NCBI GenBank assembly: GCA_027023025.1
Contig: JALVXB010000043.1
Span: forward strand, 1-64,000
DNA from: Caldisericaceae bacterium
GTDB lineage: Bacteria > Caldisericota > Caldisericia > Caldisericales > Caldisericaceae
Direction: 5' to 3'
DNA length: 64,000 nt
Part shown: piece by piece, positions 1-64,000 of the stretch
Layout: every line of letters begins with the position of its first letter
Numbering within the stretch: position 1 is the first letter of the stretch
Notes under the pieces: model-generated
Database searches by the model: none
What the model saw: the letters and a program-made list of their open reading frames with translations, nothing else
What the model was told of the DNA's origin: nothing
Made by a program: the position numbers and the translations under genes

Positions 1-127
1 GACCTTTCCCAAGGAGGCAACAGCTTTCTTCAACCTTTCCCCGAAGAGAGAATAACAAACTTCAATGCATAGAACAGATAAATACTTTACTATCTATTCT
101 ACAAATATATTATACGAGGAGGTATAA

Positions 128-1285
128 ATGATTGATCCACATGGCGGTAGATTAGTTGATTTAGTTGTAAAGGGAAAAGAGAAAGAAGAATTTTTAAAAG
201 AGGCTGGTGGCTTTAAAAAATTAAAATTACCTATATATAAACTTAGAGAATTGGAAAATATAGCAACCGGGCTTTTTAGTCCTCTGGAAGGTTTTATTGG
301 GTATGATGATTATATTAATATTATTAAAGATATGAGATTATCAAGTGGTATTGTTTGGAGTATTCCTATAATTTTGCCTGTTTCAGAAGAAATGTTTAAA
401 AATGTAAATAACAGAGACATAATCACATTAACTGATGTTTACGGAGAAATTTATGGTACGATAAAAATCAGTGATAAATTTCAAAGAAATAAAGAAATAG
501 AAGCAAGGGAAATATTTAAAACGACGGACGAAAGTCACCCAGGTGTACATAAAATTTACACAGAGCCTGACTATGCTATAGCAGGAAAAATAAGGCTTTT
601 TAAAAGATTAGATTACGGGGATTTAGCAAAATATAAGTTAGATCCGAAAGAAACTAGGAAATTATTTAAGAGAAATGGTTGGAAAACGGTTGTAGCATTT
701 CAGACAAGGAACCCTATCCATAGGGCACATGAATATTTGCAAAAAACTGCATTAGAAATGGTAGACGGGCTTTTCCTAAATCCTCTCGTGGGCGAAACTA
801 AAAAAAGTGATATTCCAGCGAAGATTAGAATGAAGACATATGAAGTAATTTTAAAGAATTATTATCCCAAAGAAAGGGTTTTACTTGGAGTGTTTCCTGC
901 GAATATGTTTTATGCTGGACCAAGGGAGGCGATCTTTCATGCTATTTGTAGAAAGAATTTTGGGTGCACTCATTTTATCGTAGGTAGGGATCATGCAGGT
1001 GTCGGTAATTACTATGGTACATATGATGCTCAAAAGATTTTTGAACATTTCAAACCAGAAGAGATAGGCATTACGCCATTAAAATTTGAAAATGCATTTT
1101 ATTGTACAAAGTGCGAATCTATGGCCACAGCTAAAACTTGTCCGCATAGTAGTGAATTTCATATATACCTGAGTGGGACTAAAGTAAGAAAGATGCTTTC
1201 TGAAGGCAAATTACCGCCAAGAGAATTTATGAGACCAGAAGTTTCTAGAATATTGCTTAGATACTACGCAGAAAAAAAAAGATGA
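128..1285 (+). CDS. sat: Sulfate adenylyltransferase (ATP sulfurylase)
   Basis: Catalyses ATP + sulfate to APS + PPi. The 385-residue protein has the family signature [14 protein letters not shown] (with the HxxH nucleotide-binding pair) near residue 195, a second signature [12 protein letters not shown] near residue 288, and a C-terminal Cys/His cluster ([15 protein letters not shown]) as in zinc-binding prokaryotic ATP sulfurylases. Length is normal for the monofunctional form without a fused APS kinase. The ATG at 128 follows a strong GAGGAGGT site. The stop overlaps the next small ORF by ATGA, and a sulfotransferase follows, so the enzyme may feed PAPS for glycan sulfation. Dissimilatory or assimilatory sulfur metabolism is the alternative; no APS kinase or APS reductase is seen in the window. 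Confidence 0.93.
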
Positions 1286-1467
1286 TAATTGATATAAAGT
1301 ATATTAGTGAAATCATAGAAAGCATTATTACAGGAGTTATTGCCAATACCAGTTGTATCTCAATTTGTAAATGCAATTGTAAAATTGCTTTATTGTTTTT
1401 ACTCAATATAAGTTGTACAACAGGTTTGGAGTTTGCCTCGCATGTTAAACAAGGTGGGAAAATATGA
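1282..1467 (+). CDS. Small hypothetical protein between sat and sulfotransferase
   Basis: A 61-codon ORF that overlaps sat by ATGA at its start and the sulfotransferase by ATGA at its end, an arrangement typical of translational coupling. The product is hydrophobic and cysteine-rich in the middle ([11 protein letters not shown]) and matches no family I recognise. It could be a real small membrane-associated protein or a decayed remnant (for example of a lost APS-kinase or transporter gene) kept open by chance. The exact double overlap is the only argument for expression. Confidence 0.35.
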
Positions 1468-2363
1468 ATTTGAAGAAACCTAATTTTTTAATTTTAGGAG
1501 CAGCTAAATGTGGTACTACATCTCTTTATTATTATTTGAGTCAGCATCCTGATGTATACATGTCGGATCCAAAAGAGCCATTTTTCTTTGAGGCCGAATA
1601 CGACAAAGGGATGGAATATTATTGGAAAAAATACTTTTCGGGATGGCACGGGGAAAAGGCAGTAGGAGAAGCAAGGCATCGAAATTTGTATCTTCCTTAT
1701 GTGGCTCCTAGGATTAAGGAAAGCATTCCTGATGCTAAGTTAATAGTAGTTGTGCGAAATCCTGTTGACAGGGCATATTCTCATTGGTGGCATTGGTATA
1801 GTCGCAATGAGGAACCGCTATCATTTGAAGATGCTATATATATGGATTTGAAGAGGATAGAGAGTGGTATTACATTTGAAGGAGAAGAAGGAGCACGGCT
1901 TTGGTCTCGAAATCTTAATCCAAAAACTGGTAAGACTAAATTTAGAACTTATATAGATAGCGGATATTATGCTCAGCAGATTAAGCGTTATTTGAATCTG
2001 TTCCCGGAGTCACACATTAAAGTTATTTTTTTAGAAGATTTACAACATAATCCTCAATTTGTTGTTTCCGAAGTCTGGAAATTTATTGGTGTGGATCCAG
2101 AGTATACATTAAAAGATCTTATGCCACAAAATATTTCAAATACTAAGGCTATTGAAATAGCAAAAATGGTAGCGAGATTTACCAAATTTTATAAGCTTGT
2201 TCCTCAAAAGAGCAAGAGAAAAATATTGATGTACTTAAGCAACATTGGTAGACGAGCAGAGATGAACAAGATTACAAGGTTATGGCTTATAGACCACTAT
2301 TATCAACACAATCGGGAACTTGAGAAGTTAGTAAATCGAGATTTGTCCCATTGGGATAAGTGA
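1464..2363 (+). CDS. Sulfotransferase domain protein (PAPS-dependent)
   Basis: Predicted to transfer sulfate from PAPS to a carbohydrate or lipid acceptor. The N-terminus carries the 5'-phosphosulfate-binding loop (GAAKCGTTSLYYYLSQHP, about residues 12-29), and the 3'-phosphate-binding motif VVVRNPVDRAYSHW lies near residue 95. At 299 residues it is the usual size of bacterial Sulfotransfer_1/3 enzymes. It lies two genes after ATP sulfurylase and directly before a methyltransferase and glycosyltransferases, so decoration of an extracellular polysaccharide is the likely job. The acceptor cannot be read from sequence. Confidence 0.85.
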   Translation: MNLKKPNFLILGAAKCGTTSLYYYLSQHPDVYMSDPKEPFFFEAEYDKGMEYYWKKYFSGWHGEKAVGEARHRNLYLPYVAPRIKESIPDAKLIVVVRNPVDRAYSHWWHWYSRNEEPLSFEDAIYMDLKRIESGITFEGEEGARLWSRNLNPKTGKTKFRTYIDSGYYAQQIKRYLNLFPESHIKVIFLEDLQHNPQFVVSEVWKFIGVDPEYTLKDLMPQNISNTKAIEIAKMVARFTKFYKLVPQKSKRKILMYLSNIGRRAEMNKITRLWLIDHYYQHNRELEKLVNRDLSHWDK

Positions 2364-3421
2364 GTATGAACTCGTTATATGAAAATGAAGGTGTGCGAGT
2401 TCAAAGGGCACGATCGTGTCCACTATGTGGTAGTAAAGGAGAATTACTTTATCACGATCTTCGCGACTACCTTTTCAATGCACCAGGAAAATGGAATCTC
2501 CTGAAATGTTCTAATCCTGAATGCGGATTAATATGGTTAGATCCAATGCCAATGGAAGAAGAAATCAATAAATTCTATGAAGGATACTATACTCATGAAT
2601 TTTATGGGGCAACAAATATGCCTAATACATGGCTTCGGCGTATACATCGCTTAGTAAAAAATGGTTATTTAGCGCTTAAGTATGGGTATGAAAATAAATC
2701 AACTTCTATTTTAGTAAAACTTTTTGGCTTATTGGCGTATCTCTACCCGGGGTGGCGTGCTCTTCTTGATTTCCGTGTCATGTATTTGCCAGCGCAACTT
2801 AGGGGACGACTGCTAGATGTGGGATGTGGTAGTGGATGGTTTCTTAAAAACATGAAAGATTTAGGGTGGTATGTAGAAGGAGTAGACTTTGATCCCATTG
2901 CAGTAGAAAATGCTAAAAAAATTGGCTTAACAGTGCATTTTGGTTCTTTAAAGAATCAACAGTATCCAAGTAACTATTTTGACGCAATCACTATGAGCCA
3001 TCTCATTGAGCATGTTTATAATCCGGTACAACTTTTGCGTGAATGTTACCGTATTCTCAAACCGGGTGGTTCTATAGTAATGGTTACTCCTAATGGTGAA
3101 AGCTGGGAGCATAGTATATTTAAAGATAATTGGAGAGGTTTGGAGCCCCCTCGTCATTTACATATCTTTACTGTTCAATCGCTGCGTTGTCTTGTAGAGA
3201 AAGCTGGATTTGTAAAGATAAAAACATCAACAACGGTTAGGGATGCAAATGGAATATTTATTTCTAGCAAGTTGCTTCAGTGTAGAGAGAAATGTGCGCC
3301 TTCTGGGTTTCAATTGCAAAGTATTCGAATATTGGGACGATTTATGCAACTGTTAGAGTGGATTCTTTTAAGTGTAAAGCCGAATGTGGGCGAAGAGATT
3401 TTATTGATAGCAAAGAAATAA
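2360..3421 (+). CDS. Class I SAM-dependent methyltransferase with N-terminal zinc ribbon
   Basis: 353 residues. The N-terminus has a putative zinc-binding segment (CPLCG, then C-x4-C around residues 50-56), and the central Rossmann domain has motif I LLDVGCGSGWFLKNM followed by GVDFDPIAVENAKK and HLIEHVYNP, as in the Methyltransf_11/23 families. This two-part design is common in polysaccharide clusters, where such enzymes modify sugars or carrier lipids. The GTG at 2360 overlaps the sulfotransferase stop (GTGA); an ATG at 2366 is an alternative. Substrate unknown. Confidence 0.8.
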   Translation: MSMNSLYENEGVRVQRARSCPLCGSKGELLYHDLRDYLFNAPGKWNLLKCSNPECGLIWLDPMPMEEEINKFYEGYYTHEFYGATNMPNTWLRRIHRLVKNGYLALKYGYENKSTSILVKLFGLLAYLYPGWRALLDFRVMYLPAQLRGRLLDVGCGSGWFLKNMKDLGWYVEGVDFDPIAVENAKKIGLTVHFGSLKNQQYPSNYFDAITMSHLIEHVYNPVQLLRECYRILKPGGSIVMVTPNGESWEHSIFKDNWRGLEPPRHLHIFTVQSLRCLVEKAGFVKIKTSTTVRDANGIFISSKLLQCREKCAPSGFQLQSIRILGRFMQLLEWILLSVKPNVGEEILLIAKK

Positions 3422-3642
3422 GTGGTAATTTTCTGTCAGTGACAATATACACCTATAATGGAAAACAGTATCTACAGGAACAAATTGATAGTATTCTTCT
3501 GCAAACCCGTCTTCCAGATGAAGTGGTTGTTTGCGATGATGGTTCTACTGATAAAACATTACAAATTCTTAAGGATTTTAGGAGGAAAGCATCTTTCCCT
3601 GTAAGGATTTATGAAAACGAAGTAAATCTTGGTGATGCATAG
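3421..3642 (+). pseudogene. Truncated family 2 glycosyltransferase (N-terminal fragment)
   Basis: The frame from about 3421 encodes a clear GT2 N-terminus: VTIYTYNGKQYLQEQIDSIL, then VVVCDDGSTDKTLQIL, then NEVNLGDA, where a stop cuts the domain after about 70 residues. The acceptor and DxD-containing rest of a GT2 enzyme is missing, and the next 145 bases hold no continuation. It abuts the methyltransferase stop, with only GTG/CTG as possible starts. I read it as the remnant of a deleted or recombined gene. Confidence 0.75.
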
Positions 3643-3789
3643 ATTATTAATAAAAAAGATAGTTGTATATAATTGAAAAAAATCTATGGCTTACAAAAGT
3701 TAAACTTAGATTACGCCGATAAATTTTTTTAATTGTTAATGGAGAATTGACGCTTATTTTTAGCAAGGTTTTGAGAGGATGAATATGTG

Positions 3790-4782
3790 ATGCTACAAGA
3801 TGGTAAAGGGAGTGTTTCAACACAGTATAATGTAAAACTTGATATTATTGTTGTGAATTGGAATTCTGGTGTACAACTTCGCCAGTGTTTGGCTTCTATT
3901 GCCAGTGCAGACTTAATTGGATTTACATTATCGCGAGTTTGTGTGGTAGACAATGCTTCTAAAGATAATTCCTTAAACGAAATACGCCAATTTGGACTTC
4001 CGCTTTGCATTATTCGTAATAATAGGAACCTTGGCTTCGCAAAGGCGTGTAATCAAGGAGCTGAGGGAAGCCAAGCAGATTATTTGTTGTTTTTAAACCC
4101 AGATGTAAGATTGTTTAAGAACTCTCTGAAAATTCCCATCGCTTTTATGGAACAGTGTAAAAATGAGAAAATAGGAATTTGTGGCATACAATTGGTTGAT
4201 GAAAAAGGCCGGATATCCCGTACTTGTGCTCGTTTTCCTAAGCCGTATGATTTTTGGGTAAGAATACTTGGATTAGATAAACTGTTCCCTGCTTTCTTTC
4301 GAAGTTACTTTATGAAGGAATGGGATCACCGTACGACTCGGATCGTTGATCATGTAATTGGTGCATTCTATCTAGTACGGTGCTCAATTTTTGAGAAATT
4401 AGGTGGATTTGATGAACGATTTTTTGTTTATTTTGAGGACTTAGATTTCTCTTACCGAGCATATAAAAGTGGATGGAAAAGTGTTTATCTATCTACAGTC
4501 CAGGCTTATCATAAGGGTGGTGGAACATCAGAGCAAATTAAAGCAAAGCGTCTATTTTATTCCTTACAGAGTCGGATACTTTATGGATATAAACACTTTA
4601 GTATATTTTCGGCAACATTTCTTATGCTTGGAGTAATTTTTGTTGAATTTTTAATGCGGTTAATCTTAGCGACAGTGCGTTGTTCTGCACGGGAAATAGG
4701 GCAAACTGTCCATGCTTACGCACTTTTGGTGCATGCTTTTCCATTTATCATAAAGAATACAAAAATAAGAAAGGAGAGATAA
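3790..4782 (+). CDS. Glycosyltransferase family 2 (rhamnosyltransferase-like)
   Basis: 330 residues with a GT-A fold start LDIIVVNWNSGVQLRQCL, VVDNASKDNS, and NNRNLGFAKACNQG (sugar-nucleotide binding), then LLFLNPDVRL as the DxD-like site and GAFYLVRCSIFEKLGGFDER downstream. This is the WbbL/RfbF-like pattern. C-terminal hydrophobic stretches (FSATFLMLGVIFVEFLMRL) suggest membrane association. The ATG at 3790 is preferred over the in-frame GTG at 3787. It probably adds one sugar, such as rhamnose, to the repeat unit; the donor is not determinable. Confidence 0.85.
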   Translation: MLQDGKGSVSTQYNVKLDIIVVNWNSGVQLRQCLASIASADLIGFTLSRVCVVDNASKDNSLNEIRQFGLPLCIIRNNRNLGFAKACNQGAEGSQADYLLFLNPDVRLFKNSLKIPIAFMEQCKNEKIGICGIQLVDEKGRISRTCARFPKPYDFWVRILGLDKLFPAFFRSYFMKEWDHRTTRIVDHVIGAFYLVRCSIFEKLGGFDERFFVYFEDLDFSYRAYKSGWKSVYLSTVQAYHKGGGTSEQIKAKRLFYSLQSRILYGYKHFSIFSATFLMLGVIFVEFLMRLILATVRCSAREIGQTVHAYALLVHAFPFIIKNTKIRKER

Positions 4783-4788
4783 ATAGAA

Positions 4789-5868
4789 TTGAAAATATTA
4801 TTCTTTACCAAATACTCAGAAAAAGGGGCGAGTAGCAGATATAGAGTCTATCAATACTTAGATTACTTTAAAAGTCAAGCAATTAAAGTGGATGTCTTCC
4901 CTCTACTGGAGGATAAGTATCTCGATGACCTATATGCTCATAAAAGAGGTCCAAAACTATATTTAATTAGTCTTTTTGTTAAAAGATTAATTAAAATATT
5001 CTATGCCGGCTCGTACGACTTAGTTGTTATACAAAAAGAATTGTTTCCATATTTGCCGCCAGTATTTGAATATCTGTTGTATCTGTTTAATAAAAATATT
5101 ATATTTGATTTTGACGATGCTATTTTTTTATACTATCAGCATAAACTTTTTCTTAAAAGTAAAATACCTACTACTATAAGACTAAGTAAGGCTGTAACAG
5201 TTGGGAATTCATATTTGGCAAAGTATGCTATGAAATTTAATAAAAATGTTATCGTGGTTCCTACTACTATAGATGTCAATAAATACAAACCTAAACTAAA
5301 TCATAAGATTAAAAAGAACAGCCCTATTGTGATAGGGTGGATTGGAACGCCAATTACAGCAAGATTTTTGGAGGTCGTAAAGGAATCACTTTTACTACTT
5401 TCAAAAAAGTACAATATTATATTGCGATGCGTTGGTACGCCTAAAGATTTTTCTATTAACGGAATAAATGTGGAGAATGTGAAATGGGAGGTATCAACTG
5501 AGGTAAAAACTTTACAATCTTTCGATATCGGGATAATGCCTTTGACAGATGAACCAGTTTCTAAAGGTAAGTGTGGCCTAAAACTTCTTCAATACATGGC
5601 GATGGGTATACCTTCAGTAGCTTCTCCTGTTGGTGTAAATAAGGACATTATAAGGGATGGAGTAAACGGATTTCTTGCGTCGTCGACGGAAGAATGGGTA
5701 AAAAAAATTTCCTTGCTTATCGAGAATGAAAAATTATATAGAGATATAAGTGAAAATGCTAGATCTACAGTAGAACAAAATTTTTCTTTAGAAAAATGGG
5801 CTAGTAAACTAATCAAAATATTCAGGCAGTTCTCGGATAAAGGTAAAGAGGAACCTAAAAATAATTGA
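4789..5868 (+). CDS. Glycosyltransferase family 4 (GT-B fold)
   Basis: 359 residues, with an AT-rich N-terminal half beginning KILFFTKYSEKGASSRYRVY and a GT4 C-terminal half including VIGWIGTPITARFLE, FDIGIMPLTDEPVSKGKCG and LKLLQYMAMGIPSVASPVG. The E of the usual Ex7E motif is replaced in the GKCGLKLLQYMA segment, as in a known subgroup of these enzymes. It starts at TTG 4789 after an AAGGAGAGA site, six bases after the preceding gene, so it belongs to the same transcript. Donor and acceptor unknown. Confidence 0.82.
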   Translation: MKILFFTKYSEKGASSRYRVYQYLDYFKSQAIKVDVFPLLEDKYLDDLYAHKRGPKLYLISLFVKRLIKIFYAGSYDLVVIQKELFPYLPPVFEYLLYLFNKNIIFDFDDAIFLYYQHKLFLKSKIPTTIRLSKAVTVGNSYLAKYAMKFNKNVIVVPTTIDVNKYKPKLNHKIKKNSPIVIGWIGTPITARFLEVVKESLLLLSKKYNIILRCVGTPKDFSINGINVENVKWEVSTEVKTLQSFDIGIMPLTDEPVSKGKCGLKLLQYMAMGIPSVASPVGVNKDIIRDGVNGFLASSTEEWVKKISLLIENEKLYRDISENARSTVEQNFSLEKWASKLIKIFRQFSDKGKEEPKNN

Positions 5869-6194
5869 GTTAAATTGCGATATCGTGATAATACTAAGAG
5901 CACTTAGGTACTTTAAAAGTTTCATTTTCAAGAGAATAAGTACTGTGAGGTTAAGATTATAATTAGGCCTCGCCCAATTTTCTGTTTTTAGATGGCTAAA
6001 TTGTTTTACTATTTTGGTCTTGGAGGTTATTATAGTGCTGCAAGTGTATTGTCTGCGTAAATAGCGGTTAATTGAAAACTGTCTACATTTTTAGATTTAA
6101 TAAATTTATAATTAAAATAAGAACCTATTCAGTAGATCATTAAAGTTTTTTCAAAATAGTTTGTTTAGAAATTATGAATGAATAAAATAGATAT
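5869..6194 (+). other. Gene-free AT-rich gap inside the glycan locus
   Basis: About 325 bases without a credible gene. The only noticeable frame is a 22-codon stretch near 5991-6059 (MAKLFYYFGLGGYYSAASV...), which could be debris of a membrane protein such as a lost flippase gene. No convincing terminator or promoter is visible. With the truncated GT2 upstream, the gap suggests deletion events in this part of the cluster. Confidence 0.4.
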
Positions 6195-7487
6195 ATGAAA
6201 TTTAATAATAGAATTATTTTTAGAAAAAAGTACAGAGAATTTATTCACGGTAACTCTAAGTTTTTGCTTCCTGCCGTATTGAGTACTTTATTTATGTTAG
6301 TTGTCATTTTTTTGAACATGTGGAGTGTTTTTTTCTTTACGGTATTTTTTATGATTATAGTAATAGTTGGTTATAGGACAAAAGATAAAACACTGTTAAG
6401 TATATTGCTTTTTGCATTTTTTTTAAGATTATTTTTTTTAGTTCTTTATAATTTGGGACTCAATTTACCCGACTCGAATGGTGATGCACGGTCATTCCAG
6501 ATTCTTGGGTGGGAGGCTATTAAAAATATTTCTATATTTGCAAAAGTTAGATTGTATCCAAAAATTATTGCTTTGATATACTTTGTAACTGGTCAGACAA
6601 CTTCAGTCGTTAGTCTTTTAAATGTATTTTTTGGCTCATTGGTGGTAGTCAATATATATTACACATCACTTTTTTTAACAAATAATAGAAAGGCGGCAGG
6701 TAGATCTGCATTAACAGCTGCGCTGTTTCCTTCTTTTATACTTTATTCTGTTTTAACATTGCGGGAGATGCCAGCCATATTTTTTGTATCATTATCATTT
6801 TTGAAGTTTCTCGAGTGGCTCAGAAGGAATAATATTAACGATTTTGTGTGGGGTTCTGTTTTTGTAGTAATTGCTGTATTTTTTCATGGGGCATTCTTTT
6901 TAATTTTGCCTGGTTATGTAGTTTTGTTAATTTATTTGTTAGCGAGAAAACAAAAATATAGGAAGTCATTCTCTATTATTATAATAATTATTTTTATAGT
7001 GCTTTTGTACATACTCTTTCCTGTGTTTCCCCACAAAGTGCCTGTTACCTCTGTTTTAAAAGGAGGTTTTTCTTATCTTGATATAGTATTAAATAAAGCA
7101 GCGAGAGGAGGCAGTGCCTATCTCAAGAATTTCTATCCTCATTCTATTTTTGACCTAGTATGGATGACTCCAGTAAGGATGTTTTATTTCCTTTTTGGGC
7201 CGTTTTTCTGGACGATTCATAAGGCGATAGATTTGTTTGGTGTTATAGATAGTATGTGCTATATAATTCTTTTTTGTTTTGCTTTAAAGGGTATTAATTT
7301 CATTAAACGATCTAATGTTATTAAAGAATCAAAGCGCATTCTAATATTTTTTGTTTTAATAACATTTTTTACGGTATGGATAGGCTTAAGCTGGGGAACA
7401 TCTAACTTTGGTACAGCAATACGACATAGGACATTTCTTGCCTGGATGATGTTCCCATTTGCTACTTTTCCGCTTAAAATGCAATGA
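6195..7487 (+). CDS. Polytopic membrane protein, glycan polymerase or GT-C-like
   Basis: 430 residues with about ten hydrophobic segments. The first large extracytoplasmic loop has an acidic motif (LPDSNGDARSFQILGWEA, about residues 95-112), and LTLREMPAIFF lies near residue 190. Acidic first loops and LRE-type motifs occur in GT-C/PMT-like glycosyltransferases and in some O-antigen polymerases (Wzy). Its position among glycosyltransferases supports a polymerase or transferase working on lipid-linked glycans at the membrane. Family assignment is by layout only. No good Shine-Dalgarno is seen before the ATG at 6195. Confidence 0.55.
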   Translation: MKFNNRIIFRKKYREFIHGNSKFLLPAVLSTLFMLVVIFLNMWSVFFFTVFFMIIVIVGYRTKDKTLLSILLFAFFLRLFFLVLYNLGLNLPDSNGDARSFQILGWEAIKNISIFAKVRLYPKIIALIYFVTGQTTSVVSLLNVFFGSLVVVNIYYTSLFLTNNRKAAGRSALTAALFPSFILYSVLTLREMPAIFFVSLSFLKFLEWLRRNNINDFVWGSVFVVIAVFFHGAFFLILPGYVVLLIYLLARKQKYRKSFSIIIIIIFIVLLYILFPVFPHKVPVTSVLKGGFSYLDIVLNKAARGGSAYLKNFYPHSIFDLVWMTPVRMFYFLFGPFFWTIHKAIDLFGVIDSMCYIILFCFALKGINFIKRSNVIKESKRILIFFVLITFFTVWIGLSWGTSNFGTAIRHRTFLAWMMFPFATFPLKMQ

Positions 7488-7550
7488 GAGAATAATGGAC
7501 TTTTTAAATATTTAAAAAGAGTTAAAATACTTGTGCGTGAAGGAGGAATT

Positions 7551-7778
7551 ATGGGTTTAGAAGCTAAAGTAGAAAAGGTTGATAAGGTATTTGAGGCTGC
7601 GAGATCTATACATAACAGTTTGCCTTTTATAATGAATGTAGGTAACGAGGATGCAGAGTTTATTAATATGCTAAAAATATTAATAGGCACAATGGATTGT
7701 GAAATTTGTAAATGTATTATGCTGTATAGGAAAAACTTAACTAAAATTTTGTTGGCATCAAAGAGGGTTTCCCGATGA
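7551..7778 (+). CDS. Small hypothetical protein upstream of the epimerase
   Basis: A 75-codon ORF starting at ATG 7551 behind a good GAAGGAGGA site and overlapping the next gene's ATG (ATGA). The product (begins MGLEAKVEKVDKVF) has a predicted helical, charged N-terminus and two cysteines in DCEICKC; no family recognised. The ribosome-binding site and coupling suggest it is translated. It may be a remnant of a longer gene, since this part of the cluster shows other fragments. Confidence 0.4.
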   Translation: MGLEAKVEKVDKVFEAARSIHNSLPFIMNVGNEDAEFINMLKILIGTMDCEICKCIMLYRKNLTKILLASKRVSR

Positions 7779-8725
7779 TGAAAACATATCTAATTACTGG
7801 CGGTGCTGGGTTTGTAGGCTCGCATATTGCAGAAGCTCTTGTAAAAAAGGGGGAGAGGGTTAAAATAATTGATAATCTATCGACTGGACGGATTGAAAAT
7901 ATAGAGCTTTTTATAGATAAGGTGGAATTCATTAAAGGGGACATTAGAAATTTTGATTTATTAAAAGAAATTACGAAAAATGTTGATATAATTTTTCATG
8001 AGGCTGCTCTTCCTTCTGTGCCACGATCTATAGATAACCCTATAGCATCAAACGCCAATAATGTCGACGGTACACTTAATGTGTTGTATGCTGCAAAATT
8101 GAACAATGTTCGAAGGGTTATATATGCTGCTTCTTCGTCTGTTTATGGAAACTCAAAAATGCTTCCAAAAGTTGAAACGATGAACCCAAATCCTCTTTCT
8201 CCATATGCAGTTTCTAAGTATGCTGGAGAATTGTATTGCAAGGTGTTTTATGATGTTTATAAACTCGAAACTATTTCACTTCGTTACTTTAATGTTTTTG
8301 GGCCGAGGCAAGATCCGGATTCACAATATTCAGCTGTAATTCCAAAATTTATTAAATCTTATTTAGCTGGCAAGCCACCTGTAATATATGGAGATGGGGA
8401 ACAATCAAGAGATTTTACTTATATAGATAATGTTGTGCAAGCAAATCTTCTTGCAGCAAATACTAAAGAAACACATGGCGAAACTGTAAATATTGCTTGT
8501 GGAAGAAGAATCACAATTAACCAACTTGCGGATATAATAAGAAAGGAAATAGGCATTGACTTAAAACCTATTCATAAAGATGCAAGAATAGGCGATGTGC
8601 GGCATTCTTTGGCTGATATTGCGTTTGCTAAGAATCTTATAGGATATGAACCTATTATTGATGTCTATGATGGTTTAAAGAGAACGATAGGTTATTTTTT
8701 GGAAGAATGGAAAGGCGCAAAATAA
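7775..8725 (+). CDS. NAD-dependent epimerase/dehydratase (UDP-GlcNAc/glucose 4-epimerase-like)
   Basis: Extended SDR of 316 residues. It has the nucleotide-binding motif TGGAGFVGSHIAEAL at the N-terminus, the active-site serine region ASSSVYGNS, the YAVSK catalytic Tyr/Lys pair, RYFNVFGPRQDP and GDGEQSRDFTYIDN. This is the pattern of GalE/WbpP-type UDP-sugar 4-epimerases. It supplies a sugar nucleotide for the neighbouring transferases. It overlaps the following glycosyltransferase by 19 bases. A second, distinct 4-epimerase homologue lies at 18123, so the substrates probably differ. Confidence 0.87.
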   Translation: MMKTYLITGGAGFVGSHIAEALVKKGERVKIIDNLSTGRIENIELFIDKVEFIKGDIRNFDLLKEITKNVDIIFHEAALPSVPRSIDNPIASNANNVDGTLNVLYAAKLNNVRRVIYAASSSVYGNSKMLPKVETMNPNPLSPYAVSKYAGELYCKVFYDVYKLETISLRYFNVFGPRQDPDSQYSAVIPKFIKSYLAGKPPVIYGDGEQSRDFTYIDNVVQANLLAANTKETHGETVNIACGRRITINQLADIIRKEIGIDLKPIHKDARIGDVRHSLADIAFAKNLIGYEPIIDVYDGLKRTIGYFLEEWKGAK

Positions 8726-9900
8726 AGATTCTTGAAATTGCTGCAGTGGATGTAACAATATACTTTTTATTAATGCCTTTGATGGAGAAGTTGAGAGAGA
8801 GTGGATATACTGTAGAAGCTTCATGCTCAAAGGGCAACTTTTCCAATAAAATAAGTGAGAGAGGATTTGAAGTTTATGACATACCTATAAGTCGCAATTT
8901 GAACTTTTTTAAACATATACTTTCTGTAGGGAAATTGTTTAATCTTATGCGTTCAAAAAAATATGACATAGTACATGTACATACTCCAATAGGTGCATTT
9001 ATTGGACGTATTGCGGCAAAACTCGCTGGGATTCCTATTGTAATTTACACGATTCATGGTTTTTATTTTCATGAAAATATGACTCCCTTTAAAAGAAATA
9101 TTGTTGTATTTATAGAGAAGGTTCTTTCTAGATGGACTACATTTGCTTTCTCTCAAAGCACGGAAGATACAAACTTAGCAGTAGAAAAGCATATCTTCCC
9201 TTCAGAAAAAATACTTACTGTTGGTAATGGTATTGACATAAATTTTTTCAAAAGAGAGGTACTGTCTGATGATCAGTTTGCTAAGAAGCGTGCCTCATTT
9301 GACATTCCTGTAGACGGAATTGTGGTTACCTGCGTTGCAAGAATGAATAAGGAAAAAGGGATATTTGATCTTCTGAGAGCGGCAGAAACGGTAATTCGTA
9401 TGGATAGATCCGTGCATTTCCTCTTTGTAGGTGGAATCTTTAAAGGAAATGAACCAAATGCAATTTCAGAAAAATTTATTAAAGATTATTTTAGGAAAAA
9501 TCCTTCACATAGTCAGTTTATTCGCTTTTTAGGAACCCGAACTGATATAAAGAATATTTTGTCAATTAGTGATATATTTGTGCTTCCGTCTTATAGAGAA
9601 GGAATGCCTCGCTCAATTATTGAGGCAATGGCAATGGAGCTTCCCGTGATAGCAACCAATATTAGAGGCTCTCGTGAAGAGGTGGTTGATGGAGAAACAG
9701 GTATTTTGGTTCCAGTTGGAGATATTAAAGCGTTGAGTAGTGCTATAATAAAATTGGCTAGAGACCCAGAGTTAAGAGATAAGATGGGGAAAAAGGGCAG
9801 GGAAAGAGTTGAAAAGTATTTTGATGAGGAAAAGGTAATAGAAAAACAACTGAAAATAATTCAAAAATTACTGCAGAAGTATAGGACAAATTTGCAATAA
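8707..9900 (+). CDS. Glycosyltransferase family 4 (PglA/WbpH-like)
   Basis: 397 residues. The N-terminal half contains YDIVHVHTPIGAFIGRIAAK and YTIHGFYFHE. The C-terminal nucleotide-binding half contains VARMNKEKGIFDLLRA, FLGTRTDIKNILSISD and the Ex7E region PSYREGMPRSIIEAMAMELP. It directly precedes the PglC/D/E/F-like genes, as PglA does in protein-glycosylation loci, so it may add the second sugar onto lipid-linked bacillosamine. That role is inferred from context only. Confidence 0.88.
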   Translation: MERRKIKILEIAAVDVTIYFLLMPLMEKLRESGYTVEASCSKGNFSNKISERGFEVYDIPISRNLNFFKHILSVGKLFNLMRSKKYDIVHVHTPIGAFIGRIAAKLAGIPIVIYTIHGFYFHENMTPFKRNIVVFIEKVLSRWTTFAFSQSTEDTNLAVEKHIFPSEKILTVGNGIDINFFKREVLSDDQFAKKRASFDIPVDGIVVTCVARMNKEKGIFDLLRAAETVIRMDRSVHFLFVGGIFKGNEPNAISEKFIKDYFRKNPSHSQFIRFLGTRTDIKNILSISDIFVLPSYREGMPRSIIEAMAMELPVIATNIRGSREEVVDGETGILVPVGDIKALSSAIIKLARDPELRDKMGKKGRERVEKYFDEEKVIEKQLKIIQKLLQKYRTNLQ

Positions 9901-9916
9901 AAGTGTGATAGGGAAA

Positions 9917-10525
9917 ATGAAAAAATTTTTAGCGAAAGAGATTTTTGACAGGGTAGTTGCGTTTGTTGCTTTAGTTATACTGCTTCCGCTGTTTTTGGTG
10001 GTAGCGGTTCTTATTAAAGTTGACTCTAAGGGGCCTGTGTTCTTTCTGCAGGAGCGTGTGGGCAAAAATGGAAAGATATTTAAAACAATTAAGTTCAGGA
10101 CGATGACGACCGAAGCTCCTTATAAAACTAAAGGCATTTACATCGATAAGGATAATCCCTATGTAACGCGCGTTGGAAAATTTTTAAGAAGAAGCGGAAT
10201 AGACGAACTTCCGCAGGTTATAAATGTACTAAAAGGAGATATGAGTTTTGTTGGCCCTCGGCCTACTCTGGAGTATCAGGTAAAAAAGTATAACGACTTT
10301 CAAAAGAAGCGGCTACTTATGAAACCGGGTATTACTGGGTGGGCACTTGTGAATGGTAGGAATAAACTTACCTGGCCTGAGCGCATAAAACTGGATGTGT
10401 GGTATGTAGAACACTGGAGTTTTTGGCTGGACATTAAAATTCTTTTTAAAACAGTGTGGGTGGTTGCAAAAGGAGAAGGACTATATGCAGAGAGAAAGAC
10501 AGACGAAATTGCAAAAACGGATTAA
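9917..10525 (+). CDS. pglC: Initiating sugar-phosphate transferase, PglC/WcaJ-type
   Basis: Bacterial sugar transferase of about 202 residues: one N-terminal membrane helix ([20 protein letters not shown]), then [20 protein letters not shown], the [20 protein letters not shown] catalytic region with the Asp-Glu pair, and [11 protein letters not shown]. This is the short, single-hydrophobic-region PglC form, which transfers a phospho-sugar from a UDP-sugar to undecaprenyl phosphate. The ATG at 9917 is preferred over a GTG at 9905. It is followed by genes for making UDP-diacetylbacillosamine, which would then be its donor. Confidence 0.88.
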
Positions 10526-11144
10526 AGTATACATCATAGGGGCTGGCGGCCATGGACAGGTAGTTGCTGATACTTTGCTATCTATTGGCATAACTCCTGC
10601 GGGTTTTCTGGATGACAATAAGGAACTTATAGGTAGGACAGTTTTAAATATTCCTGTTATAGCTCCTGTTGTAAAAGCACGAGAGATAGAAGGCAAATTT
10701 GTTGTTGCTATTGGTGACAATGCTATGCGAGAAAAAATTGTCGAGTTTTTGTATTTTCCTGATGAAAAATATTTTACAGTGATACATCCTTCAGTTATTC
10801 TCGGAAAGAATGTTAGAATTGGTGTTGGCAGTATGATTATTGGCGGAGTAGTTATAAATACAGGGACCGTTATAGGGAAACATACTATAATAAATACATC
10901 AGTGTCAGTTGATCATCACAATATAATTGGAGATTTTGTACACATTGCACCAGGCAGTCATACTGGGGGTACTGTAAAAGTAAAAAAAGGGGCTTTTCTG
11001 GGCGTTGGTGTTTCAGTAATCCCCGGGAAGACAATAGGCAATTGGGCAGTAATCGGTGCAGGTGCATCCGTTATAACCGATATACCTGATAATGTCACAG
11101 CAGTTGGTGTGCCTGCAAGGGTTATAAAGGGGGGCAATAAGTGA
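10485..11144 (+). CDS. pglD: Sugar O/N-acetyltransferase, PglD/NeuD family
   Basis: About 219 residues. An N-terminal nucleotide-sugar-binding domain (VYIIGAGGHGQVVADTL) is followed by a left-handed beta-helix of hexapeptide repeats (VILGKNVRIGVGSMI, VINTGTVIGKHTI) and the acetyl-CoA region with HIAPGSHTGG and VIGAGASV. PglD acetylates UDP-4-amino-sugar at N4; NeuD homologues O-acetylate sialic acid. The neighbours (aminotransferase and 4,6-dehydratase) favour PglD. The start is set at ATG 10485, which has an AGGAGAAGG site, giving a 41-base overlap with pglC. Confidence 0.85.
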   Translation: MQRERQTKLQKRIKVYIIGAGGHGQVVADTLLSIGITPAGFLDDNKELIGRTVLNIPVIAPVVKAREIEGKFVVAIGDNAMREKIVEFLYFPDEKYFTVIHPSVILGKNVRIGVGSMIIGGVVINTGTVIGKHTIINTSVSVDHHNIIGDFVHIAPGSHTGGTVKVKKGAFLGVGVSVIPGKTIGNWAVIGAGASVITDIPDNVTAVGVPARVIKGGNK

Positions 11145-12271
11145 AAGTTCCTTTATCAAAACCGTGGGTTAACGAAGACGACATTAGAGCAGTGGAAGAA
11201 GTAATGAAAACACGGTATTTGAGTTTAGGTTCAAAACTACCAGAATTTGAGCGGATACTTGCTGAAGTTGCGCATCGCAAGTATGCTGTTGCGGTAAACA
11301 GCGGGACGAGTGCGCTGCATTTGATTATCCGTTCTCTCAGTATAAAAGACGGTGACGAGGTTATTACCACGCCATTTAGTTTTATTGCGTCATCCAATGC
11401 TATACTTTTCGAAAGGGCAAAACCCGTATTCGTGGACATTAAAAAAGACACTTACAACATAGACGCAGGGCTTATAGAAAGAGTAATAACTGAGAAAACA
11501 AAAGCAATTCTTGCCGTGGATGTGTTCGGTCAGCCTGCGGATTGGGTTACACTCACGAAAATTGCAAGGAAACACAACCTTTACTTAATAGAAGATTCTG
11601 CCGAAGCAATTGGATCAGAATACAAAGGCAAACCAGCAGGTAGCTTTGGCGATGCGGCAATATTTGCATTTTACCCTAACAAGCAAATAACAACTGGTGA
11701 GGGTGGGGTAGTTTTGACGGATAACGAAGATATAGCAACTCTCTCAAGAAGTATGAGAAACCAGGGGCGAGGCGAAGGTGATAATTGGCTTCAGCATACG
11801 CGTCTTGGTTATAACTACAGAATTTCCGATATCAACTGTGCTCTTGGAATATCACAGGCAAAAAGGCTTGACGAAATCGTAAAAAAGCGTGCTGATGCTG
11901 AAAAATTGTATAACGAAAAATTAAAAGATGTAGAAGAAGTAATCACTCCCTATATATCTCCTAATGTAAATAGGATGAGCTGGTTTGTGTATGTGATCAG
12001 GTTAAGCAAGAGATTTGGAAAGAAGGAAAGGGATGTTATTATAAAACTGCTTAGAGAAAAAGGTGTGCAGGCAAGGAATTATTTTGCACCTATCCATTTG
12101 CAACCGTTCTATAGAGAAAAATTTGGTTATAAAAAAGGGGATTTTCCTATAACTGATTTTGTTTCAGATAGGACGATTGCTTTGCCATTTTTTACTGAAA
12201 TTACTGAGGAAGAAGTAAATTATGTGGTGAAGAATTTGAAAGAATCTATTCGTGAGGTGTCATTTTCGTAA
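11141..12271 (+). CDS. pglE: DegT/DnrJ/EryC1-family sugar aminotransferase, PglE-like
   Basis: PLP enzyme of 376 residues. It has AVNSGTSALHLIIRSL (cofactor phosphate region), the DVFGQPADW and LIEDSAEAIGSEYKG segments, and FAFYPNKQITTGEGGV carrying the internal-aldimine lysine. Such enzymes aminate UDP-4-keto-6-deoxy sugars using glutamate. Between the PglD-like and PglF-like genes it fits the UDP-4-amino step of bacillosamine synthesis. The GTG start overlaps pglD by four bases, and the stop overlaps the next ATG by one base. Confidence 0.88.
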   Translation: MKVPLSKPWVNEDDIRAVEEVMKTRYLSLGSKLPEFERILAEVAHRKYAVAVNSGTSALHLIIRSLSIKDGDEVITTPFSFIASSNAILFERAKPVFVDIKKDTYNIDAGLIERVITEKTKAILAVDVFGQPADWVTLTKIARKHNLYLIEDSAEAIGSEYKGKPAGSFGDAAIFAFYPNKQITTGEGGVVLTDNEDIATLSRSMRNQGRGEGDNWLQHTRLGYNYRISDINCALGISQAKRLDEIVKKRADAEKLYNEKLKDVEEVITPYISPNVNRMSWFVYVIRLSKRFGKKERDVIIKLLREKGVQARNYFAPIHLQPFYREKFGYKKGDFPITDFVSDRTIALPFFTEITEEEVNYVVKNLKESIREVSFS

Positions 12272-14145
12272 TGAATTCTTTGTGGGGCAAGTTTAAAAGA
12301 AACAAAATAGTTTTAATTTCTGCTGGAAAGAAATTGCTCGTAGATGTCGTACTTTATAACCTTGCTACGTACATTGCTGTTTTTGCCCGCTTTGATTATT
12401 CTGTAAAACTGGATTACCTTCACATAGACGATGTGTACGGCATTTTAGAAAATCTCATATTTATAACGCTGGAGATTATATTCAGAATACCCCTTCAGCT
12501 CTGGGAATATTCAAGCACGAAAGAAATTTCTGATCTCTTCTTGGTTACTACGCTGTCGAAGCTATTTGCATATCCTATTTTTTACTTTTCTAGATCTAAA
12601 ATACACTGGTCGCGCGGCGCTTATCTTATATCTTATGTTTTACTCGTAGGCTTTCTTACTTCGGCAAGGTTTTTTTACAGGCTTTACAAGGAAAGAAATA
12701 GAAGGAATGCTCAGAAGCATACATCAACAAAGAGGATTTTAATAGTAGGTGCTGGCGATGCGGGTGAAAAAATTTTAAGGGAGATAACATCTCATCCAGA
12801 GCTTAAGTACGAAGTGGTGGGGTTTATAGACGACGACCCTACTAAAAGAAAAACGCACATACACGGATATTCTGTACTTGGAGATGTTGCTTCGCTACCA
12901 TACTATGCGAATAGAGAAAACATTGACATCGTGTTAATAGCAATACCTTCTGCTCAGAAGTCGGTTCTCCGTAGAATTGTTGCATTAGCTTCGGAAACTC
13001 GGGCAGAAATTAAAACTCTGCCTGGTATTTGGGAAATCGTAGGTGGAAGAATCAACATAGAGAGCATTAAAAATGTCCAGCTTGAAGATCTTCTGCCAAG
13101 AAGCGAAATAAAAATGGACGAAAAACCGGTGAGAGAGTACATATCCGGAAGAACGGTGCTAATTACAGGTGCAGGTGGCTCGATTGGCTCGGAAATCTCA
13201 AGACAGGTGAGTCGTCTTAATCCAAAGCAGATTTTGCTGCTTGGCAGAGGAGAAAACAGAATTTTTTACATAGAGAAAGAACTTACGGAAAAATACCACT
13301 TTACGAATCTCGTTTCCATAATTTGTGACATTAGAAATAGGGAGAAGATATTTAAAATATTCAAAAAGTATAAACCTGACATTGTTTTTCACACGGCAGC
13401 GCACAAGCATGTACCATTGATGGAGAAAAACCCAGACGAAGCGGTGATTAATAATGTTTTTGGTACTAAAAATTTACTGGATGCTGTAATAAAGTCAAAG
13501 GTAAAAAAGTTTATAAACATTTCTACCGACAAGGCAGTAAACCCAGTGAATATTATGGGTGCTTCCAAGCGCGTTATAGAAGTTATGCTCCGTTATTATG
13601 CTACTAAAAATACAGACACAGTTTTTACGAGCGTGAGATTTGGCAATGTGCTTGGTAGTGCGGGTAGCGTGGTGGAAGTATTCGAAAGGCAAATAAACGA
13701 GACCGGAACGATTACCATAACGGATCCTCGAATGGAAAGATACTTTATGCTTATCCCAGAGGCGGTGCAGCTTGTTTTACAGGCAGGAGCTTTAGGGAAT
13801 GGGGGCGAAATTTTTGTCTTGAAAATGGGAGAAAAAGTAAATATTATGGAATTTGCGAAACTTTTCGTGAGACTTTCTGGATTGGAATTAGGGAAAGATG
13901 TAAAAATAGACATTATAGGAAATAGAGGAGGAGAAAAGCTTAGCGAAGAGCTCTGGAGTGAGAATGAAATCGTCGTACCTACCAAGAATCCTTACATTTT
14001 GAAGATTGAGGAAAACGAGATGGCTTTTGACGAAAAAGAGTTTTTTGCAAAAATTGATAAATTAAAGAAATTTGCAGAAGAACTCGACTTCGATAAAATA
14101 CGAAAGGCCTTTATGGACATCATTCCAGAAGCACAATTAAAGTAA
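12271..14145 (+). CDS. pglF: Membrane-bound UDP-GlcNAc 4,6-dehydratase, PglF/WbpM family
   Basis: 624 residues. N-terminal membrane segments come first, then a CoA-binding-like Rossmann domain (ILIVGAGDAGEKILREI, about residue 150), then the catalytic extended SDR domain (VLITGAGGSIGSEISRQV, about residue 300). The active site NISTDKAVNPVNIMGASK shows the (S/T)xDK variant of WbpM/PglF enzymes instead of the usual YxxxK. It makes the UDP-4-keto-6-deoxy sugar used by PglE. It closes the cluster; a repeat-rich gene-free region follows. Confidence 0.9.
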   Translation: MNSLWGKFKRNKIVLISAGKKLLVDVVLYNLATYIAVFARFDYSVKLDYLHIDDVYGILENLIFITLEIIFRIPLQLWEYSSTKEISDLFLVTTLSKLFAYPIFYFSRSKIHWSRGAYLISYVLLVGFLTSARFFYRLYKERNRRNAQKHTSTKRILIVGAGDAGEKILREITSHPELKYEVVGFIDDDPTKRKTHIHGYSVLGDVASLPYYANRENIDIVLIAIPSAQKSVLRRIVALASETRAEIKTLPGIWEIVGGRINIESIKNVQLEDLLPRSEIKMDEKPVREYISGRTVLITGAGGSIGSEISRQVSRLNPKQILLLGRGENRIFYIEKELTEKYHFTNLVSIICDIRNREKIFKIFKKYKPDIVFHTAAHKHVPLMEKNPDEAVINNVFGTKNLLDAVIKSKVKKFINISTDKAVNPVNIMGASKRVIEVMLRYYATKNTDTVFTSVRFGNVLGSAGSVVEVFERQINETGTITITDPRMERYFMLIPEAVQLVLQAGALGNGGEIFVLKMGEKVNIMEFAKLFVRLSGLELGKDVKIDIIGNRGGEKLSEELWSENEIVVPTKNPYILKIEENEMAFDEKEFFAKIDKLKKFAEELDFDKIRKAFMDIIPEAQLK

Positions 14146-14549
14146 CATTTTGTAGTGTAGGTGCGTATTGTTTTTCGTTATATAATGCAAGTTTTTATCT
14201 TTTTGTTATGAAGAAATATTTTTAAGGAGGAGACTCTTCACTTCGTTCAGAGTGACAAAAAGAGTCGTCCTCGAGCGAGCGTTAGCGAGCGAAGGACCTT
14301 ACTTTGAAAGGACACGAAGTTTCCTTTCAAACTTTTCTTCCTGTTGAGGTAGAAATAAATTGGGAAGCAAGTTACAAAAATATCTTTCTACACGCCAAAA
14401 GGGGAGGTTTATTGACTATGATTTTTCAGAGGCAAAATGGTTAGGGTAGAGATGCTTCGCTGTACTCAGAGTGGCGGAGTGGGGGCGTTCTTCACTACCT
14501 TAATTCACTAAGAAAATTTTGCACTTTCCCTGACATAAGAATGTCATTT
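14146..14549. repeat. Repeat-rich intergenic region (dispersed repeat family, copy A)
   Basis: No gene seen. 14231-14257 carries the 'actcttcacttcgttcagag' core, 14267-14298 a GTCCT...AGGAC-bounded unit containing two direct AGCGAGCG copies, and 14306-14328 a short palindrome (GAAAGGA/TCCTTTC arms). The stretch from 14299 to about 14390 resembles 48864-48950. A degenerate core lies near 14447-14475. Related units occur at 33075-33303 and 48770-49223. This looks like a dispersed intergenic repeat of the genome, not a transposon with genes. Confidence 0.8.
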
Positions 14550-14963
14550 CTATAACAAATTTTTCCTTATTTGTGCAATAAATTCTACGAAAGTTTCAAG
14601 TTCTGACAAAAGATTAAATAACTTTTCCATACTGATTTTAATGTACTCATGCACTAATAAATTTCTCAGACCTGCTATTTTAACAAGGTCCCTTGCTACG
14701 GGCTCACTTATATAGTTATTGGTTTTTAGAAGTTCGATACATTCTTTATAGCTCTTAGGATTTCCTAAGTTAAAATCAGCACTTATTGCACAGGCAATAT
14801 CTATAACAATTTGTGAAGACTCAAATATACCATATCTTAAAGCCCATTCAAGTGTCTTGTCATTTAGAACCTCGTTCAGTGTATGCTTTTCTTTAAACTC
14901 TTTTAGATAATAAATATTCTGTTCAAGTGTTTCTAATTTTTCCAATATAGTTTCTTTTGCCAA
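14550..14963 (-). CDS. hepT: HepT-like ribonuclease toxin (DUF86)
   Basis: 137-residue alpha-helical protein with the HEPN RNase motif Rx4HxY, seen as RNLLVHEY near residue 104. Family members are toxins inactivated by the partner MntA, which adds AMP to the tyrosine of this motif. The gene lies downstream of and overlaps its nucleotidyltransferase partner by 41 bases, the standard antitoxin-first order. Length is normal and all key residues are intact, so the pair is probably functional. Confidence 0.9.
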   Translation of the reverse strand: MAKETILEKLETLEQNIYYLKEFKEKHTLNEVLNDKTLEWALRYGIFESSQIVIDIACAISADFNLGNPKSYKECIELLKTNNYISEPVARDLVKIAGLRNLLVHEYIKISMEKLFNLLSELETFVEFIAQIRKNLL

Positions 14964-15366
14964 TGTATCCCTCCTTAATTCTTTGCAGAAAAGCTTTGTC
15001 TATTAATTTTAACATAGGTTCTGCATCGAAATAGTAAAGAAAAACTTTAGTTTTATAATCAGAAAATAAGTTTTTATCTCTTACAAATAGAATCTTTCCA
15101 GTACTTAGTATTTGATAAGCAAAGCGCGGGTTTTTATCGTACAGGTCGTTTAAAATTACAAGATCTATCCTTCTTCCTGTAAAGGATTCTAACTGCGATA
15201 TTAAATTACCATATTCCATAATAGGAATATCTTCCTTAAGGTATATGGCTAAATCTATATCACTCATATCGGTTGCTTTTCCTGATGAAAAAGAGCCAAA
15301 AAGCAATGCAAAGATTATAAAATTCCTGCTTTCTAAAAACTTTGTTATCTTTTTGATTTCTTTCAC
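14923..15366 (-). CDS. mntA: MntA-like nucleotidyltransferase antitoxin
   Basis: 147-residue minimal nucleotidyltransferase with the GSx10DxD signature (FGSFSSGKATDMSDIDLAIY, about residues 22-41). In characterised pairs it AMPylates HepT and neutralises it. The GTG start at 15366 follows a GGAGGAGG-type site. The gene is divergent from gdhA and preceded by a 378-base gap. A toxin-antitoxin pair between a glycan locus and a housekeeping gene often marks acquired DNA; here it sits next to dispersed repeats. Confidence 0.88.
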   Translation of the reverse strand: MKEIKKITKFLESRNFIIFALLFGSFSSGKATDMSDIDLAIYLKEDIPIMEYGNLISQLESFTGRRIDLVILNDLYDKNPRFAYQILSTGKILFVRDKNLFSDYKTKVFLYYFDAEPMLKLIDKAFLQRIKEGYIGKRNYIGKIRNT

Positions 15367-17103
<1,737 letters not shown>

Positions 17104-17127
17104 ACATTTAATTTAACGAAATTTAAT

Positions 17128-17150
17128 GCCCGCCGAAAGGCGGGCTTTTT
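17128..17150 (+). terminator. Rho-independent terminator after gdhA
   Basis: Perfect 7-bp stem GCCCGCC/GGCGGGC with a GAAA tetraloop, followed by TTTTT, 25 bases past the gdhA stop. Confidence 0.93.
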
Positions 17151-17195
17151 GCATTTAAGGAAATATCTTTTAAAATGTGGTGGAGGTGATGCAAG

Positions 17196-18068
17196 GTGAC
17201 GGATATTCGTAAAGCAGTGATTCCTGTTGCAGGGTTTGGAACGAGGCTTCTTCCCGCAACTAAAGCGCAGCCAAAGGAGATGCTTCCTATTGTAGATAAA
17301 CCTGCCGTTCAGTATGTCGTAGAGGAAGCAGTTCAATCTGGAATAGAAAACTTACTCTTCGTAACTGGAAGGGGCAAACGAGCAATAGAAGATTACTTTG
17401 ACTATGCTGTAGAATTAGAAAGGGAACTTGAAGCGAAAAATAAAACCGAACTATTAAACATCGTGCGTAACATTAGCGAAATGGTTTCGATTTACTATGT
17501 AAGGCAAAAAATTGCAAAAGGCCTTGGAGACGCAATCTGGCACGCAAAGGGTTTTATTTCTAATGAGCCGTTTGGCGTTTTGCTTGCAGACGATATTATC
17601 GATTCTGATATTCCTGTGTTGAAGCAGATGATAGATGTTTACAAAGAACATCCCGGAATTATTCTTGCCGTGATGGAAGTGCCTATGCAGGACACGAAGC
17701 TTTACGGCATAATTGAGGGAAAGAAAATAGCGGATGGGCTTTATCAGGTGAAAGACCTCGTTGAAAAACCTCATCCTATGGAGGCGCCTTCCAACATTGC
17801 AATTGTCGGAAGGTATATTTTAACGCCGTCTATTTTTGAATCTCTCGAAACTACGAAACCGGGTAAGAACGGAGAAGTGCAAATCACGGACGCAATAAGG
17901 AATCTTGCGTACAAAGAGAAGATATACGCGTATATGTTTAAAGGCACGCGTTTTGATGTGGGCGAAAAAACAGGCTATCTGAAGGCAAACATTGCATTTG
18001 CACTTAAACGGGAGGGCATTGGCGAAGAACTTAAAAAGTACTTAAAGCGGATTTGCGAGGAGATATGA
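17196..18068 (+). CDS. galU: UTP-glucose-1-phosphate uridylyltransferase
   Basis: 290 residues, full GalU length. The nucleotide-binding signature VAGFGTRLLPATKAQPKEML is at the N-terminus, followed by DKPAVQYVVEEAV, LLADDIID (metal-binding Asp), VEKPHPMEAPSN and NGEVQITDAI. Makes UDP-glucose, the precursor for the galE-like product encoded next and for glycan assembly. The GTG start at 17196 follows a GGAGGTGATG site. It opens the second glycan block. Confidence 0.95.
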   Translation: MTDIRKAVIPVAGFGTRLLPATKAQPKEMLPIVDKPAVQYVVEEAVQSGIENLLFVTGRGKRAIEDYFDYAVELERELEAKNKTELLNIVRNISEMVSIYYVRQKIAKGLGDAIWHAKGFISNEPFGVLLADDIIDSDIPVLKQMIDVYKEHPGIILAVMEVPMQDTKLYGIIEGKKIADGLYQVKDLVEKPHPMEAPSNIAIVGRYILTPSIFESLETTKPGKNGEVQITDAIRNLAYKEKIYAYMFKGTRFDVGEKTGYLKANIAFALKREGIGEELKKYLKRICEEI

Positions 18069-18122
18069 TCGGTTAGTTAGTCGGCCGGGATTTTATATTT
18101 AATAATACGAAAGGAGAATTTA

Positions 18123-19046
18123 ATGAGAGCACTGGTAAGTGGAGGAGCAGGTTTTATAGGGTCAAATGTCGTTGACGGGCTTGTAAAAGAAGGGCACGAA
18201 GTTTTTGTCGTTGATAATCTTTCTACTGGAAAAAAGAAAAATCTGAATCCTTCTGTAAAATTTTTTAATGTAGACATTCATGATAAAGATGCCCTTGAGA
18301 AAGTGTTTAACGAATCAAAGCCAGAGGTAGTTTTTCACCTTGCAGCACAGATAGATGTGAGGAAGTCAGTAGAGAATCCTCAGTTTGACGCATCTACGAA
18401 TGTGATAGGTGCAATAAATGTGTTTGAACTTTCCGTAAAACACAATGTTAGAAGGGTTGTTTTCTCCTCAACGGGTGGGGCAATTTACGGAGAGCCAGAA
18501 ACGCTTCCTGCAACTGAGGAAACGCCTGTTGCACCTCTTGCCCCGTACGGAGTTTCAAAGTACTGCGGCGAGCAATATCTCCATTACTTTAAAAGGCTAT
18601 TTGGTATAGAGCGCGTTATTTTGAGGTATGCAAATGTCTACGGACCGCGGCAGGACCCATTGGGGGAAGCGGGCGTCATTGCCATCTTTACTGGTAAGAT
18701 AATGAAGAATGCGCAGCCCGTAATTTTTGGGGACGGCAACCAGACGAGGGACTACATTTATGTGGAAGATGTGGTGAGTGCAAACCTGCTTGCGATAAAT
18801 GGTAAAGAAGGGATTTACAACATAGGGACGGGTATCGAGACTTCGGTGAACGAACTCGTCAAAATGTTTGAAAAAGTGACGAACAAAAAAATTATTCCCA
18901 AATATGCACCTCCAAGAAAGGGCGAAGTGCAGAGAATTGCCCTGGATATAGCAAAAGCTGAGAAAGAATTAGGATTTAAACCGCAATATAATCTTTTTGA
19001 AGGATTAAAGAAGACTGTCCGTTGGTATGAGGAAAACGAAGGATGA
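18123..19046 (+). CDS. galE: UDP-glucose 4-epimerase-like SDR
   Basis: 307-residue extended SDR with SGGAGFIGSNVVDGL, VVDNLSTGKKKNL, the FSSTGGAIYGEPE active-site serine region, YGVSKYCGE, and NVYGPRQDP. Next to galU it most likely interconverts UDP-glucose and UDP-galactose. The form with AIYGEP after STGG is typical of archaeal and thermophile UDP-glucose 4-epimerases. It is a distinct paralogue of the epimerase at 7775, and substrate choice (glucose versus GlcNAc) is not certain. AAAGGAG precedes the ATG. Confidence 0.85.
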   Translation: MRALVSGGAGFIGSNVVDGLVKEGHEVFVVDNLSTGKKKNLNPSVKFFNVDIHDKDALEKVFNESKPEVVFHLAAQIDVRKSVENPQFDASTNVIGAINVFELSVKHNVRRVVFSSTGGAIYGEPETLPATEETPVAPLAPYGVSKYCGEQYLHYFKRLFGIERVILRYANVYGPRQDPLGEAGVIAIFTGKIMKNAQPVIFGDGNQTRDYIYVEDVVSANLLAINGKEGIYNIGTGIETSVNELVKMFEKVTNKKIIPKYAPPRKGEVQRIALDIAKAEKELGFKPQYNLFEGLKKTVRWYEENEG

Positions 19047-19052
19047 GGTGAA

Positions 19053-20951
19053 GTGGAAGGTGTATTAAAAAGATTTCTTATTATTGTTGTAGTCACTTTT
19101 TTATTTTTTGCAGGCATTATATCCAGGTATAGCGAACTTATCTGGATATATCATTCTTATCTTTTCGCATTGTTAATATTACTTATTTTTGTGATGTTTA
19201 CCCTGTGGATGCTTAAGTCTAACGAAATCCACATACTCACCGCAAGCCCGCTCGTTTATACCGTGATTGCAGTATTTATGCTTCTTATTACTACTTCTAT
19301 TTACAGGTACGATTCCGTCGTTTCTACTTACAAAGTCATTACCCCTATTCTGCTATTTATCGTAGTGGTAAATCTCGTTAAAAGTAAAAAAGATCTTTTA
19401 GTAAGTGTTTACATTCTCGTTGGGTTTGGGCTCGTAATCGGTGTGATGAGTTATGTTCAATTTTATAACCTGTTGATATTTCGTTTACCATCTATATGGG
19501 GTTATGCAAACACATTTGCAGCATTTCTCGTTCTGGAAACGATGCTTGGATTTGGAATTTTCTACGAAGAGAAAAGACCTCTTGTAAAATTGTTGCTTTA
19601 CATCGTGCCGGTATTTTTTATTTTTTTAATGTTTCTTACCGTTTCCAGGGGAGGGTACATTGCTTTTGCCGTAGCGCTTTTAACGGCTTTCCTCGTTTCT
19701 CGTGAGAAGGTTAAGTTTCTAAAACAATGGGGCTTAGTGTTTATTGGTGCGGCCTTGCTTATTGCAGTTGCTGCACCAAGAGAAATAGTTCTGGAGAACT
19801 TCTTCAGGAATAAACTGCTTGCAGAGTTCTTTATAGGTATAAATCAAAATCAATCTCTTTACGATCGCATTCACCTTGCGCTTCTTTCTTTACGGATATT
19901 TAGTAAAAGGCCTATTACTGGATTTGGGCTTGGTTCTTTCAGGTATACCTTTACGAAGTTTGAAACTATCCCAGAGCACTTCAGGATTGACCCTCACTCG
20001 TTGTTTTTTAAGTTCCTTGCAGAAACAGGTATTGCCGGCACCGTAACATTTTTCGGATTTATTACTTATGTACTTTCGAAGTCACTTAAATACATTTTGA
20101 GCTTTAAGAACGATGTAATTTACGCTATGCTGTTTTCTGGCTTCGTAGGGCTGTTGTTTCACATGTGCATTGATGTGGATACCTATCCTATTATGTTTAT
20201 TATCCTTTTTATAGTACTTGCCTTGCTCATTCCTGGAGAGTTCGTTCCGAATAAGCGTAAACATAAATTTTTTTTAACAGGCATTTCAGCAGTTATAATT
20301 CTACTTGTCGTTTTCTCTCTGTTTCCGAAGACTGTTGCAGCCCGCTTTGCCGTTAAAGGTGCGCATAGTTCTGAATTTAGAAGTTACTTTAAAAAAGCTA
20401 TAAAGTTGGATACCGAAAGTGCAGTTTACAGATATTATTACGGTAGTGCTTTAGTGGAACACTTAAATAGTGCGGACGATCTAATTTCTATAAAGAGTGC
20501 TCTATCTGAATACAAGGCGGCAGAACGGCTAAACAAAAATGACTTCAGGTACCCGTTCGAAAGTGGTAAGATTATGATTTTTTTGTACGATAGTAGTGCC
20601 CTGGCCAGCCTTGAGCGTGCCCGTAATTTATATCCTTCCGATGGGCGTATTTGTTTGTGGAGCTCCGTTGCGTATGCAGTTCTTACGGACGATACAAATC
20701 GCGCAGGTTACTTTTTTGACAGGGCAAAAAGTTTAGGAATAAACGATTCTGGTAAAGATCTTGATTATTTATTTGCAAAATCTATATATCTTCTCAGGAG
20801 TGGCAAGACATACGAAGCAAAAGAGACTTTTAAGAAAATGTCTTTTCTTGCCAATCTTTACGATACTCTTGGCACTCAGGATCGCAACTTTTCTCACGGT
20901 ATTTTTTTACTCGAGGAGAAGTTGTTTTCCGATCTAATTCGTGAGTCTTAA
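19053..20951 (+). CDS. O-antigen ligase/polymerase-family membrane protein with TPR-like tail
   Basis: 632 residues with about ten to eleven membrane segments in the first 420. Wzy_C/WaaL-type signatures are visible: GYANTFAAFLVLETML, FLTVSRGGYIAFAVAL, and the large periplasmic loop with PITGFGLGSFRYTF and DPHSLFFKFLAETGI. The last 200 residues are helical repeats resembling TPRs. Such proteins ligate or polymerise lipid-linked glycans, and some (PglL) glycosylate proteins. Closely related in layout to the protein at 25147. The GTG start lies six bases after the galE-like stop, so the genes are co-transcribed. Confidence 0.8.
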   Translation: MEGVLKRFLIIVVVTFLFFAGIISRYSELIWIYHSYLFALLILLIFVMFTLWMLKSNEIHILTASPLVYTVIAVFMLLITTSIYRYDSVVSTYKVITPILLFIVVVNLVKSKKDLLVSVYILVGFGLVIGVMSYVQFYNLLIFRLPSIWGYANTFAAFLVLETMLGFGIFYEEKRPLVKLLLYIVPVFFIFLMFLTVSRGGYIAFAVALLTAFLVSREKVKFLKQWGLVFIGAALLIAVAAPREIVLENFFRNKLLAEFFIGINQNQSLYDRIHLALLSLRIFSKRPITGFGLGSFRYTFTKFETIPEHFRIDPHSLFFKFLAETGIAGTVTFFGFITYVLSKSLKYILSFKNDVIYAMLFSGFVGLLFHMCIDVDTYPIMFIILFIVLALLIPGEFVPNKRKHKFFLTGISAVIILLVVFSLFPKTVAARFAVKGAHSSEFRSYFKKAIKLDTESAVYRYYYGSALVEHLNSADDLISIKSALSEYKAAERLNKNDFRYPFESGKIMIFLYDSSALASLERARNLYPSDGRICLWSSVAYAVLTDDTNRAGYFFDRAKSLGINDSGKDLDYLFAKSIYLLRSGKTYEAKETFKKMSFLANLYDTLGTQDRNFSHGIFLLEEKLFSDLIRES

Positions 20952-20963
20952 GGTCATCAGAAT

Positions 20964-20991
20964 TTGTTTTCTTTGTGCAATTTTGTATAAT
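20964..20991 (+). promoter_or_regulatory. Sigma70-type promoter of the beta-propeller gene
   Basis: -35 TTGTTT at 20964-20969 and -10 TATAAT at 20986-20991, 16-bp spacer, 21 bases before the start codon, with AAAGGAGATGA in between. Confidence 0.6.
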
Positions 20992-21012
20992 AAATAAAGG
21001 AGATGATTCCTA

Positions 21013-23025
21013 ATGAAAAAAATATTTTATTTATTGATGGGTTTAATTTTTGCGCTTTCTATCTTGCAAATTCCGACCTCTATTGCTGCAGATTACATTC
21101 CTCCTTTGATGTACAGAGTTAATGCAGAAAGAACTGCACAACAGAATGTTGAAGGACCAAAGAGTGACGAGATTAAGTGGGAACACAGAATTTCCGGTAA
21201 AATTATTTCTTCTGGTGTTTTTTCGGAAAACGGTGTAGTATATTTTGTAACTACTGAAGGGCTTCTTTATGGTTTTGAGCCAAATAAGGGTGTAAGCGCG
21301 TTTTCTATTTCGATTGGGAGGTCTATCTACTCCACTCCTGCAATATATGGAGATTATATTTTTGTCGTTGGAGGGAATCCTTCTTACATATACAAGTATA
21401 ATCTTCTTACTGCATCCAAACTTTACAGGATTTCTGTGAATGGTGATTTCCATTCATCTCCTCTTATTGCTGAAGGATTGCTTATCGTAGGCAATGATAA
21501 CGGGTATCTGTATGCTAAAGATGTAAGTAGTAATACAACATCTTTTAAATGGGAATTTAATAGTGGTGCTCCAATATGGTCTTCTCCTGCGTATTCTAAT
21601 GGATTTGTATATTTTGGAAATGACAACGGCGACTTCTATAAATTTTCTATTGAAGGAAAGGAAGTTTGGAAAAAATCACTTTCTGGTAAGATACGTACAG
21701 CCCCGCTTGTGCATAATGGAAGTATATATGTATCTACTGCTTCTGGAACTATCTATCAAATTTCTACTGATGGAGAAATTTTAAATCATTTTGAAGCGCA
21801 GGGTGCATCTCTTACTTCGCCTGCACTTCTTTCTAACGGAGACCTTGCTGTAGGTTCAAGCAATCATTATTTGTACATCCTTTCTAAAGATTTAAAAGTA
21901 ATTTATAAGTTTAATGCGGATAGTCCAATAGAATCCTCACCTATCGTTGCATCTGACGATACTATTTATTTTGGAACAAACAACGGTGATCTGTTTGCTA
22001 TTGATAAAACCGGAAAAGAAATTTTTGATTTTACTGCAAGAAGTGCTATTCATTCGTCTCCTGTAATTGGTGCTGACGGAACGCTGTATTTTGGCGATGA
22101 TCTGGGGTGGGTTTACGCGCTTGGTTCCAAAACGGGCGTTATTACGGTAACGACGAATCTTGACCAGGCATCCTTCCTTATCAAGGGTCCAAGACACTAT
22201 TACGGCAAAGGGACAAATTACATTGTGCGCAATGCTCCAGAAGGAGAATACACGATTACTTTCCAGGATGTTTCCGGGTACAAAACTCCTAAAAGTGAAA
22301 CAAAGATATTGAAAGGAAATTCGTCTATACATTTTGAGGGCATTTACGAAAAATTACCGCAGGTAAGCACAGGCTCAATTGTAGTGGTGACTAACCTTGA
22401 TAATGCAAAATTTAAGATAGAGGGACCTAAAAACTACGATGGAAGTGGTAAAAGTTTTGTTATTAAAAATGTACCTGTTGGAACTTATACAGTAACTTTT
22501 GAACCAGTGGAAGGATATATTACTCCCCAGCCAGTTAAAAAGGAATTAAAGGCAGATGATATTATCACTTTTACAGGATTGTATAAGAAAAAGCCGAAGC
22601 CTAAAAAAGTCGTAATTGTTTTGAGAATAGGCGATCCGTATATGACTGTAAACGGAAACATTGTGGAAGTAGACCCTGGTAGGGGTACAAAACCTGTTAT
22701 TATTCCGAAGTGGAATAGGACGGTTGTTCCTATACGCGCAATAGTGGAGTCGCTTGGCGGAAAAATTTCCTGGGATCCGAAAGATAGGAAAGTTACTATT
22801 CAGTTAAACGATAACGAAGTGGAGCTCTGGATAGGCAAAAATAGCGCAAAGGTGAATGGACAGTTTACGCTTATTGATAATAAGAATCCTGCTGTTACTC
22901 CGATTATAATAAATGATCGCACTATGGTTCCTGTGCGTTTTGTTGCAGAATCTCTTGGTTGCACCGTGGAGTGGGACCCAAAAACGCGCAGTATCACTAT
23001 AACCTATGTAGAACCTGTCGGTTAA
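21013..23025 (+). CDS. Secreted PQQ-type beta-propeller protein with PEGA-like and copper-amine-oxidase-N domains
   Basis: 670 residues. A signal peptide ends near IPTSIAA (residue about 25). Residues about 45-375 form repeated propeller blades with the recurring pattern 'SSPV...DGTLYFGDDLG' and 'VYFGNDNGDFYKF', as in PQQ/outer-membrane-assembly-like repeats. Two tandem about 75-residue beta domains follow, each opening with VTTNLDxAxFxIxGP and resembling PEGA domains. The C-terminus has two Cu_amine_oxidN1-type modules with RTVVPIRAIVESLGGKISWD and RTMVPVRFVAESLGCTVEWD. No catalytic residues are evident, so a surface or envelope-binding role is likely. Confidence 0.85.
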   Translation: MKKIFYLLMGLIFALSILQIPTSIAADYIPPLMYRVNAERTAQQNVEGPKSDEIKWEHRISGKIISSGVFSENGVVYFVTTEGLLYGFEPNKGVSAFSISIGRSIYSTPAIYGDYIFVVGGNPSYIYKYNLLTASKLYRISVNGDFHSSPLIAEGLLIVGNDNGYLYAKDVSSNTTSFKWEFNSGAPIWSSPAYSNGFVYFGNDNGDFYKFSIEGKEVWKKSLSGKIRTAPLVHNGSIYVSTASGTIYQISTDGEILNHFEAQGASLTSPALLSNGDLAVGSSNHYLYILSKDLKVIYKFNADSPIESSPIVASDDTIYFGTNNGDLFAIDKTGKEIFDFTARSAIHSSPVIGADGTLYFGDDLGWVYALGSKTGVITVTTNLDQASFLIKGPRHYYGKGTNYIVRNAPEGEYTITFQDVSGYKTPKSETKILKGNSSIHFEGIYEKLPQVSTGSIVVVTNLDNAKFKIEGPKNYDGSGKSFVIKNVPVGTYTVTFEPVEGYITPQPVKKELKADDIITFTGLYKKKPKPKKVVIVLRIGDPYMTVNGNIVEVDPGRGTKPVIIPKWNRTVVPIRAIVESLGGKISWDPKDRKVTIQLNDNEVELWIGKNSAKVNGQFTLIDNKNPAVTPIIINDRTMVPVRFVAESLGCTVEWDPKTRSITITYVEPVG

Positions 23026-23074
23026 AAGATGTACTGTAAACCGTAAACCCTTTAAAATTAAAAATCTTATCTTT

Positions 23075-23812
23075 TTATGCGTGTAGTTCTTTCTTTGCTA
23101 TCCAGCGAGTACCTTCAGGTGTTATGAGTAGTACATCTATCGGGCCGCCTACTGTTTTAAGCCGTGCCTGGAAGCGGATGGTGTCTATCGTTGTTTTTAC
23201 TGCGTAAATTGCAAAGTCAATTGCGTCCTGCAAAGGCATTGCATCCCAGATGATCGGTGGTTTTTGTATCTGCACGAATTGTCCGCTTTGGTTTCGAGTC
23301 CATGCAGGTTGTAAAATCTCTGCAATAATATCGCCTTCTCCTCCCCAGCTTGCACCGTAAAGCACTTTTTGCATTTGTTGGGAATAATTCAGTCTTTTTA
23401 GTTCGCCTCTCTTTATATTCGAGTGATAAACAAACGGTATACTTACCTTGCCTTTCTTTCTGTATCCTGCAATGTGAAAAGAAGTATCTGCGTTAGGAAA
23501 CTTTACTTTAAAGAAATTCAGCAGTTTTTCAGCGATACTTTCGACATCGTCGCGTGCATCAAGCTTTTCTTCTTCAAACTCTTTAAGGTGGAAATCCATA
23601 GGCACTTTTCCCAGCAGGGATTCTCCAAATGTGCTGATTCCTACATTTTGTGCTTTTAGCAGGTATGTTTTGTATACATAGTCGGAACTTACCGTTTGTA
23701 TTGGCGGGTATTCTTTGCCACTATCGTCCTTTCTCTGTATAGTAATGCTCTGCCTGCTGTCTGATGCCATCACTATACCTGATGGCACATAAACTGTTAT
23801 AATAAATGACAT
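23075..23812 (-). CDS. Proteasome-like Ntn-hydrolase family protein
   Basis: 245 residues. The N-terminus MSFIITVYVPSGIVMASDSR aligns by eye with proteasome beta subunits: after Met removal Ser1 occupies the nucleophile position and Asp17 falls in the conserved (A/S)DSR motif. A VYKTYLL segment and GISTFGESLLG may correspond to the Lys33 and Gly47 regions. It is longer than HslV and close in size to Anbu-type homologues, but lacks Anbu's usual N-terminus. It starts 11 bases after the ahcY stop, with GGAGGCAG before the ATG, so it is probably cotranscribed. Function unknown; self-processing and peptidase activity are inference. Confidence 0.6.
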   Translation of the reverse strand: MSFIITVYVPSGIVMASDSRQSITIQRKDDSGKEYPPIQTVSSDYVYKTYLLKAQNVGISTFGESLLGKVPMDFHLKEFEEEKLDARDDVESIAEKLLNFFKVKFPNADTSFHIAGYRKKGKVSIPFVYHSNIKRGELKRLNYSQQMQKVLYGASWGGEGDIIAEILQPAWTRNQSGQFVQIQKPPIIWDAMPLQDAIDFAIYAVKTTIDTIRFQARLKTVGGPIDVLLITPEGTRWIAKKELHA

Positions 23813-23822
23813 TTCTGCCTCC

Positions 23823-25043
23823 TTAATGGGATTTTGTTAAATAATTTATCTGTTTTTGAGTAAGTTTGTCGATTTTTATTTTGTTTGCCTTTAACATTTC
23901 CTCTGCGACTTTCGTATCAATTTCTTCCGGAACATTATAGACTTTGTTTTGCAACTTTCCTTTGTTTTTTAACAGGTATTCTACGGAAAGTGCCTGCAGC
24001 GCAAACGAAAGGTCCATTATTTCGATGGGGTGTCCATCTGCGCAGGCAAGGTTTACGAGCCTCCCTTCCCCTAATACATAAACCCTGTTTTTGTTAGGTA
24101 GTGTATATTCTGTAATGTTTTTTCTAACGATACGCTTTTTTACGGCGAATTTTTCTAATTCAGGCATGTTAATTTCTACATTGAAGTGTCCTGCATTTGC
24201 AAGGATTGCACCGTCTTTAAGCAGTGCAAAGTGCCTTTTATCGATAACATTTGTGTCGCCGGTTGTGGTGACGAATATATCTCCTGCTTTTGCGGCTTCT
24301 TTCATTGGCAGTACAGTAAAGCCTTCCATGTGTGCTTCCATTGCCCTTATTGGGTTTACCTCGGTTACAAATACGCGTGCGCCGAGCCCTCTTGCTCTTA
24401 CTGCAACGCCTCTGCCTACCCAGCCAAAGCCTGCAACTACGACATTTTTACCTGCAATCGTGATGTTCGTCGTTCTGATTATTCCGTCCCATGTGGACTG
24501 TCCTGTCCCGTATCTATTGTCGAATAGATATTTACATTGCCCGTTGTTTACAGCGATTACAGGAAACTTTAATTTATTTTCGTTTTGCAGTGCTTTGTCT
24601 CGGATTACCCCTGTAGTTGTTTCTTCGCTTGCACCAATAATATTTTTAAGCAATTCTTTTCTCTTTGTGTGTACGAGATATACCATATCTCCGCCGTCGT
24701 CTACTATAATGTCTGGCTTTATGTCGAGTACTTTATTGTAGTTTTCCCAGTATTCTTTCTCGCTCTCCCCGTATTTTGCATACACTTTTACGCTTTTTCT
24801 TGCTAGTGCTTCTGCTACATCGTCCTGGGTGGTTAAGGGATTTGAGCCTGTGATTGCAACTGTTGCTCCACCTTCCTTTAATATGTATGCGAGATTTGCA
24901 GTTTTTGCTTCGAGGTGCAAGGCCATTGCAATTTTTAGGCCTTTAAACGGTTTTTCTTTTTTGAAGCGCTTCTCGATATTTTTCATAATAGGCATGTTTC
25001 TCATTGCCCATTCCATTTTCAATTTACCGGAATTTTTGTCCAT
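23823..25043 (-). CDS. ahcY: Adenosylhomocysteinase
   Basis: 406 residues, the short form common in archaea and thermophiles. It has NGQCKYLFDNRYGTGQSTWD, the NAD-binding loop VVVAGFGWVGRGVAVRA, TEVNPIRAMEAHMEG, NAGHFNVEI and LACADGHPIEIMDLSF. Hydrolyses S-adenosylhomocysteine to homocysteine and adenosine, which relieves product inhibition of methyltransferases. It lacks the extra C-terminal PDHYRY tail of the long bacterial/eukaryotic form. First gene of a two-gene minus-strand operon with the Ntn hydrolase. Confidence 0.95.
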   Translation of the reverse strand: MDKNSGKLKMEWAMRNMPIMKNIEKRFKKEKPFKGLKIAMALHLEAKTANLAYILKEGGATVAITGSNPLTTQDDVAEALARKSVKVYAKYGESEKEYWENYNKVLDIKPDIIVDDGGDMVYLVHTKRKELLKNIIGASEETTTGVIRDKALQNENKLKFPVIAVNNGQCKYLFDNRYGTGQSTWDGIIRTTNITIAGKNVVVAGFGWVGRGVAVRARGLGARVFVTEVNPIRAMEAHMEGFTVLPMKEAAKAGDIFVTTTGDTNVIDKRHFALLKDGAILANAGHFNVEINMPELEKFAVKKRIVRKNITEYTLPNKNRVYVLGEGRLVNLACADGHPIEIMDLSFALQALSVEYLLKNKGKLQNKVYNVPEEIDTKVAEEMLKANKIKIDKLTQKQINYLTKSH

Positions 25044-25111
25044 TTTAGCCTCCTGTTCTTTATTTCTGATCGTTCTTATTTTACACTCATTCTCTTTTTT
25101 TTGAAAATGTT

Positions 25112-25139
25112 TTGTTTTTTTACACTTAGGCCTTATAAT
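25112..25139 (+). promoter_or_regulatory. Promoter of the large O-antigen-ligase-like gene (leaderless)
   Basis: -35-like TTGTTT at 25112-25117 and -10 TATAAT at 25134-25139, 16-bp spacer. The ATG follows only 7 bases after the -10 box, so transcription should begin at or next to the start codon, and no Shine-Dalgarno can fit. Confidence 0.65.
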
Positions 25140-25146
25140 TTCTATT

Positions 25147-27582
25147 ATGAAAAAGAAAAAACAAGGAAAAAGGAAAATCGTCGAACGAAAAAAGACAGAA
25201 TTTAATGTTAACTTTATTATTTTAATTCTCGCTCTCGTTCCTCTATTTTTTGCAGGTATTTTTCAGGGTGGCTATTTTCCATGGGAAGTTTATGCAACTC
25301 TCCTTCTTTCTTTACCTGCAATGGCTTTGTTTTTGCTTAAAAAAGTTTACAAAAAGGAGCAGATTCGAAAAAGTGGTGCAGATAAAGGAATTTTTGTCTA
25401 TCTTGGCGTAGCGTTTCTTTCGCTATTTTTTACGGTTTACTTCCACGCGACTCTCACTGAGTTTTACAAAGTACTTATATACATTTCTTTGTTTTACATT
25501 ATATACGATAGTATAAACGGCAAAAGGGATGTAGAGTTTATACTTAACGCAATTTTGCTTCTTGGGTTGATACTTTCTGCTCTGGGAATTCTTGCATTCG
25601 TAGGCATGAGAAACCATTTGCAGGGTGCCTTCTTTGTGTTTTTGAAAAATAATGGCCTTATACAGGGTTTGCGTATTTCTTCTACCCTACAATATGCAAA
25701 CACATTTGCCGCGTTCCTTATTCTGCAGTTCTTTATCGCAGTGGGTTTTTGGCTTGAAAAGAATAGCCTAACTGCAAAGTTAGTTTACGGTTCGTTGTCT
25801 TTATTCTTTCTCGTTACGCTTTTACTTACGCAGTCAAGAGGAGGAATTATTGCGTTCGTCATCACATTAATTATCTACTTTATATTTGCTAAAGGAAGTG
25901 ACAGAAAATTAAGTGCACTTGGGCTTGCTGGAGTTGTTCTGGCTTTTGCTTTTCTCGTTCTGATAAAAAGCGATTTATTCTTACCCGTTATAAAGTCTTT
26001 CTGGAAGAGGGTCGTAACTCTTCTTGCATTCTTTGGTGGAAAGTCTAATGTTTCGCTTGGCGATCGCGAGAATATGCTTAAAGACAGTTTGAAAATTTTA
26101 AAAGAGCACCCAATATTTGGCACGGGCAATGGCACTTATCAGTATGTGTACATGAAGTACCGTTCTGTTTACTTCTTTTCAAAATTCCCACACAGTATTT
26201 TCTTTCAAGTGTTGGACGAAACAGGTGTCGTCGGTGCTGCGGCATTTCTCTATATGCTTTACGAGTTAATTAGAAGAGCAGTTAATAAGATTAAAAAACA
26301 CTATAGTATATTGGATGTTGCGTTGTTCAGTGGTTTGATGGGTATGCTTATACATGCATTTGTCGACTTTGACTGGTCGCTTATGTTTATGCCGCTTCTC
26401 TTCTTTGTTGGGTTTGCCGTTCTTCTGCAAACGGAAGAGCGAGAGTACTTTACATTAGTATGTCCTTTGCGAAAACAAAAGATAGAAACAAAAAAATATA
26501 CGCATAGAAAAAAGGAGAATAACATCGGTAAATTAGTAGGTGTTTATGGCATTATAACTGCGATGTTTTTCGTATTTTTATTCCCATTTATAGGGGCACG
26601 GGCAGATTTTAATGCAAAGCGAAGTATGGGGCGTGTGCCATGGCAAAAAACCGTTTCAATGTTTAATATAGCAACTAGTACAGACCCGCTTTGTTCCGAG
26701 TATCATTACGACCTTGCGCACTTCTACTTTCAGGCTCTTATTCCTGCATCTCAAAATCCTTCTCAGTTTATAACAAAAGCAGAGGAACAGTATAAAGCAG
26801 CGATAAAACACTGTCCGGAATTTTTCCTGTACCACTTTGAACTTGCCCGTCTTTATTTGCAAACTGGAAATAAAGAAGCAATAGACGAGTTCACTAAAGC
26901 GGTGCAGCTAAACCCGATTGATGCAGGCGGCCATGCTGCGCTGGGGTTTGCGTATTTAAAACTCAAGAAAGACACCGTAATGGCGAAGGTACAGTTTGAA
27001 GAAGCATTAAAACTGGATCCGAAAAATTCTGATGCGTATCTCGGATTTGGACAACTGTACGAACAAATGGGTAATGTAGACAAAGCGATACAAAATTATC
27101 AGCTTGCAATTAAGTACAATAGAAGGAATGCTTACGCGTATTATAGGCTTGGCGTTCTTTACGAAAAACAGGGAAAGATGCCAGAGGCCGTGCATAATTT
27201 GTTTTATGCGGTTCGGTATAATCCGTCTTTACGGGAGGCAAAAGACGAATTTGAAAAATACGCACCGATTATTACGATTTTGTCTCCTATGCCAAATCAA
27301 AGCGTAAAAGCAGGAGGAAATTTGGAAATTAAGTGGACAGCGTCAAATATAAAAAATGTAGAATACTACAATATATTCCTTATTCCTAAGAGAGGGAAAT
27401 GGGTAACGGTGAAGACAGGATTACCTAAAAGTGTGAATTCTTATTTGTATAAAATACCTAATAATTTGGCTTCAGGGCAGTACAAATTGAGAATATACGC
27501 AGTAGCGCCAAAATTTATGCAGAGGAAGTTGGGCAGTTGGCTTTCATATGGTGAATCAGGCTATTTGAATATTTCAAAATAA
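25147..27582 (+). CDS. O-antigen ligase/polymerase-like membrane protein with TPR and C-terminal beta domain
   Basis: 811 residues. A basic N-terminus (KKKKQGKRKIVERKK) precedes about eleven membrane segments with the same signatures as its paralogue at 19053 (LQYANTFAAFLILQFF, LTQSRGGIIAFVI, HPIFGTGNGTYQYVY, PHSIFFQVLDETG). After residue 500 come canonical TPR units (YKAAIKHCPEFFLYHFELA, FEEALKLDPKNSDAYLGFG, YQLAIKYNRRNAYAYYRLG), then a final beta-sandwich-like segment (ITILSPMPNQSVKAGGNLEI). Probably ligates, polymerises or transfers surface glycans. Wzz-like protein is encoded next. Confidence 0.8.
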   Translation: MKKKKQGKRKIVERKKTEFNVNFIILILALVPLFFAGIFQGGYFPWEVYATLLLSLPAMALFLLKKVYKKEQIRKSGADKGIFVYLGVAFLSLFFTVYFHATLTEFYKVLIYISLFYIIYDSINGKRDVEFILNAILLLGLILSALGILAFVGMRNHLQGAFFVFLKNNGLIQGLRISSTLQYANTFAAFLILQFFIAVGFWLEKNSLTAKLVYGSLSLFFLVTLLLTQSRGGIIAFVITLIIYFIFAKGSDRKLSALGLAGVVLAFAFLVLIKSDLFLPVIKSFWKRVVTLLAFFGGKSNVSLGDRENMLKDSLKILKEHPIFGTGNGTYQYVYMKYRSVYFFSKFPHSIFFQVLDETGVVGAAAFLYMLYELIRRAVNKIKKHYSILDVALFSGLMGMLIHAFVDFDWSLMFMPLLFFVGFAVLLQTEEREYFTLVCPLRKQKIETKKYTHRKKENNIGKLVGVYGIITAMFFVFLFPFIGARADFNAKRSMGRVPWQKTVSMFNIATSTDPLCSEYHYDLAHFYFQALIPASQNPSQFITKAEEQYKAAIKHCPEFFLYHFELARLYLQTGNKEAIDEFTKAVQLNPIDAGGHAALGFAYLKLKKDTVMAKVQFEEALKLDPKNSDAYLGFGQLYEQMGNVDKAIQNYQLAIKYNRRNAYAYYRLGVLYEKQGKMPEAVHNLFYAVRYNPSLREAKDEFEKYAPIITILSPMPNQSVKAGGNLEIKWTASNIKNVEYYNIFLIPKRGKWVTVKTGLPKSVNSYLYKIPNNLASGQYKLRIYAVAPKFMQRKLGSWLSYGESGYLNISK

Positions 27583-27635
27583 GCTTTGTTTGAAACTTAG
27601 TTAAGCAAAGTAATATACTTATGTAGGAAGGCGTT

Positions 27636-28529
27636 ATGAGTGAGAAAGAATTAAGTTTGAAAAATTATATTAATGTAATGTTAGAGTGGAAATGGCTTGT
27701 AATTTGTATTACAGTTGTTTCTATGCTTATTGCAACTGTGTTTGTCTTTATATCACCGGAAGTTTATAAAGGAAATGCAATGTTGGAATTACCATTTATA
27801 CCTCAGGCTCAAATCGGGAATTGGTTATCCACTACCTCTAACGGTGTAGTTTTTGACGGGCTTTCTTTCAGTCCTGACGAAATTGCAAATTTTGTCAAGT
27901 CTAACGCTTTTTTAGAGATTATTTCTAAAGATTGTAAAATTCCGTTTTCGTCTATCCAGTCTTTTCTCACTGTTAATCCTGTAAAGAATACAAAAATACT
28001 GTCTATAACATTTGAGAATTCAGATAAAGATAATATAAGGAAGTTCTTCACAGATTTAATGATAAAGCTCCAATCTTCTCAATATGGCGTTCTATATAAT
28101 AAAGAAAAAGAATTCCTTACTAATTATAAGGTTTCTTTGCAGCACCAGATTCAGGAAAACGAAAAAGTTCTATATTCCGCTAAGAAAGTAATTAATTTAA
28201 TCAACCAAAAAATGCCAAACGATATTGATTCCTTCATTTTATACTCTAAAGATTTGAGTGAGTATTCTGAGCTAAGTGATAAACAGAATGTTCTAACAGA
28301 TAAATTGATTGCTATTGAAAGTGTATTAAACAATACCCACGGTTTTAATTATATAAGCGGGGTATATATAGAGAATAAGCCAGTGAAGCCCAAGAAACTG
28401 TTCAATATAGCAGTTGCGGGAACGGCAGGTTTTTTCTTTGCTATTTTGCTTGCGTTTTTCCTTGAATACATGCAGGGAAGTGAAGATAAAAATAGGACAG
28501 AAAAAACCACAGGTGATAGTAATAAATAG
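27636..28529 (+). CDS. Wzz/Lpp-type chain-length-determinant-like protein
   Basis: 297 residues with the Wzz layout: cytoplasmic N-terminus, first membrane helix LVICITVVSMLIATVFVFIS, an extracytoplasmic segment starting EVYKGNAMLELPF, a helical middle region (about residues 165-245), a pre-membrane NKPVKPKKLFN segment and a second helix GTAGFFFAILLAFFLEYM. The proline-rich pre-membrane segment (KPVKPKK) is typical. No tyrosine-kinase domain is fused. It presumably sets glycan chain length with the polymerase-like protein upstream. GGAAGGCG precedes ATG 27636. Confidence 0.8.
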   Translation: MSEKELSLKNYINVMLEWKWLVICITVVSMLIATVFVFISPEVYKGNAMLELPFIPQAQIGNWLSTTSNGVVFDGLSFSPDEIANFVKSNAFLEIISKDCKIPFSSIQSFLTVNPVKNTKILSITFENSDKDNIRKFFTDLMIKLQSSQYGVLYNKEKEFLTNYKVSLQHQIQENEKVLYSAKKVINLINQKMPNDIDSFILYSKDLSEYSELSDKQNVLTDKLIAIESVLNNTHGFNYISGVYIENKPVKPKKLFNIAVAGTAGFFFAILLAFFLEYMQGSEDKNRTEKTTGDSNK

Positions 28530-28758
28530 TAAAAACGGAAAAGTTACTGTTTAATAAAATTGAAGTTTGCATATTTATAGCTATAAAAGAGAGAAAGCTA
28601 CAAGTGATTAAGAGGTATTAACCTTATATGTAGTTGAGTAGCGCCTGCTTTAAACTGCACTATCAAGTTACTCTAGTTTTGTCGTTTAGAAAGTTTGGAT
28701 ACAAAATGTCTATCGTATGGTTGTAATTACGAAAAAATTACATAGTAGGAAAATTGTA

Positions 28759-28807
28759 CCCCGCCTTTTGGATGGATATGCATAATGTGGGGCGGGGGTA
28801 ATTTTTT
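28759..28807. terminator. Possible bidirectional terminator between wzz-like and folD
   Basis: CCCCGCC (28759-28765) pairs with GGCGGGG (28791-28797) around a 25-base loop, followed by a T run at 28802-28807 on the plus strand. The convergent folD stop lies at 28806. The large loop makes this a moderate call. Confidence 0.45.
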
Positions 28808-29654
28808 ATTCGAGATTATTCTGGATTTTTGCAGCTTTTATAGTATTTTTTATAAGCATTAAGGTGGTAAGTACTCCGATTCCACCGGGAACGGGTGTAA
28901 TTGCACCTGCGACATCCACTACATCGTCGAAGTCTACATCTCCTACGATCTTGCCGTTTACTTTATTGATTCCAACATCTATTACTACAGCACCACGCTT
29001 TACGAAATGCCTGTTTATCATTTTGGGTCTTCCCGTCGAAACGACGAGAATGTCTGCTTTGCTTGCAACGAGTGGCAAATTCTTTGTATGGGAGTGGCAG
29101 ATTGTGACTGTGGCATTTTCAGCAAGTAAAAGAAGTGCAGCAGGCTTACCCACGATGTTGCTGCGCCCAATAACTACTGCGGACTTTCCATCAATGCTCG
29201 TCGTGCGTTTTATCGTTTCGATTACACTTTGTGCAGTTGCCGGTATAAACATAGGGTTTCCTTCAAGCAATCTCCCCATGTTTATCGGGTGGAATGCATC
29301 GATGTCTTTGTCGGGATTAATAGTTGCAAGTACTTTTTTACTGTCGATGTTTTTTGGCAAAGGTAACTCTACGATAATTCCGTTTATCTCTTTTCTTTCG
29401 TTTAACTTTTTAATTGCTGAAAGTACATCTTCTTCTGATGCCTCTTCGTTCATTCTAAAGTGTTCTGCATAAACGCCAAGCTTCTCTGCTCGTTTTCTGA
29501 TACTTCGTGCATAGGTTTCGCTTGCCTTGTTATCGCCTACTTGAAGAATGGATAAAGACGGAGTAATTCCGTGCTTTTTAATTTCTTCAACTTCCTTTGC
29601 AAGTTCCTGCTCTATGTCTTTTGATAAGCTTTTCCCGTCAATTATCTTGCTAAT
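28806..29654 (-). CDS. folD: Methylenetetrahydrofolate dehydrogenase/cyclohydrolase
   Basis: 282 residues with the family signatures ETYARSIRKRAEKLG, GIIVELPLPKNID, DKDIDAFHPINMGRL and AVVIGRSNIVGKPAALLLL. Bifunctional oxidation/hydrolysis of 5,10-methylene-THF to 10-formyl-THF. The conserved N-terminus (SKIIDGKSL) begins directly after an ATT codon at 29654, with AGGAGGTG upstream and a -10 TATAAT (plus 29683-29688) only about 30 bases away. No ATG, GTG or TTG lies in frame between that promoter and the conserved sequence. The start therefore appears to be ATT, or an ATG mutated or misread. Longer frames would begin upstream of the promoter and are rejected. Confidence 0.93.
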   Translation of the reverse strand: MSKIIDGKSLSKDIEQELAKEVEEIKKHGITPSLSILQVGDNKASETYARSIRKRAEKLGVYAEHFRMNEEASEEDVLSAIKKLNERKEINGIIVELPLPKNIDSKKVLATINPDKDIDAFHPINMGRLLEGNPMFIPATAQSVIETIKRTTSIDGKSAVVIGRSNIVGKPAALLLLAENATVTICHSHTKNLPLVASKADILVVSTGRPKMINRHFVKRGAVVIDVGINKVNGKIVGDVDFDDVVDVAGAITPVPGGIGVLTTLMLIKNTIKAAKIQNNLE

Positions 29655-29682
29655 GGTGCACCTCCTATCGTTTTTGAATACT

Positions 29683-29714
29683 ATTATACTATTTTTGCAA
29701 TAAAATGCTATAAT
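29683..29714. promoter_or_regulatory. Overlapping divergent promoters of folD and the HAS-barrel/herA pair
   Basis: Minus-strand -10 TATAAT (plus 29683-29688) serves folD. Plus-strand extended -10 TGCTATAAT (29706-29714) serves the gene at 29721, whose ATG follows 6 bases later without a leader. Neither has a strong -35. The two polymerase sites overlap and would compete. Confidence 0.6.
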
Positions 29715-29720
29715 ACGAAT

Positions 29721-30290
29721 ATGAAACACATAGGAGAAGTAATCACAGTTCGCTCTGATGTACTCGTTGCTGAGGGGGAGAGAAGTGCTCTTCCGCCTCT
29801 CGGGACTATCCTGAAAAGCGATCGTGGTGTTTTGTGTCTCGTCGTTTCGCACTCGATAGACAACAAAATTCCTGGCCGTATGCCAATTGCATACGGAAAG
29901 AGCATAGAGCAACTGGAAAGAGAACAGCCACAGGTGTTTGCACTTATGAAGTGGATGTTTCAGGCGATTCCTTTTGGTACTTTAAGTGAAGGTTCTGTAG
30001 AATTGTTTCTTAATAAGGTAGTGGAAATACATACATTATTATTTGAAACACGGAAGGAAGAAAGGGATCTCATCTTTAAAGAATTGCGTTTTTTTGACTT
30101 TCTATTTTCTATTGATAAAAGTGTATTTCCGCAAAGAGATAAAATCATTGTATCGCTTATTAACGCTTACCTGAACGATTTATTGGAAGTAAAAGAAGAC
30201 GAATATGTAAGAATTTTTTCTTATATTTCTAAGATATTGAGAAACGATTACCAAACACTTAAGTATATTATGGACGGTGTAAGTATATGA
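29721..30290 (+). CDS. HAS-barrel-like protein paired with HerA
   Basis: 189 residues. The first 80 (HIGEVITVRSDVLVAEGER...) resemble the beta-rich HAS-barrel seen at the N-terminus of HerA-type ATPases and their partners; the rest is predicted helical. It overlaps the HerA-like gene by ATGA, so the products are likely to act together. The transcript appears leaderless. Assignment rests on weak sequence resemblance plus context. Confidence 0.5.
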   Translation: MKHIGEVITVRSDVLVAEGERSALPPLGTILKSDRGVLCLVVSHSIDNKIPGRMPIAYGKSIEQLEREQPQVFALMKWMFQAIPFGTLSEGSVELFLNKVVEIHTLLFETRKEERDLIFKELRFFDFLFSIDKSVFPQRDKIIVSLINAYLNDLLEVKEDEYVRIFSYISKILRNDYQTLKYIMDGVSI

Positions 30291-31837
30291 ATGGTTCGAT
30301 AGGTTTCCTAAAGTCTGGTTCGATAGGTGATGGGTTTTTAATCAGGCTGAATAAAACGGTTAACTCGGAATCGCTCCAGATAGGTGATTTTATCGTCGTT
30401 CAGGGTGACCTTTACGATTATTTTGGTATTATAGAAGACATTCGAATAGGTTCTTCAAACGAGGACGTATTCTTCAATCCTCCTGAGAATAAAGTTCAGA
30501 GAATTGCCGTAAAAGGTGCTATTACTTTTAGCGAAGTGCTCGTTACGCCGTATCTTATGATAGAAAAGTCTACGAACAGGGTTGTTACGATAAAAACGAT
30601 TCCTGAGCACTTCTCTGATGCAAGGAAGGCAAACGAACGCGACATCAGAATCGTATTTGGGGGGAACGCGGAAAAAGCATTTCATGTAGGCAGTCCTCTC
30701 ACGATGGACGAGCGGATTTACATCGACCTTGAAAAACTTGCAAAGAGAAATAATGCTATTTTCGGTATTACGGGTTCTGGTAAAACATTTCTTGGAAGAA
30801 TTATTTTTTCAGGCCTTATAAAGCACGATGTTGCATCACTTCTTATCTTTGACATGCACAACGAGTACGGGCAATTTGCAAAAAGTGAAAAGAAAGGAAA
30901 GCTCAAGTCGTTAAAAGGTTTGTTTGGTACTAAAGTAAAGGTATTCGATGTGTCAGATAAGAATAGCAATGCAGATGACTTTATTAAGATTCCGTATGGA
31001 GACATCGCTGCGGCGGATATAGCAATGCTTTCCTTTTTACTTTCCTATTCTCAGCATTCGGAAGAAACTGCATGGATAATTAATAAGCGTTTTGGAGATA
31101 AGTGGCTGAAGCATGTTGAAGAGTTAAGAAGTGCAACCGAAGCAGAAATAGAAGAAAAAGCAAAGGAATGGGGGGTGAACTCCTCCTCTCTTTCAGCTCT
31201 TATCAGGCATCTTGACAAACTTTTGAGTCTGGACTTTATACAAAATATTAAAGAAGACAGTAGTGTGCAAAAAATACTCCGATACCTTAAAAACGGCACT
31301 TCGGTCGTCGTGCAGTTTTCTGGAAAGTATGCAAACAATCCGCTTGCGTACTTTACCGTTGCAAACATTATTACTCGAAGGATTCACGAACTTTATGCAA
31401 GTGCAAGCGAAGAAGAAAGAAACAAGAGGATTATGATTGTGGTAGAAGAAGCGCACAAACTGCTTTCCAGCGATATAAAAGACAAAAACATATTCGGCAC
31501 AATTGCTCGCGAAATGAGAAAGTACAATGTAACGCTTTTCGTAATAGACCAGAGGCCTTCAGAAATTGATTCTGAGGTACTTTCGCAGGTAGGCACGCGT
31601 TTTGTTATGCAACTTATGGACGAGAAGGATATGGATGCCGTTTTTCAGGGAGTAGGAGGAGGAAGCAGGTTGAAAAAAATTCTTCGCACGCTGCAGCCTC
31701 AGGAAGTTTTGCTTTTTGGCTACGCAGTTATGGCTCCCGTTCCTATGCGGGTAAGGGAATATAACGAGAGTTTTTTTAAAGAAGTAAGTGAAAGTGTTTC
31801 TGCACCTTCTGCAGAGGATGCAGACGAACTCTACTGA
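30287..31837 (+). CDS. herA: HerA-type hexameric DNA-translocase ATPase
   Basis: 516 residues. An N-terminal beta domain (HAS-barrel) is followed by the FtsK/HerA ATPase core: Walker A AIFGITGSGKTFLGRI near residue 160, LLIFDMHNEYGQFA, Walker B RIMIVVEEAHKLLS near residue 380, IAREMRKYNVTLFVIDQRPS (sensor region) and a C-terminal arginine-rich motif. HerA translocases pump duplex DNA and in archaea partner the nuclease NurA in end resection; bacterial versions also occur in defence modules. No NurA homologue is adjacent, and lgt follows. The role here is inferred as DNA repair or processing. Confidence 0.85.
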   Translation: MNGSIGFLKSGSIGDGFLIRLNKTVNSESLQIGDFIVVQGDLYDYFGIIEDIRIGSSNEDVFFNPPENKVQRIAVKGAITFSEVLVTPYLMIEKSTNRVVTIKTIPEHFSDARKANERDIRIVFGGNAEKAFHVGSPLTMDERIYIDLEKLAKRNNAIFGITGSGKTFLGRIIFSGLIKHDVASLLIFDMHNEYGQFAKSEKKGKLKSLKGLFGTKVKVFDVSDKNSNADDFIKIPYGDIAAADIAMLSFLLSYSQHSEETAWIINKRFGDKWLKHVEELRSATEAEIEEKAKEWGVNSSSLSALIRHLDKLLSLDFIQNIKEDSSVQKILRYLKNGTSVVVQFSGKYANNPLAYFTVANIITRRIHELYASASEEERNKRIMIVVEEAHKLLSSDIKDKNIFGTIAREMRKYNVTLFVIDQRPSEIDSEVLSQVGTRFVMQLMDEKDMDAVFQGVGGGSRLKKILRTLQPQEVLLFGYAVMAPVPMRVREYNESFFKEVSESVSAPSAEDADELY

Positions 31838-31851
31838 AAGGTGGTGACAGA

Positions 31852-32670
31852 ATGTACCCAATTTTTTTGCACATAGGGCATTTTACGATCAGGACTTACG
31901 GTGTTATCGTTGCAGTTGCGATAATATCAGGAATACTTATTGCTTTGCACTATTCTAATAAGTTTCACATAACGGACGAAGATACCTTTTTGTCTGCTTC
32001 TATCTGGGCGATTATAGGCGGTGTTTTAGGCGCACGCATTTTCTGGATTCTCGTTTCTCCGGACCTTTCTTTTTACTTAAAAAATCCGTACCACTTTATC
32101 GCCGTGTGGGAAGGCGGTATGTCGTTTGAGGGTGCAGTGCTTGGCGGTATTGTTGCAGGGTATATTGCGATTAGAATTTATAAAATAAATTTCTGGGATG
32201 CACTGGATATTGCAACGCCTGGTATTGCAATTGGCTACGGTATTGGAAAATTTGCCTGTTTTTTCAACGGGTGCTGCTACGGACTCCCTGCACCTAAGTG
32301 GTGGCCACATATATTTCCTCTGGTGAATGTATTTACCAATCCGCAGTCTGAATGTTATAATTTAAATGTGCCTCTTATGCCCGCGCAACTTATGGACTCT
32401 CTTGCAGGGTGGATTGCATTTTTTGCCGTCGTTTTTTACTTTGCAAAGAGAAGAAAGTACAAAGGAGAGTTATTTATAAAGTTTATTTATGTTTTTGCAC
32501 CGCTTTTATTCCTCGTGGAATTCGTGCGCTACATCCCGGTGCACTTTTTGCACCTTACTCCAAACCAATGGACTGCAATTGGGTTGCTCGTTTTTGCGGT
32601 TATTGCAGAACAAATTTTGAAAAGAATGTTCCCTATCGAGAGCGGAGAAGATAAGGAAACTACGAAGTAG
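31852..32670 (+). CDS. lgt: Prolipoprotein diacylglyceryl transferase
   Basis: 272 residues, seven membrane segments. It carries the Lgt signature GIAIGYGIGKFACFFNGCCY near residue 127 and, upstream, WEGGMSFEGAVLGGIVAGY, with H and R residues of the family in place. Transfers diacylglycerol from phosphatidylglycerol to the lipobox cysteine of prolipoproteins at the membrane. Starts 14 bases after the herA stop behind AAAGGTGGTGA, so it is probably read from the same mRNA. Confidence 0.93.
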   Translation: MYPIFLHIGHFTIRTYGVIVAVAIISGILIALHYSNKFHITDEDTFLSASIWAIIGGVLGARIFWILVSPDLSFYLKNPYHFIAVWEGGMSFEGAVLGGIVAGYIAIRIYKINFWDALDIATPGIAIGYGIGKFACFFNGCCYGLPAPKWWPHIFPLVNVFTNPQSECYNLNVPLMPAQLMDSLAGWIAFFAVVFYFAKRRKYKGELFIKFIYVFAPLLFLVEFVRYIPVHFLHLTPNQWTAIGLLVFAVIAEQILKRMFPIESGEDKETTK

Positions 32671-33604
32671 ACATACATAAGCTGTTTGTAGTAACCGAAC
32701 AATTTTTCGCTTTTTGGCCGGATTTTGCCCACTTTTGACCCTCAAGAAAGCCTTTATTTATGCGGATTTCTATTTTCGGTAATTTTGTTCAAATTGATAA
32801 TTTCAAAGTGATTTTCAAGAAATGCTGATAAACACAGGCTTTATTGCGATTTTCTTATGCCCTAAAATAAGGCCGTTTAACGCATTTTGCAGGTATAATT
32901 ACCCGATTTTTCTCAAGATTTGCGTCTACGGGCCTTAAATTAGCGATTTTGAAACGATCCCTGATAAATGCAGGGTTTGGTGAGTCATACTTGAGCCGCT
33001 TTTGTAAAGGATCTTATAAGAAAACAGCATACTACTCGATGTTTTAAATATTAACAAAGAGTAGTATCGTTAAGGCAAAGATTCTTCACTGCGTTCAGAA
33101 TGGTGCGCCAGGGAGGTAGGATTGTTAGGATAGAGACTCTTTGCTTTGCTCAGAGTGACAAGAATGGAGTTGTTCTCGAGCGAGCGTCAGCGAGCGAAGG
33201 ACCTCATAAGAGATTGGAGTGCAGGACAATGTTGATAATAATGTAATTCCCAAGATGTTTCATTGTTAAGGCAGGGACTCTTCGCTGCGCTCAGAGTGAC
33301 AGGAAAATATTAGAGTGGTAGGAAAAAATATCAGAGTGTCAGAGAAAATGTGCTCATAGTGGCAAAGTTATTTTGTTGTCTTAAACATATTCTCTCTTAA
33401 ACAATCCTGAACCATTCTATGCTTAGAGTGACAGTGAAGAGGGGCGGTAATGGCAAAAATAGAAATCTTTTACTGTGTTCAGAAGAGTGGAAAAAGGAAT
33501 GAAATTTCTGGTGTACTGTAATTGCTAAAAACTCTCCTCATGATGGAAACCTTATTAGAGTATTGAAAATTTTAGTTTTGCTATAAATGAAATTGATTTA
33601 ATTG
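32671..33604. repeat. Repeat-rich gene-free region (dispersed repeat family, copy B)
   Basis: About 930 bases without a credible gene. The first 330 bases contain loosely recurring 'cgatttt' and 'ctgataaa-caggg/ctt' motifs. From 33075 there are three units of the dispersed repeat ('cttcactgcgttcagaat' near 33084, 'ctttgctttgctcagagtga' near 33139, 'cttcgctgcgctcagagtga' near 33280) and one GTTCT...AGGACC unit with AGCGAGCG direct repeats at 33172-33203. Degenerate pieces run to about 33490. Confidence 0.75.
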
Positions 33605-33642
33605 ATAAAAAATACCAGTGAGGTTATCTGCCTCACTGGTAT
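33605..33642 (-). terminator. Terminator of the class III aminotransferase gene
   Basis: Perfect 12-bp stem (33612-33623 with 33631-33642) and a 7-base loop. On the minus strand it is followed by ATTTTTTATC, about 45 bases past the aminotransferase stop at 33687. Confidence 0.93.
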
Positions 33643-33686
33643 AAAATTAAGGAAAATACGAAGAAAGCGATTCTTTGCTTAACTTT

Positions 33687-34994
33687 CTACTTGCCTATAA
33701 CTTTTGCTATTGCTTTATCCAGAACCTCGAGTCCTTCTCTGAGTTCGTCTTCACTCATCACGAGAGGGATAAGAAGTCTGATAACATTACCGTGTATGCC
33801 TGCACCTGCGAGAATCAAACCTTTTTGCAACGATTCCATAATAACCGCTTTTGCTGTCTTTGCATCTGGTTCCCAGGTATTCCTATCTTTTACGAATTCA
33901 ATTGCTCGCATTGCTCCAATTCCGCGTGTTTCTCCCACGACTGAGTACTTCTTTTGAAGTTCTTTGAAGTTTTCGTCGATGATTTTGCCGTATTCGACTG
34001 CTCTATCAAGAAGTTTTTCTTCGTCTATAATGTGCAACACTTCTATCCCTGCCCTACACGCAACAGGGTTTCCGCCGAATGTGCTACCTATCGAACTTCC
34101 AGGTAGTTTGTCGAAGTATTCTTTTTTACCTACTACTGCTGAAAGAGGCAGACCTGCCGCAATAGACTTTCCAAGGGAAATGAGGTCTGGCACGACATTC
34201 CAGTTCTGTATTGCAAAGAGCTTTCCTGTTCTTCCGTATCCGCTCTGCACTTCGTCTGCTACCAGCATAATGCCGTACTTGTCGCATACAGCTCTCAGTT
34301 CTTCGAGAAAACCTTCTGGCGGAACATTAAACCCGCCTTCTCCCTGAATAGGCTCAATTACGATTGCTGCAACATCTTCCGGATATACATTGTCCTTTAA
34401 AACCTGCTCAAAGTCTCCAATTTTCATTTTATTCGTATGTGGGTTTGGGAACGGAAGCCTGTACACTTCCGATGCAAATGGTCCGTAAATATATTTATAG
34501 GGCATTGCCTTGTGCGTCATCGTCATAGTAAGAAGCGTCCTTCCGTGAAACGCATTTTCAAAAACGACGACTGCCTTTCTGCGCGTTACGCCTTTAGCAA
34601 TCTTTACTGCGTTTTCTACGGCTTCTGCTCCACTGTTAAAGAAAGCAACCTGCTTTTCGAAGTTCCCAGGTGCGCGTTCTGCAATCATCTTTGCAAGGTC
34701 TGCAAACGGCTTGTAAGGAACTGCGGTGAAGTCAGTGTGAAGAAACTTTTCAGCCTGGTCTTTAACTGCGCTAATAACGCGTGGGTGTGAGTGCCCAACG
34801 ACGAGGCATCCCCAGCCGCCTGTAAAGTCGAGGAATCTGTTTCCATCGACATCCTCTACGACTGCACCGTGCCCTCTTTCAATGTAGAATGGAGCAAGTG
34901 AGCCCATAGGTGACGCAACAAAACGCTCCCTTTCTCTGGCAATTTCTCTGCTTTTTGGTCCTGGAATTTCCGTTTTGATCAAAATAGAACCCAT
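33687..34994 (-). CDS. Class III PLP aminotransferase (4-aminobutyrate/ornithine-type)
   Basis: About 435 residues starting at ATG 34994 behind GGAGAT. Signatures: DVDGNRFLDFTGGWGCLVVGH, FFNSGAEAVENAVKIAK (PLP phosphate), AIVIEPIQGEGGFNVPPEGF, LVADEVQSGYGRTGKLF (PLP ring Asp), ISLGKSIAAGLPLSAVVG (Schiff-base Lys) and GSTFGGNPVACRAG. This resembles GabT-like enzymes and thermophile enzymes annotated as ornithine/4-aminobutyrate aminotransferases. It is monocistronic with its own promoter and terminator, so genomic context does not settle the substrate. Confidence 0.9.
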   Translation of the reverse strand: MGSILIKTEIPGPKSREIARERERFVASPMGSLAPFYIERGHGAVVEDVDGNRFLDFTGGWGCLVVGHSHPRVISAVKDQAEKFLHTDFTAVPYKPFADLAKMIAERAPGNFEKQVAFFNSGAEAVENAVKIAKGVTRRKAVVVFENAFHGRTLLTMTMTHKAMPYKYIYGPFASEVYRLPFPNPHTNKMKIGDFEQVLKDNVYPEDVAAIVIEPIQGEGGFNVPPEGFLEELRAVCDKYGIMLVADEVQSGYGRTGKLFAIQNWNVVPDLISLGKSIAAGLPLSAVVGKKEYFDKLPGSSIGSTFGGNPVACRAGIEVLHIIDEEKLLDRAVEYGKIIDENFKELQKKYSVVGETRGIGAMRAIEFVKDRNTWEPDAKTAKAVIMESLQKGLILAGAGIHGNVIRLLIPLVMSEDELREGLEVLDKAIAKVIGK

Positions 34995-35036
34995 TTTTTC
35001 ATCTCCTTTCGATTTTCGTATTTTGCACACAATCCG

Positions 35037-35064
35037 ATTATATGCTTTAAAATTTAAAAATCAA
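35037..35064 (-). promoter_or_regulatory. Promoter of the class III aminotransferase gene
   Basis: On the minus strand -35 TTGATT (plus 35059-35064) and -10 TATAAT (plus 35037-35042), 16-bp spacer, about 40 bases before ATG 34994. Confidence 0.75.
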
Positions 35065-35117
35065 TACGGAGATTACATAGAAAAAAAGAGGAATTAAGCC
35101 TATCTTGAAAGTTGAAC

Positions 35118-35807
35118 TTACAGGAGAGATGCGATGTACACGAATAAAGGTGCGTAAACGAGTGCAGGCAGAAGGTTAAGCACTTTTAATTTTTTAATGC
35201 CAAGCAGTTCAAGCCCTAGTGCTATAATAAGCAAGCCGCCTGCTGCGGTGAGATTGTTTAAGTACGGTTTTCCCATAAGGAATTGAAGTTCGCTGCCAAG
35301 AAGCGTTAAGCTTCCCTGAATGACGAAAACGGAAACGGCCGAAAGCATTACGCCAATACCGAGTCCGGATGCAAGAGTTAGAGAGGTAATTCCGTCCATA
35401 ACTGACTTTGTGTAAAGGAGCGTTGCGTCTCCCGTTAAGCCCTCCTGTATAGATCCCACGACCGTCATAGCACCCACGCAAAATATAAGCGTTGCCATTA
35501 TAAAACCTTCAGTAAAGTGCGGCGAATTCGGAGAAACTTTGCTTTTTAACCTGTCTGTAAGGTTTTCTAGTCTTTCGTCTAACTTCAGTGCTTCGCCTGT
35601 TATTCCGCCCAGGATAAGCGATAAAAAAACTACGATAAAGTTATCTGCTTTAAGCATCATTGACGTCCCAATGAGAAAGGTAAAGAGCCCTATTGCCTGG
35701 ATGATAACCGTTTTGAATCTTTCTGACAGACGCTCCCCGACGAGAAGTCCCAGGGCACTTCCCGTTATCACAGTTATTACATTTACGATCGTCCCGCTCA
35801 GATGCAT
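35118..35807 (-). CDS. DUF554 family membrane protein
   Basis: 229 residues with about seven hydrophobic segments. The N-terminus (GTIVNVITVITGSALGLLVGE) and the region NLTDRLKSKVSPN...FTEGFIMATLIFCVGAMTV match the DUF554/YqgA pattern. Function unknown; a transporter is often guessed. It has a -10 TATAAT (plus 35813-35818) ending 5 bases before the ATG, which implies a leaderless mRNA. Divergent from the SDR gene. Confidence 0.85.
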   Translation of the reverse strand: MHLSGTIVNVITVITGSALGLLVGERLSERFKTVIIQAIGLFTFLIGTSMMLKADNFIVVFLSLILGGITGEALKLDERLENLTDRLKSKVSPNSPHFTEGFIMATLIFCVGAMTVVGSIQEGLTGDATLLYTKSVMDGITSLTLASGLGIGVMLSAVSVFVIQGSLTLLGSELQFLMGKPYLNNLTAAGGLLIIALGLELLGIKKLKVLNLLPALVYAPLFVYIASLL

Positions 35808-35812
35808 ATTGC

Positions 35813-35842
35813 ATTATAATAATTTTTTGAAAATCTTATAAT
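35813..35842. promoter_or_regulatory. Divergent -10 boxes of the DUF554 and SDR genes
   Basis: Minus-strand TATAAT at plus 35813-35818, 5 bases from the DUF554 start codon (leaderless). Plus-strand TATAAT at 35837-35842 lies 19 bases before the preferred SDR start at 35862, which has GGGAGGTGG. No clear -35 on either side. Confidence 0.55.
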
Positions 35843-35861
35843 GTTTTTGGGAGGTGGAACG

Positions 35862-36650
35862 ATGGATCTCGGATTAAAAGGCAAAAGCGCGGTTATTATG
35901 GCAGGCAGCAAAGGTCTTGGAAAAGGCGTTGCCTTGAAACTCGCAGAAGAGGGTGCAAATGTCCTTATTATGTCCAGGAATTTGGATAATCTTAACAGGG
36001 CAAAGGGGGAAATAGAAAACAGGACAAAAAGGGAAGTTGCAATTTTTCAGGGAGATGTAACTAAGAAAGAAGATGTTTTTAGTGCTGTAGAAACTGCGGC
36101 AAAAAGGTTTGGCACGGTACACATTTTATTCACAAATGCAGGAGGCCCGCCCCCAGGAGGGTTCTTTGATATAAAGCCAGAAGACTACCTTTCTGCCGTT
36201 AAGTTAAACCTAATGAGTACGATTTACGGGATTTATGCAGCAGTTCCGTACATGAAAAAGAATAAGTGGGGGAGGATCATCGCCTCTGTTTCCGTAAGTG
36301 TCAAACAGCCTCTGGATAACCTCATTCTCTCAAATGTTTCCAGGGCAGGTGTCATTACGCTTATAAAAAGTGTGTCGAATGCCGTTGCGCCATTTAACAT
36401 CACTGCGAATGCCGTGCTGCCAGGATATACTATGACGGACCGGGTAAAACATTTGATTGAAAGCGGTGCGAACAAAAAAGGGACGACTTTTGAAAGTGAA
36501 GCAGAAAAAATTATTAAAGACATTCCTATGGGAAGAATTGGACTGGTGGAAGAATTTTCTTCTGTCGTAGCGTTCCTTGCATCTGAAGAGGCTTCTTACA
36601 TAACGGGCAGCGCAATCCCAATTGACGGGGGATTTATAAAGTGTGTGTAA
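35862..36650 (+). CDS. SDR-family oxidoreductase lacking the canonical YxxxK
   Basis: About 262 residues with the SDR cofactor motif GSKGLGKGVALKLAEEG, NAGGPPPGGFFDI and a C-terminal PMGRIGLVEEFSSVVAFLAS...GSAIPIDGG as in 3-oxoacyl-ACP-reductase-like proteins. The catalytic Tyr-x3-Lys is replaced: the aligned segment is NLILSNVSRAGVI, with Ser for Tyr and Arg for Lys. This departure is known from a BKR-like SDR subgroup of uncertain activity. The start at ATG 35862 is chosen by GGGAGGTGG and by the -10 box lying over the upstream in-frame ATG. Confidence 0.85.
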   Translation: MDLGLKGKSAVIMAGSKGLGKGVALKLAEEGANVLIMSRNLDNLNRAKGEIENRTKREVAIFQGDVTKKEDVFSAVETAAKRFGTVHILFTNAGGPPPGGFFDIKPEDYLSAVKLNLMSTIYGIYAAVPYMKKNKWGRIIASVSVSVKQPLDNLILSNVSRAGVITLIKSVSNAVAPFNITANAVLPGYTMTDRVKHLIESGANKKGTTFESEAEKIIKDIPMGRIGLVEEFSSVVAFLASEEASYITGSAIPIDGGFIKCV

Positions 36651-37123
36651 GCAAAATGTCGTAGAAGCACGATAGTTGAAGTGATTTATATAGTGCCGTA
36701 GAACCACTTTACCGTTAATGTGAAAATCCTTTGTTTATAAAAAAGTTAAGTACAGCTTTTTCTTAAAGAAGGACTATGATAAAAAGTATTTTTGAGTGGA
36801 ATAACAATTTTTAGAAAGGGTAAACTTGCTAAGTTAGAAGTACTTCACTTAATACGACAAAAGAATGGGTAATTTTCTTCGTAACTTCGTAAAACGCCTC
36901 GGTGCTACAGTATGGTTTTTTTCATCTACTTTAGCATATTTAAGTGATTGAAAGATCACAATCATTACTTTAAGCATAGGGTATTAAAAGAGAAAACAGG
37001 CGTACGAAAAAGGAGGAGGAAACGCACGCCTGCATTTGATATTGTTGTGTTAGGGGTGATTTTTCTTTTCACCTGGCTCATTATAGAAGGCAATTATGAA
37101 GGCAATGTGAATTAAAAATAAAT
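36651..37123. other. Gene-free region with hairpins and a possible tiny ORF
   Basis: About 470 bases without a recognisable gene. Near its end CAGGCGT (36997-37003) pairs with ACGCCTG (37026-37032), and the 22-base loop holds a strong AAGGAGGAGG ribosome-binding sequence (37010-37019). A short reading frame downstream to TAA 37115 encodes a single hydrophobic stretch (LGVIFLFTWLII). A small GGTGA/TCACC hairpin follows at 37055-37073. It may be a regulated tiny gene or an RNA element; the rest shows nothing. Confidence 0.35.
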
Positions 37124-37147
37124 AATCCGGGCTTTCAGGCCCGGATT
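37124..37147 (-). terminator. Terminator of the ftcD-hutI-gcvT-aminotransferase operon
   Basis: 9-bp stem AATCCGGGC (37124-37132) with GCCCGGATT (37139-37147) and a 6-base loop. Read on the minus strand it is followed by ATTTATTTTTAAT, 26 bases past the aminotransferase stop. Confidence 0.85.
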
Positions 37148-37172
37148 GAGTAGATGCTATTAGCCAAACTTT

Positions 37173-38336
37173 TTACAGTTTTGACATTGCTTCTTTAACT
37201 CTCTTTAATCCTTCTTCAATGTTTTCTAAAGAAGTTGCGTAGGAGAAACGAATAAATCCTTCACCGTACTTTCCGAACGAAGTTCCGGGAAGCGTTGCAA
37301 CGCCTGCCTCGTTAAGCAGATAGTCGGAAAGTTCTTTAGAGGATTTTCCCGTTTCTTCGATGTTGGGGAATGCGTAGAATGCACCTTTAGGCATCTTTAC
37401 CCTGAAACCCGGGATTTCGTTAAGTCCTTTAATGATTAGGTTTCTTCTTTCCTCGTATTTTTTTCTCATTTCTTCAACTGCGTCCTGTGGGCCTTTCAGT
37501 GCTTCTATGCCTGCTATCTGGACGAATGTCGTTACGCAGGAGAAAGAGTTCGTTGCGAGTTTAACGAAGTTTTTGGCAAGTTCCTTGTTTGAAACTGAGT
37601 AACCCAACCTCCAGCCTGTCATTGCATAAGTTTTCGAGAATCCGTCAAGTATTATCGTCCTCTCCTTCATTCCTGGAAGAGACGCGATGCTGTGGAATTC
37701 TCCATCGTAAATAATTCTCGAATAAATTTCGTCGGACAATACCATTATGTCGTTTTCCTTTGCTATGTCTGCAATAAATTCAAGGTCTTCTACGGACAAA
37801 ATTCCGCCCGTCGGGTTTCCCGGACTGTTTACGATGATAAGGCGTGTTTTTGGAGTTATAAGTTTTTTAAACTCTTCGCGGTCAAAAGCAAAGTCGTTCT
37901 CCTCTCTAAGAGGCATAGGAATGGGCTTTGCACCTGCGATTTTGATTGCTGACTCGTAAATAGGATACCCGGGGTTTGGATAAATTGCTTCGTCGCCTTC
38001 GTCGAGAATTGCCGTTGCAGTAAATAGAATAACATCTTTTCCTCCAGGGGTAATAACGACTTCTTCTGGCGAAACCTCTATTCCTCGTGTTTTTGAAATG
38101 TACTCCGCTACTGTTTCCCTAAGCTCCAGAATGCCCTGTGCAGGGGAGTAATGGGTGTAGTTTTCCTGGATCGCCTTAATTCCTGCCTGCTTTACATTTT
38201 CTGGCGTGTTGAAGTCTGGTTCACCAATTTCAAAGTGGACGACACTTTTCCCCTGTCTTTCCATCTCTCTTGCTTTTGCAAGTACGGCAAACGCCGTTTC
38301 TGTGCCTGCTCTTTGTACGAGTTTTGATACTTTCAT
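37173..38336 (-). CDS. Class I aminotransferase (aspartate/aromatic type)
   Basis: About 387 residues from ATG 38336, which has AAGGAGGTACGC directly before it; an upstream in-frame start would overlap that site. Signatures: FEIGEPDFNTPENV, HYSPAQGILELRETVAEYIS, VITPGGKDVILFTATAI, VNSPGNPTGGILS, VLSDEIYSRIIYDG, ILDGFSKTYAMTGWRLGY (PLP Lys) and the C-terminal EGFIRFSYA arginine. This is the pattern of the 1-beta/1-gamma aspartate aminotransferases of thermophiles. Last gene of a four-gene minus-strand operon; may transaminate glutamate released by histidine breakdown. Confidence 0.92.
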   Translation of the reverse strand: MKVSKLVQRAGTETAFAVLAKAREMERQGKSVVHFEIGEPDFNTPENVKQAGIKAIQENYTHYSPAQGILELRETVAEYISKTRGIEVSPEEVVITPGGKDVILFTATAILDEGDEAIYPNPGYPIYESAIKIAGAKPIPMPLREENDFAFDREEFKKLITPKTRLIIVNSPGNPTGGILSVEDLEFIADIAKENDIMVLSDEIYSRIIYDGEFHSIASLPGMKERTIILDGFSKTYAMTGWRLGYSVSNKELAKNFVKLATNSFSCVTTFVQIAGIEALKGPQDAVEEMRKKYEERRNLIIKGLNEIPGFRVKMPKGAFYAFPNIEETGKSSKELSDYLLNEAGVATLPGTSFGKYGEGFIRFSYATSLENIEEGLKRVKEAMSKL

Positions 38337-38351
38337 GCGTACCTCCTTCAA

Positions 38352-39464
38352 TTATTTTTTACCTGCTCTTGGTTCTAAAAATGGAAGATTTACCACTTTC
38401 GCATTTGCTTTTCTGTTTCTTATTTCGACTTCTACATCGGTTCCTGCTTCACTGTATTCTACGGGCACATACGCCATTGCACATATTTTATTCAGCGAAG
38501 GACAGAAGTTTCCCGATGTAATGTAGCCTACTTCTTGTCCGTTTTTAAGGACTTTCATACCGTGGCGAGGTATTCCGCCGTGAGGAACTTCCAGCCCTAC
38601 TAATTTTCTCTTTATACCCTCTTCTTTAATTTTTGCAAGTGCTTCTTTCCCTATGAACTTTTCCTTTTTTAACTTTACGGCAAAACCCTGCCCTGCTTCA
38701 AAAGGATTTGTCGTTTCGTCAATTTCGTCTCCGTATAGCCAGTATGCGACTTCAAAGCGAAGCGTATCCCGTGCGCCAAGCCCTGCTGGCATGATGTGGA
38801 ACGGTTTTCCTTTATCAAGTACTGTTTGCCACAGATAAACGATGTCTTTTGAATCAGAGTATACTTCAAAGCCGTCTTCGCCAGTGTAGCCTGTTCGTGA
38901 AATCAGTACTTTTTTCCCGAAGAGAGTGCCGTACTCAGAATGGAAATATTTAAGTTCCGTAAGCGGTATTTCCCCTTCGAAGTAATCTTTCAGAAACGCT
39001 TCTGCTTTTGGGCCCTGCACCGCGATTTCACCGTAGTCGAAACTTTTTCCCTGTACATCGACATCAAAACCTTCTTTGTGCTGTAAGATCCAGTCAAGGT
39101 CTTTTTCGTAGTTGCTTGCATTTACTACGAGCAGTACGAAGTCGTCTTTAATTTTATAGACGAAGAGGTCGTCCACTTCGCCTCCGTCTGGATAGCACAT
39201 AGGTGTGTACTTTACTCTTCCGTTTTTCATTTTCTTTACTGAGTTCGTTACGAGGTAATCTGCAAAACTTAGAGCATCTTTCCCGTGGAGTTCTATTTCT
39301 CCCATGTGCGATACATCAAACACACCTACATTACTTCTGACATTAAGGTGTTCTTCGATGATACTCGTGTATTGGATAGGCATTTCCCAGCCGCCGAACG
39401 GCACCATTTTGGCGCCCAGTTTTTTATGCTCCTCGTAAAGCGGAGTACGCTTTAATTCTTCCAT
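38352..39464 (-). CDS. gcvT: Aminomethyltransferase (glycine cleavage T protein)
   Basis: 370 residues: LYEEHKKLGAKMVPFGGWEM, NVGVFDVSHMGEI, the folate-binding region EIAVQGPKAEAFL, ISRTGYTGEDGFEVY and GLGARDTLRFEVAYWLYGDE are all present. Transfers the methylene group from the aminomethyl-lipoyl H protein to THF. No gcvH or gcvP is in the window. Its position between hutI and an aminotransferase, in an operon with ftcD, groups folate-dependent one-carbon steps together. A non-GCS folate-dependent role is possible. Confidence 0.92.
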   Translation of the reverse strand: MEELKRTPLYEEHKKLGAKMVPFGGWEMPIQYTSIIEEHLNVRSNVGVFDVSHMGEIELHGKDALSFADYLVTNSVKKMKNGRVKYTPMCYPDGGEVDDLFVYKIKDDFVLLVVNASNYEKDLDWILQHKEGFDVDVQGKSFDYGEIAVQGPKAEAFLKDYFEGEIPLTELKYFHSEYGTLFGKKVLISRTGYTGEDGFEVYSDSKDIVYLWQTVLDKGKPFHIMPAGLGARDTLRFEVAYWLYGDEIDETTNPFEAGQGFAVKLKKEKFIGKEALAKIKEEGIKRKLVGLEVPHGGIPRHGMKVLKNGQEVGYITSGNFCPSLNKICAMAYVPVEYSEAGTDVEVEIRNRKANAKVVNLPFLEPRAGKK

Positions 39465-39473
39465 CGTTGCCTC

Positions 39474-40739
39474 CTATTTGAGAACTTCACCGTTTGAAAT
39501 AACTCTTTCTACGTAATTTTCTGCAATCCTGTAAGGTATTTCTTCGTAATTTTGTATGTCCAACACATTGATGTTTGCGCGTTTCCCTACTTCAAGACTG
39601 CCCACCTCTTTTTCCATACCTATTGCTTTTGCTGCGTTGAGCGTTGCACCATAAAGAGCGCTTACGATGTCCATCTTCAGGCGCACCACTGCAAACGATA
39701 TAACGAGCGGCATTGAGGGAGACATTGCAGTGCCGGGATTGTAGTCTGTTCCCAATGCAACAGTGAGTCCCATGTCGAGCATTTTCTTTCCATTTGCAAA
39801 TGTGCACTCTCCAAGTGAGTAAGTCGTAATTGGCAGCAGTACTGCGACGACGCCTGCTTCTTTCATTTTCTTCAGTCCTTCTTCGCTCGAGTGTACCAGG
39901 TGATCTGCAGAAATTGCTTCTACTTCTGCAGCAAGTTTTGCACCTCCCGCATCGCTTATTTCGTCTGCGTGTACTTTTGGTCTGAGTCCATAGTCAAAAC
40001 CTGCTTTTAGAATTTTTTTTGCTTGCTCTCTCGTGAATGCGCCTTTCTCGCACCACACATCGTTGAAATCGGCAAGGTTGTTTTTCGTAATAATTGGTAT
40101 AATGTCGTTAATTACGAGTTCAACATACTTTTCGCTACGCATATTGTATTCTGGTGGCACGACATGTGCAGCAAGCAAAGTAGAACGAATGTTTAGAGGA
40201 GAATATTCTTTGAAGTACTTTGCAATACGCAGTATTTTTATTTCTTCTTCGAGGTTTAGCCCGTATCCACTTTTTATTTCGAGCGTCGTGGTTCCCCAGT
40301 CAATCATCTTGTAAATGTGATTTTTGGTAATGTCAAGTAACTCTTCATAACTTGCCTTGCGCGTCCAGCGCACAGTAGAAATAATCGTCGTATTTTCCTC
40401 TTTTTTAATTTTTGCATACGGTACGCCCTGTTGCCTTAAAAGGAATTCCCTCTCTCTCGTTCCTTTAAAGACGACATGCGTATGAGGATCGACAAACCCG
40501 GGCATCACGACTTTTTTATTTGCATCTATGTGCACCGTATTTTTTCCAAAGTCGATTTGCTTTATTACATCGTTTGTTTTGCCTACTGCAATAATTTTTC
40601 CGTCTTTTACCGCTACTGCGCCGTCCTCTATGAGTCCCAGTGGATTATCCTCGCCTTCGTCGTCCAATGGCGGTATAGGTTTCATCGTGAGGAGTTGCTT
40701 TGCGTTTAAGATGACGAGATCTGCAATTTGCTTTTCCAT
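39474..40739 (-). CDS. hutI: Imidazolonepropionase
   Basis: 421-residue amidohydrolase. Metal-binding VMPGFVDPHTHVVFKGTRE near residue 80, IKSGYGLNLEEEIKILR, VHADEISDAGGAKLAAEV, ADHLVHSSEEG and ALGTDYNPGTAMSPSMP mark HutI. Hydrolyses 4-imidazolone-5-propionate to N-formimino-L-glutamate. The downstream step is encoded by ftcD immediately upstream on the same strand. HutH and HutU are not in the window and would be needed for full histidine breakdown. Confidence 0.94.
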   Translation of the reverse strand: MEKQIADLVILNAKQLLTMKPIPPLDDEGEDNPLGLIEDGAVAVKDGKIIAVGKTNDVIKQIDFGKNTVHIDANKKVVMPGFVDPHTHVVFKGTREREFLLRQQGVPYAKIKKEENTTIISTVRWTRKASYEELLDITKNHIYKMIDWGTTTLEIKSGYGLNLEEEIKILRIAKYFKEYSPLNIRSTLLAAHVVPPEYNMRSEKYVELVINDIIPIITKNNLADFNDVWCEKGAFTREQAKKILKAGFDYGLRPKVHADEISDAGGAKLAAEVEAISADHLVHSSEEGLKKMKEAGVVAVLLPITTYSLGECTFANGKKMLDMGLTVALGTDYNPGTAMSPSMPLVISFAVVRLKMDIVSALYGATLNAAKAIGMEKEVGSLEVGKRANINVLDIQNYEEIPYRIAENYVERVISNGEVLK

Positions 40740-40748
40740 TGCTCCCTC

Positions 40749-41642
40749 CTATTCGTAAATTTTCGTTTCCACTATCTGGTCAGTGGAAAGCTTTGGAAAT
40801 TGCAGGTAGAATGCAAGGCTGTCCAGAGCTGCTTTCATTGGCATAAGGCCTATGAGTTCACTTTCAACGATGTTTACTCCGTACCTTGCAGCTTCCATTT
40901 TCACGATTTCAAATACTCTGTAAAGTGGTGCTTTTTTGTAGTTCAATATGTTCATTGAAACCTGTACGCAGTTTTTTTCTTTTAGTTCCATGCCTTTTGC
41001 CTGAATGTACTGCAGGCCACCAGAGCTTTCTCTTATAGAGCGTGCGATTTTCTTTGCAATCTTTAAGTCTGTGGTTGCAAGATTTATGTTGTAGGCAATG
41101 AGAAATTCTCGTGCGCCTACTGCCGTAACTCCAGCCGTTGGGTGCACTTCTCTTTCCCCAAAGTCTGGTGCCCACTCTGGCTGTTTTATTTTTTCAAAGA
41201 AACCTTCGAATTCACCTTTTCTGATGTTTGGAAGTTTCTTCCGCTCAGGGGTCGTTGCAGATTCTGCATAGAGGTATACAGGCACGCGAAGTTCTTCTGC
41301 GATCTGTTTTCCTACCTCTTTGCTTATTTCTATACAGTCTTTCATCGTAGCGTTTTTAATGGGAATAAACGGAATGACATCTACTGCGCCCATTCTTGGA
41401 TGTGTGCCGTGATGTTTTCGTAAGTCAATAAGGCGAACGGCATCTCTTGCAACCTGCAGAGCACCTCTTTTGACGGTTTCTTTATCTCCTACGAATGTAA
41501 TTACGGAACGGTTGTGGTCAGGGTCGGACGAATAATCCAGAATTTTAACACCAGTAGAGCGGAGATTTTTTACGATCTCCTCAACGACCTCTTTTCTTCT
41601 GCCTTCGCTTATGTTTGGCACGCATTCTATAATTTCTTCCAT
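40749..41642 (-). CDS. ftcD: Glutamate formimidoyltransferase
   Basis: 297 residues, formiminotransferase domains only, without a fused cyclodeaminase. N-terminus ECVPNISEGRRKEVVEEIV, DYSSDPDHNRSVITFVGD, RKHHGTHPRMGAVDVIPFIP and PTAGVTAVGAREFLIAYNIN are the family hallmarks. Moves the formimino group from formiminoglutamate to THF. First gene of the operon with hutI, gcvT and an aminotransferase, with a near-consensus promoter just upstream. Confidence 0.94.
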   Translation of the reverse strand: MEEIIECVPNISEGRRKEVVEEIVKNLRSTGVKILDYSSDPDHNRSVITFVGDKETVKRGALQVARDAVRLIDLRKHHGTHPRMGAVDVIPFIPIKNATMKDCIEISKEVGKQIAEELRVPVYLYAESATTPERKKLPNIRKGEFEGFFEKIKQPEWAPDFGEREVHPTAGVTAVGAREFLIAYNINLATTDLKIAKKIARSIRESSGGLQYIQAKGMELKEKNCVQVSMNILNYKKAPLYRVFEIVKMEAARYGVNIVESELIGLMPMKAALDSLAFYLQFPKLSTDQIVETKIYE

Positions 41643-41663
41643 TGTCCACCTCTTAGCAAAGGT

Positions 41664-41692
41664 ATTTTAGCATTTTAAAATTGAGTTGTCAA
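41664..41692 (-). promoter_or_regulatory. Promoter of the ftcD operon
   Basis: On the minus strand a perfect -35 TTGACA (plus 41687-41692), a 17-bp spacer and -10 TAAAAT (plus 41664-41669), 21 bases before the ftcD start codon, with AGAGGTGG as ribosome-binding site. Confidence 0.88.
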
Positions 41693-41803
41693 GGTCTATA
41701 CGCTACATGTCTACATATAATGCGGCGGGAAAGCGTTTTGCTGAAATTTTGTTTTTATTATGAAAACACTACATACAAAATAAACTGTTATAAACATTAA
41801 TAC

Positions 41804-41831
41804 TTGCCAAAACTAAGGTAAATAGTATAAT
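41804..41831 (+). promoter_or_regulatory. Promoter of the hypothetical-proC operon
   Basis: -35 TTGCCA (41804-41809), 16-bp spacer, -10 TATAAT (41826-41831), then ACGGAGGTGA at 41839-41848 before the TTG start at 41854. Confidence 0.75.
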
Positions 41832-41853
41832 ATTAAAAACGGAGGTGAACGGC

Positions 41854-42606
41854 TTGGACTTTGGCAATGCGGTTAAGAAAGTTGAGAGTATGCTTGGGCA
41901 ACTAAAACTGAGTTTTGCGATGATTGCAAACCAGAACTCCGTGGTATTTGACAACATTCAGATCGGCGATAGAACTGTCGTCGTCGTTATGCCTGAGTCT
42001 TTGCACATTATCACTAAACTTAGTGACGACAAAAGTGTGCGAAGAATGAAAAGCGTTTGCCGATCTATCGTTCGCTCTTACAATGTTTCGTACAATACGA
42101 AAAGTAAAGGTAAAGTAAAGGTATTTGACTTTAGGATTGACACGAGTACTGACCCTGAATATTGGGACACTCGTTTTTTCAATGTTCTAGTCCTGTTGCA
42201 AAAAAACTTCGGCAGGGAAATTTCTCCATTTGTTCTGGGCGTCGTAACTGGGGATCCGGATAAGTTCTTTATGGAACAGTACAAGTTGTGGAAGGCAATT
42301 CCTGCAGAAGAGCAGGCACAGATGTGCGAAGACATACTTATCATCAAGGAAAAGTACTTCAGGACGACGAGAACCAGAAAAGGTATTGTTGCAAAACTAA
42401 ACAAACTAAAGTTTATGTTTGCAGAGGAGAATAAGGAATTGGAAGAAAAGCAGCTTTTAAGGATTGCGTTTGGCGAAGACTTTACGGGTTCTTTTGAGTT
42501 TTACTACATTGACTTTGCTGCACTGTTTAGAGCAATAGAATTAGGTTTTATACGGTTAAAACTTACAGACTTCTTTGAAAACTTTAACAGAAAAGGGAGG
42601 AAGTAG
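41854..42606 (+). CDS. Hypothetical protein upstream of proC
   Basis: About 250 residues, no family recognised. It has no signal peptide or membrane segment. An alpha/beta N-terminus (FDNIQIGDRTVVVVMPESLHI) and a helical, charged C-terminus with RTTRTRKGIVAKLNKLKFMF are seen. The start is set at TTG 41854, eight bases after GGAGG; the in-frame GTG at 41845 overlaps that site. The stop TAG is immediately followed by the proC ATG, so the two are tightly coupled. Function cannot be inferred beyond that linkage. Confidence 0.6.
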   Translation: MDFGNAVKKVESMLGQLKLSFAMIANQNSVVFDNIQIGDRTVVVVMPESLHIITKLSDDKSVRRMKSVCRSIVRSYNVSYNTKSKGKVKVFDFRIDTSTDPEYWDTRFFNVLVLLQKNFGREISPFVLGVVTGDPDKFFMEQYKLWKAIPAEEQAQMCEDILIIKEKYFRTTRTRKGIVAKLNKLKFMFAEENKELEEKQLLRIAFGEDFTGSFEFYYIDFAALFRAIELGFIRLKLTDFFENFNRKGRK

Positions 42607-43431
42607 ATGAAAATTTCTTTTATTGGAACAGGCACTATGGCTACATCGATGATAAAGTGTATTCTCGGTAAGTCTTTATATAAGAAGGAGGACATTTTAG
42701 GAAGTGCCCCACGGAAAAAACGCGTTGAAGAGGTAAAAGCGCAGTTCGGCATACAGATGACTCAGGATAATGTGGAGGCTGCGCGTTTTGGGGACATCGT
42801 CGTTCTTTCTATAAAGCCTCAGGTTTTTCCGAAAGTTGCTGAAGAAGTAAAAGACGCACTAAAGGACAGTCAAATCGTGCTTTCCATAATGGCAGGTGTG
42901 GATATCGACAGTTTGCAAAAAAAGCTCCTCCACAAAAAAGTCGTCCGCGTGATGCCCAATACGCCTGCGCAAATTGGGGAAGGAATGAGTGTTTGGACGG
43001 CAACGAAAGAAGTTTCCGAGGAAGAGCGAGCACACATAAAAGAAATTCTTGCTTCTATGGGTAAGGAATTGTTCGTAAAGGAAGAGAATTACATTGATAT
43101 GGCAACGGCATTGAGTGCAACCGGGCCTGCGTATGTATTTTTGTTTCTCGAAGCAATGATTTCGGCGGGCGTCCATCTGGGATTTTCCCGACATACTGCA
43201 CGAGAGCTCGTGTACCAAACGGCGCTTGGTTCTGTATTGTTTGCGATTAATTCGTCAAAGCATACTGCTGAACTCAGGGACATGGTTACTTCTCCAGGTG
43301 GGACTACTGCCGAAGCGTTGTACGAACTTGAGAAAGGAGGGTTGCGCACGGTAATAGAAAAAGCAATATACGCGGCATACAAGCGGACGATTTACCTGAA
43401 AGAATTAAATAAAAAGAAAGATAATAAGTAA
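42607..43431 (+). CDS. proC: Pyrroline-5-carboxylate reductase
   Basis: 274 residues: the Rossmann N-terminus KISFIGTGTMATSMIKCI, VVLSIKPQVFPKVAEE, VVRVMPNTPAQIGEGM and the C-terminal signature LRDMVTSPGGTTAEALYELE are intact. Performs the last step of proline synthesis (P5C to proline). proA and proB are not in the window. Zero-base spacing after the preceding hypothetical gene; GGGAGGAAG serves as ribosome-binding site. Confidence 0.95.
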   Translation: MKISFIGTGTMATSMIKCILGKSLYKKEDILGSAPRKKRVEEVKAQFGIQMTQDNVEAARFGDIVVLSIKPQVFPKVAEEVKDALKDSQIVLSIMAGVDIDSLQKKLLHKKVVRVMPNTPAQIGEGMSVWTATKEVSEEERAHIKEILASMGKELFVKEENYIDMATALSATGPAYVFLFLEAMISAGVHLGFSRHTARELVYQTALGSVLFAINSSKHTAELRDMVTSPGGTTAEALYELEKGGLRTVIEKAIYAAYKRTIYLKELNKKKDNK

Positions 43432-43453
43432 ATCTTTCGACGAGGAGGGGCTT

Positions 43454-44077
43454 ATGGGAACGGAGATTGAAGTAAAGTTTGCAGCGTCTAAAAAAACGCT
43501 GGAAAGGGTAGAGGAATTAGAAGAATTGTGCGGGTGGAAAGTTGAAAAAAGAGGGGTATTGCACCTCGTGAGCCATTACTTTGATACGCCGAATTTTCAT
43601 TTGCTCTACAACAACTTTGCGTATCGGTTAAGAGAAGAAGACGGGAAAAAAGTGGTAACGCTTAAGAGTAACGGTAGAGCAAAAGACGGTATCTACATAA
43701 GAGAGGAACAGAACAAGATTCTTCTTAACGGAGAGGATGTAACATCCAGAGAATTTTTGGCAGAAAACTTTCCTAAAATACTGGAAATTATAGACGGCGA
43801 GCCTTTAAGAGAAAGTTTAATGGTAGACAATGAAAGACACATATTACACTTTAAAAAAGACGGTGCTCTTATCGAAGCTTCTCTTGATTTCCTGTACTTT
43901 ATGAAGGGCAAACGCAGAATTCCGTACAACGAGTTAGAACTAGAATTAAAGGAAGGCAGTGAAGAGGCGCTCAGGGATGCCGTACAAAATTTAAGAAAGC
44001 ACTTCCACCTGTCTCTATCTGGCGCATCAAAGTACGAAATGGGGCTAAAAAGTTTCAACATGATTCCGTTGTTTTAA
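43454..44077 (+). CDS. CYTH-domain protein (class IV adenylyl cyclase / triphosphatase family)
   Basis: 207 residues with the ExExK-type motif EIEVKF at residues 4-9 and alternating basic and acidic strands typical of triphosphate tunnel enzymes: SHYFDTPNF, AYRLREEDGKKVVTLKSNG, LIEASLDFLYF, NELELELKEGSEEAL and KYEMGL. Members hydrolyse tripolyphosphate, ThTP or similar, or make cAMP; the substrate cannot be told from sequence. Starts 22 bases after proC behind CGAGGAGGGG and is followed by a terminator. Confidence 0.87.
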   Translation: MGTEIEVKFAASKKTLERVEELEELCGWKVEKRGVLHLVSHYFDTPNFHLLYNNFAYRLREEDGKKVVTLKSNGRAKDGIYIREEQNKILLNGEDVTSREFLAENFPKILEIIDGEPLRESLMVDNERHILHFKKDGALIEASLDFLYFMKGKRRIPYNELELELKEGSEEALRDAVQNLRKHFHLSLSGASKYEMGLKSFNMIPLF

Positions 44078-44099
44078 CTTCTTAAATAAGTTTACATTA

Positions 44100-44140
44100 A
44101 AAAAAGCACCCCCGAAGTGGAGGTGCCTTTTAGTTTTTTG
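44100..44140. terminator. Bidirectional terminator between CYTH gene and transketolase gene
   Basis: GCACC (44106-44110) pairs with GGTGC (44122-44126), extended inside by CC/GG. T-rich runs follow on both strands (CTTTTAGTTTTTT on plus, CTTTTTTTAAT on minus), matching the convergent genes. Confidence 0.8.
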
Positions 44141-44154
44141 TGATGGGTAAAACT

Positions 44155-46470
44155 TTATAAAATTTCTTTGAGTTTTGCGAGCCTTTTCTCGCGGTCTCTT
44201 ACGAAGCGTTCAATGCCTTCAAAGATGTGTTTTGGATCAAGGTGTGCTTCTTCGAGGACCTCGTCGAGAGTGCCACCGGTTCTCCAGTTGTTGTCCCAGT
44301 CTGACGAGAGTGAATACTCTTTCACGACGGGGTTTGCAATCCAATGGTGCATAAGTTTGATTGATTCGTTCGTAATAACCATTGCATCGTTGAAGTACTT
44401 CCACGGAAGCACCTTGTTTTTGTATTCTTCACTTTCTCTTCTAAAGAGTTCGTAACTTGGAGCAGCAACGATACGAACATTGATTCCAGCCTTTTTTAAT
44501 TCGTCTACGATTTTTACTACTCCCAGTGTGGAACTCGTGCCCTGGACGATTACGGTGCCCATTTTCTCTTTGCCTTCTTCAAAGTCTTTCATGATGTATG
44601 CGCCGTGTGCTGCTTCCATGTACGATGCAAGCCCGAGTGCTTCTCTATCTGGAATTTCAATTTTTGGTCTCGTAAGGACGAGTGCAATAATGGGGACATC
44701 AAGTTGTAGTGCTCTCCCAAGTAACACGGGGACTTCGTTAAACTCCCACGGTATCAGGTCTATAACTTTTCCCTGCGGGAATAAGTCTCTTACTCCAGGA
44801 GAGTAAATGCCAAAGTGAGTTCTTGAGTCGTCGGCTGTTTCTGGTCCTGAGTGTCCTTCTACCCAGATTGTTTTTCCTAATTTTACGGGACAATCCTGAG
44901 CCATCTGTGAATAGAGCCTCATCATTCCGTACTTTAGGTAAGCGAATGAGCCGTATGTGGAACAGGTGGAATAGAATCCAAGGAATTCTTTGTACGGGTC
45001 TTTCGCAAGGTTAATCGCCTCAATGCCTACGGATATACCTGAATTTACGAACTCGGTAATTTCCTGAGGTAGCAGTACGCCGTCAGGATTTTTCTCTTTA
45101 TCGTACCATCCGTATCCAGAAAAGTCACCAAAGGCTTTTGCAAATCCTGAAATCTTTGTGGAATCTGCAAGGTCTGCAGACATTGCAATAAATAGCGGCC
45201 TTCCGTACTTCTTTGCCGTGTAGGCATTAACCCATGCGCCCCACTTGCTGTACGCTTCTCTGTTTGCGGCTTTTGTTCCTGGTTTTGCAAATAGTTCCTT
45301 CGGATAATTTTTGTAGTCCGTAATTACGCTATCGTAAACGGGGTTTTCGTTTGGCTTGTCGGAAATCTTAAGTGTAGGCATCTCTTCTGGTACAGAATCT
45401 CCGATTTCAACGAGTTTGTTAGTGAGGTAATCCATAAGTTCTTTGTCGTTGTAGATAACACTCATTGCAACTTCTATGTTTGCTCTGAACTGCTCGTAAA
45501 TTTCTTTTTCAGTTGCAGGTGCCGGTTTTCCAAATCCTACGAATTCAACTCCGTACTTCTCCTGGAACGGGCGTTTTGTTTCCCAGAAAATTTCAGAGTT
45601 CATTGGATGGGGTGAGCCGTGTGACTTGTTGTCGTACTTTAAGTATCCTCTGCCTTTTCTCGTTTTGAACCATCCTGCATTCGGCACGAACTTTTCTATT
45701 TTATTCGGGTCGAAAAGGTCGTTAATCACACGCGAAACTTCTTTGTAGTCCGAACCTTTTTCAGTTCCCAATACTCGCCAGCCGTGGCAGGAGAACCACT
45801 CGTTTGGCCCGCCGTAAACTGTGGACTTTAACGGATGGTCGTCAATTCCAAAGTTATTCCAGTCTATTAGGAAGAACAGGTTGTCCAACCCTAATGCCCA
45901 GGCAGAGTTTAGCGTTTCGTGGAATCCACCCGGCGTAAGACCTGCGTCTCCTTCGATTGCGATCACTTTTACGCTACCTGCACCTGCTCGTTTCAGTGCT
46001 ATTGCTTCACCTGCTGCGGCCGTTGGCCCGTGTCCTGAGGGCCCTGTATTGAACTTAATAAAAAGAGTTTTTCCCGCAAATTCTGCGTGTCCGGACAAAC
46101 CACCTCTCCTTCTAAAACCTAAAAGGTCTTCTGGTAAGAGAGCGATTTCCCTTTTCAGTGCAAAGCGCTGATCGTTTGTTTCTTCAAACTTTTTCTGCAT
46201 TGCGCCGTTCATTACGGCGAGTGCTGCGTAAACGAGCGGAATTGTGTGTCCTGCGGAAAGAATAAATCTATCAGAAAATCTCTTTACGGGATCTCTGATG
46301 TCCCACTTCATTGCACCGGAAAGCATTAGCGTGATGAGCATGTGCCTCTTTGAACGGGAGCCTCCCGGATGTCCGCTCTGTCTGTAGTTAATCATCAAGT
46401 CGATAAGTTGATCTACTACATCTCCGATTTTGTCCCAGTACTGTAGTTCTTTTTCACTTATTTCTCCCAT
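44155..46470 (-). CDS. Transketolase-family enzyme, long form
   Basis: 771 residues, longer than the usual 630-670. N-terminal TPP domain: YRQSGHPGGSRSKRHML, SAGHTIPLVYAALAVMNG, FNTGPSGHGPTAAAGEAIAL and AIEGDAGLTPGGFHETLN, where the typical GDG is GDA, followed by WNNFGID. Pyrimidine domain: FIAMSADLADSTKISGFA and GISVGIEAINLA. C-terminal: VIVQGTSSTLGVVKIVDEL. It lies downstream of a transaldolase-like gene, so a non-oxidative pentose phosphate role is likely. The divergent form could also act on other ketose donors, and some pyruvate-dehydrogenase-E1-like homologues share this layout. Confidence 0.82.
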   Translation of the reverse strand: MGEISEKELQYWDKIGDVVDQLIDLMINYRQSGHPGGSRSKRHMLITLMLSGAMKWDIRDPVKRFSDRFILSAGHTIPLVYAALAVMNGAMQKKFEETNDQRFALKREIALLPEDLLGFRRRGGLSGHAEFAGKTLFIKFNTGPSGHGPTAAAGEAIALKRAGAGSVKVIAIEGDAGLTPGGFHETLNSAWALGLDNLFFLIDWNNFGIDDHPLKSTVYGGPNEWFSCHGWRVLGTEKGSDYKEVSRVINDLFDPNKIEKFVPNAGWFKTRKGRGYLKYDNKSHGSPHPMNSEIFWETKRPFQEKYGVEFVGFGKPAPATEKEIYEQFRANIEVAMSVIYNDKELMDYLTNKLVEIGDSVPEEMPTLKISDKPNENPVYDSVITDYKNYPKELFAKPGTKAANREAYSKWGAWVNAYTAKKYGRPLFIAMSADLADSTKISGFAKAFGDFSGYGWYDKEKNPDGVLLPQEITEFVNSGISVGIEAINLAKDPYKEFLGFYSTCSTYGSFAYLKYGMMRLYSQMAQDCPVKLGKTIWVEGHSGPETADDSRTHFGIYSPGVRDLFPQGKVIDLIPWEFNEVPVLLGRALQLDVPIIALVLTRPKIEIPDREALGLASYMEAAHGAYIMKDFEEGKEKMGTVIVQGTSSTLGVVKIVDELKKAGINVRIVAAPSYELFRRESEEYKNKVLPWKYFNDAMVITNESIKLMHHWIANPVVKEYSLSSDWDNNWRTGGTLDEVLEEAHLDPKHIFEGIERFVRDREKRLAKLKEIL

Positions 46471-46508
46471 ATGCCTCTCCTTTCGACAAATTTAGTTATA
46501 TCGTAAAA

Positions 46509-46536
46509 ATATTATTACAAGCGTGTTTTTTGTCAA
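46509..46536 (-). promoter_or_regulatory. Promoter of the transketolase gene
   Basis: On the minus strand -35 TTGACA (plus 46531-46536) and -10 TAATAT (plus 46509-46514), 16-bp spacer, about 39 bases before the start codon. It lies between the transaldolase stop and the transketolase start, so transketolase can be expressed alone. Confidence 0.8.
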
Positions 46537-46544
46537 GTTATCTG

Positions 46545-47372
46545 CTATTTGTTAAAAAGTGCTCTGTACTCCTCAACCGTGTCTTCTGCAAATTTTTTCA
46601 TTCCTTCACTCGTTTTGTAGTGCCAGATCATTTCTTTTAGCACGGTGAAAGGAATTGTTGCAATGTCTGCACCTACTTCTGCAAGCTCTCTTACCTGTCG
46701 TGCATTTCTTACGCTAGCTGCAAGGATTTTCGTTTCAAATTCGTAGTTGTCAAATATGTCACGGATGCTTGCGACGAGGTCTACTCCACTTACGATTCCC
46801 TCGTCACTGAGAAGTTTTTCTCCCCATTCTACTCCTGCTGCAGGATAGTAGTCGTGCTTTTCGAACCCTATTTTGGCGTTTGTGCGTAAATAGTCGTCAA
46901 TTCTTCCTGCAAATGGGCTTACATAGTCGGCACCTGCTTTTGCTGCGAGGAGCGCTTGCAAAGGGTTCATAATAAGCGTTACATTTACGGGTATTCCGTC
47001 TTCGTGTAGCCTGCGAATTACTTTTAGCCCGTCAAAAAGATGCGTTCCGCCCTTCTCTGTTTCGGGATTTACCGGTATTTTTATCACGACATTGGATGCT
47101 ATGCTGTTGAACCTGTCAAACAGAGTGTGCGCTTCTTTGTACATTGCATCTTCAGTGCTTCCGATTACTTCGAGACTTACGGGTTTCCCCTTGCCTACGA
47201 ATGCAAGAAGTTCCTTTATGTATTCTTCCATCGTAACGGTTTTGCCTTTTTCTTTGTAGTAATTTACTGCCTTCTTAATTAAAGACGGATTTGTCGTAAC
47301 GCCGTCCACGATGCCCCACGAAAGCGCTTCTTTTATTTCGTCGATGTTTGCCGTGTCGATGAAAATTTTCAT
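46545..47372 (-). CDS. Transaldolase / fructose-6-phosphate aldolase family protein
   Basis: 275 residues, longer than the about 220-residue TalC/FSA class owing to an insert after KKAV (MEEYIKELLAFVGKG region) and one near FAGRIDDYLRTN. Signatures: MKIFIDTANIDEIKEAL, GVTTNPSLIKKA, VVIKIPVNPE with the Schiff-base lysine, NVTLIMNPLQALLAAKAGADYVSPFAGRIDD (in two pieces) and ILAASVRNARQV. Acts with the transketolase gene just downstream on the same strand. Transaldolase versus aldolase activity is not settled by sequence. Confidence 0.88.
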   Translation of the reverse strand: MKIFIDTANIDEIKEALSWGIVDGVTTNPSLIKKAVNYYKEKGKTVTMEEYIKELLAFVGKGKPVSLEVIGSTEDAMYKEAHTLFDRFNSIASNVVIKIPVNPETEKGGTHLFDGLKVIRRLHEDGIPVNVTLIMNPLQALLAAKAGADYVSPFAGRIDDYLRTNAKIGFEKHDYYPAAGVEWGEKLLSDEGIVSGVDLVASIRDIFDNYEFETKILAASVRNARQVRELAEVGADIATIPFTVLKEMIWHYKTSEGMKKFAEDTVEEYRALFNK

Positions 47373-47437
47373 TTACCCCACCTCCTTAAAATAAGTATGT
47401 GTAAAAAATTTTTGAACGACCCTCAAAAGATACAAAT

Positions 47438-47462
47438 GCTGCCCTCACTTTGCGAGGGCAGC
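47438..47462 (-). terminator. Hairpin after the small membrane protein gene
   Basis: Perfect 9-bp stem GCTGCCCTC/GAGGGCAGC with a 7-base loop, located 11 bases beyond the minus-strand stop at 47473. The T run is short (CATTTG), so termination strength is uncertain. Confidence 0.7.
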
Positions 47463-47472
47463 GTATTAAAAA

Positions 47473-47730
47473 TTAGAAATCGTCTTCTTCGCTCTGGATG
47501 TAGTATTTTCTTGGAAGCATTGCTAATGCTACTGCAAGTCCGAATAGACCGGTGAAAAGACCGATGAAAAACCATCCAAAAGCGTTCCTTCCTTTTTTGC
47601 CGGCGACGACAGCCGTTGCTATTGCAAAAATCAGTAAGAAAAGAAGAATAACGAGATAAAGTCCTATGACTGTGCCAATTGCTGTAAGTCCTGTCAGCGG
47701 TGCATTTGCCGTAAAACCTCCTGTATTCAT
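47473..47730 (-). CDS. Small membrane protein with two hydrophobic helices
   Basis: 85 residues from ATG 47730 (GGGGTG site; an in-frame GTG at 47739 overlaps it). Two membrane segments (IGLYLVILLFLLIFAIATAVV and GWFFIGLFTGLFGLAVALAM, split by AGKKGRNAF) and an acidic C-terminus (QSEEDDF). The 'GKKGRNAFGWFFIGLFTGLFG' layout is common in small bacterial envelope proteins of unknown function. It is the first gene before transaldolase on this strand and ends in a hairpin, so it is likely a separate transcript. Confidence 0.7.
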   Translation of the reverse strand: MNTGGFTANAPLTGLTAIGTVIGLYLVILLFLLIFAIATAVVAGKKGRNAFGWFFIGLFTGLFGLAVALAMLPRKYYIQSEEDDF

Positions 47731-47900
47731 CTGTATCACCCCCTTTCACACATTGTGTTTAATTATACGATATTTTTAGTAAAAATAAAGTTGTAAGCGG
47801 CTTTAACAAAAGTAAACGGAATATCTTGCGTACCTTTTAACCTCCTTTTAATGTAAGATGTGCTATTCTAAGGTGTGTTATGTATTTATCGTTTTTGTCG

Positions 47901-47912
47901 TATAATTTGCTT
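47901..47912 (+). promoter_or_regulatory. -10 box of thiN (leaderless)
   Basis: TATAAT at 47901-47906 with ATG at 47913, leaving 6 bases, so transcription should begin at about the start codon. No good -35 hexamer and no Shine-Dalgarno. Confidence 0.6.
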
Positions 47913-48569
47913 ATGAAAGATAGCAAGAAAGTACTCATAGTTGCTAATGGAGAGGCAAACTCCAGAAAATTTCTCAAGAGTCTTGCTGCGGAATCAGATT
48001 TTGTAATAGGGGTAGACGGCGGGGCGGGTGTTCTTTTTAGCTACGGGATAAAGACGAATGTTGCAATCGGTGACTTTGACTCAATAGACAAAAAAGTACT
48101 CGAAAAAGTTAAAAAAAGTGTAAAGGTTTTGCAGTACCCTCGTGAAAAGGACTATTCAGATACGGAACTTGCCGTGCATTACGCAATAAATAGAGGGTTT
48201 GAAGACTTTACTCTTACTGGTATGGGTGGTAAGCGCACAGACCATTTGCTTTTTAACCTCTCTGTTTTGTACTCTCTCCTGAAAAAAGGCAAAAAGGCCA
48301 GGATTTGTGAAGAGAATGAGGACATATATATTACAAATGGCATGTTGAGTGTGAAAGTAAATAAAGGAGATACTGTTTCAATTTATCCTTTTACGATTCG
48401 TGCGAAAGTGGAGAAAACCGTTGGGCTTAAATATCCTCTCTATAATAAAGTTATTACGAAATCAAAAACGCTCACTCTGAGTAATGTTGCTCTTTTAGAT
48501 AGAATTTCTGTAAAGGTGTTAAAGGGCACTGTTCTTTTAATCGTGGAAAAACGGGTACCGTCTTCTTAG
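47913..48569 (+). CDS. thiN: Thiamine pyrophosphokinase
   Basis: 218 residues: KKVLIVANGEANSRKFL, VIGVDGGAGVLFSYGI, VAIGDFDSIDKKVLEKV, KDYSDTELAVHYAINRG and TGMGGKRTDHLLFNLSVL are the conserved ATP- and thiamine-binding motifs. Converts thiamine to TPP, the cofactor of the transketolase encoded nearby. The upstream in-frame ATG at 47880 lies before the -10 box and is rejected in favour of ATG 47913. Confidence 0.9.
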   Translation: MKDSKKVLIVANGEANSRKFLKSLAAESDFVIGVDGGAGVLFSYGIKTNVAIGDFDSIDKKVLEKVKKSVKVLQYPREKDYSDTELAVHYAINRGFEDFTLTGMGGKRTDHLLFNLSVLYSLLKKGKKARICEENEDIYITNGMLSVKVNKGDTVSIYPFTIRAKVEKTVGLKYPLYNKVITKSKTLTLSNVALLDRISVKVLKGTVLLIVEKRVPSS

Positions 48570-49304
48570 CAAATGTATTCATAAAAGCATTTTACTTTAC
48601 ACGCTGCTTAAAGGTTTAAGATACTTACCGTTTTAATAAAAGAACCATTCCTACCGAAAATTCTCTATAAGTTATAATTATTCTGGCAAATATTTCTCTT
48701 CCGCAGTATAGCGGCCACAGTTGTTGCTTCCATAAGTATATGGAGCAAAGCCTTCCATCGTCCTCGAGCGGGCGTCTATCTTCTCTTCGCTGTCCTGAGC
48801 CGTTTTTGCGAAGAACCTCTCCCTTCCCGTCATCCTCGAGCGAGCGTTAGCGAGCGAAGGACCTCAATGAATAGAAAGGAAACTTCGCATCCTTTCTAAC
48901 TTTTCTTCCTATGTGGGGAAAAGCAAATTGGTAGGTAAGTTACAAAAATGGTTTTCTGTAAAACAAAAGACGAAATTCGTCGACTGTGCTTTCACAAGGG
49001 TAAAGTTGTTAAGGCAGAGATTCTTCACTTCGTTCAGAATGACAGGAAAAATGCAACTAGTCTAAAAGATTTTATGATTAAAGTGGAAATGCGCTCAATA
49101 TGTCAAAATCTAAAAAGTTTTGTGGTTAAGGTAAAGACTCTTCGCTATGCTCAGGGTGACAGAAAAAATATAGAGTGGCAGAAAGGTGGTCATCCTCGGG
49201 CGAGCGTTAGCGAGCGAAGGATCTCGTTTCTTTAAAAAGGTACAGACCCCCTTTTTCTAATTATTTTTAGTTATAAAAGGGTGGAATTTCAACTTCTACA
49301 TAAA
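48570..49304. repeat. Repeat-rich gene-free region (dispersed repeat family, copy C)
   Basis: About 735 bases of repeat debris. GTCCT/ATCCTCGAGC units with AGCGAGCG direct repeats lie at 48831-48863 and 49190-49223 (a partial one near 48772). The 'cttcacttcgttcagaatga' core lies near 49023, and a variant near 49140. A 23-bp palindrome lies at 48874-48896. The stretch 48864-48950 resembles 14299-14390. An open frame at 48948-49235 is made of these repeats and is not called as a gene. Confidence 0.8.
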
Positions 49305-49332
49305 AAGGAGTATTGCTATAGCAATACTCCTT
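49305..49332 (-). terminator. Terminator of the pantothenate operon
   Basis: A perfect 28-bp palindrome (arms AAGGAGTATTGC and GCAATACTCCTT around TATA). On the minus strand it is followed by a T-rich run (TTTATG), 25 bases past the panD stop. Confidence 0.85.
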
Positions 49333-49357
49333 AGACGGATTAAGTGGAATTGGTTAT

Positions 49358-49714
49358 TTACCTAACCTCTTTTATTTTGTTATTTTCGTCAACGAGGAGT
49401 ATAACAGGTTTAAAGTTTTTCAGTTCTTCTTCGTCGTATACTGCGTAGGAAGCAATGATCACGAGGTCGCCCACCTCGCCAAGTCGTGCTGCTGCACCGT
49501 TTAATCCAATAACCCCGGAATTTCTTTCCCCGTATAAAACATAAGTGGACAGGCGCTTTCCGTTTGTCACATTGTACACATCAACGCGTTCAAATTCCCT
49601 GAGATTCGCTTTTTCTGCAAGTGCAAGGTCAATCGTAATACTACCTTCGTAGTTCAGGTCGCAGCGCGTGATGCTGGCGCGATGTATTTTCGACTTAAGC
49701 ATTATTCTTTGCAT
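49358..49714 (-). CDS. panD: Aspartate 1-decarboxylase (pyruvoyl enzyme)
   Basis: 118 residues. The self-cleavage site YEGS places Gly24-Ser25 exactly as in the E. coli enzyme when translation starts at ATG 49714. [20 protein letters not shown] and [19 protein letters not shown] are family signatures. Makes beta-alanine for pantothenate. Overlaps panC by 20 bases; last gene of the operon. Confidence 0.95.
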
Positions 49715-50561
49715 TGAGGAATACCTCCGTGTTATCTATAAGCCGTGCCTTTCCGAAGTATGCAGCAACTGCGATAAGCACATCTCTATCTATGTAAGGC
49801 ACATCTTCCAGTGTGTGGATGTCCACTATTGAAATGTAGTCAATCTTCTTCAGCGTTTTTGCCGTGCTCAGCATGTCTTTCATTACCTGTATTACTTTTG
49901 TGCTGTTCCTTTCGCCTTTTAGTATGAGTTCTTTCCCTTTTTCTATCGTCTGGTGAATAAGTGGTGCTTCTTTTCTCTCCTCTGGGGATAGGTACTTGTT
50001 TCTTGAACTCATCGCAAGCCCGTCACTTTCCCGCACGATTGGGCAGGGAACTACCTTTACATCGAGGTTTAAGTCTAAGGACATCCTTTCTAACACTCTG
50101 AACTGCTGGTAATCTTTCTTTCCAAAGTATGCATTATCTGGTTTTACGATGTTGAACAACTTAAGCACAACGGTCGTTACGCCTCTGAAGTGCGTGGGCC
50201 TGAAACGGCCGCAGAGGTATTTGGTGAGTTTTGTTACTTCAACGAATGTTTGAAACCCCTCCGGGTACATTTCTTCTGCCGTTGGGATAAAAACTGCATC
50301 TACGCCTTCTTTTTCTAACTTTTTGCAGTCTCCTTTTTCGTCTCTTGGATAACTGTCCAGATCTTCGTTTGGTGCAAATTGTGTGGGGTTTACAAATATG
50401 CTTGCAACGACGACCTCGTTTTCTTTTTTTGCACACCGCACCAGGGAGAGGTGCCCTTCGTGCAGGTAACCCATCGTCGGAACAAAACCAATCTTTTTAC
50501 CATTTTTTCTCGCTTCGTCAGAAAATGCTTTCATTTCTGATGCGCTTCTTATGATTTTCAT
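49695..50561 (-). CDS. panC: Pantothenate synthetase
   Basis: 288 residues with [18 protein letters not shown] (HIGH-like), [56 protein letters not shown] and [11 protein letters not shown]. Joins pantoate and beta-alanine with ATP. Middle gene of the panG-panB-panC-panD operon. Confidence 0.96.
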
Positions 50562-50580
50562 CGTATCATCTCCGTTTCCT

Positions 50581-51393
50581 TTAAGAGGTTTCCTTTTTCA
50601 GGTGAAACACGTGTTCTTCCGAAGGGAACTTTTTGTTTTCTACATCTAAAATGTATTCTTTTGTTGCGTCTAAAATTTCTTTGTACAGATTCCGGTATTT
50701 TTTAACGAATCGTGGCGTAAAAGTGGGATCCATCCCCAGTACATCGGTAATTACGAGAATCTGTCCGTCGCAGAACCTGCCTGCGCCAATGCCAATCGTG
50801 GGCACTTCTATACTCTCCGTAACTTCTTTTGCAATTTCTTCAGGCATGCCTTCCAGAACGATACTGAACACACCTGCCTGCTGCAATGCGATTGCGTCGT
50901 TAATAAGCATTTTTGCTTTGTTTTCAGTTTTTCCCTGTATTTTATATCCGCCAAATACATTTATCGATTGCGGGGTTAAGCCTATGTGTCCTAAAACGGG
51001 AATACCGTAAGAGACCATCTTTTCTATAAGAGGCGCAACACGCACGCCGCCTTCTAACTTTACTGCTTCTGCTCCCTCTTTAAGCAGCATGCCTGCGTTT
51101 TTTAACGCATCGCTTTCCGATGTTTGATAAGAGAGGAAAGGCATATCTCCGACGAGCAAAGCATTTTTTACGCCCCGTTTTACTATGCGCACGTGGTACA
51201 ACATTTCTTCCATTTTTACGGGGATTGTAGAATTGAGCCCCTGAAGTGTAGTTCCTACGGAATCTCCTACGAGTATAAGGTCAATACCTGCTTCGTCCAG
51301 AATCCGTGCAGTAAGATAATCGTACGCAGTAAGCGCTGTGATTATCTTTTTGTTTTTCATTTTTTTAATTTTAGGTACGGTAACTTTACCCAT
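50581..51393 (-). CDS. panB: 3-methyl-2-oxobutanoate hydroxymethyltransferase (ketopantoate hydroxymethyltransferase)
   Basis: 270 residues: [72 protein letters not shown] and [18 protein letters not shown]. Uses 5,10-methylene-THF to make ketopantoate. Overlaps the preceding reductase gene by eight bases. Confidence 0.96.
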
Positions 51394-52216
51394 TTAACAC
51401 CTTCCTTATCGCTTTGATTTTTTCTCTGTTGAGCCCCCGTCTTTCAGCTATTTTTAGTGTAGCAAAAGCGAGGAAAATGTAAATATCCTTCAAGTTTTCG
51501 TCTTTTATTGCGTTAAGGTGCATACGGATCGTTTCTGCGTCTCCTCGCAAAATCGGGCCTGTTAGTGCATTATCTACTCCGTTTTTTTCTATGTTTCTCA
51601 CGACGCCTTTTAACAGAGCAAGCAGTGATTCTTTTGCATCTTCGTCTGAAAAACCAATGGAAGTTAATATTCCTTGAGAAAGTGAAAAGAGTGTGACCGT
51701 GTAATTTGCGGTGAGCACGGCGGCAAGGTGATAAAGTATTTTATCGTTCGGATTTATTTTAATGAACCTGCCGTTTACTGCACTGACAATTTTTTCGGCT
51801 GCTTCTTTTGCTTTTTTACTGCCTTCGAATGTGAAAATCGTGCCTTTTAATGACTTTGCTGCATCCTGTGGGTTTGCAAAAGACTTTAATGGATGCAGGG
51901 AGCCTACATTTGCTTTGAGAAAGTTAATTGCTTCTGAGGATAGAGCACCGCTCGTGTGCATTACGGCCTGCTCTTTATTTACGGAATCCGCAATTTGTTC
52001 TGCAACACTTTTTATGGCACTATCCGTTACGGTAAGAAGTACGACTTCACACTGCGCTGCATTTTCTATAGAAACACTGTGTGCCTTTGAAACGGATGCA
52101 ATAAAATCTGCACTTTCTTTGTGCCTGCTTGCGATGCATACGGGAAAGTTCTTTTCTGAAAGTGCTATTGCAAGTGCACCGCCAACTCTGCCTGCGCCAA
52201 TTATACCAATTTCCAT
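51386..52216 (-). CDS. panG: Rossmann-like/DUF2520 protein, probable ketopantoate reductase PanG
   Basis: 276 residues. The N-terminal Rossmann motif EIGIIGAGRVGGALAIAL and SLHPLKSFANPQDA fit the Rossmann-like plus DUF2520 architecture; the helical C-terminal half contains YHLAAVLTANYTVTLFSL and TGPILRGDAETI. PanG of Francisella and Clostridioides, an alternative to PanE, has this architecture and lies in pan operons. Here it leads panB-panC-panD, exactly where the missing reductase step belongs. A leaderless promoter precedes it inside the end of the next upstream gene. Confidence 0.8.
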   Translation of the reverse strand: MEIGIIGAGRVGGALAIALSEKNFPVCIASRHKESADFIASVSKAHSVSIENAAQCEVVLLTVTDSAIKSVAEQIADSVNKEQAVMHTSGALSSEAINFLKANVGSLHPLKSFANPQDAAKSLKGTIFTFEGSKKAKEAAEKIVSAVNGRFIKINPNDKILYHLAAVLTANYTVTLFSLSQGILTSIGFSDEDAKESLLALLKGVVRNIEKNGVDNALTGPILRGDAETIRMHLNAIKDENLKDIYIFLAFATLKIAERRGLNREKIKAIRKVLNG

Positions 52217-52221
52217 ATTTC

Positions 52222-52249
52222 ATTATACGGAACTATTGGGATTGTTCAA
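52222..52249 (-). promoter_or_regulatory. Leaderless promoter of the pan operon
   Basis: On the minus strand -35 TTGAAC (plus 52244-52249), 16-bp spacer, -10 TATAAT (plus 52222-52227), then 5 bases to ATG 52216. It overlaps the 3' end of the flippase-like gene. Confidence 0.75.
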
Positions 52250-53287
52250 AGGATTATCTCTTTTACTTTTCGTCTTTTTGTGGAGCGCTTTTTCTTCCCT
52301 TAGAAGTTTATAGAAGAACAAACCTCCAACGAGTGTAGGAATGTAGAAGGAAACCATTCTGTATAGAAATGTGAGTTGTGCAATTGCGTGCGGTGCAAGC
52401 GGCTTAAAGAATGCAGCAAATGCGGCGTCCATAATGCCAATTCCTCCGGGTGTTGCGCCGATGCTCGTCGTAAACTGCATTGCAATTTGAGTAAGAATAA
52501 CTTCCCTGAGAGGTGCAGATATACTGAGTGCTTTAAACGATAGAGGCGTGAGCATAAGGAAAAACGACTGTGAAACGAACGCAATAAAGAGCGTTACGAC
52601 AGCAAGTAATTTATTCGTTGAAAAAAATAGTGCAAGTCCTTCTGAAAATTCGTCTATAGAGTGTTCTAAAGACGAAGGGTCGAACTTTTCGCTTGCAATT
52701 TTCTTTGAAACGAATTCTATTACCCGTTTTATCTTTTGGGGATACTTCATAAAGAAGAATGTAAAAAATGAAAATACGAATACGAAGATTGCAAGGCTCG
52801 TAAAGAATGTGTTTCGCCCGTTGCTTATGAATTGATGTGGGGTAACGAGAAGTATTACGGAGAAAACGAGGTATACGATAAGTGTAAGGATCATGTAGAC
52901 GACGCTGATTGCAGTGGAACGCCCTATAGATTCTGCAAACTTGGATAAAAAGTACACCTGAGTGGGAATTGCACCTGAATAAAATGGCGTGATGTTCGAG
53001 CCAAATATAGAGGCAAACATTATTTCAATACTTTTTTGAAAGCGAATTTTTCCGCCGGAAAGTTTTACGACGAGGTACAATTTTACTCCGTTAAAAAACC
53101 ATACGGCAAAAAGGCATAGAATGAGAATGAACAGATAGAATAGATTTATTCTGTGAATCAGGCTCTTAAAGTTTGTTTCTCTGAATATAAAAAATAAGAT
53201 AACGATAATCGTTAAAAGCACGAGAAGGGTGGATTGTGAAATCCTCTTCTCAAGGTTCTCAATACCACCCTTCTTTTCTTTGCTCAT
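52223..53287 (-). CDS. Flippase-like membrane protein (UPF0104 / lysylphosphatidylglycerol-synthase TM domain)
   Basis: 354 residues with about eight membrane segments. Family features: NLFYLFILILCLFAVWFFNG-like first helices, SIFGSNITPFYSGAIPTQVY, and QFTTSIGATPGGIGIMDAAF near the C-terminus. Proteins of this class are found in glycolipid and aminoacyl-lipid synthesis and may move lipids across the membrane. Lies 13 bases downstream of the radical SAM gene on the same strand, suggesting a shared envelope-lipid role. Substrate unknown. Confidence 0.8.
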   Translation of the reverse strand: MSKEKKGGIENLEKRISQSTLLVLLTIIVILFFIFRETNFKSLIHRINLFYLFILILCLFAVWFFNGVKLYLVVKLSGGKIRFQKSIEIMFASIFGSNITPFYSGAIPTQVYFLSKFAESIGRSTAISVVYMILTLIVYLVFSVILLVTPHQFISNGRNTFFTSLAIFVFVFSFFTFFFMKYPQKIKRVIEFVSKKIASEKFDPSSLEHSIDEFSEGLALFFSTNKLLAVVTLFIAFVSQSFFLMLTPLSFKALSISAPLREVILTQIAMQFTTSIGATPGGIGIMDAAFAAFFKPLAPHAIAQLTFLYRMVSFYIPTLVGGLFFYKLLREEKALHKKTKSKRDNPLNNPNSSV

Positions 53288-53299
53288 TTTACTGTTACA

Positions 53300-54763
53300 C
53301 TATTTGTCAATTTCGTCAGAAACGTAGAACTGTTCGATGTCTCCCCCGTTCTTTTTAAGGATTTCTTCTTTTTTCTTCTTGTATTCTTTCGTCTTCTTTG
53401 CAACATCAGGGAAGTCGTGTTCAAACACAGGACGCGAAAGTTTTTCCCACTCTTTGGAAAGTTTGTCAAGGTGTTTACCGACATCTTTGTACATATTTTC
53501 CAGTGTGCCGTCCGTACCTCTTACGCCTGGCAAAGAACCAATCTTTCTGAAGTAATCAGGATGGTCGACGAGCAAGCATACGCTGAGCAGGTTGTCAGAG
53601 TACGGCTGAAGCTTCTGGATTTCTTTGAAGAACGGAAGTTGTAGTGCTTCTTTCAGGGACATGTCGTTGATATTGCCCTGAGAGAGGTGAATGAATGCAC
53701 ACGGTTCAATTCCGCCGTCTGCCGTAATGTGAATGTATCTTCTTCCTCCTGCAAGGCATCCGCCGGTGTAAGGCCCGTCATTCCAGAAGTCTGCTGCAAA
53801 CAGAGGTTTAGTTGCCCTGATTTCGTGGATTCTATGGTAGGACTTAAGCCTCTGCTCTGGAGTAAGCATTAAACTGACATCAGGGTTTCTACCAATAGGA
53901 ATGTACTGGAAGTACCACGCAATTTTTGCACCTTTGTCTACCATAAAGTCAACGAATTCGTCGCTAAGAATTTCGTCGACATTCACGCTCGTTTCAGTTA
54001 CTGAGTACCCGAATGGTACGCCAGCTTTCTTCAGATTATCCATTGCCTTCATTACTCTGTCCCAGGCACCTTTACCTCTTCTCCAGTCGGTTTTCTCTTT
54101 GAACCCTTCTACGCTTATGCACGGCACGGCATTACCTGCATCTGCTAACTTCTCTGCGAACTTTTCAGTGATGATGGAACCATTCGTGTAGAACATAAAT
54201 GCCATGTCGTTGTGTTTTTTGAGGATGTCGAAGAGGTGCGGATACAGTGTTGGTTCGCCCCCTGAAAGTACGATGAAGTAAATACCCATCTCTTTCGCTT
54301 CTGTTAAAATCCTGTCAAGTGTTTCAAAGGACATCGTTTTTGCCTGATCGTACGATCCTGCCCAGCAACCAATACAGTTGTAGTTGCACTTCTCTGTGGG
54401 GTCAATAAGCATAAACCACGGCACATTTACTTTTTCTTTCTTCGTGTAGGCACGCTGTTTTGGAATTCCAATCCATGCAGCATTCACGACGAAGTTCTGG
54501 GCAAGTTTTCTTGCAACATCGGGACGCGTATCTTTAAGTAAATTGATTAAAAGGTGGATTCCTGGCCTGTCGTTTTCTGCAAGTTTTTTAATTCCGTTTA
54601 TCTGTTCTTTAAATACGGGGAGGAAAGAAAACTTATTTGCAAGTGCAGCAAGTGTATCAATTGCCTTATATACATTTCTTTCGGGATCTTTCTGCAGATA
54701 ATTCACAATACTATCAAGGGTCTTTGAAAGCACCAATCTTTTCGCATTTTCACCTAAACTCAT
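53300..54763 (-). CDS. Radical SAM protein with auxiliary cluster region
   Basis: 487 residues. A helical N-terminal extension of about 115 residues precedes LIDPTEKCNYNCIGCWAGSY with the CxxxCxxC cluster motif near residue 127. The GGEP SAM motif (VLSGGEPTLYPHLFDIL) and a C-terminal SPASM-like region with GGIEPCAFIHLSQG, CLAGGRRYIHI and VCLLVDHPDYF follow. Resembles large radical SAM proteins that modify lipids or peptides; no peptide precursor is visible. Downstream of a wHTH regulator and upstream of a flippase-like gene, so envelope-lipid chemistry is plausible but inferred. Confidence 0.82.
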   Translation of the reverse strand: MSLGENAKRLVLSKTLDSIVNYLQKDPERNVYKAIDTLAALANKFSFLPVFKEQINGIKKLAENDRPGIHLLINLLKDTRPDVARKLAQNFVVNAAWIGIPKQRAYTKKEKVNVPWFMLIDPTEKCNYNCIGCWAGSYDQAKTMSFETLDRILTEAKEMGIYFIVLSGGEPTLYPHLFDILKKHNDMAFMFYTNGSIITEKFAEKLADAGNAVPCISVEGFKEKTDWRRGKGAWDRVMKAMDNLKKAGVPFGYSVTETSVNVDEILSDEFVDFMVDKGAKIAWYFQYIPIGRNPDVSLMLTPEQRLKSYHRIHEIRATKPLFAADFWNDGPYTGGCLAGGRRYIHITADGGIEPCAFIHLSQGNINDMSLKEALQLPFFKEIQKLQPYSDNLLSVCLLVDHPDYFRKIGSLPGVRGTDGTLENMYKDVGKHLDKLSKEWEKLSRPVFEHDFPDVAKKTKEYKKKKEEILKKNGGDIEQFYVSDEIDK

Positions 54764-54800
54764 CGTTAAAACCTCCTTTCAGTTTTAGTATTGTTTTTCA

Positions 54801-55523
54801 TTATATCAATTCTTCGATTACGCTCAAGACCTTGCGCTGCTCTTCCGGGGTTACGAGAGGCAGATTATCTCTAAATTTGTCCTGCAAAACTTTAAACTTC
54901 TGTAATGTGTAACTGTTCAGGTTCATTTTCTCTAAAACACTTTCCTCTTTTTCAGAGAGTGTGAACATTAGCTCTGTGAGAAAAGACAGGAGCACCGACG
55001 GCTGCATTTTTGACGCCATTAAACTATCGAGATTAACGAAGTTGCCGATGTCAATTTTGAATACTTTGGCAAACATTATGAATAAGGAAGCGGTGTATAG
55101 TACGACTGAAAGCGGGTGTTTTTCTTTTTCTACTTTCCTTGAGATGATGGAAATTGACTTGGAGATTCCCATTTTCTCGTACTTTTCGATCTTGTCTTTG
55201 ATCCAGCTGGAGATAAGTTCAAGCGAAGCTTTCCGGTCCTTTGCGCCGACGCGCACCATTGAAGCATCTTTTGGTATGTAGTGCACTTCAGAACGACCTG
55301 GTCCTGGCCTTAGCCGATATTCCACCTTAAGGAACCCTTTTTTCAGCAGTTCCTGAATGATGTCGTAGGCAGTCCACTTGCTTACATCCATTTTTTCAGC
55401 AACATCTTTGTACGATACGGGTTTGCCGGTTTCGTTGTATAGTTCAACGAGTACTTCGAGGAATTCGCGTTGTCTTCGCGTAAGTTTCGTATACAACTGC
55501 CTCCTCGTGTATAGCCTTGCCAT
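54801..55523 (-). CDS. Winged-helix transcriptional regulator
   Basis: 240 residues. The N-terminal wHTH (LTRRQREFLEVLVELYNETG, SYKDVAEKMDVSKWTAYDII, KKGFLKVEYRLR wing) resembles LexA-like and DtxR/MarR-type domains. The remainder is helical without a known ligand domain. First gene before the radical SAM and flippase genes on this strand, so it is a good candidate for their regulator. GGAGGGAT lies before the ATG. Confidence 0.82.
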   Translation of the reverse strand: MARLYTRRQLYTKLTRRQREFLEVLVELYNETGKPVSYKDVAEKMDVSKWTAYDIIQELLKKGFLKVEYRLRPGPGRSEVHYIPKDASMVRVGAKDRKASLELISSWIKDKIEKYEKMGISKSISIISRKVEKEKHPLSVVLYTASLFIMFAKVFKIDIGNFVNLDSLMASKMQPSVLLSFLTELMFTLSEKEESVLEKMNLNSYTLQKFKVLQDKFRDNLPLVTPEEQRKVLSVIEELI

Positions 55524-55565
55524 ATAAATCCCTCCTTCCGCTCAAAAATTCCTAAATTCAGTTTA

Positions 55566-55593
55566 ATTATATCCCAAAAAACTAAAATGTCAA
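55566..55593 (-). promoter_or_regulatory. Consensus promoter of the wHTH-radical SAM-flippase operon
   Basis: On the minus strand -35 TTGACA (plus 55588-55593) and -10 TATAAT (plus 55566-55571), 16-bp spacer, 42 bases before ATG 55523. Confidence 0.88.
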
Positions 55594-55782
55594 GGCGTAA
55601 GAAGTATTGCAATGTATAGGCATCTGGCTAGAATTATTGGTATATAAAATTGGGCGTTCATTTAAAATTTTTAAGTGAATTGTATAAGAATGTATATAAA
55701 AACTTTTGACACTGTTGGACCTCCCGCCTGTACGGTTTGCAATAATGCAAAATTGCTATAAAATTTATCAAGGAGGTGCGTA

Positions 55783-57969
55783 ATGGATGTAAAGGGAGCG
55801 GTTGAATCTGTAAGAAGCACAAAAGAGGGAAAGTTAATTGTAGTTAAAGACGGAAAGGGCACTTTTAAAGTGATCGCAGACGAAGAATACGACATTCAGC
55901 CGGGAATAAGTGTTTCTTTTATCAATGTAAAAGAAGAAAAACGCTTTCTTGGGACGACTTACAAAGTTACTCCTGAAAGCGTAGTTTCTACTTATACGAA
56001 TGTCCCGGTGCTTTACGAGGACCTAAGATATGCGCACTTTTGTGAGTATGCTCTTATTTTCTCGTTTTTTGGTACGCACAAAGAAATCCAAGAAAACAAG
56101 GAAGTTATGTTTTACAACGGTGCAAAGGGTAAATTTCAGGGAAACAGAATTGCAGAGTTTGCAAACAGATATCCAAAGGAGTTGCGAGGCAAATTTTCTT
56201 ACAGGCCTGTAATGTTCTCTGAAAAGTCCGGCGTACTTTTGCGAAGCATTTTACACTTTGGTAAGTTTCCAGTGGTTTTCGACGGAGACGAAACGAAAGG
56301 CATACTCGTTGCTTTGGAAGAAAATAAAAGTAAGTTCGTCACTCTTGACGAAGCGAGTGGAAAGATGAAAGAGCACTCAGTTACGCCAAAGGCCGTATCA
56401 GAAGTAATGTCGCGTAAAAATGCTTTTGCCAGAGAACTTTTCTCTCCTAATCTGAAAGAATTCTGGCAAAAGGATATCGAAAACGATTGTTACTTTGGGT
56501 GCCCTTTAAAGGAATTCTGCAGAAAGGTGCATAAAAATGACGAGAAAAAAGAGGAATTTGAACGCTACTTTGTAGATGCTGCTAAGGACGCTTTGAAGTA
56601 TCGCTCTATCCTGCTTAAAACGATAAAGAGTGGTGAAAACCCGCTGAGATCGTCCACGCGCGTGGTGCTAAAAGAAAAATTTGACGAACCTGATAAAAGT
56701 GTTTATAAACTCGGTATTTTAAGCAACGAGGCGGCAATTAAAAGTGGAGAAGACTTCCTAGTAAGTGAAAAACCTCCTCTTGAGCGAAGAGTATTTGCAA
56801 AAAGCAAGAGTGTAAGTTTTAGAGAGATTGTAGCAGAAAGCGCAGAAGGAATTCTTTCTCCAGAAAAGATATCGCCTCTTCCTCAGGTAGGCACGCACTT
56901 GTACAAAGGATTATTCCGATACCTTTATTCAAGTGTTTTTTCAGACGAATCAATAAAAAGTGCACAGGTTAAAGTAGGTGAAAATAGGCACTTTACTGAC
57001 GATAAGGAGCAGAACGAGGCAATAAATAAATTGTTGGGATTTTCTACTGCGTTTTGTCTGAAAGGCGAGTACGGCACGGGGAAAAAGTTCGTTTTAAGGA
57101 AAGCATTCAGCGAACTTTTACAGAGGGGTAGCACTGTGGGTGTTGCAACGGAGTCAAGGAAAGAAGAAGCAGAGCAATTTTTCAGGGAGACACTTTCTCC
57201 GTGGTTTGAAAAAGGCAAAATTTCCGTTTATTCTGTAAACGATCCTGCACTTTTCAGCAGAAAAGAACTATTTGACTATGTGGTGTTCTTATCCAACGGG
57301 ACGGTAGACGAGAAATTGGCAAAGTCAGTTATGGGACTCTCAAAAAACTTTATTCTCTCTTCGCCGGGGGATTGCGAATTCCTCGAAAGTCTACTGCCGG
57401 AATCTTCGAAAGCCGTATTAAAAACAGAGCATCGTTTTGGCGCACACATTCTACACTTCCTCCAACCCGTTTTATCTGACAAACTTCTGCAAAGTGACGA
57501 TAAAGAATTTAAAGTATTAAACAAAGAGAACATCTCGCCGCAGTTTATGGAAGTAGTAAACCCTGAAAAGTATGTGCAGGCAATTTATGTGAAAGGGCAT
57601 AATAAGGGTGTTAACAATCAATGGAATGTAGAGGAAGCCTCGTTTATAGTAGAGGCAGTAAAAGAATTCGTAAAAGCGGGCATTGAGCGCAGAAATATTG
57701 GGGTAATTGTCCCTTATGAGCGACAGAAAGCGTTGCTTGACGATTTATTTGCGGATTCAAAAATACCTGACATTCTCGTATCTGAACCCCAGGGTGCAGT
57801 GGAAAAAGATGTAGTATTTATTTCTTTTACGAATACGAAAAAAGTGGGCGGCGACTTCGTTAGCGAGTCCATGCTTAAGTCTGCGCTTACGCGGGCGCGG
57901 TGTAAACTGCTACTCGTTGGGCAGAAAGGTATATACAAAGGCTCAAAAGTACTTTCAAAACTTCTGTAA
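55783..57969 (+). CDS. Dna2-like SF1 helicase relative with degenerate ATPase motifs
   Basis: 728 residues. The N-terminal third holds four cysteines spaced like an Fe-S nuclease (C87 then C236-x3-C240-x5-C246), but no clear PD-(D/E)XK core. The C-terminal half has an SF1/Upf1-like layout: a Q motif (EQNEAINKLL), a Walker A-like GEYGTGKK (residues 428-435, Lys instead of Ser/Thr), FDYVVFLSNG at 497-506 where DEAx is expected, then RNIGVIVPYERQKALLDDLF, EPQGAVEKDVVFIS and KSALTRARCKLLLVG, which are good motif IV-VI matches. ATPase activity is doubtful. A GGAGGTG site precedes ATG 55783, and parB follows seven bases after. Confidence 0.7.
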   Translation: MDVKGAVESVRSTKEGKLIVVKDGKGTFKVIADEEYDIQPGISVSFINVKEEKRFLGTTYKVTPESVVSTYTNVPVLYEDLRYAHFCEYALIFSFFGTHKEIQENKEVMFYNGAKGKFQGNRIAEFANRYPKELRGKFSYRPVMFSEKSGVLLRSILHFGKFPVVFDGDETKGILVALEENKSKFVTLDEASGKMKEHSVTPKAVSEVMSRKNAFARELFSPNLKEFWQKDIENDCYFGCPLKEFCRKVHKNDEKKEEFERYFVDAAKDALKYRSILLKTIKSGENPLRSSTRVVLKEKFDEPDKSVYKLGILSNEAAIKSGEDFLVSEKPPLERRVFAKSKSVSFREIVAESAEGILSPEKISPLPQVGTHLYKGLFRYLYSSVFSDESIKSAQVKVGENRHFTDDKEQNEAINKLLGFSTAFCLKGEYGTGKKFVLRKAFSELLQRGSTVGVATESRKEEAEQFFRETLSPWFEKGKISVYSVNDPALFSRKELFDYVVFLSNGTVDEKLAKSVMGLSKNFILSSPGDCEFLESLLPESSKAVLKTEHRFGAHILHFLQPVLSDKLLQSDDKEFKVLNKENISPQFMEVVNPEKYVQAIYVKGHNKGVNNQWNVEEASFIVEAVKEFVKAGIERRNIGVIVPYERQKALLDDLFADSKIPDILVSEPQGAVEKDVVFISFTNTKKVGGDFVSESMLKSALTRARCKLLLVGQKGIYKGSKVLSKLL

Positions 57970-57976
57970 GTAAAAA

Positions 57977-58744
57977 ATGGGCACATCCGAATACGATAGC
58001 AAAGAAGTCGTTTCTATTCCAGTAGAGAAAGTCGTCCCTTCACCGTTTCAACCGCGCATGCGCTTTGACGAGAAGTCTATTCTTGACCTTGCAACCTCTA
58101 TCGAACATCTTGGCGTAATCCAGCCTATCGTCGTGCGGAAGAAAAGTGGCTTCTTTGAACTCATTGCAGGAGAAAGGCGACTTGAAGCAGTAAAGTTTTT
58201 GAAGTGGGATAAAATACCCGCGATCGTTAAAAATGTTTCTGACATAGATGCTTTCCGTATGGCGGTTTCAGAAAACCTGAAAAGGGAAGATCTTAATCCG
58301 CTTGAGGTTGCAGGTGCAATTAAAAACATGAAAGAGCGTTTTCACCTGACCGACAAACAGGTTGCAGAAATGCTTGGAATGAGCAGGCCGCAGGTAACGA
58401 ATTATCTTAGAATATTGAAGCTTCCAGAAGCAATTAAAAGTGCTCTGCGCAACGGTGAAATTTCCTTTGGACACGCGCGGAGTTTGCTTTCAGTAAGTGA
58501 AAGTGACGCAATTAAACTCTACAGAAAAGTCGTTAAATCCCGTCTTTCCGTGCGTGATACGGAAAAACTCGCAAGGGAACTCTCTCAAAAAGAAAGCCTT
58601 ATTACAAAAACAGAGGAACTTTTAACGAAGGCACTTGGGACGAAAGTGAAAATCGTTGGAGGAAAAGACAGAGGCGAACTTCGTATCTCCTACTTTTCTG
58701 AAGACGAACTTGCCGAAATCGTAAAAAAACTTGCAGAAAATTAA
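57977..58744 (+). CDS. parB: ParB/Noc-family DNA-binding protein
   Basis: 255 residues: ParB N-terminal domain (SIPVEKVVPSPFQPRMRFDE, VIQPIVVRKK, ELIAGERRLEAVKFL with the GERR CTPase motif, ENLKREDLNPLEVAGA) and HTH (LTDKQVAEMLGMSRPQVTNY). Binds parS-like sites and spreads on DNA. No parA lies nearby; instead it directly follows the Dna2-like gene. It could be the chromosomal ParB or part of the DNA-processing locus. No parS (TGTTTCACGTGAAACA) is seen in the window. Confidence 0.9.
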   Translation: MGTSEYDSKEVVSIPVEKVVPSPFQPRMRFDEKSILDLATSIEHLGVIQPIVVRKKSGFFELIAGERRLEAVKFLKWDKIPAIVKNVSDIDAFRMAVSENLKREDLNPLEVAGAIKNMKERFHLTDKQVAEMLGMSRPQVTNYLRILKLPEAIKSALRNGEISFGHARSLLSVSESDAIKLYRKVVKSRLSVRDTEKLARELSQKESLITKTEELLTKALGTKVKIVGGKDRGELRISYFSEDELAEIVKKLAEN

Positions 58745-58786
58745 ATATTTTTTATAGCCACAAAACTATTTTGCTGAAGAAATTCG

Positions 58787-58814
58787 TTGCAGGAATAACT
58801 GCAAGCGGTATAAT
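58787..58814 (+). promoter_or_regulatory. Promoter upstream of the NAD-kinase-family gene
   Basis: -35 TTGCAG (58787-58792), 16-bp spacer, -10 TATAAT (58809-58814), then GGAGG at 58821-58825. Confidence 0.7.
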
Positions 58815-58828
58815 ATCCGCGGAGGTAA

Positions 58829-59794
58829 ATGGTGAAAATAGGTTTTATTGCAAACCCGGAATCGGGCAAAGACATACGGAGGATTGTTTCGGATGCATTT
58901 ACTTTTAACAACTTTGAGAAACTTAACATTATAAAGAGAATCGTCCACATTGCACTTTCTAACGGGAGCACGGAGTTTGTTTTTATGCCGGACCTCTTTG
59001 GCTTTGGGCAATATACGAAGGAAGAATTTGGCAATAGGATAAAAATCCTTGACTTTCCACCTTCGGGTGAAGGCGACACGGAAAGGGCTGCTGCGCTTAT
59101 GGCAAAGAGCGGCGTGTGCTGTATCGTTACGCTGGGAGGCGACGGGACGAACAGGCTCGTTGCAAAGAAAGCAGGGAGTGTCCCTCTCATTCCGGTTGCA
59201 ACGGGTACGAACAACGCATTTCCGTTTACGACGGACGGTTCTGCAGTTGGCATGGTGCTTTACGCAATTTCAAAAATTGGAATAAAACCGTCTGAACTAA
59301 AGAGGCAAAAACGCATTGAAATTTTCAGAGGCGACGAGCTGATAGACATCGCTCTGGTGGATGTTGCAGTTACTGCAGAAGAATTCGTTGGTTCGAAGGC
59401 AATTTTCGAAGTTGACAAATTAAGAGAATTATTCGTTACATTTTCCCGGTGGGACAAAACAGGGCTTTCTTCAATATTTGCATTTTCAATGCCTGTTGGG
59501 AGGGATATGCCAATGGGCGGGCACTGTGTATTTGACGGAAACGGGCGTACTGTGAGTGCACCTATTCTTCCAGGAAAACTCGTTCAGTTAAGTGTTCGTT
59601 CTCTGGAGAAAATTCCCGTTAACACGCCGTACGGGATTAAGTATGTGCCTTCGATTATTGCGGCGGACGGGGAGCGTATCGTAAAAGTGGATAAGGATAA
59701 CTTTTCCGTTCGGATTACGCAAAACGGACCTTATGTAATTTCGGCAGAAAGCGTGTTGGAGCGGGCCTGTAAAGAAAAAGTCTTTCTGGTATAA
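58829..59794 (+). CDS. ATP-NAD kinase family protein (AcoX-like)
   Basis: 321 residues. KIGFIANPESGKDIRRIV at the N-terminus, the GGDGT motif (VTLGGDGTNRLVAK) near residue 103, and IPVATGTNNAFPFT place it in the NAD kinase/diacylglycerol kinase superfamily, closest in layout to AcoX-type proteins. It lacks the typical NadK C-terminal segments, so the true substrate is unclear. It may start at ATG 58829 or GTG 58832; GTG has the better spacing from GGAGG. Followed 17 bases later by a nicotinamidase-like gene. Confidence 0.8.
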   Translation: MVKIGFIANPESGKDIRRIVSDAFTFNNFEKLNIIKRIVHIALSNGSTEFVFMPDLFGFGQYTKEEFGNRIKILDFPPSGEGDTERAAALMAKSGVCCIVTLGGDGTNRLVAKKAGSVPLIPVATGTNNAFPFTTDGSAVGMVLYAISKIGIKPSELKRQKRIEIFRGDELIDIALVDVAVTAEEFVGSKAIFEVDKLRELFVTFSRWDKTGLSSIFAFSMPVGRDMPMGGHCVFDGNGRTVSAPILPGKLVQLSVRSLEKIPVNTPYGIKYVPSIIAADGERIVKVDKDNFSVRITQNGPYVISAESVLERACKEKVFLV

Positions 59795-59814
59795 TATCGG
59801 TTGGAGGTGATGTG

Positions 59815-60330
59815 ATGAAAAAGGCTCTCCTTATCGTCGATATGCTGAACGACTTCGTCGATAAAAAAGGCGCTTTGAAGGTAGAGGGTGCAGAAGAGAT
59901 CGTACCGTACATAAAAGGTTTTAAGGTGGCATTTAAACGGGAAGGCGGAAAAGTTTTCTACCTCTGCGATTCCCACAAAGAAAACGACCCAGAATTTGAC
60001 CTGTGGCCGCGGCACTGCGTGGAGGGCTCGTGGGGTGCGGAAGTCGTTTCTGCGTTGAAACCCGACCCTGACGACACAGTGATTAAAAAGACTACATACT
60101 CTGGTTTTTACGGCACGGACCTCGACGAAAAACTCAAAGCGAAGGGGATAGACACGCTTTACATTACGGGTGTTGCAATGAACATATGCGTGCACTATAC
60201 GGCTGCAGATGCAAGAATGCGCGGCTACGATGTGATCGTTCCGCTTATGGGTGTAAAAGGGCTTACCAAAGAGGACGAGGATTACATGAAAAAGCAGTTT
60301 GTAAGTGTACTAAAAGTAAAACTCATATAA
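59815..60330 (+). CDS. Isochorismatase-family hydrolase (nicotinamidase-like)
   Basis: 171 residues from ATG 59815 (GGAGGTGATG site; in-frame GTG at 59812). Catalytic triad: Asp in LLIVDMLNDFVDKKGAL, Lys in VIKKTTYSGFYGTDL, Cys in YITGVAMNICVHYTAADA. The DSHKENDPEFDLWPRHC metal-binding segment favours nicotinamidase over isochorismatase. Next to a NAD-kinase-family gene, it suggests NAD turnover or salvage. Eleven bases separate it from the following wHTH gene. Confidence 0.85.
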   Translation: MKKALLIVDMLNDFVDKKGALKVEGAEEIVPYIKGFKVAFKREGGKVFYLCDSHKENDPEFDLWPRHCVEGSWGAEVVSALKPDPDDTVIKKTTYSGFYGTDLDEKLKAKGIDTLYITGVAMNICVHYTAADARMRGYDVIVPLMGVKGLTKEDEDYMKKQFVSVLKVKLI

Positions 60331-60340
60331 AGGGGGAAAG

Positions 60341-61006
60341 ATGAAAACAAAAGAAGAGATGTTGAAACTTATCAGGGAGTCCGGTAAAAAAGGAATGACA
60401 TTAACACAGCTTTCCGGAACGAGAAAACGGAGCAGCGCGGAATACAAACTCACAAAACAATTTCTCGCAGACCTTGAATCTCAGCACCTTATCGTGAAGT
60501 CTGGCAGCAGATACTACCTTGCAGGCGTCAAGGGCAAAAAAACACTAAAGAAAAAAGTAAACTACATCACAAAGGAGGAATTTGAAGAAGTTTTGCGAGA
60601 AGTATACAAAGACCTTTCTGCTTTGAAAAACGAAATTGACCGCGTTTACGAATATGTGGACGAAGTGTTCCTTATAACGCGCAAAAAAAGTGCAGGAAAA
60701 GCAAAAAGTGAACAGGACTTTCCCGATGAAGAAGAAATGCGCATTGCATACGACAACATCAACGAGAGAGAAAATGCTGGCGATTCCGTTTCAATTGCAG
60801 AGTTTAAAAGAGAGTTAGAGAAGATGGGGTTTCGTTTTACGGACGAAGAGATGGACAAAAAACTACTCGAAATGGACAAAAACGAGGTTATCTATCTGCA
60901 GGAAGCGAATAACCCCGAAACGCTTGAAGAAAGTGAGCGAAAGAGAGGCATAGACGATAAGGAAAGAGGTTTTCTCTTTTACATTACATGGATAAAAAGA
61001 CCTTAG
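60341..61006 (+). CDS. Two-winged-helix hypothetical protein, first gene of the ATPase/nuclease cassette
   Basis: 221 residues. The N-terminal about 70 residues look like a winged helix (MLKLIRESGKKGMTLTQLSG, KQFLADLESQHLIVKSGSRY), followed by a helical EF-EEVL region and a charged linker. The C-terminal part (ISIAEFKRELEKMG-like, DEEMDKKLLEMDKNEVIYLQ) looks like a second wing domain. No family recognised. It overlaps the next gene by 19 bases, so the two are translationally coupled. Probably a DNA-binding or adaptor subunit. Confidence 0.6.
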   Translation: MKTKEEMLKLIRESGKKGMTLTQLSGTRKRSSAEYKLTKQFLADLESQHLIVKSGSRYYLAGVKGKKTLKKKVNYITKEEFEEVLREVYKDLSALKNEIDRVYEYVDEVFLITRKKSAGKAKSEQDFPDEEEMRIAYDNINERENAGDSVSIAEFKRELEKMGFRFTDEEMDKKLLEMDKNEVIYLQEANNPETLEESERKRGIDDKERGFLFYITWIKRP

Positions 61007-62958
61007 CGGAAAAGTTCAAAGCCCTTTCACCGTACAAAAACAGTATAGTAAGGACTCCGTGGGACAGCGAAGTCGTTGATGTAAAGACGATCCACAGCAG
61101 GGCGTTTGAAAAGCTCACTGATGCACTGGATACGGTAAAGTCAAGCAGGGCGTCGCTTATTTTTGTGCTTCAAGGCGAGCCGGGCTCTGGAAAGTCGCAC
61201 TTTTTGTGGCGCGTTGCGCGCAGCGCTGAAAGTAAAAAATTTCTTTTCGTGAACATAGTGCCCTATACATACATAAAGCGAATTACATTTTACACGATAC
61301 TTGAAAGTGCAGTGGAAAGCCTTGAGAAGAAACATCCGAATTTGCGCTCTCGCCCGATCGACCACATCATTGGTTATGCTTTGCAGGAAGGTGCACGGCT
61401 GATAAACACAAAGGCACTGCACGATGCTACCGCAGCGTCCATCGTGGGGATGATCAGGGACAACAAAAAGATGCCGTTCGTCGCAAAAAGTCTTTTTAAC
61501 AGCATACCTGAGAACAAAAAAGGTCTTATTCTTAATGTAATGGCACGCAAACTGGCCGCGCGTTATGTGGAATATCCCCGTTACTTTTTTACTCTTTTGC
61601 TTGCCCTTGAAGATAAAGAGAAAGCGCCTCTTGCACTTGAACTGATGAAAGGCGAAACGCTTGGCAAAAAAGAACTACAGAAGATAGGGCTTGACGAATG
61701 CTTTGCACTTGGCGAGAGAGGAGCATTTAATGTATTGTGTTCGTTGATAAAGTTTTCTCCGTTCCCATTTATTATTTCAGTAGATCAGGTGGAGACGCTG
61801 GACAGGCATCTGGATTCAGCAGGTATAGAGAGGTTTTTTGAAAACATTCTCAGTATATACAACAATACGAATAACTCGTTGTTTCTTCTTTCTGTGCAGA
61901 CACAAACATTTAAAAAGTGGACGAAGTTTCTGGCAAAAGACATTCTGGACAGGCTTTCAGAGAGGACGACGATTTTACCGCTTAACCTCGAGCAGGCAAA
62001 GGAAATCGTAAAAGCGCGCAACAGGCACTACTTCAGTAAAATTGGCACTTTGCCTGACGATCCATACTTTCCTTTTGCTGAAAGCCAGATAGAAACTCTC
62101 TACAGGAAGGGTAATAAAAACCCGAGAAAACTCATTAAAGCGCTGGACTACCTGCTGGAAAGCGGGGAACTTACCGAACAGAAAGATACGGTTCAGGGTA
62201 GTTTTAAAAATTACATCCGAAATGTAGAATACAGTGACAGTGAGTTTAGAAAAGAATTTACGGATTTACTTGCAAAAATCGTAGAAGGGAGCGATGTCCT
62301 GAAGGAAACTCCTACATACGCAATTCTGAAACTCGGAAAAACGGGATTTGCAGTGAATAATTCGAAGCATTCTTTGTACAGTTGTGTCAGCCACTTGTCG
62401 CGATTTATCAGGAAGCGCACGATTAGATTTGCACTACTTCTAAGAAGCAACAGTTTGCCGGTGCGTGCTACTGCGAAGAAGACGAATGAACTGCTAAGAA
62501 AGCACGGAATAAAAGTCGTTTACTATTCCACAGAGGTAGGCGAAGTCCTTATTACGGTTTCGAAGATGCTGAGAGATGCAGAGTCTGGAGATCTGGACAT
62601 AGAAATAAAAGAGGTGGAACGATTTGCCAGGCAAAAAATTGGAGAAGCACTTCCAGAAGTTGCGCGGACAGTTTTCGCAGATATCGGTGAAGTGTCCCAA
62701 AAAGAGAGCGTGAGAAATAGAAAGCCTGTTACTGCTAAAACGAAGAATAACTCCAAGAAAAACGGCCTGAATGCGGTTGAAAGGCAAATAGAAAAAATCC
62801 TTGAAACGCGCAAAATTATTTCTTACGACAAACTTTTAAGTCTTTTAAAGAAGAATGCAAAGGAAGTTGACGCTGCGCTTTTTAACCTTGCGAACCGTAA
62901 TAAAGTAAGAATTATTAATAGAAAGTATGGAGAAAAGTGGGTCTTTAGCAGACTGTGA
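60988..62958 (+). CDS. P-loop ATPase (AAA/STAND-like) with C-terminal winged helix
   Basis: 656 residues. Walker A LQGEPGSGKSHFLWR (G63-S70), Walker B FIISVDQVE (261-269) and a sensor-1-like LFLLSVQTQ (298-306) mark an ORC/AAA-type ATPase with a helical insert between. Arginine-rich KNPRKLIKALDYLLE near residue 370 resembles sensor 2 or a lid. Residues about 460-560 form a possible nuclease-like alpha/beta domain (FALLLRSNSLP, GIKVVYYST), and the last 65 form a winged helix. No exact family recalled. It overlaps its neighbours on both sides. Confidence 0.72.
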   Translation: MDKKTLAEKFKALSPYKNSIVRTPWDSEVVDVKTIHSRAFEKLTDALDTVKSSRASLIFVLQGEPGSGKSHFLWRVARSAESKKFLFVNIVPYTYIKRITFYTILESAVESLEKKHPNLRSRPIDHIIGYALQEGARLINTKALHDATAASIVGMIRDNKKMPFVAKSLFNSIPENKKGLILNVMARKLAARYVEYPRYFFTLLLALEDKEKAPLALELMKGETLGKKELQKIGLDECFALGERGAFNVLCSLIKFSPFPFIISVDQVETLDRHLDSAGIERFFENILSIYNNTNNSLFLLSVQTQTFKKWTKFLAKDILDRLSERTTILPLNLEQAKEIVKARNRHYFSKIGTLPDDPYFPFAESQIETLYRKGNKNPRKLIKALDYLLESGELTEQKDTVQGSFKNYIRNVEYSDSEFRKEFTDLLAKIVEGSDVLKETPTYAILKLGKTGFAVNNSKHSLYSCVSHLSRFIRKRTIRFALLLRSNSLPVRATAKKTNELLRKHGIKVVYYSTEVGEVLITVSKMLRDAESGDLDIEIKEVERFARQKIGEALPEVARTVFADIGEVSQKESVRNRKPVTAKTKNNSKKNGLNAVERQIEKILETRKIISYDKLLSLLKKNAKEVDAALFNLANRNKVRIINRKYGEKWVFSRL

Positions 62959-63724
62959 CTTCTCGGTAAGTGATGTCGTTACTGCTTTTAAGTGTCCATT
63001 GCAATTCTACTTTTCGAGAAAAGGAATAGTTGCCCACTTTTACTACGGTGGAAAAAGTGTGGGAAGTTTTGTCCACAAAGTGCTTTCTGAATTTACAGAC
63101 TTGCTCGTTACCCGTACGCTGTTCGAGAGTGAAAACGACTTGAATGTCGTTGAAAATACACTCTACAGAAGTTTTTACAATGTGGCAATAAAGAGTAAAA
63201 GTTACAGAACGAACCTGGAAGATGCCTGGCAGTACATTAAGTCAATAGGTGCATACTTTGAAGGTATTACGGCAGGGAAAAGCACTTCTGAAATTCGCGA
63301 CATGTTTATTCTTTCTGAGCGCTCGTTCTCGGTGAACTTTTTTGGCACGCAAATATGCGGCCGTTTTGACCTGCTGTTGCGCGATGAGAGAAAAATCAGG
63401 ATTGTAGATTACAAAACGCGCGACAGAGATCCTGAAGTAGATGCCGTGCAAATTGCGCTATACAAGTACGCCGTAAAGCAAATTACTGGTGTAGAGGCAG
63501 AGCCAGTGCTTCTTTACATTCTGGACGGTGAGTTAAAAGAAGAAGTGTTTACAGAAGAAGAATATTCACTCGTTATCTCTGGCATTCGAAAGCAGATTAA
63601 AGACATGAAAGATTTTCTTTCGGGTAGGAAAGTCCCAGAACGGACAGTCGACCGTGCTCTTTGCAATCACTGTTCTTTGAAGACGAGTTGCAAGGTGCTG
63701 CGTAAGAAGTTTTTTGGTCTATAA
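62927..63724 (+). CDS. Cas4/RecB-like PD-(D/E)XK nuclease with 4Fe-4S cysteines
   Basis: 265 residues matching the Cas4/AddB-nuclease plan: C23 in FKCPLQFYF, H50 in GSFVHKVLSE, GRFDLLLRD (D148), IRIVDYKTRD with D161 and K163 as (D/E)xK, QIALYKYAV (QxxxY), and C246-x2-C249-x5-C255 at the C-terminus, giving four cysteines for a 4Fe-4S cluster. All catalytic residues are present. The ATG lies 32 bases inside the end of the ATPase gene. No CRISPR array or cas1/cas2 is near, so it is not an ordinary Cas4. It likely works with the ATPase in DNA resection or defence. Confidence 0.8.
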   Translation: MEKSGSLADCDFSVSDVVTAFKCPLQFYFSRKGIVAHFYYGGKSVGSFVHKVLSEFTDLLVTRTLFESENDLNVVENTLYRSFYNVAIKSKSYRTNLEDAWQYIKSIGAYFEGITAGKSTSEIRDMFILSERSFSVNFFGTQICGRFDLLLRDERKIRIVDYKTRDRDPEVDAVQIALYKYAVKQITGVEAEPVLLYILDGELKEEVFTEEEYSLVISGIRKQIKDMKDFLSGRKVPERTVDRALCNHCSLKTSCKVLRKKFFGL

Positions 63725-64000
63725 CGGTACATCTAAAATTTTTATAGCTTTAACTATTCTGTAAGTGTTTTACCTTTCACCTGGGCAGTTGCTGCACTTT
63801 GCCGTTTATTGTGTGAATTGCTTATAAGTTTTAAGAGGAGTGAACTGTACTTAGTGACTGTTTTGATTGTACAATAGTAAAGTCGAGAGCTGAAAAAATA
63901 CTGAAAATACTGCATTTAATGAGAATTATTATCATTATATTTTATATGCTCAAAATAGCGAATTTTTGTTCGAAAAAGTGAGAAATCGGGTCGTTAAAGA
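63725..64000. promoter_or_regulatory. Right-edge intergenic region with Fur-box-like site
   Basis: No gene to the window end. 63921-63938 reads, on the minus strand, ATAATGATAATAATTCTC, differing at two positions from 18 bases of the classic Fur operator GATAATGATAATCATTATC. A gene regulated by iron or another metal may start beyond the window. Confidence 0.5.

Follow-up and report, generated by a model that had tools for sequence, protein, structure and literature searches.

What kind of protein is encoded directly behind the adenosylhomocysteinase gene (ahcY) of a heat-loving Caldisericaceae bacterium, and does its place there carry any functional meaning? The gene is an unannotated open reading frame in the window, that is, the whole stretch of 64,000 nucleotides that was analysed, and it appears to encode a small relative of proteasome beta subunits. 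The features used below are as follows; active-site residues are numbered from the Ser that follows the initiator Met, and residues of the model with Met included.

23075-23812, minus strand: coding sequence of the Ser1 Ntn protein, 245 aa, kept in 17 of the 18 genomes of its own family (f1)
23807-23809, minus strand: codon of Ser1 (residue 2 counting Met), the candidate nucleophile, present in 22/22 rows of alignment A2; in most of the listed alignments to proteasome beta and Anbu chains, model residue 2 pairs with chain residue 1
23759-23761, minus strand: codon of Asp17 (residue 18), invariant in alignments A1, A2 and A4
23669-23671, minus strand: Lys47 codon (residue 48); the residue is unchanged throughout A1, A2 and A4, immediately precedes model strand 49-52 and is a candidate equivalent of proteasome Lys33
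23624-23626, minus strand: Gly62 codon (residue 63); the residue is unchanged throughout A1, A2 and A4, closes model strand 57-63 and is a candidate equivalent of the oxyanion-hole Gly47
23267-23305, minus strand: predicted beta-hairpin of the AlphaFold2 model, residues 170-182, between H3 (161-167) and H4 (194-216), where PMI-2 to PMI-6 have their H3/H4 insertion
23818-23824, minus strand: Shine-Dalgarno motif AAGGAGG, read from the sequence, overlapping the ahcY stop codon; a similar motif precedes the ATG in the other 16 loci
23823-25043, minus strand: the adenosylhomocysteinase gene ahcY, with 10 bases between it and the Ntn gene downstream (NCBIfam NF004005, PRK05476.2-3, 8.2e-194; TIGR00936, 1.9e-175)
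28806-29912, minus strand: folD (PF00763 and PF02882), with the true start probably within the open reading frame

A real gene without direct family matches

The initial annotation had placed an open reading frame beside ahcY without stating its strand; the frame is real and is read from the minus strand, with its ATG at 23812-23810 and a translation that begins MSFIITVYVPSGIVMASDSRQ. A chance or wrongly framed ORF was ruled out, because the gene is kept in 17 of the 18 f1 genomes and its dN/dS is about 0.03 (0.029 for the window gene and that of L042, the only unsaturated pair, the other seven pairs being saturated or nearly so in dS). The sole f1 genome without a match is 75% complete, and its assembly is also without ahcY. 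No PADLOC defence match was found for the protein at E<=0.1.

The window protein itself had no significant match in Pfam, NCBIfam, PADLOC or the PDB sequences, and with the Pfam Proteasome profile (PF00227) it stayed below recognition, with no match listed. According to the survey of Fuchs, Alva and Lupas (2021; PMC8665760), the proteasome-like families described there often score below the PF00227 cut-off as well. Because direct Pfam, NCBIfam and PDB sequence matches are absent, family membership by sequence is transitive: a longer relative (L033) matches PF00227 with 30.9 bits (cut-off 22.4), and profile A1 ties L033-type loci to the window protein with E values of 4.9e-13 to 1.5e-12. Profile A2 retrieved 14 proteasome chains among 17 weak PDB matches, all of these chains at E>=0.38, a result set aside as proof because the two best matches were to an unrelated cytidylyltransferase (E 0.03). 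The C-terminus of the window protein is matched by PHROG 5990, a family of unknown function, at E 1.4e-5.

PF00227 gave no match at E<=1 in the genome of this bacterium, so that no other proteasome subunit was found with that profile, and control genomes did match. Across the phylum its matches were confined to the longer relatives of one genus (7 of the 54 genomes). For hslU there were six matches in the same genome, none over the cut-off (best 94.4 vs 362.45 bits). Judged by these profiles, the genome appears to be one without a recognisable HslV, HslU or proteasome.

Predicted fold

An AlphaFold2 model built from alignment A4, on 22 sequences, reached a mean pLDDT of 87.6 and a pTM of 0.84; an earlier model from A1, on 11 near relatives, was poor (mean pLDDT 55.6) and was set aside. 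The first half of the accepted model comprises strands 3-9, 12-18, 21-25, 39-43, 49-52 and 57-63 and helices 72-83 and 90-104, and the second half strands 110-120, 123-132, 137-140 and 153-158, helix 161-167, the hairpin 170-182, helix 194-216, and strands 225-231 and 234-239. The elements follow the order S1-S2...H1-H2...H3-H4-S10-S11 and are predicted to form the alpha-beta-beta-alpha sandwich of proteasome beta subunits; a fold lacking this sandwich, which would have spoken against the initial annotation, was not obtained.

Foldseek returned 415 PDB matches at E<=0.001, and the best 50 of the 415 were all proteasome chains (best E 1.7e-8). In VIA-align, a yeast beta5 chain (Z 19.9, rmsd 2.6, 184 residues aligned) and Anbu (5nyw; Z 19.8, rmsd 2.8, 190 residues aligned) were tied, and in most of the 50 matches listed the alignment begins with model residue 2 at chain residue 1. 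Those 50 VIA-align matches contained no HslV or BPH chain, which excludes neither. In a viral library the top match of the model was a 219-aa phage protein named proteasome beta (E 3.9e-11). Prediction and conservation together thus indicate a proteasome-fold Ntn hydrolase, as initially annotated.

The active site and the N-terminus

The Ser1...Asp17-Ser18-Arg19 spacing is that of proteasome beta subunits, and Ser1, Asp17, Arg19, Lys47 and Gly62 are invariant in A1 (11 rows) and in A2 (22/22 rows), which bears out both the proteasome-like placement of Ser1 and Asp17 in the initial annotation and its expectation that Ser1 would be conserved in a family alignment. A4 also takes in proteins from phage contigs, the most distant at 26% identity; Asp17, Ser18, Lys47 and Gly62 do not vary in it, and all 21 rows with an uncut start have Ser or Thr as residue 1. 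Lys47 and Gly62 were equated with Lys33 and Gly47 through their order, spacing and position around model strands 49-52 and 57-63, rather than through coordinates; they lie 15 residues apart, vs 14 for Lys33-Gly47 in proteasome numbering.

The same annotation had called a Ser nucleophile unusual, a view that did not hold up. At the nucleophile position Ser outnumbers Thr by 42 to 12 among the 54 distinct relatives counted. The start pattern of this count accepted any of S, T, A, G and C as residue 1; proteins entered it if their N-terminus was intact and their length 180 aa or more, which left out truncated relatives such as L078, and only identical sequences were merged, so that close relatives were counted apart. 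The residue is likewise written as Thr1/Ser1 in the 2021 survey (PMC8665760).

A propeptide is not apparent, since a purine-rich ribosome site stands right before the ATG in 17/17 f1 loci, and the positions of start codon and ribosome site put Ser1 at the extreme N-terminus in all of them. Methionine aminopeptidases as a general rule remove Met before Ser, a permissive second residue. Taken from the alignments and the model, the active site looks intact.

Comparison with known proteasome-like proteins

The survey of Fuchs, Alva and Lupas reports 22 new proteasome-like families with a Thr1/Ser1, Asp17 and Lys33 triad; for PMI-2 to PMI-6 it describes an insertion between H3 and H4, a possible obstacle to double rings, and for PMI-3 and PMI-4 one in the pore loop (PMC8665760). 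The PMI proteins (proteasome homologs with multiple insertions; group II in that survey) resemble the window protein in Ser1/Thr1, Asp17, the Lys and Gly counterparts, helices H1-H4, the H3/H4 insertion and the lack of a propeptide. Some relatives of the window protein carry an insertion after H1/H2, the site of the PMI-3/PMI-4 pore-loop insertion, whereas in the window protein itself H2 (90-104) runs straight into strand 110-120, with no pore-loop insertion. The H3/H4 hairpin together with the missing pore-loop insertion would therefore make it a compact PMI-type protein, set beside PMI by the published description. The subfamily of the window protein is compact (242-257 aa) and has a fixed link to ahcY, whereas the survey authors report having found no genomic context or co-occurrence suggesting a function (PMC8665760). 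In the open-licence literature we found no published work on the window protein or its ahcY link. What is new here is thus the compact Ser1 subfamily and its fixed link to ahcY; the kind of protein is already known.

Anbu shares the superposable fold (Z 19.8 over 190 residues of 5nyw) and an N-terminal nucleophile without a propeptide. It is characterized by a C-terminal H5 helix that makes a coiled coil, according to the survey (PMC8665760), whereas the window protein carries the H3/H4 hairpin and its chain of 245 residues stops just past strand 234-239, with no C-terminal H5. The 20S proteasome beta subunit has the same fold (Z 19.9) and catalytic residues; the window protein differs from it in having Ser for Thr, no propeptide, a longer Asp17-Lys47 loop and the H3/H4 hairpin. 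HslV is similar in its proteasome beta-like catalytic layout, a likeness by family and not by individual alignment, and the window protein is set apart from it by Ser1, by the H3/H4 hairpin, by the blindness of PF00227 to it and by a genome with no hslU over the cut-off. The earlier remark that the protein fits neither HslV nor classical Anbu therefore agrees with the hslU and PF00227 results and with the missing helix.

Distribution of relatives

A scan of genome contigs yielded 10 related loci, nine from entries named Caldiserica, Caldisericum, Caldisericales or Caldisericaceae and one from Patescibacteria (54% identity). Within the phylum, 26 of the 54 genomes matched: 17 of the 18 of the family f1, spread over nine genera; a distant one (G053; E 3.9e-58, 41% identical); and eight, all of one genus in a second family, that encode longer proteins (frames of up to 324 codons). 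A sample of 379 genomes from the phylum of the Patescibacteria locus contained 11 matching genomes, three of them with compact proteins (244-257 aa). Alignment queries against IMG/VR brought further relatives, among them L078, 52% identical and truncated by the end of its contig. A single-sequence IMG/VR scan with the window protein confirmed no relative; with tblastn, the window protein had no match in plasmids or phages and the relative L028 none in plasmids, and L033 gave two matches in phages, both weak and partial.

Several relatives were observed on phage contigs. The compact relative of L078 (start cut) occupies positions 2-712, approximately 780 bases upstream of a gene at 1491-2300 that partially matches the head maturation protease family phrog_3017 (E 1.3e-6). 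Another relative, a 218-aa Thr1 protein (L069:5001-5657), has a phage virion structural/tail gene on one side and genes for holin and endolysin on the other. Proteins of approximately 400 aa, mostly with Thr1, occur on phage or provirus contigs (L074, L075, L076, L081-L094 and L124:1954-3198) and have in common an Asp17-region start and a VGGPID C-terminus around a large insertion; PHROG 5990, which spans 427 positions and matches the window protein and its relatives, may represent this family. A phage or mobile-element origin of the window gene was also considered and was rejected: its chromosomal place beside ahcY is fixed, even though relatives exist on phage contigs.

In Patescibacteria, long Ser1 relatives of approximately 320 aa are often found downstream of a winged-helix gene, an arrangement noted at L110:5250-6173, L111:7692-8357 and L116:7532-7837. 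Of five upstream genes scanned, three matched the LexA DNA-binding domain (PF01726), and those of L112 and L115 gave no match at 0.001. Such a pair of regulator and Ntn gene may be a second recurring context.

Linkage to ahcY and gene neighbourhood

In all 17 f1 loci with the Ntn gene, representing nine genera, ahcY lies upstream on the same strand, and it is adjacent in 16 of them, with gaps of 10-189 bases. The genera g1, g2, g3 and g7 and most of g9 have gaps of 10-16 bases, which makes co-transcription of ahcY and the Ntn gene probable in five of the nine genera; gaps of 45-189 bases in g4, g5 and g6 leave room for separate promoters, and G018 has a gap of 154 bases on a contig with masked stretches. 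In the remaining locus (G017) the gap of 2371 bases is filled by genes for an ECF sigma factor and a 602-aa protein (L047:4720-6982). A further ahcY, 53% identical, sits on a different contig of that genome. The terminator scan found no minus-strand site between ahcY and the Ntn gene, nor after the Ntn gene. The linkage to ahcY, called unusual from the outset, is indeed so: it is fixed in f1 (17/17) and absent from 14/14 neighbourhoods of other bacteria (L055-L059, L107-L113, L115 and L116; 5-16 kb each).

Further out, the neighbours vary. Directly upstream of ahcY stands folD in Caldisericum-type loci (g5) and G017, and it is also found upstream in g8; in the window, two genes, one O-antigen ligase/TPR and one Wzz-like, stand between ahcY and the same-strand folD. 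Downstream of the Ntn gene there is a metallophosphoesterase gene in g5, g6 and g8, purA in G007, G018 and G022, and in G015 a gene with a FIST domain. On either side of the ahcY-Ntn pair the window has an O-antigen-ligase-like (Wzy_C) gene (19053-20951 and 25147-27582), TPR repeats being present in one of the two, and the Wzz-like gene is located at 27636-28529.

The protein could also be a general housekeeping peptidase whose place behind ahcY is a functionally meaningless accident of inherited gene order, which we regard as a possibility to be taken seriously. The genus g1 and the Caldisericum-type g5 have part of their gene order in common (galU, Ntn, ahcY, folD, herA-like, lgt), so inheritance of order accounts for part of the linkage. 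The absence of ahcY from the 14 neighbourhoods elsewhere would fit as well, and implies that the catalytic function itself needs no ahcY. Moreover, ahcY is present in 50 of the 54 phylum genomes vs 18 with the compact Ntn protein, so that the Ntn gene probably joined an existing ahcY and not the reverse. Against a mere accident, the pair persists though the other neighbours have changed, and it is the only unit common to all nine genera.

Proposed function and alternatives

With a rough probability of 0.6 for the reading as a whole, the protein would be a stand-alone Ser1 Ntn peptidase or amidase, as judged from the alignments and the model. Methionine aminopeptidase would remove Met1, so that no propeptide would be necessary. 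Ser1 would then act as the nucleophile, the proton relay would be made up of its amino group together with Asp17 and Lys47, and the backbone at Gly62 would contribute the oxyanion hole. The resulting acyl-enzyme would be hydrolysed, hence a peptidase or an amidase. A canonical double ring would be unlikely because the predicted hairpin sits between H3 and H4, where proteasome rings stack. Since no HslU, HslV or classical proteasome was recognised in the genome, the enzyme would most likely work without a dedicated unfoldase and on a narrow set of substrates. Finally, probable co-transcription with ahcY suggests a need tied to methyl-cycle flux, for example in limited proteolysis of a protein or peptide of the pathway; this is the weakest step, and taken alone the methyl-cycle part is doubtful.

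A connectase-like protein ligase or transpeptidase, in which the Ser1 acyl-enzyme would be handed to the amino group of another protein and not to water, seems improbable to us. Connectase (the MJ0548 family) resembles the window protein in being proteasome-like with an N-terminal nucleophile, and it ligates proteins; the survey describes it as without H1-H2 and with an insert of two helices that follows S3 and precedes S4 (PMC8665760). The Asp17-Lys47 loop of the window protein, longer than that of proteasome beta, lies at the site of this insert, but it is not predicted as two helices (there is no helix between residues 26 and 49), and H1 (72-83) and H2 (90-104), missing in connectase, are present in the model. 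One relative (L028) weakly matched the Pfam connectase profile MJ0548_N, but at E 0.11 the match is not significant.

Least probable is a catalytically inactive structural or regulatory descendant comparable to proteasome alpha subunits: ordinary proteasome work is doubtful for a protein with the H3/H4 insertion and no partner unfoldase, but Ser/Thr at residue 1, Asp17, Lys47 and Gly62 are kept down to 26% identity, and in 17/17 loci Ser1 falls at the very N-terminus, as set by the start codon and the ribosome site.

Implications

Beyond the stand-alone peptidase or amidase, a more specific role may be imagined, that of an enzyme dedicated to the SAM cycle, where AhcY or a methyltransferase would be controlled by a protein or peptide that the enzyme trims, releases or ligates. 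No proteasome-like protein before it would have had a fixed partner in metabolism; we hold this role to be rather a long shot. Connectase acts on a methyltransferase subunit of methanogens, and if the SAM-cycle role were true, the protein would be a bacterial parallel to connectase.

Families of uncharacterised proteasome relatives, 22 in number, have been published without a genomic context that suggests their function (PMC8665760), and a neighbour that is fixed in nine genera offers a handle on one of them. A lineage without a recognisable proteasome or HslUV has nothing to confuse an assay, and a close relative of the gene is present in what is apparently the cultured Caldisericum exile. 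If the ahcY link is functional, it would mean a proteasome-fold enzyme tied to the methylation cycle.

Follow-up and report, generated by a model that had tools for sequence, protein, structure and literature searches.

Inactivated helicase-nucleases are represented on the SF1A side by RecC and AddB, in which a dead motor has been turned into a reader of Chi. They are UvrD-type subunits of the RecBCD and AddAB enzymes, in which an inactivated SF1 helicase is joined to a RecB-family-like domain that is dead in RecC and live and Fe-S-bearing in AddB. Recognition of Chi by the inactivated SF1 helicase domains of AddB and RecC takes place while ssDNA is scanned (PMC4824097). An Fe-S-stapled nuclease is common to AddB and Dna2, and the nuclease residues of Dna2 have been located in its structure as His164, Asp278, Glu299, Lys301 and Gln314 (PMC4716839). 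The protein described here resembles RecC and AddB in combining an inactivated SF1 helicase with a RecB-family-like domain, but its fold is of the SF1B Dna2/Upf1 type. Nothing relevant on an inactive Dna2 or on a ParB-helicase pair was found among the literature matches listed.

The window analysed is a stretch of 64,000 nucleotides from a Caldisericaceae bacterium (GCA_027023025.1, contig JALVXB010000043.1), whose genome assembly comprises 1.66 Mb in 43 contigs. An open reading frame with exact coordinates and length encodes a protein of 728 aa, which the original prediction had described, from the letters and the open reading frames, as an inactivated Dna2. The features considered below are as follows; the boundaries of the nuclease-like and barrel domains are approximate.

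55783 to 57969, + strand: apparently doubly inactivated protein of Dna2 architecture, 728 aa (open reading frame, homologues, structure)
55783 to 55998, + strand: N-terminal OB-fold domain, residues 1-72 (model compared with OB folds)
55999 to 56637, + strand: nuclease-like domain apparently lacking catalytic residues, residues 73-285, with the putative Fe-S cysteines inside
56041 to 56043, + strand: putative Fe-S Cys87 (sequence alignment)
56488 to 56520, + strand: putative Fe-S cysteines C236, C240 and C246 (sequence alignment)
56638 to 56937, + strand: barrel/linker domain, residues 286-385 (aligns up to Dna2 residue 578)
56980 to 57402, + strand: RecA-like domain 1 (RecA1), residues 400-540, with degenerate catalytic motifs (model and alignments)
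57064 to 57087, + strand: P-loop GEYGTGKK, residues 428-435, with a second lysine in place of Thr/Ser (alignment)
57403 to 57966, + strand: RecA-like domain 2 (RecA2), residues 541-728, with motifs IV and VI kept (PF13087; profile match to Dna2/Upf1/IGHMBP2)
57977 to 58744, + strand: ParB2, a second, ParA-less ParB/Noc-type protein, 7 nt downstream (profile matches, gene order)
60341 to 63724, + strand: cassette of wHTH, AAA ATPase and Cas4-like nuclease, probably a separate system (profile matches, gene order)

The sequence-based family assignment is confined to the C-terminal part of the protein. PF13087 (AAA_12) was matched at residues 540-715 (E 2.2e-17; 63.7 bits against a cut-off of 27) and in 15/15 homologues, while the Pfam scan outside this region returned sub-threshold matches only. 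The nearest NCBIfam family is that of the IGHMBP2-type helicases, far under its cut-off, and PADLOC gave weak matches only, to RecA2 and the P-loop region. The RecA2 profile matched Dna2 with an E-value of 2.3e-17 and, by hhalign, live helicases with an E-value of 2.2e-23; motifs IV and VI of this domain are shared with IGHMBP2/TIGR00376 and other bacterial Upf1-like SF1B helicases. Enzymes of the IGHMBP2/TIGR00376 type, however, carry the canonical GPPGTGKT, DExxQ and GDxxQLPP motifs and leave the OB/nuclease part of the window protein unmatched.

The remainder of the protein was recognised by structure. The full AlphaFold model, obtained with 11 sequences, is of moderate confidence (mean pLDDT 71) and poor at residues 551-612 and in parts of RecA2. 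Its top Foldseek match is mouse Dna2 (E 1.9e-25), on which VIA-align superposed model residues 3-553 over Dna2 residues 46-830 (Z 16.4, 522 residues, rmsd 5.9). IGHMBP2 ties in VIA-align (Z 16.2), but was aligned only from residue 252 onward. A separate model of the N-terminal 400 residues (pLDDT 79) matched Dna2 with a Z of 16.4 over 349 residues (model residues 3-379, 4.8 A), and the next-best match covers the OB fold only (Z 10.9); the region from the OB fold through the nuclease-like domain to the barrel thus resembles Dna2 independently of the rest. A direct sequence search of this half against PDB chains gave no credible match, the likeness being visible in structure only. Residues 1-71 of the model resemble many OB folds (Z about 9-11) and their alignment with Dna2 begins at its residue 46. 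The window protein, a bacterial protein of 728 aa against about 1060 for mouse Dna2 (5EAN/5EAW/5EAX), therefore displays the OB fold, the four-Cys, Fe-S-spaced nuclease-like domain, the barrel and RecA1 in the Dna2 order by model (residues 3-553), followed by RecA2 by sequence profile. With this fold recovered, and with motifs II and III absent from the alignment to live relatives, the comparison with Dna2 and Upf1 bears out the description of the protein as an inactivated Dna2, both catalytic sites of which appear to be lost throughout the family.

None of the five nuclease residues of mouse Dna2 has a conserved counterpart in the family. Across residues 100-222 no conserved Asp, His, Glu-X-Lys or Gln set was found, and E107, K137 and K172 are the only conserved charged residues, in agreement with the original prediction that a clear PD-(D/E)XK core is missing. 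The absence of any conserved candidate indicates that the nuclease site is lost family-wide. A search with PF08696 returned no match in the organism's own genome. The four cysteines of Dna2/Cas4-like spacing noted at the outset were found at C87, C236, C240 and C246, framing the nuclease-like domain as in Dna2. Wherever the region is present, they are conserved across the sampled genera with the exception of g7 (Caldisericum), in which all four are gone together. The window protein probably carries an Fe-S cluster, which, judged from the alignment, is dispensable in Caldisericum.

The helicase motifs show a comparable loss. Residues 428-435 form the Walker A sequence GEYGTGKK, in which the usual Walker lysine is the first K and the Mg-binding Thr/Ser has given way to the second, and LSNG occupies the DExx position, both as originally described. 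The canonical GKT/S in Walker A and DE in Walker B of Dna2 are therefore missing, as are the DExx of motif II and the GDxxQLPP of motif III. The claim that motifs IV-VI are well kept holds for motif IV (VPYERQ) and motif VI (ALTRARC) but not for motif V (QG.E), whose Gln-Gly hardly any homologue retains; the GKK Walker A and the loss of motifs II, III and V set the protein apart from eukaryotic Dna2. The P-loop itself is nevertheless invariant. GxxGxGKK is present in all 15 homologues, which are about 25-90% identical to the window protein, and the only 5 invariant residues among the 141 positions of RecA1 (G428, G431, G433, K434 and K435) fall within this 8-residue loop (hypergeometric p about 3e-5). 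As these sole invariants of RecA1 include K435, the P-loop is under strong constraint though hydrolysis looks impossible. A lysine at the Mg2+ position may permit the binding of nucleotide or phosphate without catalysis.

The arginines R551 (motif IIIa, kept outside g7) and R704 (motif VI, kept), which in Upf1/Dna2-type helicases touch the gamma-phosphate, are retained in most rows together with the Walker lysine K434, as would be expected if the protein were a divergent ATPase or helicase that stays active through catalytic residues placed elsewhere. Such activity is nonetheless highly improbable, since RecA1 has no invariant acidic residue but only the P-loop Gly and Lys, the near-invariant D498 belongs to an 'FD' upstream of Walker B and is not the catalytic Asp, and Thr/Ser is replaced by Lys throughout. 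The genus g7 has lost the Q motif and R551 besides the Fe-S cysteines, so that a general requirement for the cluster or for tight ATP binding can be dismissed; this pattern in the g7 orthologues suggests a stepwise loss within the family. The g7 sequences L013-L016 and L018 retain GKK despite the loss of the cysteines, the Q motif and the motif IIIa arginine.

Homologues were identified in 16 of the 18 sampled Caldisericaceae genomes, mostly at full length where the contig allows. The contig of one of the other two (G002) starts within the NAD-kinase-like gene, which in the organism's own genome comes after ParB2, and that of the other (G008) stops within the gene for an FAD-dependent oxidoreductase, which in most relatives points its 3' end towards the Dna2-like gene. 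Both gaps thus coincide with contig ends where the gene is expected, and the protein is probably near-universal in the family. The closest named relative at the locus is a Caldisericales MAG (90% identity over the protein). No genome from other families of the same class was found to contain a homologue, and a survey of 386 genomes across bacteria gave no full-length homologue outside the family, the outside matches being confined to RecA2. A viral origin was considered and rejected, as no relative was found on viral contigs. The bacterial PF08696 matches examined were AddB-like or of the UvrD-RecB type, together with one canonical Dna2-like helicase-kinase-like fusion; none has the present architecture. 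In the fusion (L178:1901-5965), a bacterial protein of 1355 aa, the canonical Dna2-like helicase is joined to a RecB-like nuclease (YELK) and to a protein-kinase-like domain.

Degenerate motifs may also arise in a decaying pseudogene or from an assembly artefact, an explanation with practically no probability left and already refuted by these data: the frame is uninterrupted in 16 genomes (some copies being cut by contig ends), the P-loop is invariant and, against the sister genome G001, dN is 0.049 and dS 0.41 (dN/dS about 0.12), with each domain below 0.3 (about 0.08-0.28). The motif features described above reappear in homologues from independent assemblies, all 15 of which carry GKK where canonical Walker motifs would have pointed to a sequencing artefact in the present copy. 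The window protein is, therefore, a maintained pseudo-enzyme, a product of neither decay nor artefact.

The gene directly behind it encodes ParB2, which shares the N-terminal GERR and ENxxR (CTP-binding motifs) and the HTH with Noc and Spo0J ParB (E about 1e-43) and is, by motif, a putative CTP-clamp. Unlike these proteins, it has no adjoining ParA and lies immediately behind the dead Dna2; a separate ParA-ParB1 pair is encoded on another contig of the same genome (G000:C40). ParB2-type matches (E about 1e-37 or better) were obtained in 7 genomes of 4 genera, directly behind the Dna2-like gene in 7/7, and the rows concerned form one side of the tree (support 94/94). In g3, g4 and g7 no ParB2 lies behind the Dna2-like gene and the FAD gene comes next instead. 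The adjacency by itself is modest to weak evidence of an interaction, as gene order around the locus is largely shared among g1, g5 and g6. Searches for parS-like sites in the window gave one match with 2 mismatches, which is within chance, and no enrichment near the gene; consensus parS was present in 4 of the 18 genomes and not found in the organism's own, and a search for shared palindromes upstream of the Dna2-like gene returned nothing consistent. On the other side of the gene, the radical SAM protein encoded at 53300-54763 is 95% identical in G005 as against 39% for the adjoining Dna2-like gene, and is either unusually slow or transferred.

Further downstream, positions 59812-63724 hold a conserved four-gene unit of nicotinamidase, wHTH, AAA ATPase (with a C-terminal winged helix) and Cas4-like nuclease, which occurs in several genera of the family at differing genomic sites. 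The original prediction suggested that the Dna2-like protein might be a scaffold for the Cas4-like nuclease and ATPase of this cassette. In its favour are the same-strand run behind the Dna2-like gene in its own genus (g1), the same layout suggested by contig-end context in g2 and g5, and the PD-(D/E)XK and Cys motifs retained in P0003. Co-occurrence, however, speaks poorly for this proposal. The cassette was found in 10 family genomes besides that of the window, usually with the nicotinamidase gene, but in g3, g4, g7 and g9 it lies at a different locus or on a different contig, and it was detected in none of the five g6 genomes, of which three are 94-95% complete and all encode the Dna2-like protein. 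A dedicated scaffold role for the cassette is, therefore, improbable, and by gene order ParB2, which the original prediction left unmentioned, would be the closer partner. On the same contig, outside the window, an FRG-like protein (G000:C43:68397-69197) shows about 89% identity across g1, g2 and g5, against 43-60% for its neighbours and 83% for the next gene, which suggests recent transfer.

The likeness to RecC and AddB also raises a role in resection, in which the protein would replace the missing AddAB/RecBCD by scanning ssDNA while UvrD and a stand-alone RecB-family nuclease act. Searches of the organism's own genome with PF13361 and PF12705 found no RecB/AddA-type partner. As its single UvrD_C protein is UvrD/PcrA-sized and its only two PDDEXK_1 proteins are both about 270 aa, no enzyme of RecB/AddA size is present, which leaves room for such a role, as do the Chi recognition by dead helicase domains and the stapled nuclease cited above (PMC4824097; PMC4716839). 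Other families of the class (e.g. f3), however, also have a single UvrD and yet lack this protein, and the gene was not seen to be linked to that of UvrD or of the universal 268-aa RecB-like nuclease (G000:C25:70602-71309); this role is accordingly rated as unlikely. The genome contains no second AAA_12 protein and hence no live Dna2/Upf1-like helicase for the protein to assist.

To the observed fold similarity, motif loss, conservation, purifying selection and gene order, the analogy with AddB and RecC adds a plausible role in DNA binding. A scaffold or sensor is the best-supported function, as the chemistry is lost but the tunnel is retained, together with the basic domains (RecA2, the barrel and the nuclease-like domain). 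We consider the window protein to be, with reasonable probability, a maintained pseudo-enzyme of Dna2 architecture that binds DNA and perhaps nucleotide without hydrolysis, serves in chromosome maintenance and may act with ParB2. Such a protein would most likely be incapable of DNA cleavage and of ATP hydrolysis, and would most likely use the Dna2 tunnel and its basic domains to bind ssDNA or a junction. Its P-loop may hold nucleotide or phosphate, with the second lysine standing in for Mg2+. The gene is probably co-transcribed with ParB2 in many genera, and this second, putative CTP-clamp protein may act together with the Dna2-like protein, itself a proposed non-hydrolysing scaffold or sensor in chromosome maintenance. 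A more elaborate proposal, in which a nucleotide-gated, non-hydrolysing, Dna2-derived DNA clamp and a dedicated ParB CTP-clamp constitute a chromosome-maintenance module seen only in Caldisericaceae, is rather doubtful.

The invariant GKK P-loop provides a simple, testable hypothesis, namely nucleotide binding without Mg2+ or hydrolysis, and the neighbouring ParB2 offers a concrete candidate for a partner. If the favoured reading is true, the evolutionary step known from RecC and AddB would have been taken independently on the SF1B (Dna2-type) side, by a counterpart whose two active sites are dead, whose OB domain is positioned as in eukaryotic Dna2, and which an entire bacterial family has conserved.

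Follow-up and report, generated by a model that had tools for sequence, protein, structure and literature searches.

What do three overlapping genes near the end of a 64,000-nucleotide stretch of Caldisericaceae DNA (the window) do, and do they do it together? The window belongs to the genome of a Caldisericaceae bacterium, a thermophile, of 1.66 Mb in 43 contigs. The genes lie on the + strand at 60341-61006 (A), 60988-62958 (B) and 62927-63724 (C), as do all features given below for their proteins of 221, 656 and 265 aa (~1,140 residues in total). An earlier note on this DNA had described three serially overlapping genes, and our ORF calls agree, with overlaps of 19 nt (A/B) and 32 nt (B/C). 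These overlaps are kept family-wide, at 16-22 nt for A/B and 11-41 nt for B/C, and their recurrence across genera indicates that they are not accidental. Most likely, as argued below, the trio is a DNA-surveillance nuclease complex. A nicotinamidase-like gene (59812-60330, + strand) precedes A wherever the stretch is covered, the exception being a second, partial copy of the locus in one genome (L020 in G009), which has another gene there. As the nicotinamidase-like gene is present also where B and C are absent, it is probably context and not a component.

Protein B is predicted to combine an AAA+ ATPase of the Orc/Cdc6-BrxC type with a REase-like fold devoid of catalytic residues and a C-terminal winged helix. 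Its Walker A motif (GEPGSGKS, residues 63-70; 61174-61197) is invariant in all 10 Caldisericaceae sequences aligned, and within its Walker B motif (IISVDQVE, residues 262-269; 61771-61794) S264, D266 and Q267 are invariant and E269 is nearly so, bearing out the earlier reading of both motifs as intact. In the AF2 model (mean pLDDT 74.7) an AAA+ core with its lid is followed by region 417-533 (62236-62586; pLDDT ~80-90) and then by the winged helix (residues 593-655; 62764-62952), which also gives weak Pfam and NCBIfam matches. Region 417-533 runs helix-strand-strand-strand-helix-strand-helix-strand-helix and contains no (D/E)xK motif, and from this topology we infer an inactive REase-like domain. 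Foldseek returned the AAA+ folds of ORC/Cdc6, BrxC, MuB and HslU, at low TM-scores of 0.2-0.3. The likeness to BrxC, an ORC/Cdc6-type AAA+ protein, extends weakly to sequence (BrxC_BrxD 8e-4, under the Pfam cut-off), and no match to PglZ, BrxX, BrxA or BrxB was found among the window proteins scanned with PADLOC. A sequence-profile search of the PDB found a close relative for none of the three proteins.

Protein C is assigned to the PD-(D/E)XK nucleases (Pfam PDDEXK_1, 3e-22) and carries four cysteines of the Fe-S type. The earlier note had recognised both sets of residues, and all of them proved invariant in 11 sequences: H50, D148, D161-x-K163, Q175 and Y179 on the one hand, and C23, C246, C249 and C255 on the other. 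The catalytic stretch from D148 to D161-Y-K163 is encoded at 63368-63415, the CxxCx5C motif of the last three cysteines at 63662-63691 and C23 at 62993-62995. On these residues, protein C is predicted to be a REase with an intact active site. Fold class and cysteines are shared with Cas4, but the better fit is to PDDEXK_1 than to the Cas4 models: PF01930 is matched at 2e-9, and the 51 bits against TIGR00372, the Cas4 equivalog, lie under its cut-off of 65 bits. Neither a CRISPR-like repeat nor cas1 is found at the trio locus. The earlier statement that cas1/cas2 are lacking is therefore correct for the locus and too broad for the genome, which encodes a Cas1 on another contig (C36) and in which protein C is the sole match to PF01930. 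From AddAB and RecBCD the protein differs in being a stand-alone nuclease of 265 aa and not a subunit of an SF1 helicase-nuclease; the PDDEXK_1 proteins of the window genome amount to two stand-alone nucleases, with none of AddAB size.

Protein A, according to homology and AF2, consists of an N-terminal winged helix (residues 1-65; 60341-60535), a long coiled-coil helix and a C-terminal wHTH-like domain (residues 124-220; 60710-61000). The winged helix, already proposed in the earlier note, is modelled at pLDDT ~84-92 and has Sso10a as its best PDB match, with a weak E-value. The C-terminal part is modelled by AF2 at low confidence; the same domain occurs in the cyanobacterial A proteins described below and in a mobile-element protein.

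The distribution of the genes within the family indicates that they are inherited as a unit. The ATPase gene is present in 11 of the 18 Caldisericaceae genomes (the copy in G005 is cut by a contig end) and in 0 of the 43 non-Caldisericaceae genomes of the same sample. In each ATPase-bearing genome A and C flank B wherever the contig reaches, and the order is always A-B-C. Maximum-likelihood trees of A, B and C recover the same main groups and are largely congruent; the trio occupies a fixed chromosomal site and is inherited vertically across genera. Judged from dN/dS values within genus g1 (0.075 for A, 0.114 for B and 0.077 for C), it is under purifying selection.

Gene A is found more widely than B and C: 15 of the 18 Caldisericaceae genomes carry it, and it is absent from the rest of the phylum sample. 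Genera g6 and g8 have it after the nicotinamidase gene but have neither ATPase nor nuclease; the next gene is an FRG gene in g6 and a convergent lexA in g8. B and C are absent from both genera, including genomes that are 90-95% complete, and a search of the g6 interval from A to the FRG gene revealed no remnant of either. The A tree places g8 among the trio holders g4, g3 and g7 and, with weak support, g6 next to g2 and g9; the simplest reading is that the ATPase-nuclease pair was lost twice. Where the pair is missing, A itself has changed. Its dN/dS in g6 is 0.21-0.35, against 0.11-0.14 for the neighbouring nicotinamidase gene, and of 24 C-terminal columns that are invariant in trio holders, 8-9 are changed in g6 and 7 in g8. 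Loss of binding partners would produce just such relaxation and alteration, and these changes, the best in-silico evidence on the point, fit a protein A that works with B and/or C. The two lineages thereby form a natural experiment by which the partner-contacting residues of the wHTH protein could be picked out. Genomes without ATPase and nuclease also carry isolated fragments of 36-38 codons from the C-terminal end of protein A (L055 7866-7982, L056 42-152 and L057 4608-4718), which are probable remnants.

The same trio occurs in a second phylum. Searching plasmids with the ATPase led to Pseudanabaena PCC 7367, in which one gene run on a conjugative plasmid encodes a protein of 266 aa, a P-loop protein and a nuclease-FtsK protein. 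A profile search turned up this gene set in further genomes. Full-length relatives of the ATPase were present in 24 of 194 cyanobacterial genomes sampled, with a patchy distribution and with duplicates (for the phylum group of G374, the name Cyanobacteria rests on clear similarity to the Pseudanabaena proteins). At the 20 loci compared, A adjoins B in 17 and C adjoins B in 15; three loci start with B in tandem, and two contain A and B with no C in the covered stretch. Profile-profile comparison aligned B with cyanobacterial B over 563 columns (E 7e-28), and C with the nuclease part of cyanobacterial C over 255 columns (E 1e-15), catalytic residues and cysteines included. The A proteins match less strongly than B or C do, over no more than ~86 residues of the C-terminal domain (hhalign E 6e-6 to 6e-5, vs 0.52 for an unrelated wHTH control). 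In most cyanobacterial C proteins an N-terminal exonuclease-like domain, with weak matches to DEDDh exonucleases (5e-5 to 7e-3), is followed by the nuclease, FtsK-alpha and FtsK (PF01580 6e-37). In genome G150 it is B that is fused directly to an FtsK motor, which argues for physical contact. Shared ancestry of the Caldisericaceae and cyanobacterial trios, and the coupling of their genes, are well supported. Homologues that occur scattered and never side by side, which the earlier note would have counted against its reading, are not what we found: the order is the same in the family and in Cyanobacteria. Its proposal of a three-part complex is upheld as regards coupling, through gene order, overlaps, co-inheritance, purifying selection and the cyanobacterial trio, but the association is not obligate, given that A stands alone in g6 and g8.

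Wider searches added little to this picture. Among 386 genomes sampled, most of them beyond the phylum, the only relatives outside the family were those of the cyanobacterial type and one ATPase-FtsK fusion. A second genome sample yielded no further relatives, searches outside the two phyla being sampled ones, and among the viral contigs searched neither A, B nor cyanobacterial B had a relative. ATPases on Synechococcus plasmids gave weak matches (E 3e-6 to 9e-4) and were set aside, as their neighbours are TIR/macro or methyltransferase genes without the trio. The G150 fusion (L087 8316-12097), of an Orc/Cdc6-like ATPase with FtsK, lies behind a 254-aa gene, and no nuclease part was recognised in it. 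On the Pseudanabaena conjugative plasmid, a Zorya/Dpd-like SNF2 helicase and a SWIM gene adjoin the trio (L059 2292-6453).

To which known system does the trio belong? Rakesh, Aravind and Krishnan (2024; PMC10853773) predicted an anti-invader 'HerA/FtsK capture system' based on an Orc/CDC6 ATPase. In the mobile neighbourhoods that they describe, this ATPase has an inactive REase between its AAA+ core and C-terminal wHTH, and is accompanied by an active REase, HerA/FtsK and wHTH; some neighbourhoods have a DndG-like multi-wHTH protein, and in others the motor is fused to a 3'-5' exonuclease. By its predicted domains the cyanobacterial trio fits this architecture (section 22 of PMC10853773). Our literature search found no experiment on the class, which does not disprove that one exists. 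The window trio shares with it an Orc/Cdc6-like AAA+ ATPase that ends in a wHTH (from AF2 secondary structure and the ORC/Cdc6, BrxC and MuB folds, at low TM) and may carry a REase-like domain ahead of it, a PD-(D/E)XK nuclease that is predicted to be active, and a separate, fast-evolving multi-wHTH protein (an N-terminal wHTH and the C-terminal domain shared with cyanobacterial A), in the gene order of the cyanobacterial form. It differs in having neither a HerA/FtsK motor nor a 3'-5' exonuclease at the locus, and in being stable and vertically inherited, not mobile. From window position 50000 to the contig end at 75802 there is no HerA/FtsK gene; a gene for HerA is found ~29 kb upstream. Since the class description applies except for the HerA/FtsK component, with a putative inactive REase, we class the Caldisericaceae trio as a motor-less variant of the capture class and not as a member. 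No PADLOC model fits the trio, so the earlier claim that it matches no named system holds for that collection; it does not hold for the literature, in which the parent class had already been predicted.

Two other groups invite comparison. The motor-independent Orc/Cdc6 neighbourhoods of PMC10853773, with REase-ASCH and a DndG-like triple wHTH, likewise have ATPase, nuclease and multi-wHTH protein and no HerA/FtsK; protein C, however, is an Fe-S PDDEXK nuclease of the Cas4/AddB kind, and the Pfam scan gave no ASCH domain. SspFGH (PMC8092258) and DndFGH resemble the trio in having three genes, a Walker-A protein and a component with an FtsK/HerA end, as well as a wHTH subunit in DndFGH, but the window proteins match no PADLOC model of SspF, SspG, DndF or DndG, and the phosphorothioation gene DndC is absent from the window genome. 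SspFGH was rejected for the cyanobacterial trio as well, the motor of which matches the C-terminal part of SspH in its FtsK part alone, with no Ssp model matching A or B.

With this in mind, we favour, with moderate confidence, a view of the trio as a compact form of the predicted Orc/CDC6-type HerA/FtsK capture systems that lacks the motor; its likeliest use is the interception of invading DNA. Both the anti-invader function and the physical A-B-C complex with its order of action are what we infer. According to this model protein A, probably a dimeric winged-helix protein, would bind DNA and contact the ATPase and/or the nuclease through its C-terminal domain; A and B together would select and hold the target. 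Protein B would load on and remodel the DNA in an ATP-dependent manner and switch or load the nuclease, licensing cleavage, and protein C, as a Cas4/RecB-like nuclease, would nick or resect the target. The anti-invader reading is made likelier by the parent class, by the patchy and plasmid-borne cyanobacterial relatives, and by the overlap of an FRG gene with the nuclease gene in g2 and g5. Counting against it is the fixed chromosomal position and vertical inheritance of the trio in Caldisericaceae, unlike most defence systems. Moreover, no modification gene accompanies the trio, and without one, and without DndC, self/non-self discrimination is unexplained under the anti-invader reading. The short and weak A-A match, the low TM-scores of B and the lack of a fitting PADLOC model weigh on the same side.

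For these reasons about a quarter of the probability stays with a housekeeping role in DNA repair or replication-fork processing, where B would load at damaged or stalled DNA, A would hold it and C would resect, as a stand-in for AddAB/RecBCD. Stable inheritance at one chromosomal site, the absence of a modification gene and a convergent lexA that adjoins the locus or lies close to it in g3, g4, g7 and g8 speak for it, as do the strong purifying selection, the Cas4/AddB type of the Fe-S nuclease and a genome whose PDDEXK_1 proteins are two stand-alone nucleases, none of AddAB size. Set against this, B and C are missing from g6 and g8, also in genomes that are 90-95% complete, and the cyanobacterial relatives are patchy, duplicated and in one case plasmid-borne; lexA and the nicotinamidase gene, moreover, stay in place without B and C, so that their synteny is not specific. 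One may also speculate, more doubtfully, that an anti-invader complex of the capture type was domesticated in the ancestor of Caldisericaceae, losing its own motor and becoming a machine for DNA surveillance, fixed in the chromosome, that is motor-free or borrows the HerA of the cell. That the genes share nothing but an operon position, with A a transcription factor, B a STAND/KAP-like ATPase and C a solo Cas4 serving CRISPR adaptation proteins elsewhere, would agree with the Cas1 on contig C36, with the lack of any other PF01930 match and with the persistence of A alone in g6 and g8. This seems improbable in view of the same trio order in a second phylum, where C is fused to a motor, the joint absence of B and C, the alteration of A where both are missing, and the overlaps conserved across genera.

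Very unlikely, in our view, is an anti-invader system whose motor acts in trans and is the HerA-like ATPase encoded at 30287-31837 of the window (PF01935 4e-31). The HerA gene overlaps a gene for a 189-aa protein (29721-30290), and no NurA-like or other nuclease gene was recognised beside it; this vacancy, and the motor carried in cis by the cyanobacterial trio, would suit such an arrangement. HerA, however, is retained by every one of the nine family genera, including g6 and g8, which lack B and C, and hence serves a role of its own; co-distribution gave no support for HerA as a fourth component that the system requires. An IGHMBP2/Dna2-like helicase gene (55783-57969) in the same gene run as the trio is present in most family genomes; we rejected it as a partner because in other genera the contigs show no linkage between it and the trio.

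If the capture-type reading is correct, the trio represents a small three-protein version, from a thermophile, of a predicted defence class. It should be easier to reconstitute and to solve than the FtsK-fused forms, and would show what the core of Orc/Cdc6 ATPase, nuclease and wHTH protein does without a DNA pump.

Two further observations concern the surroundings and relatives of the trio. Locus L054 (G011:C157, 447-5037) is part of a small contig that also carries a primase of the RepB type and a restriction-modification pair resembling HinP1I, and encodes a two-HTH protein; searches of phage records with protein A and of plasmid records with the L054 protein gave no matches. The C-terminal domain of the two-HTH protein is nearly identical to that of its host's protein A, suggesting a recent exchange between protein A and a mobile element. 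Lastly, an FRG-domain gene lies near or overlaps the end of the nuclease gene in g1, g2 and g5 (L060 6398-7201, contig 68397-69200; L021 4488-5294; L025 658-1467), the nuclease stop being overlapped in g2 and g5. The FRG domain belongs to the ART superfamily and is a proposed antiviral effector, and this gene is possibly a fourth component.
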